Source of the DNA: Gracilimonas sediminicola
GTDB lineage: Bacteria; Bacteroidota; Rhodothermia; Balneolales; Balneolaceae
Assembly (NCBI RefSeq): GCF_024320785.1
Contig: NZ_JANDBC010000001.1
Location: 578,617-642,616, forward strand
DNA length: 64,000 nucleotides
Direction of reading: 5' to 3'
Shown: positions 1 through 64,000 of the stretch, piece after piece
How the letters are laid out: each line of letters opens with the position of its first letter
Numbering within the stretch: position 1 is the stretch's first letter
The notes under the pieces: generated by a model
Told to the model about the DNA's origin: nothing
Seen by the model: only the letters and a program-made list of their open reading frames with translations
The model's database searches: none
Program-made: the position numbers and the translations under genes

Positions 1-1
1 T

Positions 2-322
2 ATCGAACTTCAGATAGGTTTTCGTAATGACACATCTTATGTAAAACCTGTTATTGAATCTTATCAAGTAAGAATTTCTGAAACTCCGATCCATCACTCT
101 GATTATGCTACTGATCCAGACACAACTTTTTTTAAAGCATATTCAGGTGGTTTTTCCCCTCCTTCCGAAGAAGTTTTAATTACGGGACTGAATGAATCAA
201 AACTTTACTTAACAGAGCTTTTCGGGGTTCGTGGAGCGTACCATACTCATAAAACCTGGGGAACCCTTTACTTTGACTCTACTTCAACAGGAACCTGGAG
301 ACTAAATACAGACCCATGGTAA
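2..322 (+). CDS. C-terminal part of an unknown protein (5' end outside window)
   Basis: An open frame runs in from the left edge for 106 codons and ends with TAA at 320-322. The visible peptide is rich in Thr, Ser, Tyr and Gly and ends ...STGTWRLNTDPW. No family is recognised. It may be the tail of an extracellular beta-rich protein, which would fit the envelope genes that follow. The next gene's ATG (316) lies inside its last codons (overlap ATGGTAA), so the two are probably translationally coupled and cotranscribed. The start, length and any signal peptide cannot be seen. Confidence 0.7.
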   Translation: MELQIGFRNDTSYVKPVIESYQVRISETPIHHSDYATDPDTTFFKAYSGGFSPPSEEVLITGLNESKLYLTELFGVRGAYHTHKTWGTLYFDSTSTGTWRLNTDPW

Positions 323-1293
323 AATATCTTTTTATATTCCTCTTATTCCCTTCAACTACCTTATTAGCTCAAGAACAATCCGGTTTTATAAAATTCGAAT
401 TCAATACCGATTCAGCCTACGTAATACCCGGAAATGATCTTTTAGATGCTGTTAAGATTGCCTCAGGAGACACTTTAAAATTTAGGTCTGGTATTCATCT
501 GATATCTTTACAAACCCACTTTGATAAAAGCGAAACCTCTTATATACAGGTGTTAACTGACTCTACAGTGACCTATTCTCATAGATTTAATGACAGAAAT
601 TTTGGGACTGCAATCCTTACTAATAATGTAGCTGCGCGGCATTATTATGATGCTAACGTTATTGTTCTTACTGACGAGGATTCGGACATCTATTACAATG
701 GTAAATATCAGGGAACCGGTTTCGCAAAGTTTAACACCAATCAAGAAATTGGAGACCTTGAAATTGAAAATCCGGATTTTGGGAATACGAAAAGACGATT
801 AAACATACCTGAACCAAGACTGACGTTTATTGCCGACAAATTAAGGCCAGACAAATCGCAATCCAGAATCTACTCTGTATTTCCGGGTCTAAGTCAATTT
901 TACAAAAAACAGCATTTCAAAGCCCTTCTGTTTGGGGCTTCCACTGCAGCCTTATTTACTTATGCCGGTCTGAAATCCTCCGATTACCAAAGAGAACTGG
1001 ATCTTTTCCATGAATATCAGGAAAAGTATAACAATGCCAATTCTGAACAGGAAGCTTTGCGTTTAGGTGATTTAGCTGAACGCCAGAAATCTGAAGTTCA
1101 GCGAATAGACAACCAGCGCCGGGGGTTATTACTGGCAGGAATTCTAATCTATGGATATAACATCTACGATGCTTTTACAAGCAAGCCTGCTGGCGGTTAC
1201 AGGAAGAAGCAAAAAGATTTACAGTTTTACCTATCCCAGAAAGAGATTACAGGAAGTGTAGGAACCGTTGGAACATTAAGATATAATTTCTAA
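316..1293 (+). CDS. Secreted PEGA-like / DUF5683-like protein with two C-terminal membrane segments
   Basis: 325 aa. Residues 1-18 form a signal peptide (hydrophobic core, TTLLA|QE). Residues about 23-150 hold two stretches with the pattern of PEGA-type beta domains, including 'DIYYNGKYQGTGFAKF'. From about residue 183, 'SVFPGLSQFYKKQHFKALL' followed by a hydrophobic segment (204-219), a charged helical hairpin (220-268) and a second hydrophobic segment (270-287) resembles the DUF5683 family of Bacteroidota envelope proteins. The function is unknown. It overlaps the upstream partial gene by 7 bases and sits 2 bases before the lipoprotein gene at 1296, so this is one operon. The family assignment is from pattern memory and is moderately certain. 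Confidence 0.6.
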   Translation: MVKYLFIFLLFPSTTLLAQEQSGFIKFEFNTDSAYVIPGNDLLDAVKIASGDTLKFRSGIHLISLQTHFDKSETSYIQVLTDSTVTYSHRFNDRNFGTAILTNNVAARHYYDANVIVLTDEDSDIYYNGKYQGTGFAKFNTNQEIGDLEIENPDFGNTKRRLNIPEPRLTFIADKLRPDKSQSRIYSVFPGLSQFYKKQHFKALLFGASTAALFTYAGLKSSDYQRELDLFHEYQEKYNNANSEQEALRLGDLAERQKSEVQRIDNQRRGLLLAGILIYGYNIYDAFTSKPAGGYRKKQKDLQFYLSQKEITGSVGTVGTLRYNF

Positions 1294-1295
1294 TC

Positions 1296-3518
1296 ATGAA
1301 GAAGTATATACTCTTTATTCTGTTCTTTATTTTTGGATTACTGCTTTCAAACTGTAGTACAGGGCCTGATTTTGAGCGAGAAAACTCCAGAGACCCCGCT
1401 GCAGGGAACTTTCAACCCAACATGCATTCTCTACAAGTTGAGTTAAATAATGATAAAACTGTTACTCTGAACTGGAAAGATGGGTCCGGTTTTGAAGACG
1501 GGATAATTATTGCAAAAAGTCTTGGAGAGAATGGCTTATTTACAATTTTAGACACTCTTTCTGCAAATAGTGTCAGTTATACGGACAACTCAAAATTGCT
1601 AGACCTAAATACAACTTACTTTATAGGAGGATTTAAAAATGGCACTACTCCAATCGATTCTTCCCGATTTCTTTCAAGAAGGTTAGATTTTGGTGAAATG
1701 CAGGAGATAAATTACACCTCGATAGGAAATGAAATTACTCTAAACTGGAGCTCTTCTTTGACTTATGCAGATAAATTTGTGATAACAGGAAGTGAAGATG
1801 GCACTTTATCAACTATCATTGATACCGTAGACGGAAATAAATCAGATTTAACTTTTCTGGTTGATTATGAATCCTATTCAATGGACCTCAAAGTATCTGC
1901 ATTATTGCTTAACCATGAAGATGAGCTGGTTATAATTGATCAAAAGACAAAGGCACGCGCAGCCTTTAACCTTCCAACCTTTTCTGGATTAACTTTAGTG
2001 AATGAAGCAATCATCAATCTGTCAATTACTGACCATTCCAGCTTTGATGATGAATTTATTGTTTATGAAAGAACAAGATCAGCTTGGCATCAGCCCTATT
2101 CTGAATTCATTCCCATAGATACGGTAGCTTCAAGTGGAAATATCTTTATAACTAAGAATGAGAATAACGATCGAGAGTATGCAATTGCAGCAATTTATCA
2201 GAATAAAAAATCGGGATTGTCTGAGCCAATAGAATTAGACTTTATATCAGCACCTCCCTATATCGGAGAGAATGTTTTTACCTCGGTATCACCCACCTCT
2301 GTGAAATTAACCTGGATAGATGGCAATTCCGAAGCTGGACGGCCCTCTACATATCAATTTGAACTCTATCTTTACAATTCTGAGACCGATGAATTACTTC
2401 GACAAATCAATATCCCACCAAGTGAGACGGAGTATACCATTGACAATCTTAATCCCTCGATTAAGTATGAGTTTGTTCTCAAGACTTATAACTCCCGGAC
2501 TCCAGATCCAATATCTTTTTCAGTCGAAACTTCCTTAGAAGAGGTTGACGCTTTTTTTATGGCTCGAAATGATGGTATTGATGATGCTAAAATATTGGCG
2601 AATCAGGAATTAATTGTTTACAGCCCCAATCAATACGGGGCATCCGGTTTAAAAGTATTTGACCTTAATACAAATTCCTATCAAACCATTTATGATACTG
2701 GTGAAGACCAAAGTGAATATGAAGGTAAATTCATTGAAGATTTTTCTATTACTGAAAACTTAGAACTTATTGCAACTAATAGGACTGTTACAAATGAATA
2801 TACTGGAGAAAAAAATTCTTTCATTTATGTGATGGACAAAAGTTCTGGAACACCAGTTTACTTTAAAAAACAACTATCTCGCAATAGTAACGAAGACATT
2901 TATCTTGCTGGATTTATTTCTGAGACTGAATTAATCTATATTTATAATGATTCATACTCAGAAGGCAAACTTAAAGTGCATAAATGGAACTTCTACACAA
3001 ATGAAACTGAAAAGATATTTGAGAGGCACCGATTAGAATATTCTTCTTCATACATAGATAATGATAAAATCTTGATCGGAGCTGCATATGCTGGTATAGG
3101 TTTGTTGGTATTGAGTAAGGATGGGGCTGTTATTCATGATATTCCAGAACCTTATTTTGGTGAAACGGTATTACAAATTGACCCATCAAGTGTGCCAAAT
3201 AGTTATAACTTGAATATAAGTGAGACACTTTATAGATATAATATTTCAACGAATACAACTGAAAGATTTGAAGATCTAAATTACATAGATTCTTTCATGG
3301 AAGTTTCACAGCACAATTTAATTTTAAGCAACCGAGGGTATTATTTAAATTTTACAGACCTCAACACTGGTTCACGAATCTATAGCCTTTATGACCCCGA
3401 AAGGAATTTTTCATTTCAAAATGGGGCATTCCTTCCAAATAGAAATCAGGTTCTTCTTCAATTTGGAGAAAGAATTAAAATCTTTGATGTTAAAGTTGAT
3501 TGGGTAACAACTAATTAG
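1296..3518 (+). CDS. Large lipoprotein with fibronectin type III repeats
   Basis: 740 aa. Residues 1-19 are a lipoprotein signal peptide ending in the lipobox LLSN-C20, so the mature protein should be lipid-anchored. Residues about 40-420 contain repeated FnIII-like units; the clearest is near 320-410 ('VSPTSVKLTWIDG', then 'YTIDNLNPSIKYEFVLKTYN'). Residues about 420-740 are beta-rich without a clear family and read like a divergent propeller ('LKVFDLNTNSYQTIYDTGED', 'LKVHKWNFYTNETEKIFE'). It is third in the operon with the two preceding genes. A role in surface binding or display is plausible, but no enzymatic motif is visible. Confidence 0.6.
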   Translation: MKKYILFILFFIFGLLLSNCSTGPDFERENSRDPAAGNFQPNMHSLQVELNNDKTVTLNWKDGSGFEDGIIIAKSLGENGLFTILDTLSANSVSYTDNSKLLDLNTTYFIGGFKNGTTPIDSSRFLSRRLDFGEMQEINYTSIGNEITLNWSSSLTYADKFVITGSEDGTLSTIIDTVDGNKSDLTFLVDYESYSMDLKVSALLLNHEDELVIIDQKTKARAAFNLPTFSGLTLVNEAIINLSITDHSSFDDEFIVYERTRSAWHQPYSEFIPIDTVASSGNIFITKNENNDREYAIAAIYQNKKSGLSEPIELDFISAPPYIGENVFTSVSPTSVKLTWIDGNSEAGRPSTYQFELYLYNSETDELLRQINIPPSETEYTIDNLNPSIKYEFVLKTYNSRTPDPISFSVETSLEEVDAFFMARNDGIDDAKILANQELIVYSPNQYGASGLKVFDLNTNSYQTIYDTGEDQSEYEGKFIEDFSITENLELIATNRTVTNEYTGEKNSFIYVMDKSSGTPVYFKKQLSRNSNEDIYLAGFISETELIYIYNDSYSEGKLKVHKWNFYTNETEKIFERHRLEYSSSYIDNDKILIGAAYAGIGLLVLSKDGAVIHDIPEPYFGETVLQIDPSSVPNSYNLNISETLYRYNISTNTTERFEDLNYIDSFMEVSQHNLILSNRGYYLNFTDLNTGSRIYSLYDPERNFSFQNGAFLPNRNQVLLQFGERIKIFDVKVDWVTTN

Positions 3519-3562
3519 AATTGTTGCTGAGAAACCTACTTGCATGTATTAGGATCAGCCCT

Positions 3563-4615
3563 TTAAACTAGGCTTTTCACTACATCCACCCCATCCGGTT
3601 TCCACCAAAGGTTGGGGCGTTGGGCCTTTGCCAACTTCTCCGTCTCTATCCCGGCTATTTCTTTTCCAAAAGTATAAACCGACTGCACCTTCTTTCCGAA
3701 TTGAGTTTTTAACTCTCTGACTTTCTCCTCTCCTCCTTCTACCCAGTTTACCGTAAAGTCGGTGTCCGGCAGCTCCTCTGATTCCTGGATCAGGAAGTCC
3801 TCCAGCCAAAGCTGACTTCTTTGCACGGCTGCGTTATAGGCATATTGATACTGTAAATCCGGAGCGGGTCTTTGATGTTGAGGGTTCAATTCCCAAAATT
3901 CTCTAATAGCTTTTTTAAGTTCTTCTTTGACCTTCTTCAGTCCAAAATTGGCAACCACTACAGCTACCGACCGACAGCCTTTCCCGCCGTATCTCAGCAT
4001 TGCTTCAATCAACTCTTTTTTTGTCTCTTCATTCCAGTCCTCCAGGTAAGCGATGGAGAATTTGGCCGTCCGGATGATATACTCTGCATTCTCTTTTGCT
4101 ACCTTCAGCTCCAGGATCTTTTCTTTTACTTCAGAAACGGATTCTTCAGATCCGGCAAATACAACGTTATCGGCTCTCAAGTCTTTAGAATCATTCAAAT
4201 CGGTGGAAAACCGAATTTGCTGATCCAGACCTGCTTTTTTCACTTCTTTTAAAAATGATGAAAGCAGATAAGGGTCTTTTCGGGAGAGTTTACCGTGATA
4301 ATCTGCGCCGGATAAGAGGGCTCCCAATGCAGTTTGAAAGCCTACCAACGGCAAATTACCGGCATGCAGGCACAGTACTTTTGTTCCCTGTGCGTTTTGG
4401 GCATTGTTTAGGCCGGAGCGTTTTACCCATTCCTCAATTTCATTGTTACCTATATTCTCTCTTAAAACCGAGAGCTGAAAATCGATGTCTTTTTGACTGA
4501 AGTGTCCTTCATCCACCGTTTTCCGAATTGCTTCCTGCAAAGATTTATTTTCAGGATCCAGCCATTCCTCTGTCACTTTTCTGATGCGATCGATATGTTT
4601 ATCAAACCATCTCAA
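3563..4615 (-). CDS. LuxC-like acyl-CoA (fatty acyl) reductase
   Basis: 350 aa, similar to the LuxC branch of the aldehyde-dehydrogenase superfamily, which reduces activated fatty acids to aldehydes with NADPH. Support comes from 'LCLHAGNLPLVGFQTALGAL' at 81-100, the Ser/Lys-rich segment 'GADYHGKLSRKDPYLL' at 103-118, and 'GGKGCRSVAVV' at 210-220, whose Cys214 sits where the acyl-thioester cysteine is expected. It is shorter than Vibrio LuxC (about 480 aa), as is usual for Bacteroidota homologues. Its start overlaps the end of the LuxE-like gene by 4 bases, so the pair is coupled. No luxAB luciferase is adjacent, so light production is not implied. Confidence 0.75.
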   Translation of the reverse strand: MRWFDKHIDRIRKVTEEWLDPENKSLQEAIRKTVDEGHFSQKDIDFQLSVLRENIGNNEIEEWVKRSGLNNAQNAQGTKVLCLHAGNLPLVGFQTALGALLSGADYHGKLSRKDPYLLSSFLKEVKKAGLDQQIRFSTDLNDSKDLRADNVVFAGSEESVSEVKEKILELKVAKENAEYIIRTAKFSIAYLEDWNEETKKELIEAMLRYGGKGCRSVAVVVANFGLKKVKEELKKAIREFWELNPQHQRPAPDLQYQYAYNAAVQRSQLWLEDFLIQESEELPDTDFTVNWVEGGEEKVRELKTQFGKKVQSVYTFGKEIAGIETEKLAKAQRPNLWWKPDGVDVVKSLV

Positions 4616-5607
4616 TCCTGATCGATTAAGAAATTACATCCGCGCAGGTTGTCCGGGTTCCATCGCCCCAATACCTGGAATTTTCCATCAGCCCGCTGGA
4701 GGCCTTTATCGCCGGTTAAAATAAAGGAACAGGAATACAGGTTGGCCAGGTCAATCACTCCGATTAATCCCTCCTCCCCATACTCTGCTTCTTCCATGGG
4801 ATTCTTCGGGTTTCGGATACTCACATTCATCCACGGAACACACTCAAACCACTCTTCTTCCTGGCTGTAAGCCTGACTTAACAACTCAGCCATCCCATAT
4901 TCGGAGTGAACCTGCGACTTGGGTAAGCCAAAGCCTTTCGCCAATTGATCATGCAATTCAGTCTTTGTAATCTCCCGCCGGTGCGTCTTCATTCCGCCCG
5001 TTTCCAGAATTACAGCATCTTCCGGCAACCGGATCTTCCCCTTATCCAAAATATCCAGCAGCCCAAAAGCGGCTCCGAACAGCATCAGTTTCTTTCCGGA
5101 ATTTTGAACCTTTTTTAACTCGGCTTTATTTATCGGCTGGCCAAGATCCATAAATCTGCTCAAGCCTGATTCTTCCCGCTCCATAAGTGCGTTCAGCATC
5201 CAGATCAATGAAGAGTCAGGGTTCTCGATATAGCCCGGCGTGTACGCCCAAATCACGTAATCGTCCAGTTCATAGAAATGCTTCATCCCCCTGATAATCG
5301 ACTGGTGGTATAACTCCGGGTCGGGAACAACATGCCTGCTTCGACTCATTCCTGACGTGCCACTGCTTTGAAATTCTAAATTTTGGATTTTGAATTTTGA
5401 ATTTTCAGGAGCAGTGAGCACTTCGGTGTCTTTGAAGGCCTGAATAGGTAACAGGGGAATTTCGCTAAGCGAAGTTGCTTCACCGATTTCTAAAGCCTTG
5501 CAAAAGCGTTGGTAAACCGGGTTATTGTTTCGCTGAAACTCGAAGACCTGAACGGCCTTTTTTTCTAAAGATGTTCCAGCATCAAAAATTTCTTCCGGGG
5601 TAATCAT
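4612..5607 (-). CDS. LuxE-like acyl-protein synthetase / acyltransferase
   Basis: 331 aa, a member of the LuxE/PaaK-type adenylate-forming enzymes that activate a fatty acid with ATP and hand the acyl group to a partner reductase. The phosphate-binding loop SSGTSG is at 81-86, and 'ILETGGMKTHRREIT' and 'QVHSEYGMAELLSQAY' are typical downstream motifs. It is directly upstream of, and 4 bases overlapping with, the LuxC-like reductase, which is the natural partner. Just before the P-loop, residues about 68-79 (ENSKFKIQNLEF) are encoded by a simple TTTTGAATTTTGAA-type repeat and look like an in-frame insertion. The stop and start of successive genes touch, so this ends a long minus-strand operon. 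Confidence 0.75.
   Translation of the reverse strand: MITPEEIFDAGTSLEKKAVQVFEFQRNNNPVYQRFCKALEIGEATSLSEIPLLPIQAFKDTEVLTAPENSKFKIQNLEFQSSGTSGMSRSRHVVPDPELYHQSIIRGMKHFYELDDYVIWAYTPGYIENPDSSLIWMLNALMEREESGLSRFMDLGQPINKAELKKVQNSGKKLMLFGAAFGLLDILDKGKIRLPEDAVILETGGMKTHRREITKTELHDQLAKGFGLPKSQVHSEYGMAELLSQAYSQEEEWFECVPWMNVSIRNPKNPMEEAEYGEEGLIGVIDLANLYSCSFILTGDKGLQRADGKFQVLGRWNPDNLRGCNFLIDQD
5371..5406. repeat. Simple-word repeat inside the LuxE-like gene
   Basis: About 36 bases built from AAATTC/TTTTGGA/TTTTGAA units lie in frame inside the LuxE-like coding sequence just upstream of its SSGTSG loop. The base composition is sharply more AT-rich than the flanks. It resembles the other simple-word repeats in this window (near 6448, 49769 and 61324) in style, not in exact sequence. 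Confidence 0.5.
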
Positions 5608-6530
5608 TATTCGGAACTTGGGATTTTGTACAAGTTACCTGAGCTTAGAATGAATATCATTCCATCCACCACCTGCATATCTGTGGCTTTCAAATCAGTA
5701 GATAGATTTATGTTTCTTGTCTGCCTTGACCGGTTTTCAAACTCAACCCGATCTGAAAAAGCTCTCCAGATTCCACCTTCGGTGGCAAACAGGGCTTGAA
5801 CTCCATTGGCAGTAAAGAACCCTTCATAATTGCCATTCAAGGATAACCGATGAATCGTTTCTGATTCTTTGTCGAGAATCAAAATTTCCCGGGAGGTCAC
5901 GTTCATTTCATCTACAGATTTCACTTCTGACGGGATTCGGAATTCGTCGAGTAAGTTGGAATCCAGGTCAAAACGGCGAATGTAGTTTTCTGCTTCATCC
6001 ACAAAAAAGACTTCCCCCAGTCCGTTTACGGCTACCTGAGTGGGGTTATACGGGCGGTTAGTTCCAAATGCATCACTGGCAGAGATACTGCTCAGATACT
6101 GTCCGCGACGGTCAAAAACCTGTACACGACGATTGTTGAAGTCTGTGACAAAAATTTTTAATCCGTTGGTGGCATCCACATCCACCGGCTTGCTGAACTG
6201 GTAATTTCCCCCCCCTTTCCCCCCGATGGTGTCCACTAACTTTCCGGAATGATCCAGTTTCAGCACCCTGTCTTTACCCTGTTCAACTACATATACCGAG
6301 TTCTGGGTGACGTATAATCCCGTCGCATTGTCTAATCCCGAATGCAGAGTTTGAAGAGATTGGCCGCTTGTATTGGGAATGATTAGAATAGAGAACAGAA
6401 AGGAGCAGCAAACCCGAATGATTACCGGAAGTAAACCAACTTCATCATTCAATGTTCGGTGTTCAATATTCAATGTTCTAATGCTTAAGGCCTTTCGCCC
6501 CAATATCGCTCCGGTAATAGGCTTTGTCAA
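5607..6530 (-). CDS. Secreted NHL-type six-bladed propeller protein; start uncertain
   Basis: Up to 307 aa. The body has repeated beta-propeller units, for example 'GKGGGNYQFSKPVDVD' and 'NNRRVQVFDRRGQYLSSIS', typical of NHL/SMP-30-like exported proteins that bind ligands or act as scaffolds. A hydrophobic segment at residues 33-56 (VIIRVCCSFLFSILII ... SGQ) is a signal peptide. The ATG at 6530 would place 32 odd residues before it and overlap purD by 53 bases. TTG codons at 6473 or 6452 are alternatives, but both lie inside a repeat (6448-6478), so the native start may have been altered by repeat insertion. The stop overlaps the LuxE-like start by one base. The ligand is unknown. Confidence 0.6.
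   Translation of the reverse strand: MTKPITGAILGRKALSIRTLNIEHRTLNDEVGLLPVIIRVCCSFLFSILIIPNTSGQSLQTLHSGLDNATGLYVTQNSVYVVEQGKDRVLKLDHSGKLVDTIGGKGGGNYQFSKPVDVDATNGLKIFVTDFNNRRVQVFDRRGQYLSSISASDAFGTNRPYNPTQVAVNGLGEVFFVDEAENYIRRFDLDSNLLDEFRIPSEVKSVDEMNVTSREILILDKESETIHRLSLNGNYEGFFTANGVQALFATEGGIWRAFSDRVEFENRSRQTRNINLSTDLKATDMQVVDGMIFILSSGNLYKIPSSE
6448..6478. repeat. Simple-word repeat at the purD stop codon
   Basis: TTCAATGTTC, GGTGTTCAATA and TTCAATGTTC form three near-copies in tandem, immediately abutting the purD stop codon (complement of 6478-6480). It also forms the putative 5' end of the NHL-type gene. The GAACATTGAA words resemble those at 61324-61410 (GAACATCGAAC). Confidence 0.55.
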
Positions 6531-7755
6531 AAGCTATTTTTTCTACTTCGGCGTAGGTGTTATCAATAGCCGTTTGCAGATCTTTTCCGGAGCCGACAAC
6601 ATTAAGCACCCGTCCGCCATTGGTAAGAATTTGATTCCCTTCTTTTTTGGTGCCTGCGTGAAATAGAATGGCATCCTTAACATCATCCAGGCCGGTAATC
6701 ACCTTTCCTTTTTCATATGATTCCGGATACCCGCCTGATGCTAATACCACGCAGCATTTCACTTCATCGTCAAAGTCAATATTCACAGTATCCAGTTTGG
6801 ATTCGGTGCAAGCCACTATGACTTCCAGCATATCGGCTGTTAGCCGGGGGAGTATTACCTGGCATTCCGGATCTCCGAAACGGCAGTTGTACTCAACCAC
6901 TTTGGGGCCTTCTTTGGTAATCATCAACCCGCAGTACAGAATTCCGGCATATGGATTTCCTTCTTCTTTCATCCCCGAAATGGTCGGTTCAATAATCTCT
7001 CGTTCTACGCGGTCCAGAATTCCAGTTGATACCACGGGAGCAGGAGAATACGCACCCATTCCGCCGGTATTCAGCCCGGTATCGCCCTCTCCGATTCGTT
7101 TATGATCCTGGGCGTTACCAATTACCTTGTACGATTCCCCGTCAGATATGGCAAAGACCGAAGCTTCTTCCCCAATCATAAACTCTTCAATTACTAAACG
7201 GCTGGCTGCATCTTTGAGAGAATCACTGGTCTTCAGCTCTTCCAGAACTTCCATAGCCTCGGCTTCAGTTTCAGGGATGAAAACCCCTTTCCCGCCGGCC
7301 AAACCATCAGCTTTTAATACCACCGGATATTTACCCTGTTCTTTGATGTAGTCAGCGGCTTCATCAAAGTTGTTCTGATCAAAAACTTTATACGTGGCTG
7401 TTGGGATGTTGTGCCGCTGCATGAATTCCTTGGCAAATTCCTTACTCCCTTCCAGCATAGCTGCCTGCAATTTCGGACCAAAAACCGGGTGATTCTTTGT
7501 TTCCAGGAAATTGGCAATACCATCCACCAGCGGCTGCTCAGGGCCTACAACGGTGAGGTTGATATCATTGTCCTGAATAAAATCCCAAACCTGATCAAAG
7601 TCACTAATGGAAAGGTTTACGTTCTCTCCCACTTCCGCAGTTCCGGGATTCCCGGGAGCAATGAACAGCTTATTCAGTGAAGAGGATTGAGCGATGGCCC
7701 AAGCCAGTGCATGTTCACGTCCACCGCTTCCCAGTAACAGAACGTTGTATTTCAT
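6478..7755 (-). CDS. purD: Phosphoribosylamine--glycine ligase (GAR synthetase)
   Basis: 425 aa, full length for the family. It catalyses step two of de novo purine synthesis: 5-phosphoribosylamine + glycine + ATP to GAR. The N-terminal 'LLLGSGGREHALAWAI' (5-20), the ATP-grasp core with 'VVLKADGLAGGKGVFI' (146-161), 'GLNTGGMGAYSPAP' and the metal-binding 'VVEYNCRFGDPECQ' all match PurD. It lies 3 bases downstream of tpiA in a minus-strand housekeeping operon. Its end abuts a repeat that also forms the start of the next gene. Confidence 0.96.
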   Translation of the reverse strand: MKYNVLLLGSGGREHALAWAIAQSSSLNKLFIAPGNPGTAEVGENVNLSISDFDQVWDFIQDNDINLTVVGPEQPLVDGIANFLETKNHPVFGPKLQAAMLEGSKEFAKEFMQRHNIPTATYKVFDQNNFDEAADYIKEQGKYPVVLKADGLAGGKGVFIPETEAEAMEVLEELKTSDSLKDAASRLVIEEFMIGEEASVFAISDGESYKVIGNAQDHKRIGEGDTGLNTGGMGAYSPAPVVSTGILDRVEREIIEPTISGMKEEGNPYAGILYCGLMITKEGPKVVEYNCRFGDPECQVILPRLTADMLEVIVACTESKLDTVNIDFDDEVKCCVVLASGGYPESYEKGKVITGLDDVKDAILFHAGTKKEGNQILTNGGRVLNVVGSGKDLQTAIDNTYAEVEKIAFDKAYYRSDIGAKGLKH

Positions 7756-7758
7756 GGC

Positions 7759-8526
7759 TCAGGAAAGTTCTTCGGCAATGGTGATAATTTCAGAAAAGCT
7801 TTCGGCATCGAGGCTAGCACCTCCTATCAGTCCGCCATCCACATCGGGCTGACTTAACAGCTCTTTGGCATTGGCCGGCTTCATGCTGCCACCATACAGA
7901 ATATTGATTCGGTCGGCGGTGTCTTCGCTATACAATCCACCAATTACTTTTCGGATATGCTCGTGCATTTCCTGTGCCTGCTCCGGCGAGGCCGTTTCCC
8001 CTGTTCCAATAGCCCAGATTGGCTCGTATGCAATCACTACATCCAGTATATCTTCTTTTGAAATATCAAAAAGAGCGGCTGTCACCTGGTTTTTAACCAA
8101 ATCGTAATGTTCACCTGATTTTCTCTGATCCAGGCTTTCTCCAACACAAATGATTGGAGCCAATTTATGCTCCAGCGCTTTATGGGATCGTTTGTTCACC
8201 GTTGTATCCGTTTCCCCAAAATACTGACGGCGTTCAGAGTGACCTATAATCACGTAATTGCATCCGCTTTCCGCGATCATGCTTCCACTCACTTCACCGG
8301 TGTAGGCTCCGTTTTCTTCAAAGTGAAGATTCTGCGCTCCTACCTGAATGTCGGTGTCATGAAGGTAATTGACGGCCATCCCGATGGATACAAAAGGCGG
8401 ACAAACCAGTACATCTACATTTTCGTCAACTTCGGCTTTCTTTTCTTTGAGTCCTTCCAGCAGTTCGGCTGCGTCATAAGGACCGCAATTCATTTTCCAG
8501 TTACCGGCTATCAAAAATCTTCGCAT
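7759..8526 (-). CDS. tpiA: Triose-phosphate isomerase
   Basis: 255 aa, the normal size. It interconverts dihydroxyacetone phosphate and glyceraldehyde 3-phosphate in the cytosol. 'RRFLIAGNWKMNCG' at the N-terminus carries the catalytic Asn and Lys, 'IIGHSERRQYFGE' the electrophilic His, and 'VIAYEPIWAIGTGETA' the catalytic Glu and flexible loop 6. 'ILYGGSMKP' is the phosphate-binding end. The gene starts 15 bases after the thioredoxin-fold lipoprotein gene and is followed at 3 bases by purD, so cotranscription is likely. Confidence 0.97.
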   Translation of the reverse strand: MRRFLIAGNWKMNCGPYDAAELLEGLKEKKAEVDENVDVLVCPPFVSIGMAVNYLHDTDIQVGAQNLHFEENGAYTGEVSGSMIAESGCNYVIIGHSERRQYFGETDTTVNKRSHKALEHKLAPIICVGESLDQRKSGEHYDLVKNQVTAALFDISKEDILDVVIAYEPIWAIGTGETASPEQAQEMHEHIRKVIGGLYSEDTADRINILYGGSMKPANAKELLSQPDVDGGLIGGASLDAESFSEIITIAEELS

Positions 8527-8541
8527 GGTGTGAGTGTTTGT

Positions 8542-9909
8542 TTAGCTTGGTGAGTTACTGTTATCAAATGCTTTGTTCAATCCCTGAATTACTTCCTCAA
8601 ATTCGCCGCGTTCGTACTTGCGGATCAGGACTCCGTTTTCGTCAATCAGGAACCGGGTGGGCACCTGGACTACATTGAATTTCTGTATGATATTCTGAAC
8701 ATCGAATGAACCGATTTCGGCTACCGACCATACCTTGCGTCGGTCTTCAAAAAATCCTTCTACGGTGAGCCGGCTTTCATCCAGCGGGATGGTGAAGATC
8801 TTCAGCCCATAGTTTTTATAAATTTCATGAATGATCACGGTACGATCGTAGTCGTTCTGATACTCAGGGTTGGCCAGAGGAGATATTTCCAAAATGTACA
8901 CATCCCCATTCAGAGAGGAATTACTTACCGTATCACCGGCCAGCGTTACAAATGAAAAGTCGGGAGCCTGAACGCCCGGAGCCAGGTAATTCAGGTCGTA
9001 ACGAATTCGGCGGGCCCACTTTTTAGAACCGGAGCCGGTGTACTGTTCTTCATAGCTGTTGAGCAGTGTTTTGGCTTCCTTCACGCGGGAACTGTCAAAA
9101 TACATCATAATTTTATCCCGCTTAATGGCTTCCTTAACCGATTCATCACCCGAAATCTGCACCAGCGAATCCAGGTAATTGGAAGCGGCATCAAATCCTT
9201 TGGTCTGTGCGATGTACGGCTTGGCGAGATTCAATGCAACCGATACCGTGTAGTCATTTGGAAGTGCGGCATCAATCCTTTCTAACATCGTGTTCTGGTC
9301 AAAACTGCTTAAGATCTGAACCGATTTTTCAGCTGCCAAATAAGCCGCAAATGTATTCTCATGCTTTTCAAACACTTCCCAGTACAGGTCCGACCATTTT
9401 TTTACCTCATCAATAATTTGAGAGTCAGGGATAGCTCCGCTTCTGGCAAAAGCACCTATTCGCTGAAACCCACGATTTACACGGGCTAACGTTTCCATGG
9501 CTTCATGCTCGCGGGAGCTAACCTCAATCGTTTCGTTCAGGCCCGGAAGCTCTCCGGTAACCGTCAGCGTATCACCGGCAGCCAGAATTACCCCTAAATT
9601 ACCAAGATTGGTCTCATTCCTGCTGATGATCATGTTGTAATAACTTTTCTCAGGGAAAGTAACGTTACCCATAAAAGTGCCTGCTTCATTCGTAAGCTCA
9701 TGGAACAGGGTATCAGTCTTTGCATTGGCAGAATCGCGGAATACAATAGTAACTCCGATACCGGAAAAGTCATTACTGTCGTCAACGGAATCAGCTACCG
9801 TAAAGGTGCCTTTTACAACGGTTTTCAGCTCTTGGGGCTCGTTAGAACAAGCGGCCGTTAACCAAACTAAAGCAACGATAGAATAAAGTGCGAAATGTCT
9901 CATGTTCAA
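8542..9909 (-). CDS. Thioredoxin-fold (TlpA/AhpC-like) lipoprotein lacking the CxxC
   Basis: 455 aa. The N-terminal signal peptide ends in lipobox TAA-C (about residue 21). Residues 30-130 look like the DUF4369 beta domain that precedes thioredoxin domains in Bacteroidota lipoproteins. Residues about 310-450 form a thioredoxin fold ('APDFSFVTLAGDTVSNSSL', 'FNVVQVPTRFLIDENG' with the cis-proline loop). Where TlpA proteins have WCxxC this one reads 'YILEISPLANPEYQ', with no cysteine, so disulfide chemistry is unlikely and a binding or structural role is inferred. Two in-frame starts (MNM) are possible. It lies between gatB and tpiA, with 17 and 15 base gaps. Confidence 0.75.
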   Translation of the reverse strand: MNMRHFALYSIVALVWLTAACSNEPQELKTVVKGTFTVADSVDDSNDFSGIGVTIVFRDSANAKTDTLFHELTNEAGTFMGNVTFPEKSYYNMIISRNETNLGNLGVILAAGDTLTVTGELPGLNETIEVSSREHEAMETLARVNRGFQRIGAFARSGAIPDSQIIDEVKKWSDLYWEVFEKHENTFAAYLAAEKSVQILSSFDQNTMLERIDAALPNDYTVSVALNLAKPYIAQTKGFDAASNYLDSLVQISGDESVKEAIKRDKIMMYFDSSRVKEAKTLLNSYEEQYTGSGSKKWARRIRYDLNYLAPGVQAPDFSFVTLAGDTVSNSSLNGDVYILEISPLANPEYQNDYDRTVIIHEIYKNYGLKIFTIPLDESRLTVEGFFEDRRKVWSVAEIGSFDVQNIIQKFNVVQVPTRFLIDENGVLIRKYERGEFEEVIQGLNKAFDNSNSPS

Positions 9910-9926
9910 CCTAAATGACTGTATTT

Positions 9927-11375
9927 TCAGTCGTCTAATTTTTTTGAAATTAAATCTTTAACCAACTTTGGATTAGCTTTCCCTCTGGACGCTTTCATTG
10001 CCTGTCCTACAAAGAAACCAATCAACTGTTTTTTACCATCCTTATAACGTGCAACCTCATCGGGATTGTTGTCTATTATTTCGTCCACAATGGGTTCGAG
10101 GAAACCGGAATCGGAAACCTGAATCAGGTTCATTTCTTTAGCCAACGCTTCCGGCTCTTTATCTTCATCCAACATAGCATTAAAAATCTGCTGCATAGCT
10201 GAAGAATTAATCTTGTCGTCTTCTTTCAGCTTCACCAGGTCCGAAACCCGTTTTGCTGAAATGGAAAACTCGCGAATGTCGATGCTTTGCTCATTCAGTA
10301 CCCGAAGTACTTCACTCAATACAATATTGGAAGCTGCTTTTGGATTTCCGAGATGCTCCACCACTTCCTCGTAATAATCGGCAAGGTACCGGCTGTCGGT
10401 AATGGTTACTGCATCATCTTCGCTCATCCCGAAGTCTTCCATAAATCGCTTGCGGCGTACATCAGCAAGCTCGGGCAATTCTTCACGGATCTCATCCAGC
10501 ATTTCATCGGTAACGATAATCGGAGGAAGATCCGGCTCAGGGAAATAGCGGTAATCGTGAGCCTCTTCCTTAGAGCGCATTGGGCGGGTCTGCATTTTTG
10601 CGGTATCCCACAAGCGGGTTTGCTGCACAACCTCGCCCCCATCTTCAATCAGTTCAATCTGACGATAAATTTCATACTCTATAGCCCGCTCCACATTCCG
10701 GAACGAGTTCATGTTCTTAAGCTCGGTTCGGGTTCCGAATTTCTCCCGGCCGCGTGGACGAACAGACACGTTCGCATCACAGCGCAAACTTCCCTCTTCC
10801 ATATTACCATCACAGATTTCCAGGTACTGCACAATCTGCTTAATCTTGGAAAGGTAAGCGTAGGCCTCCTGCGGAGTTCGGAGATCCGGTTCCGATACAA
10901 TTTCAATAAGCGGCGTTCCGGCCCGGTTTAAATCGACCAGTGTGTTGTAGGGATCCTGATCGTGAATCGACTTTCCGGCGTCTTCCTCCATGTGAATACG
11001 GGTGAGCCCGATTCGCTTGTCATATTCTTCCAGGCTGATATCCACAAAGCCGTCAAAACAAATGGGCGTATCGTATTGGGAAATCTGGTAGCCTTTGGGA
11101 AGATCGGGATAGAAATAATTCTTTCGGGCAAAAATAGATTTTTCAGCCACATCACACTTGGTGGCCAGCCCCATTTTAATGATATAACGAACCAGGTTTT
11201 CATTCACCACCGGCAGCGTTCCCGGGTGCCCCAGGCAAAGCGGGGTAACCTGAGTGTTAGGAGCTCCGCCATATTCGGTAGTAACCGGGGCAAAAGCCTT
11301 ACTTTGCGTTAACAATTGGGCGTGAACTTCGAGGCCAATCACCGCCTCGTACTTCTCGTGGGCAATAGTGCTCAT
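9927..11375 (-). CDS. gatB: Aspartyl/glutamyl-tRNA(Asn/Gln) amidotransferase subunit B
   Basis: 482 aa, full length. GatB binds the misacylated tRNA and, with GatA and GatC, converts Glu-tRNA(Gln) or Asp-tRNA(Asn) to the correct amide form. 'EAVIGLEVHAQLLT', 'RKNYFYPDLPKGYQISQYD', 'IGLTRIHMEEDAGKSIHD' and 'GSLRCDANVSVRPRG' are family signatures, and the C-terminal YqeY-like tail (about 330-482) is present. gatA and gatC are not in this window. It is the first gene of the minus-strand operon, with a 160-base intergenic region separating it from the divergent T9SS gene. Confidence 0.97.
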   Translation of the reverse strand: MSTIAHEKYEAVIGLEVHAQLLTQSKAFAPVTTEYGGAPNTQVTPLCLGHPGTLPVVNENLVRYIIKMGLATKCDVAEKSIFARKNYFYPDLPKGYQISQYDTPICFDGFVDISLEEYDKRIGLTRIHMEEDAGKSIHDQDPYNTLVDLNRAGTPLIEIVSEPDLRTPQEAYAYLSKIKQIVQYLEICDGNMEEGSLRCDANVSVRPRGREKFGTRTELKNMNSFRNVERAIEYEIYRQIELIEDGGEVVQQTRLWDTAKMQTRPMRSKEEAHDYRYFPEPDLPPIIVTDEMLDEIREELPELADVRRKRFMEDFGMSEDDAVTITDSRYLADYYEEVVEHLGNPKAASNIVLSEVLRVLNEQSIDIREFSISAKRVSDLVKLKEDDKINSSAMQQIFNAMLDEDKEPEALAKEMNLIQVSDSGFLEPIVDEIIDNNPDEVARYKDGKKQLIGFFVGQAMKASRGKANPKLVKDLISKKLDD

Positions 11376-11537
11376 TAAAATTTTGTGTATCAGGATTTTT
11401 CAGAGCCTGAAAGATATTAAAGTTGAGGGTTAGTTTTGAATGTTTCTTACAGAAATGAAGGAAGCTTTGGACCCGGGCTTTAAAGATGAATAATTGCTAC
11501 CTATCTATTACATTAAATAAAGACATTCCTACTACTT

Positions 11538-12968
11538 ATGAAGAAGTGCCTACTCATACTTTCTTTGGCGTTATTTGGAAGCACGCTTTCCTTCGGGCAG
11601 ACTACAATTAAAGAAGCTTATTTCCATGAGCTGAAAGGTCTGGAAGATTCGAGTGGAGTAACACATTTGTTTTACAGATTAAGAGTCGATGAAGTGAATA
11701 GGTTTGAATGTAATGACAAGGTTGAAACCTATTATATGACAACTAATAATGTTTATCACTATTCACCCGATACAAGTGACACCACTAAATTTTTAAGCTA
11801 TATGGGTGAATCTTGTACGGGCAACGAAACAAGATATATCCTGGACTACCAGTTTTATAGCAATAACCCTGACAAATGGATTTCCAATATTTCCTATGGA
11901 TATGTATTTGGAATAAATGACCACTTAGGAAATATCTTGAGTTTCAATTATCCTATAGTAATTAAAGAAATAGGAGGCTCCGAAAAGGATCAACTAATAC
12001 CAGACGAGTTTCTACTTTCCCCAAATGGTGATTCTCTCTATGTCAGAACCGGTTCTCACACAAATATTCCTTTCTCTGGAAATGGTGAAGAGTGGCCTGT
12101 TTTTGAAAATTATGATGAAGCGATACATTATGCTGACTCTGTAGCCATTGAATGGAATATAATTGATATCCATCCAACAGTTGATTCTCTTTATTTTGGT
12201 AAAGGAGGTAGTGGACATCTTTACAGAAGTACTAATTATACCGGAAATTTCAAACTGGCTGATTCTTCAGGATCGCATACAAAATTAGCGTTTGATGCCG
12301 ACTCTTCAACCATCTATTCATTAGTTACGGTCAGGCAGAATTCAGAATATAAACGAAAACTTTTGATCTCTGAAAACCTTGGAGTTGCAGATTCCTGGAG
12401 CCAATTATCAATTCCAGAAACAGAAACAAGATTTGAGTTTATTACTACTGATCGTGAAGTTCCAAATCAGGTTCTATTGGCAGATTCAAATATTGTTTAC
12501 TTGTCAGATAATGCCTGGGAAAGCTTTAATGTGGTTTATAATTCTGAGGATGCAATCACCGGCCTCTACAAAAAACCAAATTCAAATCTGCTGTATGTTT
12601 TAACCCGAAAAGAACTTTTGGAAGTTAATATCCAAACCAAATCGGTTACTTCCCTGAAACAAATTCCCGTTAGTAACGAGGTCAATCAAAATGGTATCCC
12701 CAAACAAGTAATCCTAAGCCAAAACTACCCCAACCCCTTCAACCCGATTACAGTAATCAGTTATCAGTTGACAGCGAACAGTTTGGTGCAGCTTGAGGTG
12801 TTTGATGTAACCGGGCGAAAAGTGGCTGTTTTAGTAAATGGAGAACGGAAAGCAGCAGGAAGCCATCAGGTTACGTTTGAGGCTGGGAATCTTGCTTCAG
12901 GAGTTTATTTCTATCGTCTGGAAACAGCCGGACAAACACTCACCCAAAAAATGCTGTTGGTGAAATGA
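11538..12968 (+). CDS. Secreted protein with type IX-like C-terminal sorting domain
   Basis: 476 aa. Signal peptide at 1-20 (LLILSLALFGSTLSFG|Q). The middle is beta-rich and unrecognised, with sequences such as 'YLSDNAWESFNVVYNSEDAI' that read like sialidase/BNR-type propeller strands. The last about 80 residues are a T9SS type A sorting domain: 'ILSQNYPNPFNPITVISYQL', 'FDVTGRKVAVLVNG', 'LASGVYFYRLETAG', ending KMLLVK. It should cross the outer membrane and be surface-attached or released. It is divergent from gatB, with its own promoter region. The codons for ISYQLTANS (12751-12783) consist of tandem CAGTTATCAGTT-like words. Confidence 0.75.
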   Translation: MKKCLLILSLALFGSTLSFGQTTIKEAYFHELKGLEDSSGVTHLFYRLRVDEVNRFECNDKVETYYMTTNNVYHYSPDTSDTTKFLSYMGESCTGNETRYILDYQFYSNNPDKWISNISYGYVFGINDHLGNILSFNYPIVIKEIGGSEKDQLIPDEFLLSPNGDSLYVRTGSHTNIPFSGNGEEWPVFENYDEAIHYADSVAIEWNIIDIHPTVDSLYFGKGGSGHLYRSTNYTGNFKLADSSGSHTKLAFDADSSTIYSLVTVRQNSEYKRKLLISENLGVADSWSQLSIPETETRFEFITTDREVPNQVLLADSNIVYLSDNAWESFNVVYNSEDAITGLYKKPNSNLLYVLTRKELLEVNIQTKSVTSLKQIPVSNEVNQNGIPKQVILSQNYPNPFNPITVISYQLTANSLVQLEVFDVTGRKVAVLVNGERKAAGSHQVTFEAGNLASGVYFYRLETAGQTLTQKMLLVK

Positions 12969-13019
12969 TATTCTGAATTCACCGGTTAATCCATTATTCC
13001 ATAATTAAATACTTTTGCT

Positions 13020-13826
13020 ATGAAATCTGCTCTTCTTTCCATTTTCGCATTTCTTTTGTCTGTATCAGTTTTTGCCCAGGATTATGCCATCCAGCAGCTG
13101 GAAAACTCACCCCGACATCACGAATGGGTGACGATCGAATCCAATGACCGGACATTGCACAACTTTGTGGTTTATCCGGAAACATCAGAGCCCGCTCCGG
13201 TAGTAATTGTCATCCATGAAAACCGCGGACTAAACGACTGGGCGCGAAGTTTTACTGATCAGCTGGCCGGTGAAGGTTTTATAGCTATTGCACCTGATTT
13301 AATTTCAAATACCGTTGAAGGCATCGAGAAAACAAGCGACTTTGAAACTTCGGATGCTGCCCGTCAGGCCATCTACAGCCTTGAACCTGATTTTGTAACT
13401 GCCGACCTGATGAACGTACTCGAATACGCCAAAACTATCAAAGCAGGAAATGGATCTTTTGCCGTAGCCGGCTTTTGCTGGGGCGGTTCACAGTCCTTCC
13501 GCTTTGCCACCAATGCCGGAGAGGCCATCGATGCGGCTTTTGTCTTCTATGGAACCGGTCCCGATACCGAGCAAGCCTACAGCAACATAGAGGTTCCCGT
13601 ATATGGGTTCTATGGCGGCGATGACCAGCGCGTGAATTCTACCATAGAACGGTCAGAATCTGCCATGGAGAAGTTTGGCAAAACCTATAAGTATGAAATT
13701 TACGAGGGCGCCGGGCATGCTTTTATGCGGCGCGGAGATGACCCTGAAGCAACTTCTGACGATCCGAATGTAATAGCACGAAATAAATCTTGGGATCGGC
13801 TGGTTACTCTGTTGAGTGATCTTTAA
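13020..13826 (+). CDS. Exported dienelactone-hydrolase-family protein
   Basis: 268 aa with a signal peptide at 1-19 (LLSVSVFA|Q). Alpha/beta-hydrolase fold of the dienelactone hydrolase family: 'VIVIHENRGLNDWARSF' (oxyanion region, 62-78), the nucleophile elbow 'GFCWGG' with Cys153, the acid in 'YGGDDQRV' (Asp201/202) and the base in 'GAGHAFMRRGD' (His233). The complete Cys-Asp-His triad argues for an active hydrolase of esters or lactones. The substrate is unknown, and export suggests an environmental or periplasmic one. It is 51 bases downstream of the T9SS protein and perhaps cotranscribed. Confidence 0.8.
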   Translation: MKSALLSIFAFLLSVSVFAQDYAIQQLENSPRHHEWVTIESNDRTLHNFVVYPETSEPAPVVIVIHENRGLNDWARSFTDQLAGEGFIAIAPDLISNTVEGIEKTSDFETSDAARQAIYSLEPDFVTADLMNVLEYAKTIKAGNGSFAVAGFCWGGSQSFRFATNAGEAIDAAFVFYGTGPDTEQAYSNIEVPVYGFYGGDDQRVNSTIERSESAMEKFGKTYKYEIYEGAGHAFMRRGDDPEATSDDPNVIARNKSWDRLVTLLSDL

Positions 13827-13930
13827 AAGATTAAAAACCGGCAATACAACGTTCAGGTATTTACGTATTCATTATTGATATAAAAGTTGTACTTTTTTGA
13901 GAAGCTAAGTTCAATCAATCAATTTCCGTT

Positions 13931-14329
13931 TTGAAAAACCTTGTATATATCGTCCTGATGGGCCTGTTGGCAGCAAGCTGTGCTTCTTCAGACAAGAAAA
14001 GTGCACCAAATAACCAGGCTGCATCTGACGTTCAACCTACAGCTGCCCTACAGGATTCATTGGTAACACAGGCTTTCAGCGCAGCAGCTGATACTGTCGG
14101 GCTTACCAAAGTTACCGGTCAGCTGAACTACACCGGCAATGAGCCTTTTACCCGGCCGGCCTTATTCGTTTCCGGTTCTGAAGCTTATGTACTCATCGGT
14201 GATCAGACGTTCATGTCCGAGACATTTAATGAACTGAATGGAAAACGGGTAACGATTTACGGTAAAATGAAAAAATCCAAAAATGCAGCTGAACTGGAAG
14301 TGCATTATTACAAATTGAGCGAACAATAA
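13931..14329 (+). CDS. Small lipoprotein, possible OB-fold
   Basis: 132 aa. The start is TTG at 13931 (MKNLVYIVLMGLLAAS-C), giving a perfect lipoprotein signal with Cys17. No in-frame ATG precedes the signal sequence, so TTG is preferred although no strong Shine-Dalgarno is seen. Residues 17-45 are a low-complexity linker. Residues about 55-130 are beta-rich, and 'LNGKRVTIYGKMKKSKNAAE' looks like a strand pair of an OB-fold, so a small binding domain is possible. It is 11 bases before the metallopeptidase gene and is likely in the same transcript. Confidence 0.55.
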   Translation: MKNLVYIVLMGLLAASCASSDKKSAPNNQAASDVQPTAALQDSLVTQAFSAAADTVGLTKVTGQLNYTGNEPFTRPALFVSGSEAYVLIGDQTFMSETFNELNGKRVTIYGKMKKSKNAAELEVHYYKLSEQ

Positions 14330-14340
14330 GATTTAAGACT

Positions 14341-16692
14341 ATGAAGAAATTTTTACTTCTCACGACCACATTACTGCTATTCACCTCAATGTCTTTCGGG
14401 CAAGAAAAACGAGTACCGGAAGTACCAACCGCTCCTCAGCTTCAACCGAAAAGCTTCCCGGTCCATGTCAGTGATAAACTGAACAACAGTGAACTGGTGC
14501 AACGTTTACGGGCAGAATCCTCAACCCGGCCGAATCGCAACAAATCCATGCTTATAGTTGATGAAGAGGGTGATGAGCGGTCTTTCTTCGTTTATAATTT
14601 TACAAATGAGTCATTTACAGCGCGTGACTTTCGACTCATCAAAAAAGGCAATTTGACTCAAATCTGGTTTGAAATCTCTGAAATTGAGAATGGACACCTG
14701 AATGAATCGGTAGCCGATAGCATGTTTAAGTATCTTGAGGAAGAGTCCAATTCGTTTTCTTTTAATCCCAACAAGGGAATTATTGAATTGAGTAACGAAT
14801 ACCTCGGAGATCCACCAAATTATGATGGTGATAACCTCGTGGATTTCCTTATCACTGATATAAAAGACGGCTGGACAGAATCAGGTGGCGGAGGTTACAC
14901 CGCTGGATTCTTTTATGGGGTAGATCAAAATACAGACCCCGGTCCCGGAGGAAGTTATCGCTCCAACGAACGGGATGTACTGTATATCGATTCATACCCC
15001 GGGATTTATAGTAACGGAGAAGCAGACGCAACCCGGCCTTTGGGAACCTTATCGCATGAATATCAGCACTTGATCCACTACAGGTACAATTCTATTCAAT
15101 CAGAACTGACTTTCATTAATGAGGCACAATCCAATTTTGCCTCTCTATTGAGCGGGTATTTTCCACATTCAAGCTACGGCAGCTATCTGGCTGAAACCAA
15201 TGTGCCCTTGTTCCAGTGGAACTCCGGTGGAAACACTTTGCCTGATTACGGACGTGCTGCATCGTTCGCAAGCTATATGTGGGACCAGCTTGGATTTGAG
15301 AATTCGGGAGCACTTACTAAAAACCCAGCAAGTGGCCGTACCGGCATTGTTAGCACATTCAATAACCTTGAGGCTCCCTTTACCTTCGAAGAATTTTTAG
15401 TGAATTGGGGGGTCGCTAACCTTATTAACCAAGAGCAGGTAGATGACAGGTTTGGATACGGACATCCATTTCTTACTAATCTTCGTGTTCCTGTCAGTTA
15501 TGAAGACCCTGATATTTCTTCAAAAACATATGAAGTAGAGAGTGGGGCGATTGAATATATCGGTTTTCAACAAGCTCAGGATTTCGAGATTTCAGTGACA
15601 GCGGGAAATACAGAGGTTGGTGAAATTCGAGTAATAACAAAATCCGGCACTAATACTGAAGTACATGTGCTTAATAGTGGAGAGACTTTCACAACACCAG
15701 CCGGAGAAGTTTTTGACAACACATACATTATGCTTGTCAATACCGACACGGAGTACCAAACCAGTGACCCTGTAACCTTTACCGTTAACTCTTCCGGTGA
15801 ACAAACCTATAATCTCACTACGTCCAGCACATATACTGAAGCCTCAACCTACTATTGGGCACTGCCTTATTATAATTCTTCAAATGTTGGCCGGCTTGGG
15901 TTTAGCAATGAATTTACCATCGGTTTTGATGCCCTTGTACATTCACTGGAGCTGTATGTAGTTGGCGGGCAGAATACCGACGGCGAACCCATTGAAGTTA
16001 AAGGGCAAGGCACACTTCGTATCGCTGCTTATTCTGATAATAACGGAGCACCCGGCCAAGCCTTAGCTGCCGATTCCATAGATTTTTCTCAAATTGGAAC
16101 CGGGTGGCAGACTTTTAATGTCACCGACTGGGATCTGGTTTTGGAGCAGGGAGATGTAATCCATATTGTATATGAGTTAATTGTCCCTACAGTAGATAGT
16201 GACGTCAATTCTATCCCTCTCCGGCTTGATGACGGCAGGGGTGTACAAAACGTAACAAATATTATCACGCAAAAAGGTCCGCTACAGTTTAACCGAATTT
16301 TTGAGTATGAAGAAGACACAAATGGAGATGGTCAACCTGACCAGACTGTGGGCCAGCATGGCGTTTGGAATAATTTAGTGCTTGCAGAAGCTATCGTTAC
16401 GAATACTGAAACTGAAAATTCGCAGCCCGATAAATTTAGGTTAAGTCAAAATTACCCCAATCCTTTTAACCCAACCACCAACATCAACTTTAGTCTGCCC
16501 AAAACTACGGATGTGCAACTGACTGTTTACAGTATGCTGGGACGAAAGGTGGCAACCTTGGTCAATTCAACGCTACCGGCCGGAGATCATTCCATAAGCT
16601 GGGATGCTCAGGACTTGGCCTCCGGATTGTATATTTATACCATCCAGGCCGGTGACTTCTCCCAAACCAAGAAAATGGTCTTCATGAAATAA
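14341..16692 (+). CDS. Secreted HExxH metallopeptidase with T9SS sorting domain
   Basis: 783 aa. Signal peptide at 1-20. Residues about 140-400 form a zinc-peptidase-like domain: 'GTLSHEYQHLIHYRYN' holds HExxH at 239-243, and a candidate third ligand or glutamate occurs at E261 in 'FINEAQSNFASLL'. This arrangement resembles the M6/M30-type secreted peptidases. A beta-sandwich region follows (about 400-690). The C-terminal 698-783 is a type A sorting domain ('RLSQNYPNPFNPTTNINFSL', 'SMLGRKVATLVNS', 'MVFMK'). A role in extracellular protein degradation is inferred. A rho-independent terminator follows at 16717. Confidence 0.72.
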   Translation: MKKFLLLTTTLLLFTSMSFGQEKRVPEVPTAPQLQPKSFPVHVSDKLNNSELVQRLRAESSTRPNRNKSMLIVDEEGDERSFFVYNFTNESFTARDFRLIKKGNLTQIWFEISEIENGHLNESVADSMFKYLEEESNSFSFNPNKGIIELSNEYLGDPPNYDGDNLVDFLITDIKDGWTESGGGGYTAGFFYGVDQNTDPGPGGSYRSNERDVLYIDSYPGIYSNGEADATRPLGTLSHEYQHLIHYRYNSIQSELTFINEAQSNFASLLSGYFPHSSYGSYLAETNVPLFQWNSGGNTLPDYGRAASFASYMWDQLGFENSGALTKNPASGRTGIVSTFNNLEAPFTFEEFLVNWGVANLINQEQVDDRFGYGHPFLTNLRVPVSYEDPDISSKTYEVESGAIEYIGFQQAQDFEISVTAGNTEVGEIRVITKSGTNTEVHVLNSGETFTTPAGEVFDNTYIMLVNTDTEYQTSDPVTFTVNSSGEQTYNLTTSSTYTEASTYYWALPYYNSSNVGRLGFSNEFTIGFDALVHSLELYVVGGQNTDGEPIEVKGQGTLRIAAYSDNNGAPGQALAADSIDFSQIGTGWQTFNVTDWDLVLEQGDVIHIVYELIVPTVDSDVNSIPLRLDDGRGVQNVTNIITQKGPLQFNRIFEYEEDTNGDGQPDQTVGQHGVWNNLVLAEAIVTNTETENSQPDKFRLSQNYPNPFNPTTNINFSLPKTTDVQLTVYSMLGRKVATLVNSTLPAGDHSISWDAQDLASGLYIYTIQAGDFSQTKKMVFMK

Positions 16693-16716
16693 GGATTTCT
16701 CTTTCAGAAATGCGAA

Positions 16717-16745
16717 AGCCCCGATAGAAGTGTCGGGGCTTTTTT
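16717..16745 (+). terminator. Rho-independent terminator
   Basis: AGCCCCGA (16717-16724) pairs with TCGGGGCT (16733-16740) around an 8-base loop, followed by five T. It ends the operon of the metallopeptidase gene. Confidence 0.9.
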
Positions 16746-16782
16746 ATTGAATTTCTGTTATGAATTGAATTTGAATTCTCTT

Positions 16783-16790
16783 TATCTTTG
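16783..16790 (+). promoter_or_regulatory. Putative -7 element (TANNTTTG) for tRNA-Leu
   Basis: TATCTTTG matches the Bacteroidota primary-sigma -7 consensus TANNTTTG and lies 21 bases before the mature tRNA 5' end. The matching TTG of a -33 box is not at the ideal spacing (TTG occurs 15 bases upstream, not 19), so this is only tentative. Confidence 0.4.
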
Positions 16791-16811
16791 AAATCTGTTA
16801 CTCACAAAAAT

Positions 16812-16895
16812 GCCCGAGTGGCGGAATTGGTAGACGCGTGCGCTTCAGGTGCGTATGCCCTTACGGGCGTGGAGGTTCAAGTCCTCTCTCGGGTA
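16812..16895 (+). tRNA. tRNA-Leu (anticodon CAG)
   Basis: Class II tRNA. The acceptor GCCCGAG (16812-16818) pairs with CTCGGGT (16888-16894), including the G1-U72 pair seen in leucine tRNAs, and A73 is 16895. D-arm GCG...CGC with AATTGGTAGA. The anticodon stem TGCGC/GCGTA encloses loop TTCAGGT with CAG at 16846-16848. The long variable arm TGCCC..ACGGGCG and the T-arm GGTTCAAGTCC follow. CCA is not encoded. Flanked by terminators on both sides. Confidence 0.97.
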
Positions 16896-16898
16896 CTA

Positions 16899-16934
16899 AG
16901 CCCCGCAAGACGTTGTTCTTGTGGGGCTTTTTTT
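16899..16934 (+). terminator. Rho-independent terminator after tRNA-Leu
   Basis: AGCCCCGCAAGA (16899-16910) pairs with TCTTGTGGGGCT (16917-16928), followed by a run of T to 16934. It starts four bases after the tRNA. Confidence 0.92.
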
Positions 16935-16954
16935 GTGCCCCGGTAAAATCCAAC

Positions 16955-18838
16955 CTACAAATTCGAATGCGCCCCTTTGCCTTTTACCTCAAATGAAAAG
17001 GAAAATTTAAAACCGTTATCTGACTCTATTTCGTAGTTGGCAGTAAGCTGATCTATTAATGTCTTGATGAGGGTAACCCCAAGCGTATTTGATTCATCAA
17101 AAATATCTTTATCAAATCCCTTTCCGTCATCCTCATATACTACTTCGATCTGGTCTCCATTCTCTTTCAGGCTGATGAAGATTCTGCCATTATTCCGGCC
17201 ATTGAAAGCGTGTTTGAATGAATTCGTTATCAACTCGTTCACCAGCAACCCTAATGGGATGGCCTGATTTATATTCAGGCGACGGGAATCAAACTGATGC
17301 TCTATAACTATATTTTTATCTGCACTGTCAAACATATCTCTAATCCGATCAATCAGTTTGACGGCATATTCTCCAAAGGTGATATCTGTGAAGCTATCGG
17401 TATTGTACAACAATTCATGCACGCCGGAAATGGAGTAAATCCGGTTTTGTGTTTCTTTTAAAATAAGCTTCAGCTTTTCATCAGATAAACCCTCCTTCTG
17501 TAGTTCAATGAGACCCGCAATAATGGCGAGGTTATTTTTTACCCGGTGGTGGACCTCCGAAAGCAACACTTCTTTTTCATGAACAGAGTTCTCAAGCTGT
17601 TCTTTATATTCTGCTTCTGTTGTTATGTCCTCAGCAATTATCAGCATTTGTTTGCTCTCACTGCTATTACCTACAATATGGCTGGCGCTCACTCTCATAT
17701 GAATGGGAGACCCATCTTTACGATACCGTACAATCTCTTTATTCTTGATTTCCCCATTTTTGAAATTGATTGACATCAACCGGTGGAAATCCTCCTTCAA
17801 TTCTTCCCCCACGTGTGGTAAAAATGTACCAATTGCCTCTTTCTGGCTCCAACCCAGCATATCCTCGGCTGCCTTATTCCAAAAGTCTCTGACTATTCCA
17901 TCCGTATCTATGGTATAAATTGCCATCGGTGAAGATTCTATGAGCGCCCGAATTTTGTCGTTTGCCTGCCGGGATGATTTCCGGGCTATAAAGGCCGTTT
18001 GCATAAAATAAAAGATAACTGATATAAGCCAGCTTAAAGCAAGGCCAAGCCCAAGGTTCAGATATGCCCCCAACGACCTGTTTTCAGCATCGAATAAAGC
18101 ATTAGGATACACATGAACATTCCAGGAACCGGAATTTGTGTTACTAAGCTCGATAGGATTTTCAACTACAAAATCAGAATATCCCTTTGCTTTGGTGTCA
18201 TCTCCATATTGGTAAAAGAGCGTTCCTTTATCGTCTATAACCTTCACATGGTACTGATCTACCCCTTGCATAGCCAGATCAAATTGTGAAGTAAAGTTCA
18301 TGCCGGCAGTAATGGTGCCATGAAATTCTCCACCGTAATAGATGGGGGCGTCTAACAAAAAAGCCTGAGGCCCCTGCACTAAACCAAGCCAATGCGTAAA
18401 GTTTACGGTAGAATCATTTTTGGTTTGAAGCCAGTCAATTCTTCGGTAGTCAAGCTTGGAGATATCAAGCCCAATTGCTTCTTCATTTCCTTGTTCTGGT
18501 TCAACCTGTTGAATAACCATGGAGCTGTCAATCCACTCAATAAACAGGAAAGATGGGTCTTGTGAGACGATACGTCCCGCATCTTGTTTCCAATATTCGA
18601 AATAGCCCCCGCTGGTAATTTCTAATCGGTTTTTAAGATTAAGGAGTGTATTGATATTCTCCTGAACGGCTTTTTTAAACTGAAGTGTTACAAGTTGTGC
18701 CGTTTCCTTAACCTTACTTTTTTGACTTTGGTGGATGATTTTTTGATTCCCAAACCAAAGCAAAACAACTAAAATGCTCAGCACTGTACCTATAAGTAAA
18801 GAGCTTACTAACCTATATTTTTCTATTAAATTTTTCAA
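16955..18838 (-). CDS. Membrane PAS sensor histidine kinase (HisKA_2 type)
   Basis: 627 aa. TM1 at about 10-29 and TM2 at about 257-281 bracket an extracytoplasmic sensor of roughly 225 residues, probably a CHASE/Cache-like fold. A PAS domain follows (about 293-415: 'MAIYTIDTDGIVRDFWNKAA', 'IAEDITTEAEYKEQL'). 'SEVHHRVKNNLAIIAGL' is the HisKA_2 box, with His431 the likely phosphoacceptor. The ATPase has the N-box 'LVNELITNSFKHAF' and G-box 'VVYEDDGKGFD'. Kinases of this class often signal to response regulators without DNA-binding domains. No response regulator is adjacent, so the partner is unknown. It is a single gene with about 120 bases of upstream non-coding DNA. Confidence 0.9.
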   Translation of the reverse strand: MKNLIEKYRLVSSLLIGTVLSILVVLLWFGNQKIIHQSQKSKVKETAQLVTLQFKKAVQENINTLLNLKNRLEITSGGYFEYWKQDAGRIVSQDPSFLFIEWIDSSMVIQQVEPEQGNEEAIGLDISKLDYRRIDWLQTKNDSTVNFTHWLGLVQGPQAFLLDAPIYYGGEFHGTITAGMNFTSQFDLAMQGVDQYHVKVIDDKGTLFYQYGDDTKAKGYSDFVVENPIELSNTNSGSWNVHVYPNALFDAENRSLGAYLNLGLGLALSWLISVIFYFMQTAFIARKSSRQANDKIRALIESSPMAIYTIDTDGIVRDFWNKAAEDMLGWSQKEAIGTFLPHVGEELKEDFHRLMSINFKNGEIKNKEIVRYRKDGSPIHMRVSASHIVGNSSESKQMLIIAEDITTEAEYKEQLENSVHEKEVLLSEVHHRVKNNLAIIAGLIELQKEGLSDEKLKLILKETQNRIYSISGVHELLYNTDSFTDITFGEYAVKLIDRIRDMFDSADKNIVIEHQFDSRRLNINQAIPLGLLVNELITNSFKHAFNGRNNGRIFISLKENGDQIEVVYEDDGKGFDKDIFDESNTLGVTLIKTLIDQLTANYEIESDNGFKFSFSFEVKGKGAHSNL

Positions 18839-18960
18839 AGTTACAAACCTGGATCATTGCGTCTGCCCAACAAACATTATTCATTGCCTTTGTATCGATA
18901 TAAATATACCAATACTCTTACTATCAGCATATTAAGAAAAGATTCAAACAGAAGGCGGGT

Positions 18961-20640
18961 TTATTTAACCAACAGCAGTTTACCGGTCTTGCTTTTTCCA
19001 TCCACAATCAGCCTGTAAATAAACAACCCGCTTGATACGTCATCCGCTTGAAATGGCTGATTATAACGGCCAGAAGGCTGCCGGGTATTAACCAGGGTTT
19101 GTACGTGTTTTCCCAGCGCATCAAAAACGTCTAACCGAACATCCGCTGATTGGGCAAGTGCATACGGAATCGTTGTGGTAGCATTAAATGGATTGGGATA
19201 ATTCTGATCCAAAACAAAAACTTCATCCTCAGGCAAAGCCTCTCCGCCCAATGAAATCATCACAGGATTCTGTCCCTCGCTACCATTATGGGCAATTTCA
19301 AGAACTCCTGCTACTTCACCTTCTACGCCAGGTTCAAAGCGAACAGTTATATTGGTGGATTCTCCGGGGTCAAGAGTAAATATTTGATTACTGTTACTGA
19401 AAGTGAATGAGTTACTGCCGGAAACCCCCACTCGTCCTACCAGAGGGTCTGCAGCATTAACCCCATTTGATATAGAAAACGTTCTCTCAACGTTCGAGCC
19501 TACATTGGTAACACCAAAATCTATACTGTTATCCAAAACTTGATTTACCGTAATCTCAGACTCAGTCCCCAATAAATTCTGGCAATTCTCGGCTAACGGC
19601 CACCCCATGTCCCCAAAAATACTGCACATTACAGGTCCTGGTGTATGTATGGCAAAAGCTCTGTCAATTTGAGGTCGCATCAACGCATTTTCGGTGTTGG
19701 TGAAGGTTGCCAAATCGAGGTGTGAGTAACTGGAGCCTCCATTCCATTCAGAAGGAGCATATAAAGGGGCTGCTTGTCCATCATAGGTACCGATAGTATT
19801 TATACCCGCAAAAAATATCCCACCGGTTTTGCTTGTGACCGCATCATATAGCTTTCCGGATGGACTTCGATAAACTTGCTGGTCTATAATTTGAGCACCA
19901 TCTGAATCAATAACAAAACGATCATAGACAATAGGAATCGGAGGTGCTCCATACCCCCATTGTGCGGTTTGTCCGGTTGGAACCTGCATCGAACCTGTGA
20001 ACCCAATTCCGTGCCCGATCTCGTGCAGCACAACTGTCACAAAATCAATTAATCCATCAGGAGTTTGTGCATCGGTCCCGAAATACCAGTTATCCCAACC
20101 TGCGTTCATGTTCACAATCACATCATGGTCAACCTCCGAATTCGTACCTTGAGACTGAGCCACAAAATCTATCCCCGATATTGCACTTCCTTGTGCTATT
20201 GAATACCAGGTAGCTTCTGCATCACCTTCGAGTTGAACAATTTGAGAAGGCCCTGCACTGCCAAGTGTAAATTCTCCTAACTGAGTCCAGTTGGCCTGTA
20301 TCCTGATGGGAATATCTGAGTCCAGATAAGTTTCCCAGATTTCAACTGCATAGTCAAATGCTTCTACAGCTTCATCGGGCCAGGATGGGCGTGCAATATA
20401 GTCAACCTGAATACTGGCGCCTTTCTTTCCTGACTTTTTCCGGCTGTTAAATTGCTGATGAGATAATTGATAATGTACATCTTCGCCGGTCGAGGTAAGG
20501 GTGCAAATTCTCTTAAAGTCCTCATTATCGAGTATTACTTTATTGTACTGTGCCGGGTCACGATCATTTTGAGCGAAAGTGTAGGAAAACGTGAGCAAAG
20601 CAATACTCAGAGTCAAAAAAAAGGTCTTTATAAAATACAT
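18961..20640 (-). CDS. Secreted HExxH protein with choice-of-anchor/ASH-like and T9SS domains
   Basis: 559 aa from the ATG at 20640, chosen because it gives a clean signal peptide (YFIKTFFLTLSIALLTFSYTFA). An N-terminal domain carries 'VVLHEIGHGIGFTGSM' (HExxH at 206-210). The third His of metzincins (HExxHxxGxxH) is Gly here, so the zinc site is incomplete or differently built. Residues about 370-460 form an Ig-like ASPM/SPD-2/Hydin-type domain ('IDFGVTNVGSNVERTFSI'). The last about 80 residues are a T9SS sorting domain ('VLDQNYPNPFNATTTIPYAL' ... KLLLVK). A surface or extracellular peptidase is plausible. It lies 16 bases downstream of pxpC. Confidence 0.7.
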   Translation of the reverse strand: MYFIKTFFLTLSIALLTFSYTFAQNDRDPAQYNKVILDNEDFKRICTLTSTGEDVHYQLSHQQFNSRKKSGKKGASIQVDYIARPSWPDEAVEAFDYAVEIWETYLDSDIPIRIQANWTQLGEFTLGSAGPSQIVQLEGDAEATWYSIAQGSAISGIDFVAQSQGTNSEVDHDVIVNMNAGWDNWYFGTDAQTPDGLIDFVTVVLHEIGHGIGFTGSMQVPTGQTAQWGYGAPPIPIVYDRFVIDSDGAQIIDQQVYRSPSGKLYDAVTSKTGGIFFAGINTIGTYDGQAAPLYAPSEWNGGSSYSHLDLATFTNTENALMRPQIDRAFAIHTPGPVMCSIFGDMGWPLAENCQNLLGTESEITVNQVLDNSIDFGVTNVGSNVERTFSISNGVNAADPLVGRVGVSGSNSFTFSNSNQIFTLDPGESTNITVRFEPGVEGEVAGVLEIAHNGSEGQNPVMISLGGEALPEDEVFVLDQNYPNPFNATTTIPYALAQSADVRLDVFDALGKHVQTLVNTRQPSGRYNQPFQADDVSSGLFIYRLIVDGKSKTGKLLLVK

Positions 20641-20656
20641 AAATCTTGATGTTAGC

Positions 20657-21583
20657 TTACTCTGAGTATAACAGATTTTTTTGAAAAGCACTTAATTTAT
20701 TCGCCTCTTCCCGGTTGATTTTTCTGAAGGTTAGCTGTACACCAGACCATAACTGACCTGCCCTCCACAAATCCGCATCAGCTATTTTTGCTATCCGTGG
20801 GTATCCGCCCACCGCTTGCCCGTCTTTCATAATAATGATAGGCCGGCCATTCTCAGGCAGTTGTATCGTCCCGGGAATAACCGGACCCGATACCATCTGG
20901 TGATCGGTGGGTTTAATAGAATCCCCTTTCAGCCGGATGCCCATTCGGTTACTATCCGGGCTAACATCAAATTCGGTATTCAGAAATTGCTCTTTTTGGT
21001 GTTGAGATAACCAGCTCCACTCCGGCCCTTCCAAAATTCGCAATTCCACTTTTGAAGAGTAATACGGGAACCGGTCTTCAGGAACCCTTTCCGGTATAGA
21101 ACTTCCCTCACTTTCAGTCCACGAAAGCACATCTCCTTCACGTAACGCACGTCCTTCAAAACCTCCGAATTTTCCCGTTAAATAGGTTGAACAGGAACCC
21201 AGTACTTCCTTGATATCCAATTGGCCGCGAATGGCAAGATAGCTTCTGCAGCCTGTTTGGCAGTAATCGAAAGAGATGACATCACCGGACTTAATTTCCA
21301 ATGAGGTATTCAGGGAAATATCCTCACCGTTTATTTTGGGGTGCATATCAGCGCCGGTCATGGCGATAACTGCGTCTGAGTTAAAGCGATATCTTCCCCC
21401 ATTCAGGGTCATTTCCAATACCGGCAAGTCGCTCGCATTTCCCACCAATTGGTTTGCTAATCTGTAGGCGTAGTCATCCATCGCACCGGAAACCGGCACT
21501 CCATACTGCCGATATCCGAATCGGCCACCATCCTGAATGGTGGTCAATAATCCTCCATCTAATACTTCCAGACTCCCCATCAA
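20657..21583 (-). CDS. pxpC: 5-oxoprolinase subunit C (biotin-dependent carboxyltransferase-like)
   Basis: 308 aa. With PxpA and PxpB it forms the prokaryotic 5-oxoprolinase, which hydrolyses 5-oxoproline (pyroglutamate) to glutamate using ATP. 'VLDGGLLTTIQDGGRFGYRQ' near the N-terminus and 'MSGPVIPGTIQLPENGRPII' with 'VGGYPRIAKIADADLWRAGQ' are signatures of the KipA/PxpC/urea-amidolyase domain. It overlaps the pxpB stop by 4 bases in the order Nramp - pxpA - pxpB - pxpC. It is the last metabolic gene of the operon. Confidence 0.9.
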   Translation of the reverse strand: MMGSLEVLDGGLLTTIQDGGRFGYRQYGVPVSGAMDDYAYRLANQLVGNASDLPVLEMTLNGGRYRFNSDAVIAMTGADMHPKINGEDISLNTSLEIKSGDVISFDYCQTGCRSYLAIRGQLDIKEVLGSCSTYLTGKFGGFEGRALREGDVLSWTESEGSSIPERVPEDRFPYYSSKVELRILEGPEWSWLSQHQKEQFLNTEFDVSPDSNRMGIRLKGDSIKPTDHQMVSGPVIPGTIQLPENGRPIIIMKDGQAVGGYPRIAKIADADLWRAGQLWSGVQLTFRKINREEANKLSAFQKNLLYSE

Positions 21584-22281
21584 GTCTCCCTATCTTTGAG
21601 TTTGAAAAATTCTTTTTCGGTGATACGCTCAAAAACTACCTGATTTCCTGCCCTTACCTCCGTGGGTGGGTCTTTTCTTGCATCAAAAAAAGAAAGAGGC
21701 GTTCGCCCAATAATTTGCCATCCACCCGGACTTTCCAGTGAATAAACCCCCGTCTGCTTTCCACCAATGCCAACCGCACCGGTCGGAATTCGACTTCGAG
21801 GCTCCTGTTTTCGGGGACAGGCAATCTCTTCATTCAACCCTGACAAGTATAAAAAACCGGGAAGAAATCCCATCATGGCAACGGTATAGGCTCCGGCTAA
21901 ATGAATTTGAATAATCCTGGCTTTTTCCATTCCGGTGTAATTTTCAACCTCCTCCCAATCAAGGCCTAATTCATAACAGACGGGTATCACATGTTTTTGG
22001 GGTGAATGGTTTTCTGCTGAAATGTGCCGGAAGGCATTTGAAAGGATATCGATTTCGCTGCCAAGATCATTTAGCACCCTGTCATAAATAATAGCGATGC
22101 TTTCATAGGCCGGTATGATATCGACAACGCCGGGAATAGATGATTCACCGATTATTCTGCATGACTCATGAATAAGCTGTAGAGAAACATCATCCTGTTT
22201 CGGCTTTATGAGAAGAGCTTGTTCCCCAAGAGCCGAAACTGACCAGCTGCAGTTATTAAGCTGAAGTAATTTCGACTTCAT
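21580..22281 (-). CDS. pxpB: 5-oxoprolinase subunit B
   Basis: 233 aa from the ATG at 22281. An in-frame start further upstream (22377) would add 32 residues inside pxpA that do not resemble the family. KipI/PxpB fold: 'SVSALGEQALLIKP' at the N-terminus, 'VIPVCYELGLDWEEV', 'FLPGFLYLSGL', 'RSRIPTGAVGIGGKQTGVYS' and 'GGWQIIGRTPLSFFD'. It overlaps pxpA by 26 bases and pxpC by 4 bases, which indicates tight coupling. Confidence 0.9.
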   Translation of the reverse strand: MKSKLLQLNNCSWSVSALGEQALLIKPKQDDVSLQLIHESCRIIGESSIPGVVDIIPAYESIAIIYDRVLNDLGSEIDILSNAFRHISAENHSPQKHVIPVCYELGLDWEEVENYTGMEKARIIQIHLAGAYTVAMMGFLPGFLYLSGLNEEIACPRKQEPRSRIPTGAVGIGGKQTGVYSLESPGGWQIIGRTPLSFFDARKDPPTEVRAGNQVVFERITEKEFFKLKDRET

Positions 22282-23011
22282 GTTTCTCCAAAAAATCGTG
22301 AATTTCTTTAGCCAATTCCGCTGCTCCTTCGGTATCGCTGTGCAGGCAAACGGTTTCCGCAGTGATGGGCAAATCAAGTCCGCCCTGTGTATGCACTACT
22401 CCATCCAAAAAAGATGCCATTTGTTTTAAAACGGACTTTTTTTTGTGAAGAACGGCTCCTTCCAAAGAACGAGAGCGCAAGCTCAGGTCATCTTCGTATT
22501 GGCGGTCAGCAAAAACCTCACTTCGGACTTCCAGTCCTACGTCTTTAGCAACTTCTGCTAATTTCGATTCAGCCGGGGCATAAATCATCATATCTTTTTG
22601 AATCTGAACAATAGCTTTGGCTATGCCCAGGGCAACATCCTCATCTTTGGCGGCGTGATTATATAAAGCACCGTGCGGTTTCACATGATGAAGCTTGCCT
22701 CCCAGCGATTCCGTCATCCCCTTTAAGGCCGATACCTGGTACAAAATACAGGCTTCAAGTTCCTCGGCCGAAAGATTCATGATGCGCCGGCCAAAGCCCT
22801 GCAAATCCGGATATGAAGGGTGAGCTCCTATTGCCACCTCATGTTCGAGTGCTAATTCAATGGTTTTGGAAATGGTGACAGGATCTCCGGAATGAAAACC
22901 ACAAGCGATATTACAGCTCGAAATGTACGGCATGATCTTAGAATCACGACGCTCATCGTACATGCCGTAGAATTCACCCAAATCACAATTCAAGTCAATT
23001 TTTTTAATCAT
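22256..23011 (-). CDS. pxpA: 5-oxoprolinase subunit A (LamB/YcsF family)
   Basis: 251 aa, the normal size. 'KIDLNCDLGEFYG' at the N-terminus, 'CNIACGFHSGDPVTISKTI' and 'AIGAHPSYPDLQGFGRR' are the family hallmarks, and 'HHVKPHGALYNHAAKD' carries conserved His. The metal-dependent-hydrolase-like subunit carries out the ring opening of 5-oxoproline. It is 2 bases downstream of the Nramp-family transporter gene and overlaps pxpB, so transporter and enzyme are one transcript. Confidence 0.93.
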   Translation of the reverse strand: MIKKIDLNCDLGEFYGMYDERRDSKIMPYISSCNIACGFHSGDPVTISKTIELALEHEVAIGAHPSYPDLQGFGRRIMNLSAEELEACILYQVSALKGMTESLGGKLHHVKPHGALYNHAAKDEDVALGIAKAIVQIQKDMMIYAPAESKLAEVAKDVGLEVRSEVFADRQYEDDLSLRSRSLEGAVLHKKKSVLKQMASFLDGVVHTQGGLDLPITAETVCLHSDTEGAAELAKEIHDFLEKHEVEITSA

Positions 23012-23013
23012 GG

Positions 23014-24249
23014 CTAAAAGAAATTAAAGACTGAATTCAAACTTCTGAACCCGACCAGGATAGTGACCAAAATCACAACTACTCCAAGTATATTTTGTCG
23101 GGTTGAATTGGAGTTCGTACCAAGCAGCAACGGCTTGTTCATGATGTACAATAAGAAAACAGCAATCACCGGCAATGTGATTCCATTGGCAATCTGGGCA
23201 AATTCAATGAGCTTTACCGGGTTAATGCTGAAAGCGGAGAATATCATCCCTGTGAACAGCACCAGCATCCAAACCACTCTGAACTTGAGGTCTTTGAGAT
23301 CATCCTTCCAGCCAAACATTCCCTTAGCTGCATAGGCAGCTGCAAGAGGAGCGGTAACGGCAGAGGTTATACCCGCTGCAAACAGCCCGATCCCCATAAA
23401 CGACTTCGCCCAACTACCCAGCAGCGGTTCTAACTGTCCGGCCATATCGGCTGCGCTGTTTATTTCGGCGAGAGATCCATCAGCGGCGGCAGCACTGGTT
23501 ATGACGATACACATGGAAATCAATCCGCCTAAAACAATCCCGACTGCATTTTCGACCCTCATCTCCGACAGCTGAGCATAGCTCGAATACCGTTCCTGAA
23601 CCGTTGATGCATGCAAAAAGAGGTTGTATGGAACCACTGTAGTCCCTATTAATGCTATCACCGTTAGAAGCTCATCGGGAGAAGCGGTTGGAATGAAAAG
23701 TCCTTTAATGATGGCGGTAACATCCGGCTGAATAACTATTGCCGTAGTCACAAAAACGATACTCATGATTCCCACCAGGGCGGTCATCACATTTACAATC
23801 CGCTTAAAATTTCCGGAGTACAATAACAGGAAAGCAACGGCTCCAATAACCAGTGAGCTAAGCCGGATTACAGACCCATCCACCGTTACATCAAGTCCGG
23901 CAAAAAGCTCCTCCCAGCCCAATTCCGCTCCGGAAATATTTCCCCCTTCATACGCTATATTGCCAATCACAATGGCACTGAAAACCAGGATTATGGCCGA
24001 TATTCTGATCACCGGATTTCCCAGCTGCTCCCGAATGGCTTCTCCAAATCCTTTGCGGGTAATGATACCCAAACGTCCGGTCATCTCCTGCAGAACAATA
24101 GTAGCTATCACAGAGAAAAGCAGTGCCCATAACAGTACATATCCCGACCTGACGCCTGCCAAAGTACAAACGGTGACCGTTCCCGGGCCAATAAATGCGG
24201 CAGCAACCAGTGTGCTGGGACCAAAGTACTTTCTAAGCGGGTTGTTCAT
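23014..24249 (-). CDS. Nramp-family transporter with non-canonical substrate motif
   Basis: 411 aa from the ATG at 24249 (MNNPLRKYFGPSTLVAAAFI), preferred because it matches the family N-terminus. About 11 membrane helices. Fold landmarks of Nramp are clear, but the TM1 metal motif DPGN reads GPGT ('AAFIGPGTVTVCTLAG') and the TM6 MPH motif reads VPY ('GTTVVPYNLFLHASTVQERY'). The residues that coordinate Mn/Fe in canonical Nramp are therefore missing. An Nramp homologue next to pxpA is a recurrent arrangement (for example ycsG-ycsF in Bacillus subtilis). By context it may import 5-oxoproline or a related compound instead of metal, which is inference. Confidence 0.82.
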   Translation of the reverse strand: MNNPLRKYFGPSTLVAAAFIGPGTVTVCTLAGVRSGYVLLWALLFSVIATIVLQEMTGRLGIITRKGFGEAIREQLGNPVIRISAIILVFSAIVIGNIAYEGGNISGAELGWEELFAGLDVTVDGSVIRLSSLVIGAVAFLLLYSGNFKRIVNVMTALVGIMSIVFVTTAIVIQPDVTAIIKGLFIPTASPDELLTVIALIGTTVVPYNLFLHASTVQERYSSYAQLSEMRVENAVGIVLGGLISMCIVITSAAAADGSLAEINSAADMAGQLEPLLGSWAKSFMGIGLFAAGITSAVTAPLAAAYAAKGMFGWKDDLKDLKFRVVWMLVLFTGMIFSAFSINPVKLIEFAQIANGITLPVIAVFLLYIMNKPLLLGTNSNSTRQNILGVVVILVTILVGFRSLNSVFNFF

Positions 24250-24399
24250 GTTTTGTATATAGTATCTAAGTAAGAAAATCCCAAACGGATTTACGCTTCT
24301 AAACAATAGGAAATTTGAATTATTTTGATAAAACTATAAACATTCGATCAATAATTTGTGTTAAGTCTGTAATTAGTAAATCAAAATTTTCTCATAACT

Positions 24400-24591
24400 A
24401 TGGATGGCAAATACAAAGCTAATATCCGCCCCGGAATGCAGGTAGGTATTGTGCTTAAGAAAGACCAACGCAGTGGTAAAATCACAAATGGTGAAGTCCA
24501 GAATATCTTAACGAATTCGGCAACACACCCTCATGGCATAAAAGTCAGATTAACGGATGGCCAGGTTGGGCGCGTGAAAAAGCTCCTGTAA
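24400..24591 (+). CDS. YwbE family protein
   Basis: 63 aa, the full family length. 'NIRPGMQVGIVLKKDQRSGK' followed by 'GEVQNILTNSATHPHGIKVR' and a C-terminal VGRVKKLL are the family's conserved blocks. Small, basic and soluble; the fold is predicted to be beta-rich and the function is unknown. It is five bases upstream of the alpha/beta hydrolase gene, so the two are probably cotranscribed. It is divergent from the Nramp gene across 150 bases of non-coding DNA. Confidence 0.88.
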   Translation: MDGKYKANIRPGMQVGIVLKKDQRSGKITNGEVQNILTNSATHPHGIKVRLTDGQVGRVKKLL

Positions 24592-24596
24592 ATGTT

Positions 24597-25529
24597 ATGA
24601 ACATAGAGGATTTTTCGGAGCACACATTCGATTTTGGGGAAGATTACGAAGGTAGGGTAATCGCCACGCTGGTGGCATCTCCAAATCATGATGCCTCCCG
24701 CCCGTCTGTTTTATACATTCATGGATTGAGCGACTATTTTTTCCAGGTTCATGTGGCAGAAGCTTTTCATGAACAAGGGTACAATTTTTACGACCTCGAC
24801 TTGAGAAAACACGGGCGCTCCTTGCTTCCTCACCAAACCCCGAATTACTGCCGGTCAGTAAAAGAATATTTCCCGGAAATTGATCGCGCTCTGGAATTCA
24901 TCCAATCTGAAAATGATGGAGATATCATTCTTCTGGGTCATTCAACGGGGGCTCTTACCGGAAGCCTCTACCTGAATAAAGGAGAAAATCGAGATTATAT
25001 AGATAAGCTGATTATGAACTCTCCTTTCCTGCAGTTCAATCTCAATCCCTGGAAACGGGCTATTTTGTTACCTGCCGCACGGGTGATTTCAACATTCAAA
25101 CCCTATGCCTCCCTGAAAAAACCGTTTTCACATTTATATGGAGCCAGTATTTCCAGCGAGAAGCATGGGGAATGGGATTATAATACCGACTGGAAACCAT
25201 TACTGGGGTTTCCGGCCTACCTGAAGTGGGTAGCAGCCATGCATGAAGCTCAAAAAAAGCTGCACCAGAGATCCGACATCGAAATTCCCATTCTGATTCT
25301 TCACTCGGATAAGTCGAGCCGCAATCAAAACTGGAATGAAAACATCCTGAAGACGGATATGGTGCTGAACGTGGAGCACATGAAAACCTATGGCAAGAAA
25401 TTAGGCCCGAATGTTGCCCTTGCTGAAATCCCCGGAGCAATGCATGATGTTTTCCTTTCCAGGAAAAAAGTGCGGAAGCTGGCTTTTAGAAAAATGTTTG
25501 ATTGGCTCAGTAATATTGAAAGCGAGTAA
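24597..25529 (+). CDS. Alpha/beta hydrolase (monoglyceride-lipase/S33 type)
   Basis: 310 aa, no signal peptide. 'PSVLYIHGLSDYFFQVH' gives the oxyanion region, 'LDLRKHGRSLLPHQ' is typical of serine-aminopeptidase/lysophospholipase-like hydrolases, 'ILLGHSTGALTG' is the nucleophile elbow (Ser116), 'ILILHSDKSSRNQNW' carries the acid and 'IPGAMHDVFLSRKKVR' the catalytic His. Likely a cytosolic esterase or lysophospholipase; the substrate is unknown. Confidence 0.82.
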   Translation: MNIEDFSEHTFDFGEDYEGRVIATLVASPNHDASRPSVLYIHGLSDYFFQVHVAEAFHEQGYNFYDLDLRKHGRSLLPHQTPNYCRSVKEYFPEIDRALEFIQSENDGDIILLGHSTGALTGSLYLNKGENRDYIDKLIMNSPFLQFNLNPWKRAILLPAARVISTFKPYASLKKPFSHLYGASISSEKHGEWDYNTDWKPLLGFPAYLKWVAAMHEAQKKLHQRSDIEIPILILHSDKSSRNQNWNENILKTDMVLNVEHMKTYGKKLGPNVALAEIPGAMHDVFLSRKKVRKLAFRKMFDWLSNIESE

Positions 25530-25607
25530 CACCCTTTCCGCTTGCAAATCTCCAAAAAATCCTTTTATTACAGCAACAGCCAATTGTAATTAAGGGAGGT
25601 ACGCATT

Positions 25608-26045
25608 ATGCAGGTAAAAGAGATTCTAAACCAAAAAGGAAGAGACATTTTTTCCGTAACGCCGGATTCAACCGTGTATGACGCCATCGCAAAAATGGCG
25701 GAATATAATGTCGGAGCATTACTGGTGATGGAAAATTCTAACCTGAAAGGGATTATTTCAGAGCGCGATTACAGGAACAGGGTGATTCTCGAGGGGCGAA
25801 CTTCCAAGACGACTGAAGTGCAGGAAATCATGACCAAGGATGTTATTCGCGTTCAACCTACTGACACTGTAAACCTGTGCATGCAGCTGATGACGGAGAA
25901 GAAAATACGCCACCTGCCCGTTGTTGATGACGAACAAGTAGTCGGGGTGATTTCAATCGGTGATGTTGTCAAAACCGTGATTGCCCATCAGAAATCAGAA
26001 ATCGATTCCCTTCGGAATTACATAGGTGGCGGTTATCCCACTTAG
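25608..26045 (+). CDS. Stand-alone CBS-pair protein
   Basis: 145 aa made almost entirely of two CBS motifs: about 8-65 ('VTPDSTVYDAIAKMAEYNVG', 'GIISERDYRNRVIL') and about 73-130 ('RVQPTDTVNLCMQLMTEKKI', 'GVISIGDVVKTVI'). Such domains bind adenosine nucleotides and regulate partner proteins. The start at 25608 is supported by a good Shine-Dalgarno (GGGAGG at about 25595). No partner enzyme is adjacent. Confidence 0.88.
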   Translation: MQVKEILNQKGRDIFSVTPDSTVYDAIAKMAEYNVGALLVMENSNLKGIISERDYRNRVILEGRTSKTTEVQEIMTKDVIRVQPTDTVNLCMQLMTEKKIRHLPVVDDEQVVGVISIGDVVKTVIAHQKSEIDSLRNYIGGGYPT

Positions 26046-26176
26046 CCAATAAACTGATCACTTCTCTGCTTATACCCCTCATTTTTAAACACCGATTTGT
26101 ATGGCATCTAACAATCATGTTGAATGATCGGTAGTTATGTGTAGTTTCACTGTCAACCTTCAATTAATTCTTAACT

Positions 26177-26926
26177 ATGCTTCGTACCGTTCTTACTTCC
26201 ATTCTTTTAGGACTGTTTATTTTCTCTACAGCCTTTGCTCAGCTAAACAGCACTCCAGACCGAATAGAAACCGATGAAGGGGAGCTGGTTATTCACCCCA
26301 TTTTGCACGGAACTGTGATATTTGAGTGGAATGGACAAACGGTGTATATGGATCCCTGGGGCCAAGCCGGTTTATATGAAAACAAGCCTGCTCCTGATGT
26401 CATCCTTATCACTCACCCGCACGGCGATCACCTGAGCCCCGAAACTCTGGCAAGCCTCGATACTGAGAATACTACTTTCTATGTTCCACAAGCTGTGGCC
26501 GATCAAATGCCGGAGGAATACCTGGATCAAACAACGGTAATTGCCAATGGCGAAACTATGGAGTATGAAGGCATCACCATTCGAGCGGTTCCCATGTATA
26601 ATCTTCCCGAAGAAGGTGCACGCCATGCTAAAGGCTGGGGAAACGGCTATGTGCTCACTATGGGTGGGAAAGATGTGTACGTATCCGGTGATACAGAAGG
26701 AATTCCGGAAATGCGAAACCTGGAGGGCATTGACATCGCTTTTGTGTGCATGAACCTGCCGTACACCATGGATATTAACCAGGCCTCCGATGCCGTTTTG
26801 GATTTTGAACCGGCAATTGTGTATCCCTATCACCACCGGGGACAGGATATTCAGGAATTCAAAAAGCTGGTGGATGCAGGTAACAAGGATATCGAAGTAC
26901 GTCTGAAGAACTGGTATCCAAGGTAG
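26177..26926 (+). CDS. Exported MBL-fold metallohydrolase (UlaG-like)
   Basis: 249 aa with signal peptide 1-21 (LLGLFIFSTAFA|Q). The metallo-beta-lactamase motif HxHxDH is complete at H80-H85 ('LITHPHGDHLSPE'), with further ligands in 'YVSGDTEGIPEM' and 'IVYPYHHRG'. The pattern fits UlaG-like or YtnP-like hydrolases that often act on lactones or phosphodiesters; the substrate is unknown. It is a single gene with about 130 bases upstream. Confidence 0.82.
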   Translation: MLRTVLTSILLGLFIFSTAFAQLNSTPDRIETDEGELVIHPILHGTVIFEWNGQTVYMDPWGQAGLYENKPAPDVILITHPHGDHLSPETLASLDTENTTFYVPQAVADQMPEEYLDQTTVIANGETMEYEGITIRAVPMYNLPEEGARHAKGWGNGYVLTMGGKDVYVSGDTEGIPEMRNLEGIDIAFVCMNLPYTMDINQASDAVLDFEPAIVYPYHHRGQDIQEFKKLVDAGNKDIEVRLKNWYPR

Positions 26927-26974
26927 GGTTTAACATCTGTTGAGCGGAACTCCTACCTTCCCTCAAAAAGAATT

Positions 26975-27607
26975 ATGCAGTGTACCCTCTGCTCATCTGA
27001 AACCAAACCATTTTATCATTACGAGAATGAAGACCGGCAGTATCACCGATGCACCAACTGCAGGGCGGTTCTCATGGATACCGATGATTACCCAACTCCT
27101 GAAGAAGAGATATTCAGGTATGAAAGTCATGATAATGACGTAGAAGATCCCCGGTATCAGGAGTTTGTGTCACCGCTGGTGGAAAAGATTATGGAGAGGT
27201 TCCCCCCCGATTCACTTGGCTTGGATTTTGGTTCCGGAACCGGGCCCGTTATCACCAAAATGCTTACCGATCAGGGATATTCCATCAACACGTTCGACCC
27301 TTTCTTTGATAACAACCCGGACGTTCTGGAGTTGGACTACGACTATATCGTCAGTTGCGAGGTAATGGAGCATTTTCATCATCCTCATAAGGAATTCACA
27401 AAACTGAGAAGCATGTTAAACCCGGGCGGTGCTCTCTTTCTGAAAACCGATATCTATACCGATGACATCGACTTCCACAGCTGGTATTACAAAAGTGATG
27501 AAACCCACGTCATCTTTTACCACCCGGATACACTCAACTGGATGAAATCTGAATTTGGATTCAGCCGGTTAGACCTTGATGGAAGGCATATTACCTTCCT
27601 GATTTAG
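26975..27607 (+). CDS. Class I SAM-dependent methyltransferase with N-terminal zinc ribbon
   Basis: 210 aa. A four-Cys zinc-ribbon-like motif opens the protein (C3, C6, C26, C29: 'MQCTLCSS' and 'CTNCRAVLM'). The Rossmann-fold methyltransferase core follows, with motif I 'GLDFGSGTGPVITKML' and 'DYIVSCEVMEHFHHPHKEF', a variant of the UbiE/Methyltransf_23-type pattern. Tyr and Trp are frequent near the C-terminus. The substrate is unknown. It is 48 bases downstream of the MBL gene. Confidence 0.8.
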   Translation: MQCTLCSSETKPFYHYENEDRQYHRCTNCRAVLMDTDDYPTPEEEIFRYESHDNDVEDPRYQEFVSPLVEKIMERFPPDSLGLDFGSGTGPVITKMLTDQGYSINTFDPFFDNNPDVLELDYDYIVSCEVMEHFHHPHKEFTKLRSMLNPGGALFLKTDIYTDDIDFHSWYYKSDETHVIFYHPDTLNWMKSEFGFSRLDLDGRHITFLI

Positions 27608-27738
27608 GACTTTTCCCCACACTTTTTCCCATAGTAGAAAATCACCCTTTTTTTATGCAAATTAGTTCCAATCCTATGGGGCTTTTGGGTTTATAGAAAA
27701 AGGGGTACCAAAGCTTCTCTAACTACTAATGAAATGCT

Positions 27739-28725
27739 ATGAAAAAGTTATTACTTGTATTGGGGGCTCTGTTTCTAATTGTGATCGTCGGAGTGGCTGG
27801 TTTATTGATTTATGTCTCTACTGCTCTCCCGAGTGTTGGTCCGGCACCGGATATTCAAATTGAACAGACTGCAGAACGAATTGAACGAGGACGTCATCTT
27901 GCCAATAACGTAATGGTTTGCACCCATTGCCACTCTCCACAAGAAAAAACCAAGTTTTCTCATCCGCTTGATCGAAACATGTTTGCTGCCGGTGGAACCC
28001 GTTTTGGTCCTGAGGAAGGTTTTCCGGGAAATTATTATGCACCAAACCTGACCCCTGCCTACCTCGGCAACTGGACCGATGGGGAAATTTACCGGGCAGT
28101 GACTGAAGGTGTCAGCAAAGACGGAAGAGCGTTATTTCCGATTATGCCTTATCCGAATTATGCCCAAATGAGTAAGGAAGATGTGTATTCAGTTATAGCA
28201 TACTTGCGAACGTTGGAGCCGATTGAAAATGAAGTGCCTGCTTCGGAATCATTTTTCCCTATGAATTTCATCATCAATACTATACCTGCTGAGACTGAAC
28301 TTTCGGATGAAGAGCCGGTCACAACCGATCCCGTAAGCTGGGGTAAATACCTGGTAACTGCTGCAAGCTGTATGGATTGCCACACTCCAATGGAGCAAGG
28401 AGCTCCTATTCCGGGCATGACCCTTGCCGGGGGCATGGAATTTCCAATGGAAGACGGCAGTATTGTCAGGACGGCGAACATTACTCCGGATATTGAAACA
28501 GGTATAGGAACATGGACCGAGGAGCAGTTTGTAAATCGCTTTAAGGAGTATGCCGATTCTACCTTTGAGTATCATGAAGTTGCAAACGGGGAATTTAACA
28601 CAGCCATGCCATGGACGATGTACGCTCAAATGTCGGAAGAGGAGCTTAAAGCCATTTATGCTTACCTGGGCACAGCAGAACCGGTTCAACATTTAGTAAC
28701 AGTGTTTACACCTGTCGGAGACTAA
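27739..28725 (+). CDS. Membrane-anchored diheme cytochrome c
   Basis: 328 aa. One N-terminal membrane anchor (about 3-27) and two c-type haem motifs, CTHCH at 61-65 and CMDCH at 211-215, each followed by a domain with candidate Met axial ligands. The two domains are homologous halves of about 150 residues, like the cytochrome c subunits of alcohol or sugar dehydrogenases and related periplasmic electron carriers. No dehydrogenase gene is adjacent. A palindromic terminator follows. Confidence 0.87.
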   Translation: MKKLLLVLGALFLIVIVGVAGLLIYVSTALPSVGPAPDIQIEQTAERIERGRHLANNVMVCTHCHSPQEKTKFSHPLDRNMFAAGGTRFGPEEGFPGNYYAPNLTPAYLGNWTDGEIYRAVTEGVSKDGRALFPIMPYPNYAQMSKEDVYSVIAYLRTLEPIENEVPASESFFPMNFIINTIPAETELSDEEPVTTDPVSWGKYLVTAASCMDCHTPMEQGAPIPGMTLAGGMEFPMEDGSIVRTANITPDIETGIGTWTEEQFVNRFKEYADSTFEYHEVANGEFNTAMPWTMYAQMSEEELKAIYAYLGTAEPVQHLVTVFTPVGD

Positions 28726-28746
28726 CCATCAGACCGTTTACCAAGA

Positions 28747-28774
28747 GGTTCAGGCTTGTCCTGAACCCTTTTAA
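28747..28774 (+). terminator. Palindrome acting as terminator
   Basis: GGTTCAGG (28747-28754) and CCTGAACC (28760-28767) form an 8-bp stem with a 5-base loop, followed by CTTTT. It separates the convergent cytochrome and M1 peptidase genes. The GTTCAGG..CCTGAAC form also resembles short palindromic repeats (REP-like) that occur in many genomes. Confidence 0.7.
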
Positions 28775-30444
28775 TTTCCAAGCAGATTAAAACTGCCTAC
28801 GTAGTAATTCGGATCAACAGTAAGAGTGTATGACTCATCGGATTCCAGGGCTACAGTCTTCCAGCCGGTGCCGGGCTGCAGTCTCAGCTTTTCTCCGTTC
28901 AATATTACATCTACAGGAAGGTTAAATCCATCTATTGCATTTCCCCATCTGTACAGCAGCGTGTTATTTCTGAATGCATACTCAAGTGTTGGAATGCGAA
29001 TATCCCGTAAGTACTGATCAAAAACCGGATCTAAATCCCTGCCTAATTTATCACTGATGTAGTTTTCTATTTGGGTGGTTGTTACGGTTTGATGAAAGAA
29101 TTCCCGGTTCAACCCCCGTAAGGTTTCCCGCCACAGAGAATCATTGTCTGCCACTTGTCGCAACGTATGCAGCAGATTACCGCCTTTGTTATACATATCA
29201 CTCGACCCTTCATGATGCACCCCGTAAACCCCAATTAATGGACTGTTATTTTGAATTCCGAGCCTGAGTCCTTGCACATATTCATTGGCCGCCTGTTCGC
29301 CATAATGATAATCCAGATACAGGCTTTCGGAATAATTGGTGAATCCTTCGTGTATCCACATGTCAGCTACATCGGCATAGGTAATGTTATTGGCAAACCA
29401 CTCATGGCCGGTTTCGTGGATAATGATGAAGTCGAATTTCAGTCCCCAACCCGAACCACTTAAATCCCTGCCCAAATATCCGTTCTGATATTTATTTCCA
29501 TAGGTAACTGAACTCTGATGTTCCATCCCCAGGTAGGGTACTTCCACCAGCTTAAATCCATCCTCATAAAACGGGTACGGGCCGAACCAATATTCAAAGG
29601 CATCCATCATAGGCTTAACCTGCCTGAACTGTTCTTTTGCTTTCTCCAGGTTTTCCCGGAGTACATAATAATCCAGATCAAGTATGCCCTTCTCCCCTTC
29701 GTACTCTTCCCCGAAATGCACATAGTCGCCAATATTAATATTCACCCCATAGCTGTTGATGGGATTAGACACAAACCAATGCCAGGTTTTTGTGCCGTTT
29801 TGATGTTCATCAACCCCTCGCAATCTTCCGTTTGAAACATCCATCAGAGAATCAGGGGCATTTACACTGATCAGCAAGCTGTCCACTTCATCATAGGGAT
29901 GATCTTTATTTGGCCACCAGATACTGGCTCCGATACCCTGATTGGAAGTGGCCACGAATGGCCGGCCATTACTGTCTTGGGTCCAGGTAAAACCTCCATC
30001 CCACGGTGGACGAACAGCAACTTTAGGTTTTCCTGAAAAGTGAACAACCAGTTCATTAACATCCCCGGTCTTTTGCTTTTTTGTAAGCGTTATAAAAAAG
30101 GCATTTCCATCCCGGCGGTAGTCCAGCGCTTCTCCATTCTGCGTTACCTTGGTGATATTCATCGGCGACTGAAGGTCAATCTGCATGGTTTGATAAGGCT
30201 TCAGCACTTTATACTGAACCACGTTCGATCCTGAGATTGAACTGTCCGGGATGTTCACCTCAACGTTTAAGTGATAATAAGTCAAGTCCCACCATTCCCT
30301 TTCTTTTGTAATAGAACCCCTGAGGCTATCCTGATGGGTGAACTCAGTTTGCGGGGCAAAAATCTGGGCATTCATATCCGAAAATCCGGACGCAATAGTC
30401 AGTGAAAAAACAAGTGCTAAAATTCTGAACGTTTTCAAATTCAT
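28771..30444 (-). CDS. Secreted M1-family metallopeptidase
   Basis: 557 aa from the ATG at 30444, preferred over one 15 codons upstream because it places the signal peptide (MNLKTFRILALVFSLTI...) at the N-terminus. Gluzincin M1 aminopeptidase: the exopeptidase-type motif is 'YLGMEHQSSVTYG' (GxMEN variant GMEHQ), and the zinc site is 'HETGHEWFANNITYADVADM' with 'WIHEGFTNYSE', the classic HExxH-18-E. The M1 beta-domain precedes it. The C-terminal ARM-like domain is short, as in secreted bacterial members. It likely trims peptides in the periplasm. Confidence 0.92.
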   Translation of the reverse strand: MNLKTFRILALVFSLTIASGFSDMNAQIFAPQTEFTHQDSLRGSITKEREWWDLTYYHLNVEVNIPDSSISGSNVVQYKVLKPYQTMQIDLQSPMNITKVTQNGEALDYRRDGNAFFITLTKKQKTGDVNELVVHFSGKPKVAVRPPWDGGFTWTQDSNGRPFVATSNQGIGASIWWPNKDHPYDEVDSLLISVNAPDSLMDVSNGRLRGVDEHQNGTKTWHWFVSNPINSYGVNINIGDYVHFGEEYEGEKGILDLDYYVLRENLEKAKEQFRQVKPMMDAFEYWFGPYPFYEDGFKLVEVPYLGMEHQSSVTYGNKYQNGYLGRDLSGSGWGLKFDFIIIHETGHEWFANNITYADVADMWIHEGFTNYSESLYLDYHYGEQAANEYVQGLRLGIQNNSPLIGVYGVHHEGSSDMYNKGGNLLHTLRQVADNDSLWRETLRGLNREFFHQTVTTTQIENYISDKLGRDLDPVFDQYLRDIRIPTLEYAFRNNTLLYRWGNAIDGFNLPVDVILNGEKLRLQPGTGWKTVALESDESYTLTVDPNYYVGSFNLLGN

Positions 30445-30747
30445 ATCCTTTATGATATCGAATGGAGTATTTTGTACGCTATCCAACATTTAATATTTTT
30501 TAGTTGCTGTGCTTAGGTCAATGATTTAATGAAATTAGCCTAACAAACAGCGTTTGCAATAGCGTCTCAGCCTTTTATCTTATGGTGGTTCATCCACAGG
30601 ATTTTTAATCCATAATAAATCAAAACACCTGTTAAAATGAAGTTAACTGCCGCACAACTTCATGGTGTTCTCGCCTAATGCTTCAGGTTGAGTTTCATTT
30701 AAATCTAACTACGTAATGGTAACTAATTTAAATTTTCAGAGCTAATC
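30445..30747. other. Intergenic region between M1 peptidase and betaine-locus porin
   Basis: About 300 bases between divergent genes. It should hold both promoters. I see AT-rich stretches but no confident promoter, operator, small gene or RNA structure. Confidence 0.5.
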
Positions 30748-31905
30748 ATGAAAAACCTAAGCTTACTTGCTACAACTTTTCTATTGTTCTTCTCAACATT
30801 CACTTTCGCTCAGGAAGATGAATCTTCGTTGTCGGTAGGCGGGGCTGTACGATATAATGTACTGCTAACCGACTATGAAGACGGCACCATCAACAACGAA
30901 GATGCACAGTTTACCTGGGATACCTGGCGACTGAACGTTAATGCCGAAAAGAACGGAATAAAACTCAATTTTGAGTACCGCTTCTATCCAACCTTTAACA
31001 CGCACTTTGTGAAACAAGGATGGTTAGGCTACGATTTCAATGAAAAGAACAATCTTCAAATTGGTGTTACCCAGGTACCTTTTGGGAATTTGCAGTACAA
31101 CTCCCATAACTGGTGGTTTCAGGGGCCTTATTATGTAGGCCTTGAGGATGATCACGATATGGGTTTCAAATACACGCATACCGCAGAGAACTGGGATTTA
31201 ATGGCTGCTTACTTTTTCCAGCCTGAACCTGCAGGTCCGGCCGGCGGTAGTGGATCGTTTGGTTTTGGTGGATCCGGGCGTTATTCCTATGACATTGTAC
31301 CTGCCGGAAATCAAACCAATTATGAACGTAACCAGTTAAACCTGCGCGTTACCCGAACCATTGATATCGAACAAGGAAGCATTGAGTTCGGTGCCAGTGG
31401 TGAAGTTGGGCAAATCTGGAATCAGCCGTTGGATGAAACATCATCCCGATATGCACTCGCGGCCCATACAGATATCGACTATGGCAACTGGAATTTCAAA
31501 GGGCAATTTATCAATTATGGAATGGATGCCCAGAATAACAGCGGACAGAGTGTTGATATCGTAAATATGGGGGCATACGGAACTCCATATTCGGTGGCTA
31601 CAGACATGAATATCTACTCTGCCGGCTTAAGCTACAGCTATGATGTTGACTGGGGCCCCATCACAAACCTGAATTTCTATAACGACTACTCCTACTTTCA
31701 GAAAAACATAGACGGTTTTTACGATGCTCATCAACATGTGGTTGGCTTCCTGCTATCTGCCGGAAATGTATATACCTATTTTGACATTGCCAGAGGCAGC
31801 AATCAGCCCTGGATAACCGACAATTTCGGAACCGGACTCGGACAAGGGGTAAATGACGCCCGCTGGAACACCCGGTTCAACATAAACATTGGGTACTACT
31901 TCTAA
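30748..31905 (+). CDS. Outer-membrane beta-barrel (porin-like) protein
   Basis: 385 aa. Signal peptide 1-21 (FFSTFTFA|Q). The rest is alternating aromatic and polar strands in the pattern of a porin barrel ('AQFTWDTWRLNVNAEKNG', 'IKLNFEYRFYPTFNTHFVKQ', 'NLQIGVTQVPFG') and ends in a Phe (GYYF). It sits 114 bases upstream of the betaine ABC transporter on the same strand, so it may provide the outer-membrane route for osmoprotectants; this is by context only. The intervening leader holds REP-like palindromes. Confidence 0.72.
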   Translation: MKNLSLLATTFLLFFSTFTFAQEDESSLSVGGAVRYNVLLTDYEDGTINNEDAQFTWDTWRLNVNAEKNGIKLNFEYRFYPTFNTHFVKQGWLGYDFNEKNNLQIGVTQVPFGNLQYNSHNWWFQGPYYVGLEDDHDMGFKYTHTAENWDLMAAYFFQPEPAGPAGGSGSFGFGGSGRYSYDIVPAGNQTNYERNQLNLRVTRTIDIEQGSIEFGASGEVGQIWNQPLDETSSRYALAAHTDIDYGNWNFKGQFINYGMDAQNNSGQSVDIVNMGAYGTPYSVATDMNIYSAGLSYSYDVDWGPITNLNFYNDYSYFQKNIDGFYDAHQHVVGFLLSAGNVYTYFDIARGSNQPWITDNFGTGLGQGVNDARWNTRFNINIGYYF

Positions 31906-31920
31906 GCTATAACGAACATA

Positions 31921-31992
31921 CATCCTGCTTGATGCGGGATGTCCTGAAAACGGAACCAAATTCCTTTTTGAGGAGATCCCGGACATCATATA
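31921..31992. repeat. REP-like palindromes in the opuAA leader
   Basis: CATCCTGC (31921-31928) pairs with GCGGGATG (31934-31941), an 8-bp stem including one G-T pair. GGATGTCC nearby can instead pair with GGACATC at 31981-31987, so the two structures compete. No poly-T follows. Such palindromes are often repetitive extragenic elements. Confidence 0.45.
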
Positions 31993-32019
31993 ACTCAATA
32001 ATTATTGAACGAAGGACAT

Positions 32020-33252
32020 ATGGCCGCTATAACTGTAAAAAATCTCTTTAAAATTTTCGGGAAGAACCCTGAAAAAGCCTTCCCTCTAATAGAAGAAGGT
32101 AAATCCAAAGACGAAATCCTGAATGAAACAGGAAATACCATCGGTATTAATAATGCCAGCTTTGAGGTAAAAGAGAAAGAGATGTTTGTGATCATGGGGC
32201 TTTCCGGAAGTGGAAAGTCTACCGTGCTGCGCTGCCTTAACCGGCTGATAGAACCCACCAAAGGTCAGGTACTGATTGGCGATGAAGACATTACCGAAGT
32301 GGATAAAGACAGGTTGCTGGAAATGCGCCGCAAAAAAATGTCGATGGTGTTTCAGAACTTTGGCTTGTTTCCCCATCGCACCGTTTCTGAAAATGTACAA
32401 TACGGGTTGGAAATAAGTGGCATGGATAAAGATCAGCGGAAGAAGAAAGCGTATGAAGCCATCGAAAAAGTTGGGCTGAAGGGATATGAAGAACAAAAGC
32501 CGGACGAACTCAGCGGTGGCATGCAGCAACGGGTTGGGTTGGCACGGGCATTAGCTAACGACCCTGAAATCCTGCTGATGGATGAAGCATTCAGCGCCCT
32601 CGACCCCCTTATCCGCGCCGATATGCAGGACGAGCTGCTCGAACTTCAGGCGGAAGTCCACAAAACAGTTGTTTTTATTACGCATGACTTGGACGAGGCT
32701 CTTAAAATCGGAGATCGGATTGCCATCATGAAAGATGGATACGTGGTGCAAGTAGGCACACCGGAAGAAATTCTTACCAATCCCGCTGATGATTACGTGA
32801 AAGCCTTCGTCCAGAATGTGGATCGCACCAAGATCATCACGGCGCAGGCCATCATGCGGAAAGCACCTACTGTTCAGGTGCCCAAAGACGGTCCCTCGGT
32901 AGCCATTCGAAATATGGAGAAAGTGGGGGTTTCAACCACTTATGTGGTTGATGAAAACCGATACCTCAAAGGAATCGTCAAGATTGATGACGCGATTAGG
33001 CTGAAGGAAGACGGAGTGAAGGATCTCGGGGAAATCATCATTTCTGACATCGAAGTCTGTGGTCCGGAAACTCCCATCAACCAACTACTGCCCAAAGCCA
33101 TCGAAGCCAAGTACCCGATTGCGGTGATTGAAGACGACAGCAGCCTGCTTGGCATTGTTGATCGTGCTACCATTATGGCAGAGCTCAACGAAAATGGCTT
33201 AGACACCCAAAAGAAAGAAACCAAGAATAACGAAGAAACTACTACATCCTGA
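32020..33252 (+). CDS. opuAA: Glycine betaine/proline ABC transporter ATP-binding protein
   Basis: 410 aa from the ATG at 32020, which has a GAAGGA Shine-Dalgarno and is preferred over the TTG at 32005. ABC ATPase of the ProV/OpuAA type: Walker A 'MGLSGSGKST', signature 'ELSGGMQQRVGL', Walker B 'ILLMDEAFSALDP', then an H-loop 'VVFITHDLDEAL'. The last about 120 residues are a CBS pair, which in OpuA relatives senses ionic strength or cyclic dinucleotides. It forms one operon with opuAB (2 bases) and opuAC (45 bases). Confidence 0.94.
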   Translation: MAAITVKNLFKIFGKNPEKAFPLIEEGKSKDEILNETGNTIGINNASFEVKEKEMFVIMGLSGSGKSTVLRCLNRLIEPTKGQVLIGDEDITEVDKDRLLEMRRKKMSMVFQNFGLFPHRTVSENVQYGLEISGMDKDQRKKKAYEAIEKVGLKGYEEQKPDELSGGMQQRVGLARALANDPEILLMDEAFSALDPLIRADMQDELLELQAEVHKTVVFITHDLDEALKIGDRIAIMKDGYVVQVGTPEEILTNPADDYVKAFVQNVDRTKIITAQAIMRKAPTVQVPKDGPSVAIRNMEKVGVSTTYVVDENRYLKGIVKIDDAIRLKEDGVKDLGEIIISDIEVCGPETPINQLLPKAIEAKYPIAVIEDDSSLLGIVDRATIMAELNENGLDTQKKETKNNEETTTS

Positions 33253-33254
33253 TT

Positions 33255-34079
33255 ATGTTTGATCTACCTGTTGGAGATGCATTTGAATTTGCAATCAACT
33301 GGCTGACCGATAACCTGAGCGGTTTCTTTGACCTTGTCACCCTGGTGGTCGATTCTTTTCTGGTCGGGATAGAAAACCTGCTTTTATTTCCCCACCCCAT
33401 TATAATGATTGTGCTGTTCAGTGCCCTTGCCTGGTATGTATCAGGAAAAGGAGTCGGGATTTTCACCGTACTCGGTCTGCTCGTTATTGAGGGAATGGAT
33501 ATGTGGGACGGAACCATGGAGACGCTGGCTTTGATCATCACCGCGGTGGTTATCGCTTTGTTGATTGGTATTCCACTCGGAATCTGGGCTTCCAAAAGTA
33601 AGACTGTGGAAAAGGTTGTTCGTCCGATTTTGGATTTTATGCAGACCATGCCTGCCTTTGTGTACCTGATTCCGGCTGTTTTATTCTTTGGATTGGGACA
33701 GGTGCCGGGAGTGATTGCTACACTCATTTTTGCTATGCCACCTGCTGTACGACTTACGAATTTGGGAATCCGGCAGGTGCCGGAAGAAATCAGGGAAGCT
33801 GCCCTGGCTTTTGGCTCCGATTCCAAACAAATGCTTTTGAAAGTGGAACTGCCCGTTGCCCTTCCCACTATCCTTGCGGGAGTAAACCAAACCATCATGC
33901 TGGCTTTATCGATGGTGGTAATCGCCGCCTTGATTGGCGCCGGTGGATTGGGACAACCCGTAGTGACCGGATTACAGCAATTGGATATTGGACTCGGTTT
34001 TGAAGGCGGTCTGGCTATTGTAATACTGGCTGTGTTTTTGGACAGAGTCACCCAATCGTTAGGAGCTTCTACAGGATAA
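33255..34079 (+). CDS. opuAB: Glycine betaine/proline ABC transporter permease
   Basis: 274 aa with about six membrane helices. The BPD_transp_1 EAA-type loop is present ('IRQVPEEIREAALAFGSDSK', 'MLLKVELPVALPTILAGVNQ'). It forms the membrane channel of the OpuA/ProU betaine transporter. It starts 2 bases after opuAA. Confidence 0.93.
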   Translation: MFDLPVGDAFEFAINWLTDNLSGFFDLVTLVVDSFLVGIENLLLFPHPIIMIVLFSALAWYVSGKGVGIFTVLGLLVIEGMDMWDGTMETLALIITAVVIALLIGIPLGIWASKSKTVEKVVRPILDFMQTMPAFVYLIPAVLFFGLGQVPGVIATLIFAMPPAVRLTNLGIRQVPEEIREAALAFGSDSKQMLLKVELPVALPTILAGVNQTIMLALSMVVIAALIGAGGLGQPVVTGLQQLDIGLGFEGGLAIVILAVFLDRVTQSLGASTG

Positions 34080-34124
34080 AAACTTAAGATATAAACAGAA
34101 CCATAACATCAAACCAAAAGAACC

Positions 34125-35027
34125 ATGAGAACGAATAACAGAATATGGAACATGCTATCAAAGCTGGGGATATTCGTCCTGGCTTTTGGACTGATTACCG
34201 CGTGTAGTCAAAAATCTGATAACGAAACAAAGAAAGCCGACCTGGTATATGTAAACTGGGCGGAAGGGATTGCTTACACAAATCTTGCTAAAGTAGTACT
34301 GGAAGACAAGATGGGCTATGAGGTTGAAATTACATCAGCCGGTGTAGGTCCTGCTTACACCGCCGTAGCCAATGGCGATTCCGATGCTTTTATGGAAACC
34401 TGGCTGCCCACCCTGCACGCAGATTATGTTGAGCAATACCAGGAAGACATCATTGATCTGGGAACCGTTTATGAGGGAACCCAAAGCGGCCTGGTTGTAC
34501 CAACTTATGTTGAGATCGATAAAATCTCTGAACTGAATGCTGTCAGTGATAAATTTGACGGTGAGATTACCGGAATTGACGCCGGTGCCGGAATCATGAA
34601 AACCACCAATGAGGTAATTGAAGACTACAACCTTGATTATGAGCTGGTACAATCAAGCGGACCGGCAATGACCTCAGCTCTAAAGAAAGCTTATGAGAAT
34701 CAGGAACCAATTGTAGTAACCGGCTGGAAACCCCATTGGATGTTTGGAAGCTTCGACCTCAAGTTTCTTGAGCAAGACGAAGACATGATGAAATGGAAAA
34801 CCGGAAGTATCCATATCATGGGGCGTAAAGACCTTCGGGAAGACAAACCGGAACTGGCCACTTTTCTTTCCAACATGCACCTAACTGATGCAGAACTGGC
34901 TGACCTAATGGTTCAAATCAATGAATCAGATATGTCAGAGGAAGAAGTGGCAAAAGAATGGCTGGCTAATAATGAAGATGTAGTCGCAGACTGGATTCCT
35001 GAAGACGAAATGCAGGCAGGAATGTAG
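34125..35027 (+). CDS. opuAC: Glycine betaine ABC transporter substrate-binding lipoprotein
   Basis: 300 aa. Lipoprotein signal ending LIT-AC (Cys about 27). OpuAC family: 'LVYVNWAEGIAYTNLAKVVL', 'ITSAGVGPAYTAVANGDSDA', 'FMETWLPTLHADYVEQY', 'IVVTGWKPHWMFGSFDLKFL'. The conserved Trp in these blocks matches the aromatic cage that holds quaternary ammonium groups in betaine-binding proteins. Because opuABC here has a separate lipoprotein, it is a three-gene importer. A halotolerant lifestyle is implied. A hairpin terminator follows at 35056. Confidence 0.94.
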   Translation: MRTNNRIWNMLSKLGIFVLAFGLITACSQKSDNETKKADLVYVNWAEGIAYTNLAKVVLEDKMGYEVEITSAGVGPAYTAVANGDSDAFMETWLPTLHADYVEQYQEDIIDLGTVYEGTQSGLVVPTYVEIDKISELNAVSDKFDGEITGIDAGAGIMKTTNEVIEDYNLDYELVQSSGPAMTSALKKAYENQEPIVVTGWKPHWMFGSFDLKFLEQDEDMMKWKTGSIHIMGRKDLREDKPELATFLSNMHLTDAELADLMVQINESDMSEEEVAKEWLANNEDVVADWIPEDEMQAGM

Positions 35028-35055
35028 TTGAACTAACTACTTCAAATTAATTTCA

Positions 35056-35087
35056 GGGAAGCGCGTTAGCTCGTGTTTCCCCTTTCT
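35056..35087 (+). terminator. Likely terminator of the opuA operon
   Basis: GGGAA-g-CGCG (35056-35065) pairs with CGTG-t-TTCCC (35072-35081) and is followed by CTTTCTT. The T-tract is imperfect. Confidence 0.6.
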
Positions 35088-35090
35088 TAT

Positions 35091-35417
35091 TTAGCCGATT
35101 ACTTTTCTGACCGACCCCGCTACCGTATCTATTATAGCAAGCTTCAATTTATCCAGTTTTGCCTGGGCTAACCCTTTTTGTTTTAAAGCTTCCATCTCGG
35201 CCAGGTCTTTCTTTGCTTCTAAGAGAAACTCAAAGTCTTCCTGACTCAGTTCTCCATCTTTAAGCATCTTCGACCATTTGATTAAATCTTCTTTGGTCTG
35301 AAGGGCAAAATCGCCGGCATCTTTCAGTAAATCATCTTTTAAATTTTCACCAAAATCGGAGACCACTTCGGTGAGATCAGCCTTTAACGTTTCCAGAAAT
35401 GCATCGAAGTCAAACAT
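35091..35417 (-). CDS. Small hypothetical helical protein
   Basis: 108 aa, no signal peptide. It is rich in Lys, Asp, Glu, Leu and Ala and predicted all-helical, with a likely coiled-coil around residues 40-85 ('SQEDFEFLLEAKKDLAEMEA'). A hydrophobic stretch near the C-terminus ('LDKLKLAIIDTVAGSVRKVI') could be amphipathic. No family is recognised. It starts 2 bases after the end of the lipoprotein gene at 35420, so the two are probably coexpressed. Confidence 0.5.
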   Translation of the reverse strand: MFDFDAFLETLKADLTEVVSDFGENLKDDLLKDAGDFALQTKEDLIKWSKMLKDGELSQEDFEFLLEAKKDLAEMEALKQKGLAQAKLDKLKLAIIDTVAGSVRKVIG

Positions 35418-35419
35418 GG

Positions 35420-35878
35420 CTACTCCACCTCATCCGGTTTTATTTTTCCGCTTTCCAGACCGATGATGGTATCAAAGGCATCAGCTATTACTTTGCTGTA
35501 CTCTCCAATGAAAGCCGGGGATAAAGTCTCTTGTTCTTTCCAGCGCACTAAAAAGCCTCCCATCAGGTTGCGCTCGGCATCAACCATAATCTCCCATTGT
35601 CGGGTACTTATCTCATTCTTTGGGCGACCTTTTGCATACTCATAAGCGGTAAGCAAGTCTTGTTTTAACTGAACGGCTGCCTCCTCGTGGACCGAATACG
35701 GTTCGTTCGCTTTATCGATTAACGACATCGATTTCACTTTAATCTGAACAGCCTGTTGGTAAGCCGTCTCATTGAATTGAGAAATCGAAGGTGCACAAGC
35801 GGTGAGTAGAACCCCAAAGACTATGAGAGTAGCAATCTTTTGTGCCCGACCGATATGATTAGTGAATGTTTGAAGCAT
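35420..35878 (-). CDS. Small lipoprotein of unknown function
   Basis: 152 aa. N-terminal lipoprotein signal ends LLTAC (Cys about 28), preceded by a basic stretch. The mature part is helical ('FNETAYQQAVQIKVKSMSLI', 'LMGGFLVRWKEQETLSPAFI'). No catalytic motif is seen. Paired with the small helical protein at 35091. Together they may be a lipoprotein and its cytoplasmic partner, but nothing directly supports that. Confidence 0.55.
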   Translation of the reverse strand: MLQTFTNHIGRAQKIATLIVFGVLLTACAPSISQFNETAYQQAVQIKVKSMSLIDKANEPYSVHEEAAVQLKQDLLTAYEYAKGRPKNEISTRQWEIMVDAERNLMGGFLVRWKEQETLSPAFIGEYSKVIADAFDTIIGLESGKIKPDEVE

Positions 35879-35938
35879 GTCACTAATCTGTAAAATTCAG
35901 CGAGGAATTCCCAGTTTTTTTAAACCCTGATAAAAATA

Positions 35939-37873
35939 TTATTCCCCGATCAGCTTCAGAATTTCTTCCACAGCCTCATCCACCGACATTGAATCTGTGT
36001 CGATAGTCAAAGCAGGGTCATCGGATACCTCATAATCTGCATCATAGCCTGTTAGGCCGGAGATTTCGCCTTCCTGAGCCTTTTTGTACAAGCCTTTCGG
36101 ATCTCGTTCCTGGGCTGTCTTCGGGTCGCAGGTAATGTGAACTTCCTTGAAGTCTCCTTTCGGGAATAATTGCTTAGCTGCTTCCCTGTCTTTGGAATAC
36201 GGAGATACGAATGTGCAAATCACAATATTGCCATGCTCATAGAATAAACGGGCAACTTCACCAACGCGGCGAATATTCTCGGTTCGGTCGGCAGCACTAA
36301 ATCCAAGGTCACCATTTAAACCATGGCGAACCTGGTCTCCATCCAGGAGTACCGTTTGCTTGCCATTTTCCCAGAGCTTCCTTTCCAGCTCTTTGGCAAT
36401 GGTACTCTTGCCGGCTCCCGAAATTCCTGTAAACCAAAGTAAACTCGCCTTATGGCCGTTTCTCTGTTCCCGTTCTTCCCGGGGAATATTCCACGGTTCC
36501 CAAACTACATTCGGAGACTTCTGTCGGGTTTGTTTGCTTTTAATACCCGCTTCAGATGTGTCCTTAGATGACTTCGATTCAGTAGAACCCGCACGGATCA
36601 TCCCCGCTCCAATGGTCACATTGGTCGCAGGATCAATAATGATAAAGCTTCCGGTCTTCTGGTTCACCTGGTAAGGATCGTAGAAAATAGGCTGACTGGT
36701 TTTCAGTTTTACCCGTCCAATTTCATTCAATCCCAATTTGGTGGCATCTTCGCGGGTCAGAGAATCTACGTTCATTCGGTACAGCAGATCTTCCATAAAA
36801 ACCTGAACCGTTCGGGTGGTGTGTTGCAGAACATATTGCTTATTCAGCTCCATATCCTTCTCATTCATCCAGCAAATATAAGCCTCAAACTCATTGCTGA
36901 CGGCCGGCACGTTATTCTTACGAACAATCATGTCGCCACGGCTGGTATCAATCTCGTCTTCAATAGTCAGGGTTATTGAATCGCCCGGGTAGGCAATCTC
37001 CAGATCTTCGTCCCGGGTCACAATTCTCTTTACTTTGGATGAAAGGCCGGACGGCAATACCGTAATTTCATCACCCGGACGAACATGGCCTGAAGCAACT
37101 CTTCCGGAAAAGCCCCTGAAGTTTTGATTCGGACGAATTACGTACTGCACCGGAAAGCGGAAATCTACAATATTGTCAGAAGCATCTACTTTTACGGTTT
37201 CAAGATGGTGCAAAAGTGTAGAACCATTATACCAATCTGTATTCTCGCTTTTATCAACAACGTTGTCGCCCTTAAGAGCTGAGATCGGGATATAAGTAAT
37301 ATCACTGACGTTCAGTTTCTTTGCAAAGCTTCTGAACTCACTTACGATTTCATTGAACACTTTCTCATCATAGCCAACCAAGTCCATTTTATTAATAGCC
37401 ACCACCAAGTGAGGGATTCTCAGGAGTGATGAGATAAACGCATGCCGGCGGGATTGAGTCAATAATCCTTTGGAAGCATCAACCAGGATAATTGCCAAAT
37501 CAGCTGTTGAAGCACCGGTTACCATATTCCGGGTGTACTGGGTATGCCCCGGTGTATCCGCGATAATGAACTTTCTTTTCGGGGTCGCAAAATAGCGGTA
37601 GGCAACATCGATGGTGATTTTTTGCTCTCGCTCAGCTTTCAACCCATCAGTGAGCAGGGCAAGGTTTACATCTTCTTCCCCACTGCTTTTACTGGACTTT
37701 TCGATGGCTTCCATCTGGTCTTCAAAAATGGATTTGGAATCATAAAAAAGCCGGCCAATCAGCGTGCTTTTTCCATCATCCACACTTCCGGCTGTTGTAA
37801 ACCGGAGCAGATCCATATCCAGGTATTTATTGTCAGTGTTCGGGTTGTTCGATTTTCCGTTGCTTTCGCTCAT
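35939..37873 (-). CDS. cysNC: Bifunctional sulfate adenylyltransferase subunit 1 / APS kinase
   Basis: 644 aa. The N-terminal part (about 20-430) is the EF-Tu-like GTPase CysN: 'TAGSVDDGKSTLIGRLF', 'IADTPGHTQYTRNM', 'VAINKMDLVGYD'. The C-terminal part (about 460-644) is APS kinase CysC: 'LWFTGISGAGKSTIAKEL', 'DGDQVRHGLNGDLGFS'. The protein drives APS formation with GTP hydrolysis and then phosphorylates APS to PAPS, as in NodQ. It is downstream of cysD. No PAPS reductase (cysH) is in the window. Confidence 0.95.
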   Translation of the reverse strand: MSESNGKSNNPNTDNKYLDMDLLRFTTAGSVDDGKSTLIGRLFYDSKSIFEDQMEAIEKSSKSSGEEDVNLALLTDGLKAEREQKITIDVAYRYFATPKRKFIIADTPGHTQYTRNMVTGASTADLAIILVDASKGLLTQSRRHAFISSLLRIPHLVVAINKMDLVGYDEKVFNEIVSEFRSFAKKLNVSDITYIPISALKGDNVVDKSENTDWYNGSTLLHHLETVKVDASDNIVDFRFPVQYVIRPNQNFRGFSGRVASGHVRPGDEITVLPSGLSSKVKRIVTRDEDLEIAYPGDSITLTIEDEIDTSRGDMIVRKNNVPAVSNEFEAYICWMNEKDMELNKQYVLQHTTRTVQVFMEDLLYRMNVDSLTREDATKLGLNEIGRVKLKTSQPIFYDPYQVNQKTGSFIIIDPATNVTIGAGMIRAGSTESKSSKDTSEAGIKSKQTRQKSPNVVWEPWNIPREEREQRNGHKASLLWFTGISGAGKSTIAKELERKLWENGKQTVLLDGDQVRHGLNGDLGFSAADRTENIRRVGEVARLFYEHGNIVICTFVSPYSKDREAAKQLFPKGDFKEVHITCDPKTAQERDPKGLYKKAQEGEISGLTGYDADYEVSDDPALTIDTDSMSVDEAVEEILKLIGE

Positions 37874-37926
37874 TTGAGAAATAAAATTCGTTGTTCAGTA
37901 TTCTTAGTGGATCGTGATTGGATGGC

Positions 37927-38835
37927 TTAGAAGTATCCCTGGCGTTTTCGGTCTTCCATAGCGGTTTCGCTGCGCTTGTCATCGTGGCGATTTCCGCGTT
38001 CCGTTTGTCGGGCCGAAGCCACTTCCTGTATAATCTCTTCCATATTGGATGCATCCGATAATACCGCACCGGTACACGTAGCATCCCCGATAGTTCTGAA
38101 GCGTACGGTCTTCGTTTCCAGCTCTTCTTCTTCCATTCGGTTTACAAAATCTGTGTCGGCAAGCCATACTCCACGACGATTAAAAACTTCTCGCTCGTGG
38201 GCAAAGTAGAGCTCCGGAATGTCAATCTCTTCCTGGGCAATGTACTGCCACACATCCATTTCCGTCCAGTTACTCAACGGGAAGACTCTGAAGTTTTCCC
38301 CCTGATTTTTCCGTCCGTTGAACAGATTCCAAAGTTCAGGACGTTGATTCTTCGGATCCCATTGCCCGAATACATCCCGGTGGGAAAAGAAACGCTCTTT
38401 TGCACGAGCTTTTTCTTCATCACGACGTCCACCACCTAAAGCGGCATCCACCTGATATTCTTTCAGGGTATCCAGGAGTGTAGTTGTTTGAAGGGCATTT
38501 CGACTGGCATCGGGCCCTGTTTCTTCTTCAACCCGTCCTTCATCAATAGATTTTTGCACGCTACCAACGATCAGTTCCACATCATACTTCTCAACAAGCT
38601 TGTCTCTGAACTCAATGGTTTCGGGGAAGTTGTGGCCCGTATCAATATGCATTAACGGAAAAGGCACCTTGCCGGGATGAAAAGCCTTCAGGGCCAGATG
38701 AAACATAACGATAGAATCCTTTCCACCTGAGAAAAGTAAGACAGGCCGCTCAAACTGAGCCGCCACTTCCCTCATAACATAAATTCCTTCGTCTTCCAGT
38801 TCTTTAAGATGTGAATGTGATCTTTTTTCACTCAT
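37927..38835 (-). CDS. cysD: Sulfate adenylyltransferase subunit 2
   Basis: 302 aa, full length. PP-loop ATP pyrophosphatase: 'RPVLLFSGGKDSIVMFHLA' holds SGGKDS, then 'DTGHNFPETIEFRD' and 'GGGRRDEEKARAKERFFS'. With CysN it makes adenosine 5'-phosphosulfate from sulfate and ATP. It is 53 bases upstream of cysNC. Confidence 0.95.
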   Translation of the reverse strand: MSEKRSHSHLKELEDEGIYVMREVAAQFERPVLLFSGGKDSIVMFHLALKAFHPGKVPFPLMHIDTGHNFPETIEFRDKLVEKYDVELIVGSVQKSIDEGRVEEETGPDASRNALQTTTLLDTLKEYQVDAALGGGRRDEEKARAKERFFSHRDVFGQWDPKNQRPELWNLFNGRKNQGENFRVFPLSNWTEMDVWQYIAQEEIDIPELYFAHEREVFNRRGVWLADTDFVNRMEEEELETKTVRFRTIGDATCTGAVLSDASNMEEIIQEVASARQTERGNRHDDKRSETAMEDRKRQGYF

Positions 38836-38881
38836 TTTTCTAAAAAAGTATTATGTAAATTTTTCTGATGGTCAGGCTTCC

Positions 38882-39658
38882 TTATAAACTCTCGACATCA
38901 ACATGTTCGTTTAATCCCAACAGAAAATAAGGATTTTTAAGGGATTCTTTGTTGTACACCAATGGCGAGTACTTTTCGCCGTTTTTGGATGAATACCGGT
39001 AAATGGCATCAGCTGCCGCCGTGTCCCATTCCATGGTTGGTCCCAGGCGCGGATATAAATCCGCTTTCCCCTCAGCAACCAGGCAAAATTTGATTGAACT
39101 TCCGGAAGGAACTTCTTCTGTAACCTCTATTCCAATCCCGGAAAGCTTTTTAGCAGTTTGGTCATCTCCGTGAGAGCGACTCACCACAATTCTTGCTTCT
39201 CCCGGTTTTTCAAACGAATCGCTTTCCAGCTTTTCAGCTTCTTTGTCTGCCTCTTTTTTAAATGCTCCTATACTTTGTTCCGCATAGTACATAACATCTT
39301 TGGCCGGCACATAAACAACGCCAAGAATGGGCTTCCCATCTTCAAGCAAGGCGATGTTAACGGTAAACTCGCCGTTCTTTTTGATAAACTCTTTCGTGCC
39401 GTCCAGTGGATCTACCAGCCAAAACCGGTTCCACTCTTTTCTTTCCCGGAAATCAGGAATACCGGATTCTTCTGATATTATTGGGGTTCCGGGATCAATC
39501 TCTTTAAGGGCATCCACAATTATATGATGCGCTGCCAGATCGGCTTTGGTAAGTGGTGAGTCATCGTCTTTTGTGATGATTTCAACATCCGTCTGATAAA
39601 ACTCTAATATTTTTTTCCCTGCCTCTTCTGCCGTCTTAATGACTTGGTTAAGCATCAA
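38882..39658 (-). CDS. cysQ: 3'(2'),5'-bisphosphate nucleotidase
   Basis: 258 aa, inositol-monophosphatase fold. 'VDPLDGTKEFIKKNGEFTVN' and 'GPTMEWDTAAADAIYR' contain the metal-binding residues. It dephosphorylates PAP, the by-product of PAPS use, and is regularly found beside PAPS-generating genes. Its presence suggests PAPS is actually consumed by this cell, by reductase or sulfotransferases. It is 46 bases upstream of cysD. Confidence 0.93.
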   Translation of the reverse strand: MMLNQVIKTAEEAGKKILEFYQTDVEIITKDDDSPLTKADLAAHHIIVDALKEIDPGTPIISEESGIPDFRERKEWNRFWLVDPLDGTKEFIKKNGEFTVNIALLEDGKPILGVVYVPAKDVMYYAEQSIGAFKKEADKEAEKLESDSFEKPGEARIVVSRSHGDDQTAKKLSGIGIEVTEEVPSGSSIKFCLVAEGKADLYPRLGPTMEWDTAAADAIYRYSSKNGEKYSPLVYNKESLKNPYFLLGLNEHVDVESL

Positions 39659-39672
39659 CTCTGATTATCTTT

Positions 39673-41442
39673 TTAAAAGCTCCAAATGTAAGGTATTAAA
39701 GATACGGCTATTGTGGCTACGATCAAATTTAAAGGGAGGCCTATTCTGGCAAAATCGGTGAATTTATATCCGCCCGGACCGTACACCATCAGGTTGGTCT
39801 GATACCCAATGGGCGTGGAAAAACTGGAGGAGGCAGCTATAATCATAACCATCGCAAAAGGCATAAAATCTACCCCCATCGACTGTGCGAGTGATAAAGC
39901 GATCGGAAATATAAGCACGGCTGCCGCATTGTTGGTAATCATTTCCGTGAGTAGCCAGGTGGCGAGATAAGTCAGTAAAAGTGCAAGTGTAGGATCATTT
40001 TCAGCGAAGGATAGAAGATTGGTTGCCAATTGTTCTGCTACACCGGTGTATTGCAGAGCGCTTCCGAGACCTAATGCTGAAGCTATCGCAATCAACACAC
40101 GCCAATCCACACTTTCGAGCGCTGTTGTGTACCTGAAGCACTTTGTAACGAGTAAAAGTCCACCAGCAAAAATAGCCGCCTGAAGCATGCTGAGAATCCC
40201 TGTGGCAGCCAGCACAACCATTCCCATCAGCGAAAGAGCAGCCACCCAGGCTTTCTCATAGGTTACCGGAGAAGAATCTTCAATGGAACTTACCAGGTAA
40301 AAGTCGTTGGCATTTCTATATTTTTGCACAAAATTCGGATGCGCCTCCAGCAATAACACATCACCGCTCTTGAGTGTGATATCCCCGATTTTTTCGTTGA
40401 TGCGCTCCCCACTGCGAGACACCGCCAAAACAACGGCATCGTATCGGTCTCTGAAGTTTCCATCCCTTATGGTTCTCCCCATCAATGGATTTGATCTTGA
40501 AACCACCGCCTCAATCATCTTGCGCTCATTTCTGGGAGCATTCAATTTAAAAACCTGGTTGGTAGCAGGTTCTAATCCTGTAATCTGTTGCAGATCGATA
40601 ATCGAATCTACGATACCTGTAAAAATTAACCGGTCTTCTCCTCTCAGCTTTTCATAGGGTCCCGGAGCGGGAATTGCCCGTCCATTTCGTTGGATTTCAA
40701 TCAGGAATAAACCCGGAAGGTTTCTTAAACCGGCATCTTCAATGGTTTTTCCGGACAATGCCGTACTGTCTTTCACAATCATCTCAATGGTGTATTCCCG
40801 CGGATCCTGAAAGGTGTCCATACTGGAACCCCTTTCCGGCAGCAGTTTATCTCCAAAAATAACAAGGTAAATAAATCCAGCTATTGCGCAGGGAATTCCA
40901 ATAAGCGCCGGTTCCAGAATCCCTATTGCACGGGTAGAAGCCTCTTCAATCATCAACCCATTGAGAATCAGGTTGGTACTTGTTCCTATAAGCGTGCAGG
41001 TGCCGCCCAGTATAGCGGCGTAACTTAGCGGGATTAAAATTTTGGATACCGGGATTTGTGAAATTCGGCTCCAGCGTTCCAAAGCGGGTATAAATGAGGC
41101 AACAATAGGTGTGTTATTCAGGAAGGCACTCATCACCATAACCGGACTCATAATCCGTAATTGTGCCGTCTTAACTGTACGGGCGTTGCCCATCACTTTT
41201 TGCACTATGAAATGAATGGCCCCCGTTTCTTTAAGCCCTGCCGCAACAATATAAAGTGCCCCTACAGTAAGCATCCCTTCATTAGAAAACCCGGAAAGTG
41301 CCTGCTCAGCGGGGATAATACCTGAAATAAAGAGAACAGCAAGCCCCCCAAATAAAACGATATCAACTGATACTGTTGTGCTGACTAATAGGATTAAACA
41401 AATCAGAATTACACACAATACCGCAATTCCTTCAATTGTCAT
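39673..41442 (-). CDS. SLC13/CitM-type permease with two RCK_C domains, likely sulfate uptake
   Basis: 589 aa. About eleven to twelve membrane helices split by two TrkA-C (RCK_C) domains at about 205-290 ('DSTALSGKTIEDAGLRNLPG', 'LRGEDRLIFTGI') and 310-395 ('RSNPLMGRTIRDGNFRDRYD', 'LKSGDVLLLEAHP'). 'ASSSFSTPIGYQTNLMVYGP' is typical of the SLC13/DASS family. Location directly before cysQ-cysD-cysNC supports sulfate as substrate. It is 14 bases upstream of cysQ. Confidence 0.85.
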   Translation of the reverse strand: MTIEGIAVLCVILICLILLVSTTVSVDIVLFGGLAVLFISGIIPAEQALSGFSNEGMLTVGALYIVAAGLKETGAIHFIVQKVMGNARTVKTAQLRIMSPVMVMSAFLNNTPIVASFIPALERWSRISQIPVSKILIPLSYAAILGGTCTLIGTSTNLILNGLMIEEASTRAIGILEPALIGIPCAIAGFIYLVIFGDKLLPERGSSMDTFQDPREYTIEMIVKDSTALSGKTIEDAGLRNLPGLFLIEIQRNGRAIPAPGPYEKLRGEDRLIFTGIVDSIIDLQQITGLEPATNQVFKLNAPRNERKMIEAVVSRSNPLMGRTIRDGNFRDRYDAVVLAVSRSGERINEKIGDITLKSGDVLLLEAHPNFVQKYRNANDFYLVSSIEDSSPVTYEKAWVAALSLMGMVVLAATGILSMLQAAIFAGGLLLVTKCFRYTTALESVDWRVLIAIASALGLGSALQYTGVAEQLATNLLSFAENDPTLALLLTYLATWLLTEMITNNAAAVLIFPIALSLAQSMGVDFMPFAMVMIIAASSSFSTPIGYQTNLMVYGPGGYKFTDFARIGLPLNLIVATIAVSLIPYIWSF

Positions 41443-41459
41443 ATATAAATACTCACTAA

Positions 41460-43895
41460 CTAATTAAAAGCTCTTTCTGCGAGTATAATAATAGTCAATG
41501 CGCTGGTAAGTGTGGCAACAGATTTTTGCAAAATTTCTCCTGCACTCTGCTTTTCTGATTCGGGCTCGGGCAACTCATAAATCACGTTGATGCGTGCACC
41601 ATCCTCAACTTTGGGATTTTGTTTGAACCATCCTTTGCGTCGAACCTGGTATATAGCGCCATTGGCTTGTGTGAGCTGAACGTATTTATAACTGTCTTGC
41701 TGCATACCCCCGGCTTGGTCTAAGTAGTAGGTTAAGCGTTCATCTGGTTTGAATTTAATGAACCCGTCAAGAGCAACATTTCCGGTAACCAAAACGGTAT
41801 TCGGGATTTGGGGGACCCAAATAGAATCACCAGACTTTACAAAAATTTCCTGGGTTCTATCTCCCTGGAGTAATTCCCGAAGGTTAATTATTACTTCCCG
41901 ATCACCCCTGAATAACCTCGCCCCTGCGGCATAAGCCTCCCTGGTTAGGCCTCCGGCTCTCTCTATTACTGTTGAAAGCCTCTCATTTTCTGAAAGAATG
42001 GTATAGGTGCCGGCAAATTCAACTTCTCCTTCAATAGATATAAACCGCTGTTCATTAAAGCGTGGGTTTCGTCGGATGTACACCTGGTCCCTGTGTTGAA
42101 GATCAAATGTTTTGGCGTTATCAAGAATAGGCCAGAAATGTTCCACAGAATAAAAATCATCTTTCTTTTCTGAATCTGAAGTCAACTCATGTGTGAGTTT
42201 ACTGGTGAGCATATTCTTACTCGTCGTTTTCTCCGTTCGGGTGATTTCTGCATCCCCAATGTAAGCAGCTTCGGTAAATCCGCCGGCCTTCAAAATCAAA
42301 TCTTCCAGGCTCATGTTCTCGCTGTATTTGTAGCGGCCGGGTTTACTCACCTCTCCGGTTATATTCACATATCTCTGATCAATGAGCTCAACGGTATTTC
42401 TAAAAACCTGAAGCTGATCTCTTTTTTGTAGCGTTATATTTTGGCTTGAGCCTTCATTTTCAATTATTGCCTGAAGATCAACACTAAACACCGTGGTGGT
42501 CGAGTCATCATTGGTTCGCGTAAGTATGGCTCTTCCTAAAAAGGCATCGTCTCGCAAACTGTCGGCGGCTAAGATCAGGTCTCTGATTGTCCTTATTTTT
42601 TCAGAAAGCTCATAAATTCCGGGTTGGTTCACTAACCCTGCAATCTGCACATAGTCATCAGATACTTCTGATATCTTGAACATCCGAACTTTATCCTGAT
42701 CAAAGAGCTTAACTTCTCTTTCTCCGGATAAGACCTCCTTTAGCGGATAATCAATTATTTGCCGGGCAAAGCTTGGATCCTCTCTTTGCTCAATAGGTAT
42801 CACTCTGCTAATCTGGAAACGATCTCCATACGCCTCAGACTTCACCCCGCCCGCAAACTCGATAAGCTGACTTAACCCCTCATCAGGTTTCATTTCATAA
42901 ATCGCTGGCCTTCGAATTTGCCCCTGAACCGAAACGGTACTTTCTCGAGGAGGGATAAAAATTCTATCATTATTCAGTAAGGGTATATTCTGATTATCCG
43001 TACCATTTAATAAAAGCTCATACAGGTCAATAGATGCTACTTGCTTACCTTCCCTGATAATCCGAACATCTCGCAATGAACCGGATATTTTAGGCCCGCC
43101 AACTCCATACAGCACATTAAAAATGGTAGAATTATGGGTGAATGAATAGCCTCCGGGATTCTTCACTTCGCCCAGCACAAATAACTGAATTGGTCTTAAC
43201 CGGGTTACGGTCAGATCAATAAAAATGGTTGGAGGATCTTTAAGCAAGCCGGAGTAGCTTTTTCCAAGCCTCACTTTTAAGGACTCTCTTAAGTTTGAAA
43301 GTCTTTGTCCCGCAACCGTTACCATACCAATGTTTGGGATCAAGATTCTGCCTTCCACATCTACCTGTAGCTCGTATTGGAATTCCGTGGCTCCCCAAAC
43401 AGTAAGCCTTAACTGGTCTTCCGGGCCCACAACGTAGCCATCCCCAACAGGACCTACCGTTCTCGGTTTAAAAGGATCAGGAGTGTCTGAAAAAATATTA
43501 TAACCGAAATATTCTAAACCCGAAGTATCTTTAGATGTGGTAGTATTAGGGACGCTATCCTGATCAGTGCTTGCACTTAAAATTATATCATCTGAGCTCG
43601 TTAAATTTCCACTGAGATCTTCTAACCCGGTGCCGCTGGTATCACCCCTGTTATTTAGTCTAAGGTCAATCAGCCACTCCTGGATTTGCTCTTCTGAAAC
43701 TCCCCTTGCGCGGGCAACTCTGGCTATTTGATCCGGATCGTTAGGATTAATTCCGGCCTGCCTGGCCAGCTCCTGCGCCTGTGATAACGTTAAGTTTCTT
43801 CGTGACAACTCCTGCTGTACTGAACTTTGTGCATTCGCAGAAACAGCTGAAAAAAATAAACCAACCCATAACAAAATTATAACTCGCATACCCAT
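41460..43895 (-). CDS. SLBB-domain polysaccharide export outer-membrane protein
   Basis: 811 aa. Signal peptide 1-22 (VGLFFSAVSANA). Residues 27-75 are a short helical region, then a Poly_export domain at about 150-240 ('GYVVGPEDQLRLTVWG', 'VEGRILIPNIGMVTVAG'), then about six SLBB (ubiquitin-like) repeats to about 780 ('LGEVKNPGGYSFTHNSTI', 'QGQIRRPAIYEMKPDEGLS', 'TGEVSKPGRYKYSENMSLED'). The C-terminal hydrophobic segment may span the membrane. It acts as a Wza-type exit portal for capsule or exopolysaccharide. The start may alternatively be ATG 43889. It lies 17 bases before the SLC13 gene and may share its transcript. Confidence 0.9.
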   Translation of the reverse strand: MGMRVIILLWVGLFFSAVSANAQSSVQQELSRRNLTLSQAQELARQAGINPNDPDQIARVARARGVSEEQIQEWLIDLRLNNRGDTSGTGLEDLSGNLTSSDDIILSASTDQDSVPNTTTSKDTSGLEYFGYNIFSDTPDPFKPRTVGPVGDGYVVGPEDQLRLTVWGATEFQYELQVDVEGRILIPNIGMVTVAGQRLSNLRESLKVRLGKSYSGLLKDPPTIFIDLTVTRLRPIQLFVLGEVKNPGGYSFTHNSTIFNVLYGVGGPKISGSLRDVRIIREGKQVASIDLYELLLNGTDNQNIPLLNNDRIFIPPRESTVSVQGQIRRPAIYEMKPDEGLSQLIEFAGGVKSEAYGDRFQISRVIPIEQREDPSFARQIIDYPLKEVLSGEREVKLFDQDKVRMFKISEVSDDYVQIAGLVNQPGIYELSEKIRTIRDLILAADSLRDDAFLGRAILTRTNDDSTTTVFSVDLQAIIENEGSSQNITLQKRDQLQVFRNTVELIDQRYVNITGEVSKPGRYKYSENMSLEDLILKAGGFTEAAYIGDAEITRTEKTTSKNMLTSKLTHELTSDSEKKDDFYSVEHFWPILDNAKTFDLQHRDQVYIRRNPRFNEQRFISIEGEVEFAGTYTILSENERLSTVIERAGGLTREAYAAGARLFRGDREVIINLRELLQGDRTQEIFVKSGDSIWVPQIPNTVLVTGNVALDGFIKFKPDERLTYYLDQAGGMQQDSYKYVQLTQANGAIYQVRRKGWFKQNPKVEDGARINVIYELPEPESEKQSAGEILQKSVATLTSALTIIILAERAFN

Positions 43896-44030
43896 AACAT
43901 ATAGTTTAGTCTAACCTAAGTTCTCTCGTATTGTATTTACCCCTTGTTTTTCTTCTTTCAAAATAGAAAATAACCGCCAACTAGCAACGGCATATTCTCA
44001 AAAATTACGATTTATTAATATGCAATCGTT

Positions 44031-46100
44031 TCAAAACTGAAGTCTTACCTGCAAACCCAAGGAGTTTCTCACACTTCCCTCCACCTTACCGAGCCCACTG
44101 CCAATCACCTGCGTATCTTCAAAAATGGTGATGCCATACTTAAACCAAAGATCCATAAATTCAGTTACTTCATATTTTACAGTCACGTACGCACGCTGAC
44201 CGCGATCATATAGAACCGTATTTGAAAGCACATACAACAAATCACTTTCAAATTGATATACTCTTGTTGAAAAACTTTCCGTATCGAATACAGAGACCCG
44301 GGCATCAATCCTTAGCCCATCAGTCGGCTGTAAGCGAACATCCTGATACATCAAAAAACCTTTTTCCCAGGAATCCCCCGCCTCTTTATTGCGCGCGAAT
44401 TCTACCCGAGAGCGCAAGCGAACTGCCGTACTAACCTGATATTCAAAATTAGCTCGAATACTCGCTCTCTTTTCCTTGCCCAAGTGCAATTCTTTTGCTC
44501 CCCGCTCATTGGTAATTTCAAATTCTTCATCCTGAAGTTCATTTCTAAGCAGTACATATACATTTAGTTTCGGGGTGAATTTCACATCAACCAAACCCAG
44601 CATATCGAAGCCGCCGGTAGCCTGAGAAGTGGCGAAACGTGGAGCTGCAAACCGGTATTGGTCCACATACCCGCTCAATGATATTTTTTGTGTAAGCTGA
44701 TGACGAATTCCAACATAGAACCCTTCTTCATTCTGAGGTGCAGAGGACAGTTCTCCAAATCCGCTCGACAGGAATGACTGAAAATCCCGCTGATAGTTGC
44801 GGTAAGAAAGTGCAAGTTCTGTGTTCTCGGCAATCGGAGCCTCCAAACCTGCAACCGCCCCTAAGCCCCCATTCTGGCTGCGTGCTATCTCTCCAAAAAC
44901 AAAAGCACTCCCTGCAAGCCCCCTATAATCGACCCCTACAACCGAATTCTCAGAACCTTCAAAGTCATATAAATTACTCAGGGAAGTACCTTTTGCTATG
45001 TAGCTGGTGAATTCATTGTAGTAACCACTTACACCGAGTAGTCCAATGGGTGTATCCAGTCGGGCACGGCCCCCAACTACCATTTGATCGATATTATTTT
45101 TCCGTTCCAGTTCACTTTCTGTTCTGTGGAAGCCGGCCGAGCTTGGGAATCTTGTGGTGTCTCCGTTTATGACAGAAGCTGTCCGGGGCCGATTGGAATA
45201 AAAGGTGGTCAGTTCCAACGTCTCACCATAAGTGGCGGCAACTCCCCTGAAAAAATCCGTCTCCTGAGCAGAAGAATAGGCTTTTACCCCGCGTTCATTT
45301 TTACTGATGGTTCCTATCACCTCACGACCCTTCCCAAAAGCGCCACCGGTCCAAAGTACTAAACCCTGACCAAAGCTCAGGCTGTAATCCCCGACTACAA
45401 AATCTTTCAGTTTTCCGTTATCGGTTAAGGCAATATGGCCTGAGTTGTAGTCAAATCCGGTTATTCCCTGCAGGGTTTCACCGGGGTCTTTTTCCTGGGT
45501 CAGATTTATTGAGAGATGATTGCTGGTGATCCGAAATCTCTGATAATACTTGGCAGGACTCCCAAGATATCCACCGGCAGAGTCCGGTTCCCTGAAGCCT
45601 TCCCGGGTTTGCAGGTTTTGTTGATAGCGGGAAAAGACTTCGACTTTCCGGTTTGCCATCCAGTATTCGGGCCTTAGATACAAATCCCGAAACTGGGATT
45701 CTGCCCCTCCAATAGTCACATATGGAGCCATTCGCTGATAAGTTGCTTCGCCAACCCCCCGAACCTCCAGAAGTTCACGTTTCTCCTCAAAGGGCTTTGC
45801 CTTTCGGAAGTCGATGATGGCCCTGGCAATTTTGAGGTTAATGCCGGGTACCTGAAGCAGGTCATCCAATCCCCCGCTGTTTATATTGACCGGATTGGCT
45901 GAAAGGTCTTCCAAAAACTGCGTCAGCTGTTCACCTGCCTCCCCGGCTTCTTCCGTATCTAATTCTTCAAAAGCTTTCTCGAGTTGTTCCTCAACTCCGG
46001 TGGCTGTAGTATCTTCCTGGGCAGATATATATGCAGGGCAAATCAGCATCACCCCAAATAAAGACAGATACGCTATGACTATCCAACCCTTGCCCATCAA
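44031..46100 (-). CDS. Helix-hairpin-helix (ComEA-like) plus outer-membrane barrel protein
   Basis: 689 aa with a signal peptide (MMGKGWIVIAYLSLFGVML...ISA). Residues 69-130 are a tandem HhH of the ComEA type ('VNINSGGLDDLLQVPGINLK', 'RELLEVRGVGEATYQRMAPY'). From about 140 to 689 the pattern is a large outer-membrane beta-barrel ('RITSNHLSINLTQEKDPGET', 'LKDFVVGDYSLSFGQGLVLW', ending QVRLQF). A DNA-binding motif fused to a barrel suggests a possible role in DNA uptake or attachment; no competence gene is adjacent. It overlaps the PorV-like gene by 4 bases. Confidence 0.7.
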   Translation of the reverse strand: MMGKGWIVIAYLSLFGVMLICPAYISAQEDTTATGVEEQLEKAFEELDTEEAGEAGEQLTQFLEDLSANPVNINSGGLDDLLQVPGINLKIARAIIDFRKAKPFEEKRELLEVRGVGEATYQRMAPYVTIGGAESQFRDLYLRPEYWMANRKVEVFSRYQQNLQTREGFREPDSAGGYLGSPAKYYQRFRITSNHLSINLTQEKDPGETLQGITGFDYNSGHIALTDNGKLKDFVVGDYSLSFGQGLVLWTGGAFGKGREVIGTISKNERGVKAYSSAQETDFFRGVAATYGETLELTTFYSNRPRTASVINGDTTRFPSSAGFHRTESELERKNNIDQMVVGGRARLDTPIGLLGVSGYYNEFTSYIAKGTSLSNLYDFEGSENSVVGVDYRGLAGSAFVFGEIARSQNGGLGAVAGLEAPIAENTELALSYRNYQRDFQSFLSSGFGELSSAPQNEEGFYVGIRHQLTQKISLSGYVDQYRFAAPRFATSQATGGFDMLGLVDVKFTPKLNVYVLLRNELQDEEFEITNERGAKELHLGKEKRASIRANFEYQVSTAVRLRSRVEFARNKEAGDSWEKGFLMYQDVRLQPTDGLRIDARVSVFDTESFSTRVYQFESDLLYVLSNTVLYDRGQRAYVTVKYEVTEFMDLWFKYGITIFEDTQVIGSGLGKVEGSVRNSLGLQVRLQF

Positions 46101-46915
46101 AAATAGATCATAAAATCGAGGCCCGGACTAAAGCCCAGCACTTCGTGTTTTTGAACCGCGAAATTTATATCCCATTGGTCTCTGCCGTATCCGAACCCGA
46201 GCGAATACGTCAATGGTCCGGTTGTAATGCCCACTCTTCCTTTCAGGTTTTCGATGACTTTTACCTCCACGCCTCCCCGGTATGCCACCGGAAAGCTGAC
46301 GTCCTTTACCACATCGAAAGCAAATAAGGCTAATTCATTCAGAGCATATGAAAAACCGATAGCCGTTTCACGAGGCAAATCTTCCCTGATACCTTTATAG
46401 GAAGCACGATTTATGTTTATTGTTTTGGCGCCAATCCAGAGATTATTGGTAATCTCAGCGGCTACACCGATATCCACCCCAATGGCTCCACCTGAACCAT
46501 AATCCCCGCCGAATGAAATATGATTATAGTTACCGGCCAACCCGAAGTGCAGCATCTGCCACTCGTTTTTATACCCAATCCTTAGTCTCGTTTCATTGAA
46601 AATATTATCTCCATACCGGTGAAAACCCACAGAGGTAACCCCCAATTTTGTTGGCACGCGCGCCAATGCCGACATATCGGTGAGTTCGGAGAAACCATAA
46701 TTTCGCAGCCCATAAAATCCAATGGCAATATCTTCGTTAGCGGAGAGGGCAGGATTTGAGAACAGGGACCAGTCGTAACCGGGAAGTGCCGTAGTGGCTT
46801 GTCCCATTCCTAACCCACGGGCCCCCATCGAAAGCTGGGCGAAGGCAGGCATGGAAATCAACCCCAGAATAATTCCCAAAGAAAATTTATTTAGAACGTG
46901 TCGTATTCGTATCAT
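46097..46915 (-). CDS. PorV/UPF0164-like outer-membrane barrel protein
   Basis: 272 aa from the ATG at 46915 (an ATG at 46936 is also in frame). Signal peptide ends SMPAFA|Q. 'LSMGARGLGMGQATTALPG' with 'DWSLFSNPALSANEDIAI' is the usual N-terminal motif of PorV-related barrels, and the strand pattern continues to a terminal Phe (MIYF). PorV proteins act with T9SS to shuttle substrates, but many homologues are merely barrels. Coupled to the HhH-barrel gene by a 4-base overlap. Confidence 0.7.
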   Translation of the reverse strand: MIRIRHVLNKFSLGIILGLISMPAFAQLSMGARGLGMGQATTALPGYDWSLFSNPALSANEDIAIGFYGLRNYGFSELTDMSALARVPTKLGVTSVGFHRYGDNIFNETRLRIGYKNEWQMLHFGLAGNYNHISFGGDYGSGGAIGVDIGVAAEITNNLWIGAKTININRASYKGIREDLPRETAIGFSYALNELALFAFDVVKDVSFPVAYRGGVEVKVIENLKGRVGITTGPLTYSLGFGYGRDQWDINFAVQKHEVLGFSPGLDFMIYF

Positions 46916-46942
46916 TAGAACCCCAAATGTCGACAAATAAAT

Positions 46943-47872
46943 ATGATCTCTCTCAGTAACTCTATCTTTAAAATAATAAAGCCCCTTATTTTTTGTGGGA
47001 TATTTTTTCTGATCTCTCCTTTTACCTCAAAGGGGCAGGAATTTGATTGTACAGTTACCGTAAATATTGATCAGCTTGAAGGGTCATCATTCAATTATTT
47101 GGAGAACCTGAAACCCACTCTTGAAAATTACATTAACGAGTACCAATGGACGGAGCAGGACTTTGCCGAGGAAGAACGTATTGACTGCCAGATCCAGGTA
47201 GCCATCAACAGTGGAACCTCCGATTACACCTTTTCTGCAGAAGTGGTATTCCAGGTTCAGCGCCCTATCTACAATACCACGGCCAAAACAACTACGGTTC
47301 TGCTCAGTGATAATGCCTGGCAGTTTTCCTACCCGGAAGGAAAGAGCCTCATTCATGATGAGCTCCAGTTTGATGCACTCACCGGTTTCATCGATTTCTA
47401 TTGCTATACCATGCTTGGGTATGATTTTGACACTTTTTCCGAACACGGAGGCGATCCCTACTTTGGGAAAGCACAGAATATTTTAAACCTTGCAGAAAGC
47501 ACGTCTGCCATTGGGTGGACGCGCAGCACTAACAACCGGCGAAACAGAAATACCATGATCACTGATCTGGTTTCATCGAACTACCGGCCATTGCGAACGG
47601 CCTACTATCGGTACCACCGCCTTGGGCTCGACCAGTTTGTAACCGATCCGGAAATCGCCCGTGAGGAGATTTTAAGTGCCCTGAAAACCATTCAGGAGAC
47701 CAAACGAAGATCAACCAGCAACTTCCTTTTTGATATCTTCTTTGATGCCAAAGCCCGGGAAATTGCCGCTGTATTTGATGAAGCCGAAACCGATGTGCGG
47801 TTGGAAGCTTATGATGTTTTACAGGATACGGATAAGGGACATTTATCTGAATACGAAAGCTTGCAGAACTAA
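46943..47872 (+). CDS. DUF4835 family exported protein
   Basis: 309 aa with a signal peptide (about 1-31). 'QEFDCTVTVNIDQLEGSSFN', 'DFAEEERIDCQIQVAINSG', 'AEVVFQVQRPIYNTTAKTTT' and 'LLSDNAWQFSYPEGKSLIHD' match the DUF4835 family, found across Bacteroidota. The family is thought to be envelope-associated and its function is not established. It is divergent from the PorV-like gene with 27 bases between starts. Confidence 0.87.
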   Translation: MISLSNSIFKIIKPLIFCGIFFLISPFTSKGQEFDCTVTVNIDQLEGSSFNYLENLKPTLENYINEYQWTEQDFAEEERIDCQIQVAINSGTSDYTFSAEVVFQVQRPIYNTTAKTTTVLLSDNAWQFSYPEGKSLIHDELQFDALTGFIDFYCYTMLGYDFDTFSEHGGDPYFGKAQNILNLAESTSAIGWTRSTNNRRNRNTMITDLVSSNYRPLRTAYYRYHRLGLDQFVTDPEIAREEILSALKTIQETKRRSTSNFLFDIFFDAKAREIAAVFDEAETDVRLEAYDVLQDTDKGHLSEYESLQN

Positions 47873-47956
47873 AATATTTATCTGCTGGTTTTGTATATTA
47901 GCCGCCCAAAAAAGCGGTTCCATAACTGAATTTATTAAGACGAAAAATTATAGCGA

Positions 47957-48727
47957 ATGAAATTTTACGTATGTATTAAAATGGTGCCTGATGTTAACGC
48001 ACCTCTTCAAATAAAAGACGGACAATTAATTCAGGATGCTGACCGGATGATTCTCAATGCCTACGATGCTTCCGCAGTTGAAGAAGCCCTCGTGCTAAAA
48101 GAGAAACACGGCGGTGAAGTTGAAGTTGTATGCATCGGTTCGGCCAAAGCTTCGGAGACCATTCGTAAGGCGCTGGCCATGGGTGCAGACAAAGCCACCC
48201 ACATTCAAACATCCGGTGATGAGCAGTACGATTCCGGATCTTACGCCCGCATTCTTGCTAAATTTTTCGAGGATAAAGAATACGATGTACTTTCTCTGGG
48301 TAAGCAATCTCAGGATACCGACTCCGGCTTAACCGGTAGTATGGTAGCTGAACTTCTGGAGCTTCCTTATGCTACAAACGCGGTTGGACTTGAAGCCCAA
48401 GAAGGCAAACTCATCGTAAAACGACAGGGCGATTCCGGGCAGGAGATGATTGAACTGCCTACTCCATGCGCTGTTACCTGCTCTAATGATATGAATGAGC
48501 CGCGCATCCCCAACCTGAAAGGAATTATGGCATCCAAGCGTAAGCCGGTTGAACAAATCGAGCTTTCTGCTTTAGGATTAAGTGAAGACCAACTGACACC
48601 CAACACTTCTGTAAAAGGGTATGAAGAAAAACCCGGACGCGAGCCCGGCAAGAAATTTGAGGGTGAACCGGATGAGATTGCCCGCGAAGTAGCACAGCTT
48701 CTGGATACCGAAGCAAACGTACTTTAA
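47957..48727 (+). CDS. fixA: Electron transfer flavoprotein subunit beta (FixA-type)
   Basis: 256 aa. ETF-beta fold: 'KFYVCIKMVPDVNAPLQIKD', 'MILNAYDASAVEEALVLKEK', 'VLSLGKQSQDTDSGLTGSMV', 'TCSNDMNEPRIPNLKGIMAS'. It pairs with the alpha subunit 54 bases downstream to carry FAD and pass electrons toward the FixC/ETF-QO-like enzyme. Whether the system bifurcates electrons (Fix) or serves beta-oxidation (ETF) cannot be settled by eye. The partner FixC and FixX arrangement favours the fix-type. Confidence 0.88.
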   Translation: MKFYVCIKMVPDVNAPLQIKDGQLIQDADRMILNAYDASAVEEALVLKEKHGGEVEVVCIGSAKASETIRKALAMGADKATHIQTSGDEQYDSGSYARILAKFFEDKEYDVLSLGKQSQDTDSGLTGSMVAELLELPYATNAVGLEAQEGKLIVKRQGDSGQEMIELPTPCAVTCSNDMNEPRIPNLKGIMASKRKPVEQIELSALGLSEDQLTPNTSVKGYEEKPGREPGKKFEGEPDEIAREVAQLLDTEANVL

Positions 48728-48781
48728 AACATCTCAGCTTAAGCCAAAACTGAATTCAAGCAAAAGAAATTAACCAAACTC

Positions 48782-49756
48782 ATGAGCACAATTCTCACAC
48801 ACATTGCCATCTCAGACGGTAAAATCAAGCGTTCTTCCCTGGAAGTTTTATCTCATTGCAAAAAATTAGCCGAGTCCGGTGGCCACTCTGTAGAAGCTGT
48901 AATAATCGATGAAAAAGCTTCTTCCTTTGTTGACGGAGTAAAAAAATACGGGGCTTCTAAAATCTATACCGTTGAAGATCCCATTTTCAAAAATCACATG
49001 AACACCCCATTACTGAAGGCTTTGGCTAAAGTGATGGAAACTGCCAATCCATATGTATTTGCATTCGCATCCACAGAAGGTACCAAAGATATTTTAGGTG
49101 CTTTGGCTGCCAACCAGGATGCAGCAGTACTTCCGGATGTTTCTTCTTTTGAACTCGGTGATGGCGGCATTACCGCCAAGCGCCCGGTAATGGCTGCGAA
49201 AATCATTGCCAATACCGAGGCAAAAGGTGATAAGATTTTAGTTTCCGTTCGCTCAGGCTCATATGATTTAGTTGAAAATGAAACCAATGCCGAAGTTGTA
49301 AATATTGACTTCAGCATGGATGACAATGACCTTAAAGCTACGCTTAAAGAAATTATTTCTGCTTCCGGCGACACAATCGACCTGAACGAAGCTGAAGCCA
49401 TTGTTGCAGCAGGACGTGGTGTAAAAGACGAAGAAGGACAAAACCTGATCTCGGAGCTGGCTTCTGTACTGAACGCGGGTATCGGCGCATCCCGTGCCCT
49501 AACCGAGGCCGGAGTTTACGACCCGAGTTTACAGATTGGTCAAACCGGGAAGGTGGTTTCTCCTCAACTGTATATCGCCGTGGGTATTTCAGGAGCCATT
49601 CAACATGTGGCCGGCATGGCAAATTCCAAAGTAATTGTAGCCATTAATAAAGACCCTGACGCACCCATCTTTGAAGTAGCTGACTACGGGATTGTCGGAG
49701 ACTTGTATAAAGTACTCCCTCCCTTCATCGAAGAAATCAAAAAAATCAAAAATTAG
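48782..49756 (+). CDS. fixB: Electron transfer flavoprotein subunit alpha (FixB-type)
   Basis: 324 aa. The C-terminal FAD-binding region is clear: 'IVAAGRGVKDEEGQNLISEL', 'GASRALTEAGVYDPSLQIGQ', 'VVSPQLYIAVGISGAIQHVA', 'VIVAINKDPDAPIFEVADYG'. Forms the heterodimer with FixA. The gap to fixC (78 bases) holds an imperfect inverted repeat at 49769-49827. Confidence 0.92.
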   Translation: MSTILTHIAISDGKIKRSSLEVLSHCKKLAESGGHSVEAVIIDEKASSFVDGVKKYGASKIYTVEDPIFKNHMNTPLLKALAKVMETANPYVFAFASTEGTKDILGALAANQDAAVLPDVSSFELGDGGITAKRPVMAAKIIANTEAKGDKILVSVRSGSYDLVENETNAEVVNIDFSMDDNDLKATLKEIISASGDTIDLNEAEAIVAAGRGVKDEEGQNLISELASVLNAGIGASRALTEAGVYDPSLQIGQTGKVVSPQLYIAVGISGAIQHVAGMANSKVIVAINKDPDAPIFEVADYGIVGDLYKVLPPFIEEIKKIKN

Positions 49757-49768
49757 TAGAGAGCTATG

Positions 49769-49827
49769 AGTTTTGAGTGATGAGTTTAACTCTTTCATTC
49801 AAAACTCGAGACTCCTAACTCAAAACT
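49769..49827. repeat. Imperfect inverted repeat in the fixB-fixC gap
   Basis: AGTTTTGAGTGATGAGT (49769-49785) is complementary to ACTCCTAACTCAAAACT (49811-49827) at 15 of 17 positions, with a 25-base spacer. It could fold in the fix mRNA between fixB and fixC. Confidence 0.75.
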
Positions 49828-49834
49828 AATCCAT

Positions 49835-51160
49835 ATGGACGAAAAGTTTGATTGTATTGTAATTGGTGGTGGAGTAGCCGGACTGGCTGCAGCCATGACC
49901 CTCGCCCGAAACAACATGAAATTCCTGCTAATTGAGCGAGGTGAGTTTGCCGGCTCCAAGAATGTTTCCGGTGGCGTGTTGTGGGGAAGCGACCTTGCCA
50001 AGCTGGTTCCCAACTACTGGGAAGAAGAAGACGGAGGCTGGGAGCGTTTTATCAATCATCGCCGGCTTACTTTTATGGATGAGCAATCTACTTTCTCCTT
50101 AGACTTTAAGTCGTCTCATTTTAATGAGCCCCCCTATTCCGGTGTTGTTGTGCTTCGGTCAAAGTTTGACAACTGGCTCTCCGGTAAAGTTCAGGAGGCC
50201 ATCGATGCTTCCGACTATGCCATGGACTCCTTCATTGCTACCAATATTAAGGTGGATGAAGTACTCATGGAGAATGACAAAGCGGTAGGCATCAAAACCG
50301 GTGAGGACGAATTTCATGCCGATTCGGTAATTATCGCTGAAGGAGTAAATAACTTACTGACCCGCCAGGTTGGGCTCCAGGATAAGTATGTGCCTGCAGA
50401 CCACATGCTTACCGGAATAAAGGAAATCATTCGCTTTGATCAGGAAGTGCTGGAACAAAAATTTCAGCTGAACGGACTCAGCGGAATGAGTAACGAATTT
50501 GTAGGCTGGGCTACCGATGGTGTAGAAGGCGGTGGATTTCTTTACACCAACCGCGATACGATTTCGCTGGGTTTGGTACTGGGAATCAAAGACATGCGTG
50601 AGAAACAGAAAAGTCCGCATGATATTCTGAATCACTTCAAAACCCATCCTACCATCGCTGACATTATAAAGGATGGCGAGATTGTTGAGTACTCGGCTCA
50701 CGTGGTTTCCTCCGGTGATAAGCGAGCCATGCCTAAAGAATTATATAAAGACGGCATCTTGCTGGCCGGTGAATCTGCCAACTTGCTGATGAATGCCGGT
50801 AAAGCTATTCAGGGAATGGACTATGCGATGCGTTCCGGTATTCTCGCAGCTGAAACCATTGTAAAAGCCAAAGAAAAAGGAGATTTCACATCCGCCACGC
50901 TGAAAGAATATCGCAAGGTGATGGATGAAAGTTATGTAATGAAAGACATCAACGGTTTCCAGGATGCAGTGCATCTTCTCCACACCGAAACCATGCAACA
51001 AAAGGTCCCGAATTTAGTTTGTGACTTTGGACGTCAGTTCTTCACCATTAAAAATGAGCCGACTCCAAAATCGAAAGACATGCTGAAAGGGGCGATCAAA
51101 CGTCATTCATCTATCTGGGAATTGGCAAAACTCGGATTCAAAGCAGGAAAATCATTATAA
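49835..51160 (+). CDS. fixC: FixC/ETF-quinone oxidoreductase-like flavoprotein
   Basis: 441 aa. N-terminal dinucleotide fold 'DCIVIGGGVAGLAAAMTLAR' binds FAD, then 'KNVSGGVLWGSDLAKLVP', 'VVVLRSKFDNWLSGKVQEAI', 'ILLAGESANLLMNAGKAIQG' and 'MDYAMRSGILAAETI'. It lacks the C-terminal 4Fe-4S domain of ETF-QO, which here is a separate gene (fixX at 51647). It passes electrons from FixAB to the quinone pool. The FixC-FixX junction is interrupted by an antisense S23 gene. Confidence 0.9.
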   Translation: MDEKFDCIVIGGGVAGLAAAMTLARNNMKFLLIERGEFAGSKNVSGGVLWGSDLAKLVPNYWEEEDGGWERFINHRRLTFMDEQSTFSLDFKSSHFNEPPYSGVVVLRSKFDNWLSGKVQEAIDASDYAMDSFIATNIKVDEVLMENDKAVGIKTGEDEFHADSVIIAEGVNNLLTRQVGLQDKYVPADHMLTGIKEIIRFDQEVLEQKFQLNGLSGMSNEFVGWATDGVEGGGFLYTNRDTISLGLVLGIKDMREKQKSPHDILNHFKTHPTIADIIKDGEIVEYSAHVVSSGDKRAMPKELYKDGILLAGESANLLMNAGKAIQGMDYAMRSGILAAETIVKAKEKGDFTSATLKEYRKVMDESYVMKDINGFQDAVHLLHTETMQQKVPNLVCDFGRQFFTIKNEPTPKSKDMLKGAIKRHSSIWELAKLGFKAGKSL

Positions 51161-51633
51161 GCGAAAGGTGAAAAGGCAGAAGGAAAAAGTATTTATATCA
51201 TATTTGACAGCATAGCAAATACTTCGTTTGCCAGCTTTTCCACCTTCTTTGTGTTATTGTTATTTAGATAATTGAGATTAATAGAGATTTCAAGTTGTGT
51301 ATCAAGTTCAACTAAAGAAGATCTGGATATCCGATAGAATCGCTTTCGATCTTTTTCAGATTTTCTTGAAGCACCTTCTGATAAATTGGAAGGAATTGAA
51401 ACGGCAGCTCGTCTCATTTGACTTGTTAAGCCAAAAGTTTCAGCCTTTGGATAATTTTCAGTTAATCTGTAAATCTCACTAACTAATTCGACACTTTTTT
51501 TGTAAACGTTTAACTGTTTGTGATTCAAATTGATCATAATACCCCGTGTTGATTAATGATTCACAAATAAATACTTAAAAAAATTCAATCTGAAAAGTCA
51601 GCAAAGTTCACCTTTGCCTTTTCACTTTTCACC
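51161..51633. mobile_element. S23-type insert bounded by inverted repeats between fixC and fixX
   Basis: GTGAAAAGGCA (51168-51178) recurs exactly in inverse orientation as TGCCTTTTCAC (51615-51625), and further related GGTGAAAAG/CTTTTCACC words extend to both ends (51161-51190, 51611-51633). The segment begins right after the fixC stop and ends 13 bases before the fixX start. It contains a single antisense S23-family gene. No transposase is present, so mobility is inferred from structure and position. Confidence 0.55.
51193..51537 (-). CDS. S23 / four-helix-bundle protein
   Basis: 114 aa. The family signature 'TFGLTSQMRRAAVSIPSNLS' and 'EGASRKSEKDRKRFYRISRS' are complete. Members were first found encoded in 23S rRNA intervening sequences and also occur as free-standing genes and near diversity-generating retroelements (Avd-like). 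The function is not established. It lies antisense within the fix operon and is bracketed by inverted repeats, which is unlike a normal operon member. Confidence 0.88.
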   Translation of the reverse strand: MINLNHKQLNVYKKSVELVSEIYRLTENYPKAETFGLTSQMRRAAVSIPSNLSEGASRKSEKDRKRFYRISRSSLVELDTQLEISINLNYLNNNNTKKVEKLANEVFAMLSNMI

Positions 51634-51646
51634 AAATAGAAAAGAC

Positions 51647-51949
51647 ATGAAAAACTTAAAACTCACGGAACGACTCGGACTTGTAAGCTATCGTAATCAG
51701 GCAAAGTCGGAGATAAAGGCACATATTGTTGTTGATACGGACATTTGTAATTCAAGCTGTCCGCATAAATGTACTACCTACGTTTGTCCCGCAAATTGCT
51801 ATACGATGGACGACAACGGCAAAGTTCACTTTCAGGTAGAGGATTGCATTGAATGTGGCACCTGCATGTATGCCTGTGACCAGGGAGCGGTAGACTGGAA
51901 TTATCCGGACCCTGAAATCGGCCGTGGTGTTACCTGGAATTTCGGGTAA
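51647..51949 (+). CDS. fixX: FixX-like 4Fe-4S ferredoxin
   Basis: 100 aa from the ATG at 51647, the usual FixX size. A TTG at 51614 lies inside the repeat and is less likely. Cysteine clusters 'CNSSCPHKCTTYVCPANC' and 'CIECGTCMYACDQGA' form the iron-sulfur centres that partner FixC. It is separated from fixC by 486 bases occupied by the S23 element, so its expression may depend on readthrough or on a promoter in or after the element. Its stop abuts the convergent vapC stop with no gap. Confidence 0.9.
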   Translation: MKNLKLTERLGLVSYRNQAKSEIKAHIVVDTDICNSSCPHKCTTYVCPANCYTMDDNGKVHFQVEDCIECGTCMYACDQGAVDWNYPDPEIGRGVTWNFG

Positions 51950-52330
51950 TTAAAAACCTAAATTCTGAAGCTTATCATCCTTTGTAGCCAGGGGAAATTC
52001 ATTCAGCAAGGCCGTTGCTACAATTAAACGATCGGCCGGATCATCTGGAAAATCGGCAGGTAATTTGTCCTGGGCTAAAATCACATCCTGATCAATCGGT
52101 ATCACTTTACAAACCTGAGGCCTTGTAGCCATTTCAATCCATTTTTTGAAAGAAGGCTTCAGGTCAATCACTCCTTTTCGGGCCAGCATTTCCGTTTCCC
52201 AAACCGAAGCGGCTGAAATGGCAATTTCGCGTTGCGCTGCCGACTCATCCAAAGTTTCCCTCTCCTCCTTAGTTAAAGGTCCTTCATCCAACAGCCACCA
52301 CAACCAGACGTGCGTATCAAGTAAAATCAT
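51950..52330 (-). CDS. vapC: VapC-type PIN-domain toxin
   Basis: 126 aa. PIN nuclease fold: 'MILLDTHVWLWWLLDEGPLT' gives the first Asp, 'AISAASVWETEMLARKG' the Glu, 'DDPADRLIVATALLNEFPLA' the Asp pair, and 'TKDDKLQNLGF' the last acidic residue. These residues coordinate Mg for RNA cleavage. Its ATG overlaps the antitoxin gene by 4 bases, the classic type II toxin-antitoxin layout. Confidence 0.9.
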   Translation of the reverse strand: MILLDTHVWLWWLLDEGPLTKEERETLDESAAQREIAISAASVWETEMLARKGVIDLKPSFKKWIEMATRPQVCKVIPIDQDVILAQDKLPADFPDDPADRLIVATALLNEFPLATKDDKLQNLGF

Positions 52331-52539
52331 TCTTCAAATCCTGATTTATCGGCGGAAAGCCCGGACGCTGTTCCCTTCCCTTTTAAATCTTTCCAGGGAG
52401 TACCCTGAACATCCTTCGTTTGGTCAAGCTCATTGGTTAATGACCGGATGATAAGGTCTTTGAGGCTAATGCCTTCTTCAACAGCCTTTATTTTGGCTTT
52501 TTTCATCAGTTCGTCGGGTAAATCTACAGAAGTTCTCAT
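52327..52539 (-). CDS. vapB: VapB-type antitoxin (ribbon-helix-helix)
   Basis: 70 aa. 'MRTSVDLPDELMKKAKIKAV' is a ribbon-helix-helix DNA-binding segment. The rest ('GTPWKDLKGKGTASGLSADK') is a flexible toxin-binding tail. It is the first gene of the pair, so it likely represses its own promoter upstream (52540-52580). The paired VapC confirms the call. Confidence 0.85.
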   Translation of the reverse strand: MRTSVDLPDELMKKAKIKAVEEGISLKDLIIRSLTNELDQTKDVQGTPWKDLKGKGTASGLSADKSGFEE

Positions 52540-52547
52540 GCCGCTAA

Positions 52548-52575
52548 ACTATGCATATTTATGTTTATATGTCAA
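52548..52575 (-). promoter_or_regulatory. Putative promoter of vapBC
   Basis: On the minus strand TTGACA (complement of 52570-52575) and CATAGT (complement of 52548-52553) are spaced 16 bases apart. The -10-like box is only 8 bases before the vapB ATG, so a transcript would be nearly leaderless. Weak evidence. Confidence 0.35.
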
Positions 52576-52656
52576 CGTTATAACATCTCGTATTTTTTTG
52601 AGTAGAAAAGATGATTATGTATCCTTCAGGATCTAAAATAATGCAACCATCAAGAC

Positions 52657-54429
52657 ATGAAATTTTCGAAATTCTGCTTTCTGTTTGTCACTTTTTTCAC
52701 TTTTATCCTATGCAATTTTACGGCTCAGGCAAAAGAATATTCCATACCTGAGCTAAGGATAGAAGTATCGGTAAATCCCGATGGCACTGTCACCATTACC
52801 GAGCACCGGACTTATGTATTTGATGGGGACTTCTCGTGGGCCAATTATGAACTTCCCAAATCCGGCTTTTCAGCCATCCGGAATATCCAGGTTTCTGAAA
52901 ACGGATCTGAATATGTAAACCTGAACTCAGAAGAGCCCGGCACTTTTCTGGTGGAAGAATCGAGCCGTTCGTTCAATATTAAGTGGTTTTATGAGGCGGA
53001 AAATGAGGAAAGAGTGTTCACTATTTCCTACACCCTTGAGGGAGCGGTAGTAATAGGGCCGGAGTGGAGTGAGTTGTTTTGGAACTATGCGGCTGCCGGG
53101 CGGGAGAAATCCACCGATGAGTTATCCATTCTCTTTCAACTGCCTGAGGTGGTTGCCGACTCCAATGTGCATTCCTGGGTGCGTGAACCGGCCTGGGAGA
53201 TAGAGTCAACTTCTTTCGATAGAGGGCTGCAATTTACCGGTTCTGATATTAGTCGTAGTCAGGCGGTAGTGATAAGAACTGTATTCCCTACTTCTGTTTT
53301 TGATCCCAGCCGTATCAGTATCACCGACCGGGGTTTTTCACTTGCATGGGCCCGGAATGACGAGGCCAATTACCGGGAGCAACAAATCGCGGAAGCGGAA
53401 GAACGCGAACGCATGATGACCTACGGCATTGAGTTGGCTGTAATCATTGCTGGTTTAAGCATCCTGTGCTTTATCTATTTTTATCGAAAATATGGAAGCA
53501 GACATCAGATCAATTTATCCCGCAATGAAAGCTTAATGATTCCCGGAAAGCAACAACCCGCGGCCATTGGCTGGCTTCTCATGCACCGAACGATCACCGG
53601 CGCACATGTAACGGCCACTCTTCTCGATTTAGCCCGGCGGGCATATTTTGTGATCAATGAAGCCGAACCTGAAAAAGATGACAGCTGGTTTGCGAGTGCT
53701 TCTACTGAAAACACCTTCCATATTACAGACGCTCAAAAAGAGCCGGATTCAACCCTTACAGAGTGGGAGTTGTCTCTGCTCAGTTTCGTAAAAGAACGGA
53801 TTTCAGAGGGACATAACGACATCAGCAAAATATTTAAGTTTACCGATGGTAACGTTTCCAAGTGGTATAGCAGCTGGAAAGATGAACTTAAGTCCTTTGC
53901 CGAGAAACAGGGCTGGATAGATGCGGCAAGCTATAAGGGAGCCTGGTGGAATTTCGGCATTCAAATGATCTTCATGCTGACAGCTTTGGCCGGTATTTTC
54001 ATCCTTCATCCCGTAGCTGGCCTGGCAGCGATTGTTGTATTTGTAGCTTCAGTATTATCCCTTTCTATCATCCGCAGAACGCCGAAGGGTGAAGAGTTGT
54101 ACAAAAGCTGGAAAAATTATCAGGAAGCACTAAAAAATGCCAAGGATTATTCCATACCCGACCATCACCTCGGCCGGCATTTTATTTACAGCATCGCATT
54201 TGGATTGAGTAAAGATCATATCGAGCACATTTTTGAGCAGAATCCCGGGGCCGCATCTGCTATTACCTGGATAATTATTATGCCGGGAAGCGACAGTACA
54301 CCGGCGAGTATTGCCACCTCATTCAGTAATCTCGCGGCAACCGGAACAATATCCTCGGGTGGAGGGGTTTCCGGTGGGGGTGCTTCGGCAGGATCAGCCG
54401 GTGGAGGCGCCTCAGGTGGAGCCGGTTAA
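52657..54429 (+). CDS. DUF2207 family membrane protein
   Basis: 590 aa. Signal peptide (ends FTAQA|K), then an extracytoplasmic DUF2207 beta domain ('IPELRIEVSVNPDGTVTITE', 'FDGDFSWANYELPKSGF', 'IKWFYEAENEERVFTISYTL'). One TM at about 267-287, a cytoplasmic part ('PAAIGWLLMHRTITGAHVTA') and two further TMs at about 430-470 follow. The C-terminus (about 565-590) is Gly/Ala/Ser-rich (GGGVSGGGASAGSAGGG), as in many family members. Function unknown. It has its own upstream region and is not in an operon with vapBC. Confidence 0.85.
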   Translation: MKFSKFCFLFVTFFTFILCNFTAQAKEYSIPELRIEVSVNPDGTVTITEHRTYVFDGDFSWANYELPKSGFSAIRNIQVSENGSEYVNLNSEEPGTFLVEESSRSFNIKWFYEAENEERVFTISYTLEGAVVIGPEWSELFWNYAAAGREKSTDELSILFQLPEVVADSNVHSWVREPAWEIESTSFDRGLQFTGSDISRSQAVVIRTVFPTSVFDPSRISITDRGFSLAWARNDEANYREQQIAEAEERERMMTYGIELAVIIAGLSILCFIYFYRKYGSRHQINLSRNESLMIPGKQQPAAIGWLLMHRTITGAHVTATLLDLARRAYFVINEAEPEKDDSWFASASTENTFHITDAQKEPDSTLTEWELSLLSFVKERISEGHNDISKIFKFTDGNVSKWYSSWKDELKSFAEKQGWIDAASYKGAWWNFGIQMIFMLTALAGIFILHPVAGLAAIVVFVASVLSLSIIRRTPKGEELYKSWKNYQEALKNAKDYSIPDHHLGRHFIYSIAFGLSKDHIEHIFEQNPGAASAITWIIIMPGSDSTPASIATSFSNLAATGTISSGGGVSGGGASAGSAGGGASGGAG

Positions 54430-54541
54430 ATAAATAATTTACTTTGCCTTACAACACTATATTAGAATCTACCCCTTATTTGAAACTTAAGTAGTTCACA
54501 CTTGTTGGAATAAGTGAAATTCCAATCAATCAACCACAAAA

Positions 54542-55399
54542 ATGAACTACTTATTCAAGAGACTTAGATTTTTATCGCTATTAACGGTACTTATAGGTGT
54601 ATTTGCTTTCACCGCGTGCAACACGAACAGTGGATCGGGTACCGGAACTATGAAAATTTCTTTGACCGATGCTCCCGCTGCTTATGATGAAGTTAACATC
54701 GAAATTCGGCAGGTTCTTGTAAATCAGGATGAAGATGCTGATGAACCCAACGATAACGGTGAAGACAATGATGAAGGTGAGGAAGACAACGGATGGTACT
54801 CCATTCTGGATGACTCCATGACCGTGAACCTGTTGGACTATCAAAATGGAAACACCCTTGAGTTAGGTGAGACTGAACTTGAAACCGGACAATATAATCA
54901 GGTTCGTCTGATACTCGGTGATGATAACACCGTGGTAGTAGATGGCGAAACTTACGCTCTTGCCACGCCGAGCGCACAACAGTCGGGACTCAAGCTTTTG
55001 GTGAACGCCAATGTAGAAGAGGATCAGGTATATGAGTTAGTTATCGACTTTGATGCTTCTCAATCTATTGTAGAAACCGGAAATGGGAATTACATCCTTA
55101 AGCCGGTACTCCGCACTGTTAATTTAGAAGAACAGGCGAGTATTGCAGGAACCGTTCTGCCGGTGGAAGCCGAGCCCTTTGTGTACGCCATAGTTGGGCA
55201 AGATACTGTTGGGACTCAGCCTGACAATGAAGGTAATTTCAAACTTGTAGGGCTTGAAGATGCCACCTACAACGTATCCTTCAACCCCACTAACGATGCC
55301 TACGCCGATTCCCTTGTAGAAGGAATTGAACTTGAAGACGGTGAGGAATTTGAGTTTGAGGAAACCATTGAGTTAGAAAGTTCCGGAGTTCTCAACTAA
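54542..55399 (+). CDS. DUF4382 family lipoprotein
   Basis: 285 aa. Lipoprotein signal ends VFAFTAC (Cys26). The DUF4382 domain is at about 37-195 ('GTMKISLTDAPAAYDEVNIE', 'YNQVRLILGDDNTVVVDGET', 'LVIDFDASQSIVETGNGNYI'), interrupted by a strongly acidic loop at about 62-83 (DEDADEPNDNGEDNDEG). A C-terminal carboxypeptidase-regulatory-like beta sandwich follows ('ASIAGTVLPVEAEPFVYAI'). It probably binds something at the cell surface; Ca is possible given the acidic loop, but that is inference. A terminator follows. Confidence 0.85.
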   Translation: MNYLFKRLRFLSLLTVLIGVFAFTACNTNSGSGTGTMKISLTDAPAAYDEVNIEIRQVLVNQDEDADEPNDNGEDNDEGEEDNGWYSILDDSMTVNLLDYQNGNTLELGETELETGQYNQVRLILGDDNTVVVDGETYALATPSAQQSGLKLLVNANVEEDQVYELVIDFDASQSIVETGNGNYILKPVLRTVNLEEQASIAGTVLPVEAEPFVYAIVGQDTVGTQPDNEGNFKLVGLEDATYNVSFNPTNDAYADSLVEGIELEDGEEFEFEETIELESSGVLN

Positions 55400-55430
55400 T
55401 CCAATTCGTTAATTATATCGTATATAACAA

Positions 55431-55457
55431 AGCCCGCTTTTTTAGCGGGCTTTTTTT
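55431..55457 (+). terminator. Rho-independent terminator
   Basis: AGCCCGC (55431-55437) pairs with GCGGGCT (55445-55451) around a T-rich 7-base loop, followed by a run of T. It ends the DUF4382 transcript. Confidence 0.92.
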
Positions 55458-55526
55458 ACATCAACTATTCACAAATTAATTTGTTATGCTATGAACCGCA
55501 TATAACCCATTTGCAAACCCACAATT

Positions 55527-56702
55527 ATGAACGCCCAAGAGTTTTACGAAAAACTGAATACCGTTTTTTCTTTCCGGGAGGTTTCTGATCATTCTTTATA
55601 TACCCCCCTCCCTGACGATTGGTACATTGCCCTCGCTGATGTGAGAGGATCAACAGATGCTATACGCCTTGGGAAATATAAAGAAGTAAACATGGCGGGT
55701 GCTTCTATCATCGCGGCATTGAATAACCTCTATAAAAAAGAAGACCTCCTTCCCTACCTTTTTGGTGGTGACGGATCTCTGATAGCACTTCCGAATAAGA
55801 AAATTGAGAAGGTCAAAGGCGTATTGGCATTCTGCCGTAAAGCGGTTAAAGATGCCTACGGACTTGAAATGGCCATTGGCATTATACAGGTAAAAGAAAT
55901 CCGGGAGATGGGACATGATGTAAGTGTAGCCCGGCTGGCTCTGTCCGAATATTTGGATCAAACCATTTTTTGGGGAACCGGGGTAACCTTTGCCGAACAG
56001 CTGATAAAGCAAGAAGACCGGCTTAAGGATACTGACCCGGTTGAGGCTGACTTTACCGGATTGGAATGCCGATGGAGCCAGGTGCCCAGCGATAAAGATG
56101 AGGTGGCTGCCTACATCATACAGTCATTTAAAAAAGATGATGAAAGAAGTGCTGAAATATACGAGCAGTGTTTTGAGAAGATCGAGGAGATTTACGGCAC
56201 CGAAGACAGCTTTCATCCCCTGCGGGAAGACGATTTACAAATGACCACCAACCCACTTCTTCTTGGGGTGGAGTGGAAACTCCGAACCCAGCCGCCTTCC
56301 CTGTTCAAAAAACTGAAACATATTGGGATGATGATCTTTCAGCTTGTCACCGGGCTATACCTGATGAAGTTCAAAAAGAAAACCTCTGCCACCAACTGGG
56401 GAAATTACAAACCCGATTTAGTGCGCCACGCTGATTACAAGAAATTCGGAGACGGCTTGCGCTTCGTGGCCTCCGGCACCATTCAGCAACGAATGGAAAT
56501 GACTGAGTTTTTGGAGGGCTTATTTAATGAAGGCAGTGTTGTTTACGGAGTTCATGCATCCTTCGCAGCAATGGTAACCTGCTATGTAAGGAGTTACCAA
56601 AGCAATCACATTCACTTTGTAGATGGTACCGAGGGCGGCTACGCAAAAGCTTCTCAGGAGCTTAAAAGCCGGAGGGCTCAACTTGAAGCTCAGGTCCATT
56701 AA
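55527..56702 (+). CDS. DUF3095 family protein with class III cyclase-like signature
   Basis: 391 aa, cytosolic. Assigned to DUF3095 from sequence pattern. 'WYIALADVRGSTDAIRL' contains Asp38 and 'YLFGGDGSLIALPN' contains Asp82. The 44-residue spacing and surrounding residues resemble the two metal-binding aspartates of class III nucleotidyl cyclases. 'GLEMAIGIIQVKEI' and 'IFWGTGVTFAEQLIKQ' fall where the 'vGih.G' and 'G..VN.AarL' elements lie. Catalytic activity is not demonstrated and the later substrate-binding residues are not clearly conserved. The stop overlaps the convergent LLM gene stop by two bases. Confidence 0.65.
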   Translation: MNAQEFYEKLNTVFSFREVSDHSLYTPLPDDWYIALADVRGSTDAIRLGKYKEVNMAGASIIAALNNLYKKEDLLPYLFGGDGSLIALPNKKIEKVKGVLAFCRKAVKDAYGLEMAIGIIQVKEIREMGHDVSVARLALSEYLDQTIFWGTGVTFAEQLIKQEDRLKDTDPVEADFTGLECRWSQVPSDKDEVAAYIIQSFKKDDERSAEIYEQCFEKIEEIYGTEDSFHPLREDDLQMTTNPLLLGVEWKLRTQPPSLFKKLKHIGMMIFQLVTGLYLMKFKKKTSATNWGNYKPDLVRHADYKKFGDGLRFVASGTIQQRMEMTEFLEGLFNEGSVVYGVHASFAAMVTCYVRSYQSNHIHFVDGTEGGYAKASQELKSRRAQLEAQVH

Positions 56703-57739
56703 GCAGGAGAAGCCTGATTCAATTTTTTACGAACGACCGGAGCAACTTCTTTGGCAAAGAGCTCAATAGAGCGTAAAAGCTTTTCATGCGGAACGCTTCC
56801 CACGCTCATCTGAAGCAGGAACCGGTCATGATTAAAGATCTCATGCTGGTACATAATTTTATCAATTACATCCTGTGGGCTTCCTACTACATTTGCTCCT
56901 TTTAAAGTGATTGATGCATCAAACTGCTGTCGACTCATCGGAGGCCACCCTCTCTCCTTTCCGATTTTATCCATGGTAGTTTTAAAAGCCGGAAAAGCAA
57001 TATCAGCGGCTTCCTGTGTGGTTTCTGCGATGAAACCGTGGGAGTTTATACTCAATGCAGGTTTGGGTTGATTGTGCTCTTCGGCAGCACGACGGTGGAG
57101 ATCGGCTATTTGTTTAAACTGAGCCGGTTGACCTCCAATAATGGCAATAGCCATAGGCATTCCCATTGCTCCCGCTTCATAGGCCGACTTTGGCGTTCCG
57201 CCAACTGCCCGCCATACCGGCATTTTATCCTGATAAGGCTGAGGATATACACCCCTGTTATTAATGGATGGTCGATATTTACCCTGCCAGGTGATTTTCT
57301 CTTCTTCCCTAAGCTTCATCAACAACTTCAGTTTTTCGGAAAAAAGCACTTCATAATTTTGCAAATCGTAGCCGAATAATGGAAAAGACTCAATAAAAGA
57401 ACCGCGACCTACCATAATTTCTGCCCTTCCTTCCGTAAGCAGGTCAATGGTCGAAAATTGCTGAAACACCCGAACCGGATCCTCCGAACCGAGTACAGTA
57501 ACCGCACTGCTCAACCGGATATTTTTGGTACGGCTCGCAGCGGCTGCAAGCAGCGTTGATGGTGAAGACGAAACGTACTCTTCCCGGTGATGCTCCCCAA
57601 TGGCATAAACATCCAGCCCAAGTTCATCGGCCAGTTCAATTTCTTCCATCAGGTTTTCAAGCCGTTGAGACGGATGTAACGTTTTCCCGCTTTCAGCATC
57701 AGGGGTGTTTTCTACAAAGGTATATATCCCAAATTCCAT
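56699..57739 (-). CDS. LLM-class flavin-dependent oxidoreductase
   Basis: 346 aa from the ATG at 57739, preferred because it starts the TIM-barrel with 'MEFGIYTFVENTPDAESGKT'. Luciferase-like monooxygenase fold: 'LDVYAIGEHHREEYVSSSPS', 'RLSSAVTVLGSEDPVRVFQQ', 'LTEGRAEIMVGRGSFIESFP', 'VWRAVGGTPKSAYEAGAMGM'. Binds FMN or F420-type flavin and oxidises small molecules. The best guess is a bacterial alkanal-monooxygenase-like or unclassified LLM enzyme. It is 51 kb from the LuxCE-like pair, so no functional link is claimed. Confidence 0.87.
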   Translation of the reverse strand: MEFGIYTFVENTPDAESGKTLHPSQRLENLMEEIELADELGLDVYAIGEHHREEYVSSSPSTLLAAAASRTKNIRLSSAVTVLGSEDPVRVFQQFSTIDLLTEGRAEIMVGRGSFIESFPLFGYDLQNYEVLFSEKLKLLMKLREEEKITWQGKYRPSINNRGVYPQPYQDKMPVWRAVGGTPKSAYEAGAMGMPMAIAIIGGQPAQFKQIADLHRRAAEEHNQPKPALSINSHGFIAETTQEAADIAFPAFKTTMDKIGKERGWPPMSRQQFDASITLKGANVVGSPQDVIDKIMYQHEIFNHDRFLLQMSVGSVPHEKLLRSIELFAKEVAPVVRKKLNQASPA

Positions 57740-58015
57740 AAATAAATATATGTCTTCACAACTACGATTATCTAAAAAGGTCAACTCAATAAACTTTGGA
57801 GAAGTTCGATTGAATTGCTTGCCTAAAGTATAGAACCGATTTCACATTCTCGGTTCCAAAATATCGAGCTCATTTCTTAACGTGATTTTATGGTTCGTTT
57901 AGTCACCAAACTGAATAGAATCGAAAGGATTTATTCTGTTCATTAATTTATGTACTCTAAGTGGCAAACTAAGACTTCTGAAATTGCCTAAAGTGAAATA
58001 TTAACTCAGGTATTC

Positions 58016-58234
58016 ATGTATATGAATGACAAAGAAGAAAAAAAGCATTCAACTTCACTTAACACCAAGCAAATTGAGTGTATAAGAAATGCATGTATCG
58101 AAGCAGCAAAGGAAGGTTTCACGGATGCTTCTATGAGTGGGCTTTGTATGGAAGGTGCTATTGAGGCTGCTATCGGGTCTATTCAATCACTGGATATTCA
58201 ACAGAAGATTAAGGAAAAGCCTAACGGTGATTAA
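58016..58234 (+). CDS. Small conserved protein
   Basis: 72 aa. 'KQIECIRNACIEAAKEGFTD' and 'MSGLCMEGAIEAAIGSIQSL' match a widespread small family with the pattern 'C..AA.E....A...GLC.EGA.E.A..AI..LD', often labelled acetyltransferase without evidence. It is helical, and the conserved Cys may matter. Its stop overlaps the start of the DUF488 gene by 8 bases. Confidence 0.7.
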   Translation: MYMNDKEEKKHSTSLNTKQIECIRNACIEAAKEGFTDASMSGLCMEGAIEAAIGSIQSLDIQQKIKEKPNGD

Positions 58235-58580
58235 ACTAAAAAGGGTATATCAGGAACCGGCTGAGGATGATGGCTACCGAATTCTTACCGAACGGCTGTG
58301 GCCACGCGGGGTTTCTAAAGAGCGTGCTAACCTGGACGAGTGGATGAAAGGGGTAGCACCCAGCCACGAGTTAAGAAAATGGTTCGATCACGACCCTGAG
58401 AAGTGGGATGAATTCAAAGACCGCTACCGGAAAGAGTTATTTGGTTCTGAGGCTGTTCAACAACTTATTGACACGGTAGAAAAAGAAGATGTCGTTACCT
58501 TTGTATTCGCATCCAAAGATGAGGAACACAACAGCACAGTTGTTCTGAAAGAGTTTATAGAACAACTTCTTTCCGAATAA
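58227..58580 (+). CDS. DUF488 family protein
   Basis: 117 aa from the GTG at 58227, chosen because the family starts with 'IKLKRVYQEPAEDDGYRILT' and a Shine-Dalgarno (AAGGAAAAG) precedes it; an upstream ATG would add unrelated residues. 'ERLWPRGVSKERANLDEWMK' and 'LRKWFDHDPEKWDEFKDRYR' are signature blocks. Function unknown. It is coupled to the upstream small gene by an 8-base overlap, and its 3' end overlaps the convergent membrane protein gene by 26 bases. Confidence 0.88.
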   Translation: MIKLKRVYQEPAEDDGYRILTERLWPRGVSKERANLDEWMKGVAPSHELRKWFDHDPEKWDEFKDRYRKELFGSEAVQQLIDTVEKEDVVTFVFASKDEEHNSTVVLKEFIEQLLSE

Positions 58581-59817
58581 CTTCTACGGATTGATGTTCC
58601 TGATCAACCATCTTTTTCAGTTTAATCCAGAAAAACAGAACAGATATAACCGGGAAAATCGCGGCTAAAGCCAGCACGTCAAAAATCCAAGGCCCGCTAA
58701 GAGATTCCGGCCATAGTGTAGTCATCAAAACAAGGCTCATTATCAGCAATACTACAGATCCCAGTACAAAGTAGAAGTACTTCTTTTGCATGTTGGCCAT
58801 GTGATGGAGAAACCAAATCACGCCAACCGTGAATGCTCCCAATAAAGTGGTGTGCAGGTATAGTATTCGCGTACCATGATCAGAGAGCCACATTTCCATT
58901 GGTGAAACAGAGGCCACAAGCTGCATCACCGACTTAATCACGAGAAAGAGTAACGGCCAGATCCAGATTGAGATATTACTCCACCTGTTCTTTATAGCGG
59001 AATAGACAAACAGCAACACCCCTTCTGCTATAAGTACGCCTCCGGTACGGGCAGCCACCGACAAGTCGAAATTAATAAGTCCGTCAGCAATTCCATACGG
59101 GAATGTGAGCGGTGCCCCGATGGCAATCAACCCAATTAACACTGTGGGGGAGACTTCAAATTCATCTTCCTTTAATTGCAAAGCTTTGGCAACCAACCCC
59201 ATCAAAACTAAAATTACCCACCCTTCAATAAAGGTTGCGAGGAAGAAATGCGTGAGTGCTTTGGGTAACAATACCCCGCCAAAATTTGTCACCTGTAATA
59301 CTCCAACCGACCAGGCGCCAAGGGAGCTCACAAATAACATCACCAGGGCGCCATCAAAAAATGGATTCGGTGTATATCCTTTCTTTCTTCGGCGGGTGAT
59401 CCAATATCCGGCCATAAATCCATACCAGCCCAGCATTACCATCCCCGAAAAAATAACAGACAAGGGAAGGGAAGCGTCACCAATAGCTATGGGTTTATAC
59501 CCATAAAGCAGAAACGGGGGGAAGGACAGTAAGCCAAATATAACAATCCACCAAAGTGCGTTTTTCATTAAACGAACCCCAAAAGCGGCGTGGTAGCCCG
59601 AAACGATATCCAGCTTAATCAGGTATAGCGGTAACAGAGACGCCCACCCGAAAAACATCAGGTGTGAATGGGCGTGCCTCATATTCTCCAGGTTCAGATC
59701 CACCGGTAGTGGCTCTACAAAACCAAACCGGAAAAGAAAGCCTGTGAAGCCAGCCAGCACAAAACTGAACATGGCCCACTGCCAGATTCCTGAATTTTTT
59801 GCTAATGAAGTCATCAA
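58555..59817 (-). CDS. Polytopic membrane protein, oxidase-subunit-I-like
   Basis: 420 aa with about twelve hydrophobic segments. 'NLENMRHAHSHLMFFGWASL' with several His and 'LHTTLLGAFTVGVIWFLHHM' suggest haem or metal ligands in membrane helices, as in the heme-copper oxidase subunit I/NnrS superfamily. A canonical catalytic subunit (about 500 aa, with HPEV and K-channel motifs) is not seen, so the role is unclear. It is 79 bases downstream of hemN on the same strand, in a cluster related to haem and oxidase biology. Confidence 0.6.
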   Translation of the reverse strand: MMTSLAKNSGIWQWAMFSFVLAGFTGFLFRFGFVEPLPVDLNLENMRHAHSHLMFFGWASLLPLYLIKLDIVSGYHAAFGVRLMKNALWWIVIFGLLSFPPFLLYGYKPIAIGDASLPLSVIFSGMVMLGWYGFMAGYWITRRRKKGYTPNPFFDGALVMLFVSSLGAWSVGVLQVTNFGGVLLPKALTHFFLATFIEGWVILVLMGLVAKALQLKEDEFEVSPTVLIGLIAIGAPLTFPYGIADGLINFDLSVAARTGGVLIAEGVLLFVYSAIKNRWSNISIWIWPLLFLVIKSVMQLVASVSPMEMWLSDHGTRILYLHTTLLGAFTVGVIWFLHHMANMQKKYFYFVLGSVVLLIMSLVLMTTLWPESLSGPWIFDVLALAAIFPVISVLFFWIKLKKMVDQEHQSVEVIRKEVVL

Positions 59818-59896
59818 ACAATCCCTCTGTTAATTTCTACTGACAAAGAATACATCCATTTCATTAAGGTTAGATGAAGATGTTGCTTATAGTTAA

Positions 59897-61252
59897 TCAT
59901 ACGGTTTTAGAAAACAAGTTCTCTCTGGGCTTGCTTTCCTGAAGTTTGCGGTCGAAGGCCATACAGATATTTCGTACAAATGGAATTCCTTCTTTTGTAA
60001 CCGTCACTTTACGGCCGTTTATATGAACCAGTCCGTCAGATACCAATTCTTCTAAATCTTCCTTGATCATTTCGAATAAAGGATAATCACCCTCAAACTC
60101 CGTTTCAAAACGACACATGATGTTCAGGATATTTTCGCGTAGCAACAGGTCTTCCGTACTCAACAGGTGTCCTCTAAAAACGGGTAAATTTCCCTCTTCC
60201 ACTTGCTGCCGGTAATCTTTAAGCTTCTTTTCGTTCTGGGCAAAACTATACCAGCTGTCGCTAATGGCCGACATTCCCAAACCGATTAAGGCTTTTGTTG
60301 AACCGGACGTGTATCCCATAAAATTACGATGCAGGTCCCTGGCCTTCATTGCCTGATACAAGGAGTCGGACGGCAAAGCAAAATGATCCATACCTATTTC
60401 CCGGTATCCGTTTTCAAAAAACATGTGTTTTCCCAGCTCATACAACGCTCGCTTTTCATGATCTTTGGGCAGGTCTTTTTCATCAAACCCCCGCTGACCG
60501 TTCCCCTTCATCCAGGGCACATGCGCATAACTGTAAAAGGCAATCCGATCCGGGCGGAGCTCATTCGTTTTTTCAATGGTATTCTCTATGCTTTCCCGTG
60601 TTTGATGAGGCAGCCCGAATACCAGGTCATGATTTACAGAAGTGTAACCAATTTCCTGTGACCAATCATGAACCCGTTTCACATTTTCAAATGGCTGAAT
60701 ACGGTTGATGGCAAACTGTACCTGCGGGTCGTAATCCTGAACTCCATATGAAACCCTCCGAAATCCCAGATCATACAAAGTCTGCAGATGCTCTTTGGAG
60801 GTATTATTCGGATGCCCTTCAAAGCTGAATTGATAATCTTCTGCGAGTTCCGCTTTCTCCAGTATTCCATTGATAAGTCTTTCAAGATTGGATGTACTGA
60901 AAAAGGTGGGCGTTCCTCCACCCAAATGGATTTCCCGAATCATCGGAGTAAGCGGTAGAAAATCCTGGTATAACTGCCATTCCTTTAGTACTGTTTGTAT
61001 ATAAGGAACTTCCACGTCGTGGCGCTTGGTAATTTGCTTATGACACCCGCAAAAAGTGCACAAGCTTTCACAGAACGGAAGGTGAATGTACAGGCTAATC
61101 CCATCCGCATAGCTTTCCACGAACGAACTTATCAGGGTAGATTCCCAGTCAGTGGTAGTAAACTCTTGCTCGTTCCAAAACGGAACCGTTGGATAGCTGG
61201 TGTAGCGCGGACCTGGTACGTTATACTTTCTGATTAATTTGGTATTCATCAT
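59897..61252 (-). CDS. hemN: Oxygen-independent coproporphyrinogen III dehydrogenase
   Basis: 451 aa. Radical SAM motif CxxxCxxC is at C61, C65 and C68, followed by C70 ('CESLCTFCGCHKQIT'), matching HemN's CxxxCxxCxC. 'IREIHLGGGTPTFFSTSNLE', 'RRVSYGVQDYDPQVQFAINR' and 'DHFALPSDSLYQAMKARDLH' are HemN features, including the conserved Arg-containing motifs. It decarboxylates two propionates to make protoporphyrinogen IX under low oxygen. Starts at ATG 61252; a second ATG (61249) is also in frame. Confidence 0.95.
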   Translation of the reverse strand: MMNTKLIRKYNVPGPRYTSYPTVPFWNEQEFTTTDWESTLISSFVESYADGISLYIHLPFCESLCTFCGCHKQITKRHDVEVPYIQTVLKEWQLYQDFLPLTPMIREIHLGGGTPTFFSTSNLERLINGILEKAELAEDYQFSFEGHPNNTSKEHLQTLYDLGFRRVSYGVQDYDPQVQFAINRIQPFENVKRVHDWSQEIGYTSVNHDLVFGLPHQTRESIENTIEKTNELRPDRIAFYSYAHVPWMKGNGQRGFDEKDLPKDHEKRALYELGKHMFFENGYREIGMDHFALPSDSLYQAMKARDLHRNFMGYTSGSTKALIGLGMSAISDSWYSFAQNEKKLKDYRQQVEEGNLPVFRGHLLSTEDLLLRENILNIMCRFETEFEGDYPLFEMIKEDLEELVSDGLVHINGRKVTVTKEGIPFVRNICMAFDRKLQESKPRENLFSKTV

Positions 61253-61323
61253 GCCTCATAGATTTATGAAGCCATAATACCCGTTGTTTTTGAAGATTTG
61301 GTGAATTCTCAGTTTAAAACATC

Positions 61324-61410
61324 GAACAAGGAACAACGAACATCGAACTTTGAACTAATGTAGAAAGACACCTTAAACGTTAAAAGTTGGATGTTCCTTG
61401 TTGGGTGTTC
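61324..61410. repeat. 32-bp imperfect inverted repeat beside the DUF420 gene
   Basis: The left arm 61324-61355 (GAACAAGGAACAACGAACAT...) and the right arm 61379-61410 match inversely at 26 of 32 positions, with a 23-base spacer. Both arms consist of GAAC/ATCGAAC-type words. It lies between hemN and the DUF420 stop codon, 2 bases from the latter. Confidence 0.7.
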
Positions 61411-61412
61411 TT

Positions 61413-61982
61413 TCAACCCCAGGTTTTAAGCATTAAAAATACCAGTACCCCGGTCACTGAAACATATAGCCAGATGGGGAAGGTCCACCGGGATACTTTT
61501 TTGTGGGTTGAAAACTTGCCGCTTAGTGCAAAGTAAAAACTGGAAAGCACCAGCGGCACCACAAAAACGGAGAGGACGATATGCGTTATCAGTATGAAGA
61601 AATAAACAGGACGGATAAAACCTTCGCCCATGAACTTGGTATCTCCCAGAAAATGGTGGTACACCACATAGCTCACCAGAAATAAAGAGGAAGTCACAAA
61701 AGCTGCGAGATTAAACCGCATGTGTTTCTGAAAATCCCTGCGTTTTATTTCCCGGAAAGCCAGCACTAAAAAAATGGTACTCAGAAAATTCAACCCCGCA
61801 TTTACGGCCGACAGGTTCTTAATCCATGGAACCGGAGCCTCGGCCCCTTCCTTAAAATAGATCAGCCAAAAAAGAAAAAGTACGGCCACAATACTCAGCC
61901 CGGCTATCAGTCCGATGGCCTTCTTCGCGCTGATTTGTTCTAATATTTTTGATGATTCAGGTAAGGTGAAATTTTCAGGCAT
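61413..61982 (-). CDS. DUF420 family membrane protein
   Basis: 189 aa with about five membrane helices. 'VPWIKNLSAVNAGLNFLSTI', 'LVSYVVYHHFLGDTKFMGEG' and 'ITHIVLSVFVVPLVLSSFYF' are family patterns; the adjacent His pair (YHHF) and ITHI may bind a cofactor. DUF420/CtaM-like proteins assist maturation of heme-copper oxidases. It is upstream of hemN on the same strand (160 bases apart), across a repeat-containing gap. Confidence 0.88.
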   Translation of the reverse strand: MPENFTLPESSKILEQISAKKAIGLIAGLSIVAVLFLFWLIYFKEGAEAPVPWIKNLSAVNAGLNFLSTIFLVLAFREIKRRDFQKHMRFNLAAFVTSSLFLVSYVVYHHFLGDTKFMGEGFIRPVYFFILITHIVLSVFVVPLVLSSFYFALSGKFSTHKKVSRWTFPIWLYVSVTGVLVFLMLKTWG

Positions 61983-62107
61983 GTCTAATTAAAACTGTAC
62001 TTGTTGGGAAAATATATAAATGCTATAAACAGTAATCACCCGTTCAAAATTTCATCAGGCTATAAATTCATCAATCTCTAAAGGTGTTAAACCCGTTTAT
62101 TGTGCGA

Positions 62108-62144
62108 AATAAAAAAAGCCTCCCGAACTTAATCAGGAGGCTTT
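62108..62144 (-). terminator. Terminator of the disrupted tRNA-Met gene
   Basis: On the minus strand, AAAGCCTCC ... GGAGGCTTT (62144-62136 with 62123-62115) forms a 9-bp stem followed by a T run (the A run 62111-62117 on the + strand). It lies just downstream of the tRNA-Met fragment, as in an ordinary tRNA transcription unit. Confidence 0.85.
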
Positions 62145-62149
62145 GGTAG

Positions 62150-62193
62150 TGGCGGGGGCAGGATTCGAACCTGCGACCTTCGGGTTATGAGCC
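62150..62193 (-). pseudogene. 3' fragment of tRNA-Met(CAT), probable attachment site
   Basis: Reading the minus strand, GGCTCATAACCCG, AAGGTCGCAGGTTCGAATCC and TGCCCCCGCC followed by A spell the anticodon loop (CTCATAA, anticodon CAT), the 3' anticodon stem, variable loop, T-arm and 3' acceptor strand of a methionine tRNA. Upstream of position 62193 the match stops: the 5' half (acceptor, D-arm and part of the anticodon stem) is absent. This is the scar left when an element integrates into the 3' half of a tRNA gene; the intact tRNA should be rebuilt at the other end of the element. Confidence 0.8.
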
Positions 62194-62373
62194 TTACCCA
62201 TTCTGGCATGATATGGCCTCAAATGTATTCAAAATACCGTTTTACAGCTATTTAAAGCGCACTTGAAAACACACCATATCAAGTTAAACCGCCAAATGTT
62301 TGACCTATGTTGTACCCATTTTAGAAAAAGAATCCTTATGTTGTCTCAGGCACTCATTAAAGCAACGTGACTT
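62194..62373. other. Left end of the integrated element before the integrase
   Basis: 180 bases between the tRNA fragment and the integrase start. The word TACCCATT occurs twice (near 62195 and 62325) and could be integrase arm-type sites. Nothing else is recognised. Confidence 0.35.
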
Positions 62374-63591
62374 ATGGCTTCTTTAAAGGTACTACTGCGG
62401 ACAAATAAACAAAAGAAAGACGGCACCTCTCCCCTCGTCTTGCGGATTACGCACAACCGTAAATCACGGTATATATATTTAGGTCAATATCTGGAAGAGA
62501 AGTATTGGGACTTTGATAATCAGCGTGTCAAAAAATCCCATCCCAATTCTAAGCGTCTGAATAATCTTATTCTAAAGAAATTGTCAGAAGCGAACGATAC
62601 TGTCCTTGAGCTTGAGACCAAAGATGATCCGGTCTCTGTTAAACAGATCAAGAATAAGGTCAAAAACAGTAATGCTGATATAAGCTTTTTTGATCTGGGT
62701 GAGAAACGTATCAAAGAATATGAAGATAAAGGTACGTTCTCAGTAGCCCGTGCCGATCAGTCGATCTTGAACAATGTTGAAAAGTTTAATGGTGGCAAAG
62801 ACCTATACTTCCATGAGATAACCGTTTCCTTCTTAGAGAGATTTAAAACCTACTGCCTAACGGAACTCAAACACAAGAAGCGTACGGCCACAAATCAACT
62901 GATGCTGATACGCACTCTATATAATAGGGCTATTAAAGAAGGTATTGTGGATGAGAAGAACTATCCCTTCGGTGGTGATAACGTCTCGATTAAATTGAGT
63001 TCTGGAAACAAGATTGGATTAACCGAAGAAGAAATCAGAACTATTGAAGAGATGGAGTTCGAAAAAGATACATCCATCTGGCATACAAAAAATATCTGGC
63101 TCTTCTCATTCTACTTCGCCGGAGTGCGAATATCAGATGTTTTATCATTAAGATGGTCTGACATTAAGAATGACCGTCTCTACTATGAAATGAGTAAGAA
63201 CGAAAAGCCTGTCTCTTTAAAGATCCCGGATAAAGCCATTGAGATACTAGAGGCATATAAACCCGATAAACAGTCTAAGAACGATTACGTGTTTCCTTAC
63301 TTAAAGGAAGCCGATCAAGATGATGAAGAGGATATATTTCGAAAGTCACGGAATGCGGCTCGTCTATTTAATAAGTGGCTGAAAAGAATTGCTGAGCAAG
63401 CTGAGATAGATAAGAACTTATCCAACCATATCTCCCGTCATTCCTTTGGTAATATTGCTGGAGAGAAGATTCACCCGCTCATGCTTCAAAAACTTTACCG
63501 TCATTCCAACCTTAAAACGACAATTAATTACCAGGCTAACTTCATCAATAAAGAGGCGGATGACGCACTTGATAAGGTCATAGACTTCTAA
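62374..63591 (+). CDS. Tyrosine recombinase (site-specific integrase)
   Basis: 405 aa. N-terminal arm-binding domain (about 1-90: 'MASLKVLLRTNKQKKDGTSP', 'RYIYLGQYLEEKYWDFDNQR'), SAM-like core-binding domain (about 100-200), then the catalytic domain. The catalytic Arg is in 'FAGVRISDVLSLRWSDI', the HxxR box in 'NHISRHSFGNIAGEKIHP', and the Tyr nucleophile in 'LYRHSNLKTTINYQANF'. Typical of Bacteroidota integrative elements. Its position right next to a tRNA-Met fragment identifies it as the likely enzyme that placed this element. Confidence 0.94.
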   Translation: MASLKVLLRTNKQKKDGTSPLVLRITHNRKSRYIYLGQYLEEKYWDFDNQRVKKSHPNSKRLNNLILKKLSEANDTVLELETKDDPVSVKQIKNKVKNSNADISFFDLGEKRIKEYEDKGTFSVARADQSILNNVEKFNGGKDLYFHEITVSFLERFKTYCLTELKHKKRTATNQLMLIRTLYNRAIKEGIVDEKNYPFGGDNVSIKLSSGNKIGLTEEEIRTIEEMEFEKDTSIWHTKNIWLFSFYFAGVRISDVLSLRWSDIKNDRLYYEMSKNEKPVSLKIPDKAIEILEAYKPDKQSKNDYVFPYLKEADQDDEEDIFRKSRNAARLFNKWLKRIAEQAEIDKNLSNHISRHSFGNIAGEKIHPLMLQKLYRHSNLKTTINYQANFINKEADDALDKVIDF

Positions 63592-63795
63592 AAAAAACTA
63601 CGACATTATTTAATCTTCAAATTGACATTTGCGCTTTATCGATATAGCTTTAAATAGGCTTTACAGGAGCCCGACACTCACCGTCTCGAAGCGCAAAGCA
63701 CTGTTTATGAGTAATATTCTAATTGTATTAACCTATTGATATGCGAATAGCATTTGGTGAGTGATGTTTGATGCTTATTAAAAAAAGGAAATACA
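63592..63795. other. Gap after the integrase gene
   Basis: 204 bases. No coding potential of note on either strand. No terminator hairpin seen. It should hold the promoter of the cargo gene at 63796. Confidence 0.4.
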
Positions 63796-64000
63796 ATGAA
63801 TTCCAATCTACTTCTCATAAAAAAGCTAGCCAAGAAAATAAACAAAGAAGAAGCTTTGCCCCACCATAAAGCTTTAGACAAAGCCTCAATAGAATACGGC
63901 TTTAATAATTGGAAGCATGCTCTGAATTCTCATGAATACAATGATGAAGTACCCAGTATACTCAAAAAAGGTACATTGGTATATCTCAAAGAGGCTGGCA
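63796..64000 (+). CDS. N-terminal part of an element-borne protein (runs off the right edge)
   Basis: At least 68 aa from the ATG at 63796, with a Shine-Dalgarno (AAAAGGAA) just before it. 'LAKKINKEEALPHHKALDKA' and 'IEYGFNNWKHALNSHE' resemble an N-terminal helical module with the pattern 'hs.AL..A...Gf.nW..l' often seen at the start of plasmid or phage proteins. No stop codon is reached in the window. First cargo gene of the integrated element; function unknown. Confidence 0.55.
   Translation, partial: MNSNLLLIKKLAKKINKEEALPHHKALDKASIEYGFNNWKHALNSHEYNDEVPSILKKGTLVYLKEAG

What the first reader, a model, noticed from the sequence alone, without database searches (positions are those of the whole stretch)
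51161..51633. An S23 four-helix-bundle gene sits antisense inside fixABCX, bracketed by inverted repeats
Seen: fixC ends at 51160 and fixX starts at 51647, a spacing normally near zero. The intervening segment holds only an S23-family gene on the opposite strand and has an exact 11-bp inverted repeat (GTGAAAAGGCA / TGCCTTTTCAC) plus related words at both ends. Known: S23 proteins occur in 23S rRNA intervening sequences, as free-standing genes and near diversity-generating retroelements; their function is unsettled. Inference: the segment behaves like a non-autonomous insert that chose an operon gap.
Basis: partly seen in the sequence, partly recalled or inferred. Interest (0 to 1): 0.7.

Follow-up and report, generated by a model that had tools for sequence, protein, structure and literature searches.

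The report
S23 gene framed by heptamer hairpins
A small gene of unknown function sits in a gap of a bacterial operon between two mirrored strings of short words; the same layout, with different words each time, surrounds relatives of the gene in several phyla, and it comes and goes between sister species, so it looks like a little-known kind of hairpin-shaped genomic insert.

Summary
In detail: fixC ends at 51160, fixX starts at 51647, and between them lie an antisense S23/four-helix-bundle gene (51193-51537) and inverted arms. Relatives point to an insertion: in a congener and 11 other relatives fixC and fixX overlap. Other relatives hold the S23 in either orientation, an S23-less hairpin, or other spacers. 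The layout recurs in Bacteroidota, cyanobacterial plasmids, Acidobacteria and Pseudomonadota. At one conserved site (accB-S23-accC, 30 genomes) the words of the two arms change together. S23-less word hairpins occur too, two in this window. The anatomy matches the 23S rRNA intervening sequence (S23 ORF in the loop of a terminal stem), but outside rRNA; the arrays are of the kind known as heptamer repeats in Nostoc and Xanthomonas. S23 is under purifying selection. How it moves, or whether it moves by itself, is not shown. I read it as an IVS-like hairpin element whose S23 protein binds its own stem.

The parts
51161..51646 (.). whole insert between fixC stop and fixX start
   Evidence: absent (ATGA overlap) in congener G004 and others; present in G000, G005, G008, G002
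51163..51190 (+). left arm (repeat arms 51163-51178 and 51167-51190)
   Evidence: inverted repeats I2 and I3; pairs with the right arm in the RNA fold
51610..51633 (-). right arm, reads GGTGAAAAGTGAAAAGGCAAAGGT on the - strand
51193..51537 (-). S23 / four-helix-bundle ORF, 114 aa
   Evidence: PF05635, TIGR02436; relative of PDB 2gsc, E 2.7e-28; dN/dS 0.03-0.13 among fix-operon copies
51634..51646 (+). AAATAGAAAAGAC before fixX ATG, probably carried by the insert
   Evidence: a similar AAATAGAAGACT ends the related insert at the fixB-fixC junction of G009
49835..51160 (+). fixC host gene
   Evidence: ETF-QO and FAD domain matches
51647..51949 (+). fixX host gene
   Evidence: ferredoxin-type matches, all below Pfam cut-offs; aligned in relatives
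49754..49834 (+). S23-less word hairpin at the fixB-fixC junction, beginning with the fixB stop
   Evidence: z -6.59; flavour differs between species on both arms
61318..61416 (+). second S23-less word hairpin (GAACAAG, GAACATC words)
   Evidence: z -4.65

Best explanation
The segment is one copy of an IVS-like hairpin element: an S23 gene in the loop of a long stem whose two arms are inverted arrays of 7-8 nt words. Shown: presence and absence at the same junction, the arms, their periodicity, recurrence across phyla, coupled change of both arms, conservation of S23. Inferred: the arms pair as RNA, and perhaps as single-stranded DNA, so that an insert in an operon can be tolerated or processed as IVSs are in 23S rRNA; S23, a basic protein, binds its own stem; and the element, with S23-less hairpins as passive versions, spreads or is exchanged at intergenic sites through host replication and repair rather than through an encoded transposase or reverse transcriptase.
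For: Own genome: own-pair arm scores 24-70, mean 36; 10 of 12 exceed all 132 mismatched pairs. Arms periodic: match at lag 7 0.46, lag 8 0.49, lag 14 0.45, about 0.30 shuffled, in the 94 of 162 S23 loci with score at least 28, many of them Flavobacterium orthologs. S23 genes of this genome and its order relatives: 59 of 83 with score at least 24, 55 of 83 also 7/8-periodic on an arm; Y1 transposase control 15 of 20 with score at least 24, none meeting the period criterion, read from the printed rows. Plasmids: 14 of 46 matching records read, 11 of 14 at least 24, no shifted control there. Fifteen further genomes: 17 of 30 against 6 of 118 shifted controls; 13 of 30 also periodic. Turnover: against sister G007, 5 of 12 own sites differ: hairpin instead (fixC-fixX, L002), another S23 clade in the other orientation (L005), no S23 (L009, L010). 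G009 has an S23 element at fixB-fixC where G001, nearly identical in fixB and fixC, has a hairpin. Coupling: fixB-fixC hairpins of 10 species, two flavours assigned by eye, within-flavour 22.5 and 27.9 against 15.8 and 13.4 across; accB-S23-accC in 30 genomes, unit letters of the two arms correlate, rho 0.68 and 0.85, pairing permutation p 0.0002. dN/dS 0.03-0.13 in nine of ten fix S23 pairs, the tenth not computable, with dS of 1 or more. Median pI 9.2 of 162 S23.
Against: No mobility protein and no transposition event in a known pedigree was seen. No shared end sequence, no clear target duplication. Many sites are vertical: all 30 accB-accC loci are one site; 7 of 12 own sites align through in G007. 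Two of 12 own pairs score no better than the best mismatched pair. Own partner is best or tied for only 7 of 30 accB-accC loci, mean rank 4.6; species are related, so these tests are not independent. Protein similarity predicts word similarity only among close relatives (Mantel r 0.205, p 0.001; order relatives alone rho 0.07). S23-less 7/8-periodic hairpins: none in about 375 kb from four S23-rich genomes, one weak in 381 kb from four genomes without S23. TCAGCTN arrays occur in genomes without the S23 clade that shares these words. Changes of occupant could be homologous import of a junction; at the L009 site the spacer itself also differs. The Coxiella S23 is reported as apparently not made in vivo (PMC4990558, abstract as shown).
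Confidence: 0.55

Rival explanations
1. The module is not self-mobile. S23 is an accessory gene that travels by homologous recombination of whole junctions, and the arms are kept paired by selection for transcript processing or termination, or by slippage and templated repair inside hairpins.
For: One-site inheritance in 30 genomes with coupled arms; word hairpins resemble the heptanucleotide stem of the Nostoc trnL intron P6b (PMC3488679, passages); S23-less hairpins exist.
Against: Sister genomes differ at 5 of 12 sites while the flanks at these sites are 85-99% identical; related S23 elements lie at different sites and in both orientations.
Confidence: 0.27
2. Y1 (REP-associated type) transposases of the host mobilise the hairpins and S23 elements in trans.
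For: S23 and Y1 counts correlate over 57 genomes, rho 0.80; at the L011 site G003 and G004 carry a Y1 gene in place of S23.
Against: 3 of 29 genomes with at least 5 S23 have no Y1 match; Y1 genes have their own flanks without the 7/8 period; the correlation is not corrected for phylogeny.
Confidence: 0.1
3. The arms make an invertible cassette that switches S23 or the operon by flipping.
For: S23 antisense in G000, G005, G002, G008, G015 and sense in G018, G025 at fixC-fixX; flipped S23 at the L010 site in G004.
Against: No invertase among the 8 neighbouring proteins scanned; arms are imperfect; junctions without any insert exist.
Confidence: 0.05
4. A reverse transcriptase, as in diversity-generating retroelements with their S23-like Avd protein, copies the element.
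For: The window S23 matches Avd models below cut-off (NF033474 35.1 bits, cut-off 80; bAvd 24.7, cut-off 40).
Against: No RVT_1 match in this genome; 17 of 29 genomes with at least 5 S23 have none; rho 0.20, p 0.14.
Confidence: 0.03

Closest known systems
23S rRNA intervening sequence (IVS) with S23 ORF, e.g. Coxiella burnetii
   Same: S23 ORF in the loop of a terminal stem; 428 nt in Coxiella; patchy presence; mobility was proposed before (PMC4990558, passages)
   Different: Lies in a protein-coding operon, not in an rRNA helix; arms made of repeated short words; 12 S23 genes in one genome with private flanks
REPIN / RAYT system
   Same: A gene next to inverted hairpin-forming repeats, with gene-less hairpins elsewhere (PMC3116915, abstract)
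   Different: No transposase domain; tandem 7-8 nt words; words differ between copies in one genome
Heptameric tandem repeats of cyanobacteria, Xanthomonas, Beggiatoaceae and Bacteroidetes
   Same: 7-nt words in tandem, largely intergenic; GGGANTN arrays as in Xanthomonas and Nostoc (PMC4692102, passages; PMC4679880, passages)
   Different: Here in inverted pairs around S23 genes; a find for S23 returned 0 occurrences in both main texts
Nostoc trnL intron P6b heptanucleotide hairpin
   Same: Degenerate heptanucleotide repeats that base-pair into a hairpin, with two motif classes (PMC3488679, passages)
   Different: Inside an intron; S23 not mentioned in the passages seen
Diversity-generating retroelement Avd/bAvd
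   Same: Distant sequence relatives of S23
   Different: Act with a reverse transcriptase (recalled), for which PF00078 finds none in this genome

Membership tests
S23 / four-helix-bundle protein (PF05635, TIGR02436) | profile match above curated cut-off | tested here: met
   126.5 bits, cut-off 33.8; 115.1, cut-off 24
23S rRNA IVS | lies in a 23S rRNA helix | tested here: not met
   between fixC and fixX
23S rRNA IVS | S23 ORF in the loop of complementary ends | tested here: met
23S rRNA IVS | excised from the transcript by RNase III | not testable with these tools
   no transcript data
Insertion sequence / MITE | same terminal inverted repeat in all copies | tested here: not met
   mismatched flanks of the 12 own copies: mean 17, maximum 26
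Insertion sequence / MITE | target-site duplication | tested here: inconclusive
   empty TTATGAAA and filled TTATAAGC...GACATGAAA allow 0-2 nt; other sites not clean
Insertion sequence / MITE | empty and filled versions of one site | tested here: met
   fixC-fixX: 12 of 26 junctions without gap, 6 with S23
REPIN / RAYT | Y1 tyrosine transposase in the element | tested here: not met
   only S23
REPIN / RAYT | gene-less hairpins of the same family dispersed in the genome | tested here: inconclusive
   TCAGCTN pattern: 110 hits in 16 of 57 genomes, reversed-pattern control 13 hits in 6 (some hits are arms of S23 elements), but not tied to the S23 clade with these words
Diversity-generating retroelement | reverse transcriptase in the genome | tested here: not met
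   0 RVT_1 matches in G000
Heptamer tandem repeats (STRR type, name recalled) | 7-nt direct tandem units | tested here: met
   lag 7 and 14 excess, with lag 8 in another group; 29 of 30 accB-accC loci. For the window copy itself the words are irregular

The most novel reading that the evidence does not exclude
S23 modules are a distinct, widespread class of mobile hairpin element in which a non-catalytic four-helix-bundle protein reads arrays of 7-8 nt words; 23S IVSs are the copies that landed in rRNA, and a large part of the unexplained heptamer repeats of bacteria are their arms or S23-less derivatives.
Probability: 0.3. Interest if true: 0.92.

Novelty: new variant of a known kind. Interest (0 to 1): 0.78.

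Why it matters
Three loose ends (the function of free-standing S23 genes, the origin of 23S intervening sequences, and the meaning of bacterial heptamer repeats) share one anatomy here. That makes each testable with one experiment: does S23 bind the word arrays that frame its own gene? If yes, it would give a protein to repeats that have had none, and would suggest a way for DNA to spread without an encoded transposase or reverse transcriptase. Even if the element is not mobile, coupled change of two arms across 30 genomes at one site is a sign of a paired structure or a common reader.

Tried and rejected
Clade-to-word specificity as a strong rule: rejected in that form. Significant but weak, and strong only for close relatives (15 pairs with bit ratio over 0.7, 40% of them alike).

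Genome-wide enrichment of S23-less hairpins in S23-rich genomes: tested on contig-end samples, no support. Co-occurrence of TCAGCTN arrays with the S23 clade that uses these words: no tight link. A first ungapped hairpin scan of the window found only the one near 61332-61402; the gapped scan added 49766-49830 and two non-periodic ones.

Phage carriage: the window protein has no tblastn match at E 1e-3 in 50,697 phage records. Defence role: PADLOC gave only a weak Cmr5 match, E 0.0024, for 1 of 4 proteins.

The GGGANTN prediction came from PDB 2gsc (XCC0516) and the Xanthomonas heptamer paper; that both concern the same Xanthomonas strain is recalled. The 30 best-scoring loci out of 54 matching genomes (of 149 searched) were read: 29 of 30 have 7-periodic arms with score at least 24, 23 of 30 have at least 2 GGGANT units on both sides, 148 units lie in the consistent orientation and 0 in the opposite one. 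But all 30 are one site, accB-S23-accC, so they count once for mobility. Shifted controls there were high (19 of 119 at least 24). The family was not named by the tool; it belongs to the phylum of a Brevundimonas genome. The XCC0516 locus itself was not read.

Rows dropped: 162 of 184 S23 hits kept (duplicates and flanks under 80 nt removed), arms analysed for 94. The shifted control (852 windows) has one value of 348, so no S23 exceeds its maximum; 116 of 162 exceed its 95th and 96 its 99th percentile. In one search, 38 of 80 loci exceed all 314 shifted controls but only 5 of 80 exceed the 99th percentile of mismatched pairs, since words are shared within that clade. Some of the 30 loci repeat loci. 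In one search, G007 (near copy of G000), G009 (S23 there) and G013 (no word hairpin) were left out. In one search only the fix rows are used; recN-site rows with identity under 0.31 seem to compare different genes. In one search, two of 14 relatives (G050, G033) could not be parsed.

Literature: no link between S23 and heptamer arrays was found, in a library of openly licensed papers only. Papers that hold the S23 family name (PMC10053308, PMC10910872, listed) and a paper on rRNA insertions in CPR bacteria (PMC11270868, listed) were seen in listings only.

Full report
WHAT IS THERE. Between the fixC stop (51160) and the fixX start (51647) lie 486 bp with one S23-family ORF on the minus strand, 51193-51537. 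Folded as RNA, the segment closes with the two arms as its basal stem, z -4.1, none of 100 shuffles as stable.

INSERTION. Of 26 genomes with a readable junction, fixC and fixX overlap in 12: G004, G010, G011, G013 and G016 as printed, and seven order members by the coordinates. G000, G005, G008 and G002 carry the antisense S23 insert of about 490 bp and G015 one of 564 bp; G018 carries a related S23 in the other orientation. G007 (FixC 99.8% identical), G006 and G003 carry an 85-132 bp hairpin of TCAGCTN words without S23; G001 and G009 have 29 bp; G014, G034 and G041 have other spacers of 113, 118 and 42 bp. G025, found later, also has a sense S23 at this junction. G009 has the S23 element at the fixB-fixC junction, where G001, nearly identical in fixB and fixC, has an 87-bp hairpin. 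Some inner branches of the fixB+fixC tree are poorly supported, G004's place among them, so I do not count events. Among fix-operon copies dN/dS is 0.03-0.13 in nine of ten pairs, with dS of 1 or more, so rough; the G008 copy has a stop inside.

ALL OTHER S23 GENES OF THIS GENOME. The genome has 12 PF05635 genes. Own-pair flank scores are 24-70, mean 36; 132 mismatched pairs have mean 17 and maximum 26; 10 of 12 own pairs exceed all of them, the other two score 24 and 26. Words differ from copy to copy, for example TTAGGTG, GACGACC, GAACAAG. Thus the prediction of shared ends fails, while a shared architecture appears. Over 94 S23 loci with clear arms the repeat period is 7 or 8 nt.

CONTROL. 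Of 20 Y1 transposase genes of the same genus and family, 15 also have inverted flanks, as expected of REP-associated transposases (recalled), but none meets the 7/8 period criterion; of 83 S23 genes of this genome and its order relatives, orthologs included, 55 do.

TURNOVER AT OTHER SITES. Compared with sister G007, 5 of the 12 own S23 sites differ in occupant, including one (L005) where an S23 of another cluster lies in the opposite orientation with other words. The other 7 align through. At the L011 site G003 and G004 carry a Y1 transposase gene instead. At the L010 site G007 keeps the arms but has a short other insert between them.

BREADTH. In the named genome collection the best 80 of 204 loci of one S23 clade were fetched; by eye they share CWRAG-type words in Balneolaceae, Flavobacteriaceae, a Chlorobiota and a Neomarinimicrobiota MAG. 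In plasmids 46 records match, 40 of them cyanobacterial by name; of 14 read, 11 have arm scores of at least 24, with arrays such as TAGGGAG or AGGGAAC, in cas6-cas4, cas10-cmr3, nrdB-nrdA and transfer operons. In 15 further genomes, 17 of 30 loci pass against 6 of 118 controls.

COUPLED ARMS. At fixB-fixC the hairpin exists in two flavours; left and right arms match within a flavour better than across. At accB-S23-accC, found at all 30 loci examined, the word letters of the upstream and downstream arms correlate across genomes (rho 0.68 and 0.85), and own partners fit better on average than permuted ones, p 0.0002, though the own partner is best or tied in only 7 of 30. The genomes are related, so these values are not independent counts. 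Coupling means the arms act together, by pairing, by a common reader, or by templated copying.

HOW IT MAY WORK. Shown: stem, loop gene, periodic arms, coupled change, turnover, conserved protein. Inferred: pairing in RNA makes the insert harmless or processable, as IVSs are in rRNA; S23, basic (window protein pI 9.7) and related to PDB 2gsc, an entry with five chains, binds the stem; exchange or spread uses host functions. A resident reverse transcriptase of the PF00078 type is not needed. Y1 transposase counts correlate with S23 counts but 3 S23-rich genomes have none.

LITERATURE. IVS anatomy and earlier ideas of mobility: PMC4990558 (passages). Heptamer repeats: PMC4679880 and PMC4692102 (passages); heptanucleotide elements also in Geobacter, PMC2700814 (passages). 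Paired heptamers in the Nostoc trnL intron: PMC3488679 (passages). REPINs: PMC3116915 (abstract and outline). The Bacillus tandem-repeat paper PMC8161180 was seen as abstract and outline. I found no paper that ties S23 genes to heptamer arrays in the searches named in Tried and rejected; the library is partial.

VERDICT. A real feature, broader than the finding: an IVS-like S23 hairpin module outside rRNA. Anatomy and turnover are well supported; autonomous mobility is plausible and unproven.

Noticed in passing
window 61318-61416: An S23-less word hairpin with GAACAAG/GAACATC words, the same word type as the arms of the S23 at the L011 site of this genome.
   Followed up: partly
L004, L008, L009, L010 upstream flanks; G027 and G028 S23 loci: A recurring promoter-like motif, about TTTTGTAAGGAAT then GCTCTTAC some 30 nt long in all, lies upstream of several S23 genes; seen by eye, possibly a host sigma-factor promoter.
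   Followed up: no
window 51950-52539: A PIN-domain gene (PF01850) with a small gene before it on the minus strand directly after fixX, looking like a toxin-antitoxin pair.
   Followed up: no
L177 (G003) and L174 (G004), L011 site: A Y1 transposase gene occupies the position held by S23 in other species.
   Followed up: partly
L382, L386-L414: An S23 gene sits between accB and accC in all 30 loci examined in one unnamed family of Pseudomonadota, framed by GGGANTN or GTGANTN arrays.
   Followed up: yes
L266, L259, L268 (cyanobacterial plasmids): S23 genes lie inside CRISPR-Cas operons (cas10-cmr3, cas6-cas4); the window S23 also has a weak Cmr5 match (E 0.0024).
   Followed up: no
L215 (G004), L005 site: Another long inverted repeat, GAACGCTGATGACACTGATT...AATCAGTGTCATCCGCGTTC, at a site where others carry S23.
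   Followed up: no
G007:C3 about 102-112 kb, G027:C4 about 121-168 kb: Clusters of TCAGCTN-type arrays a few kilobases apart, perhaps variable islands; sequence fetched but not analysed.
   Followed up: no
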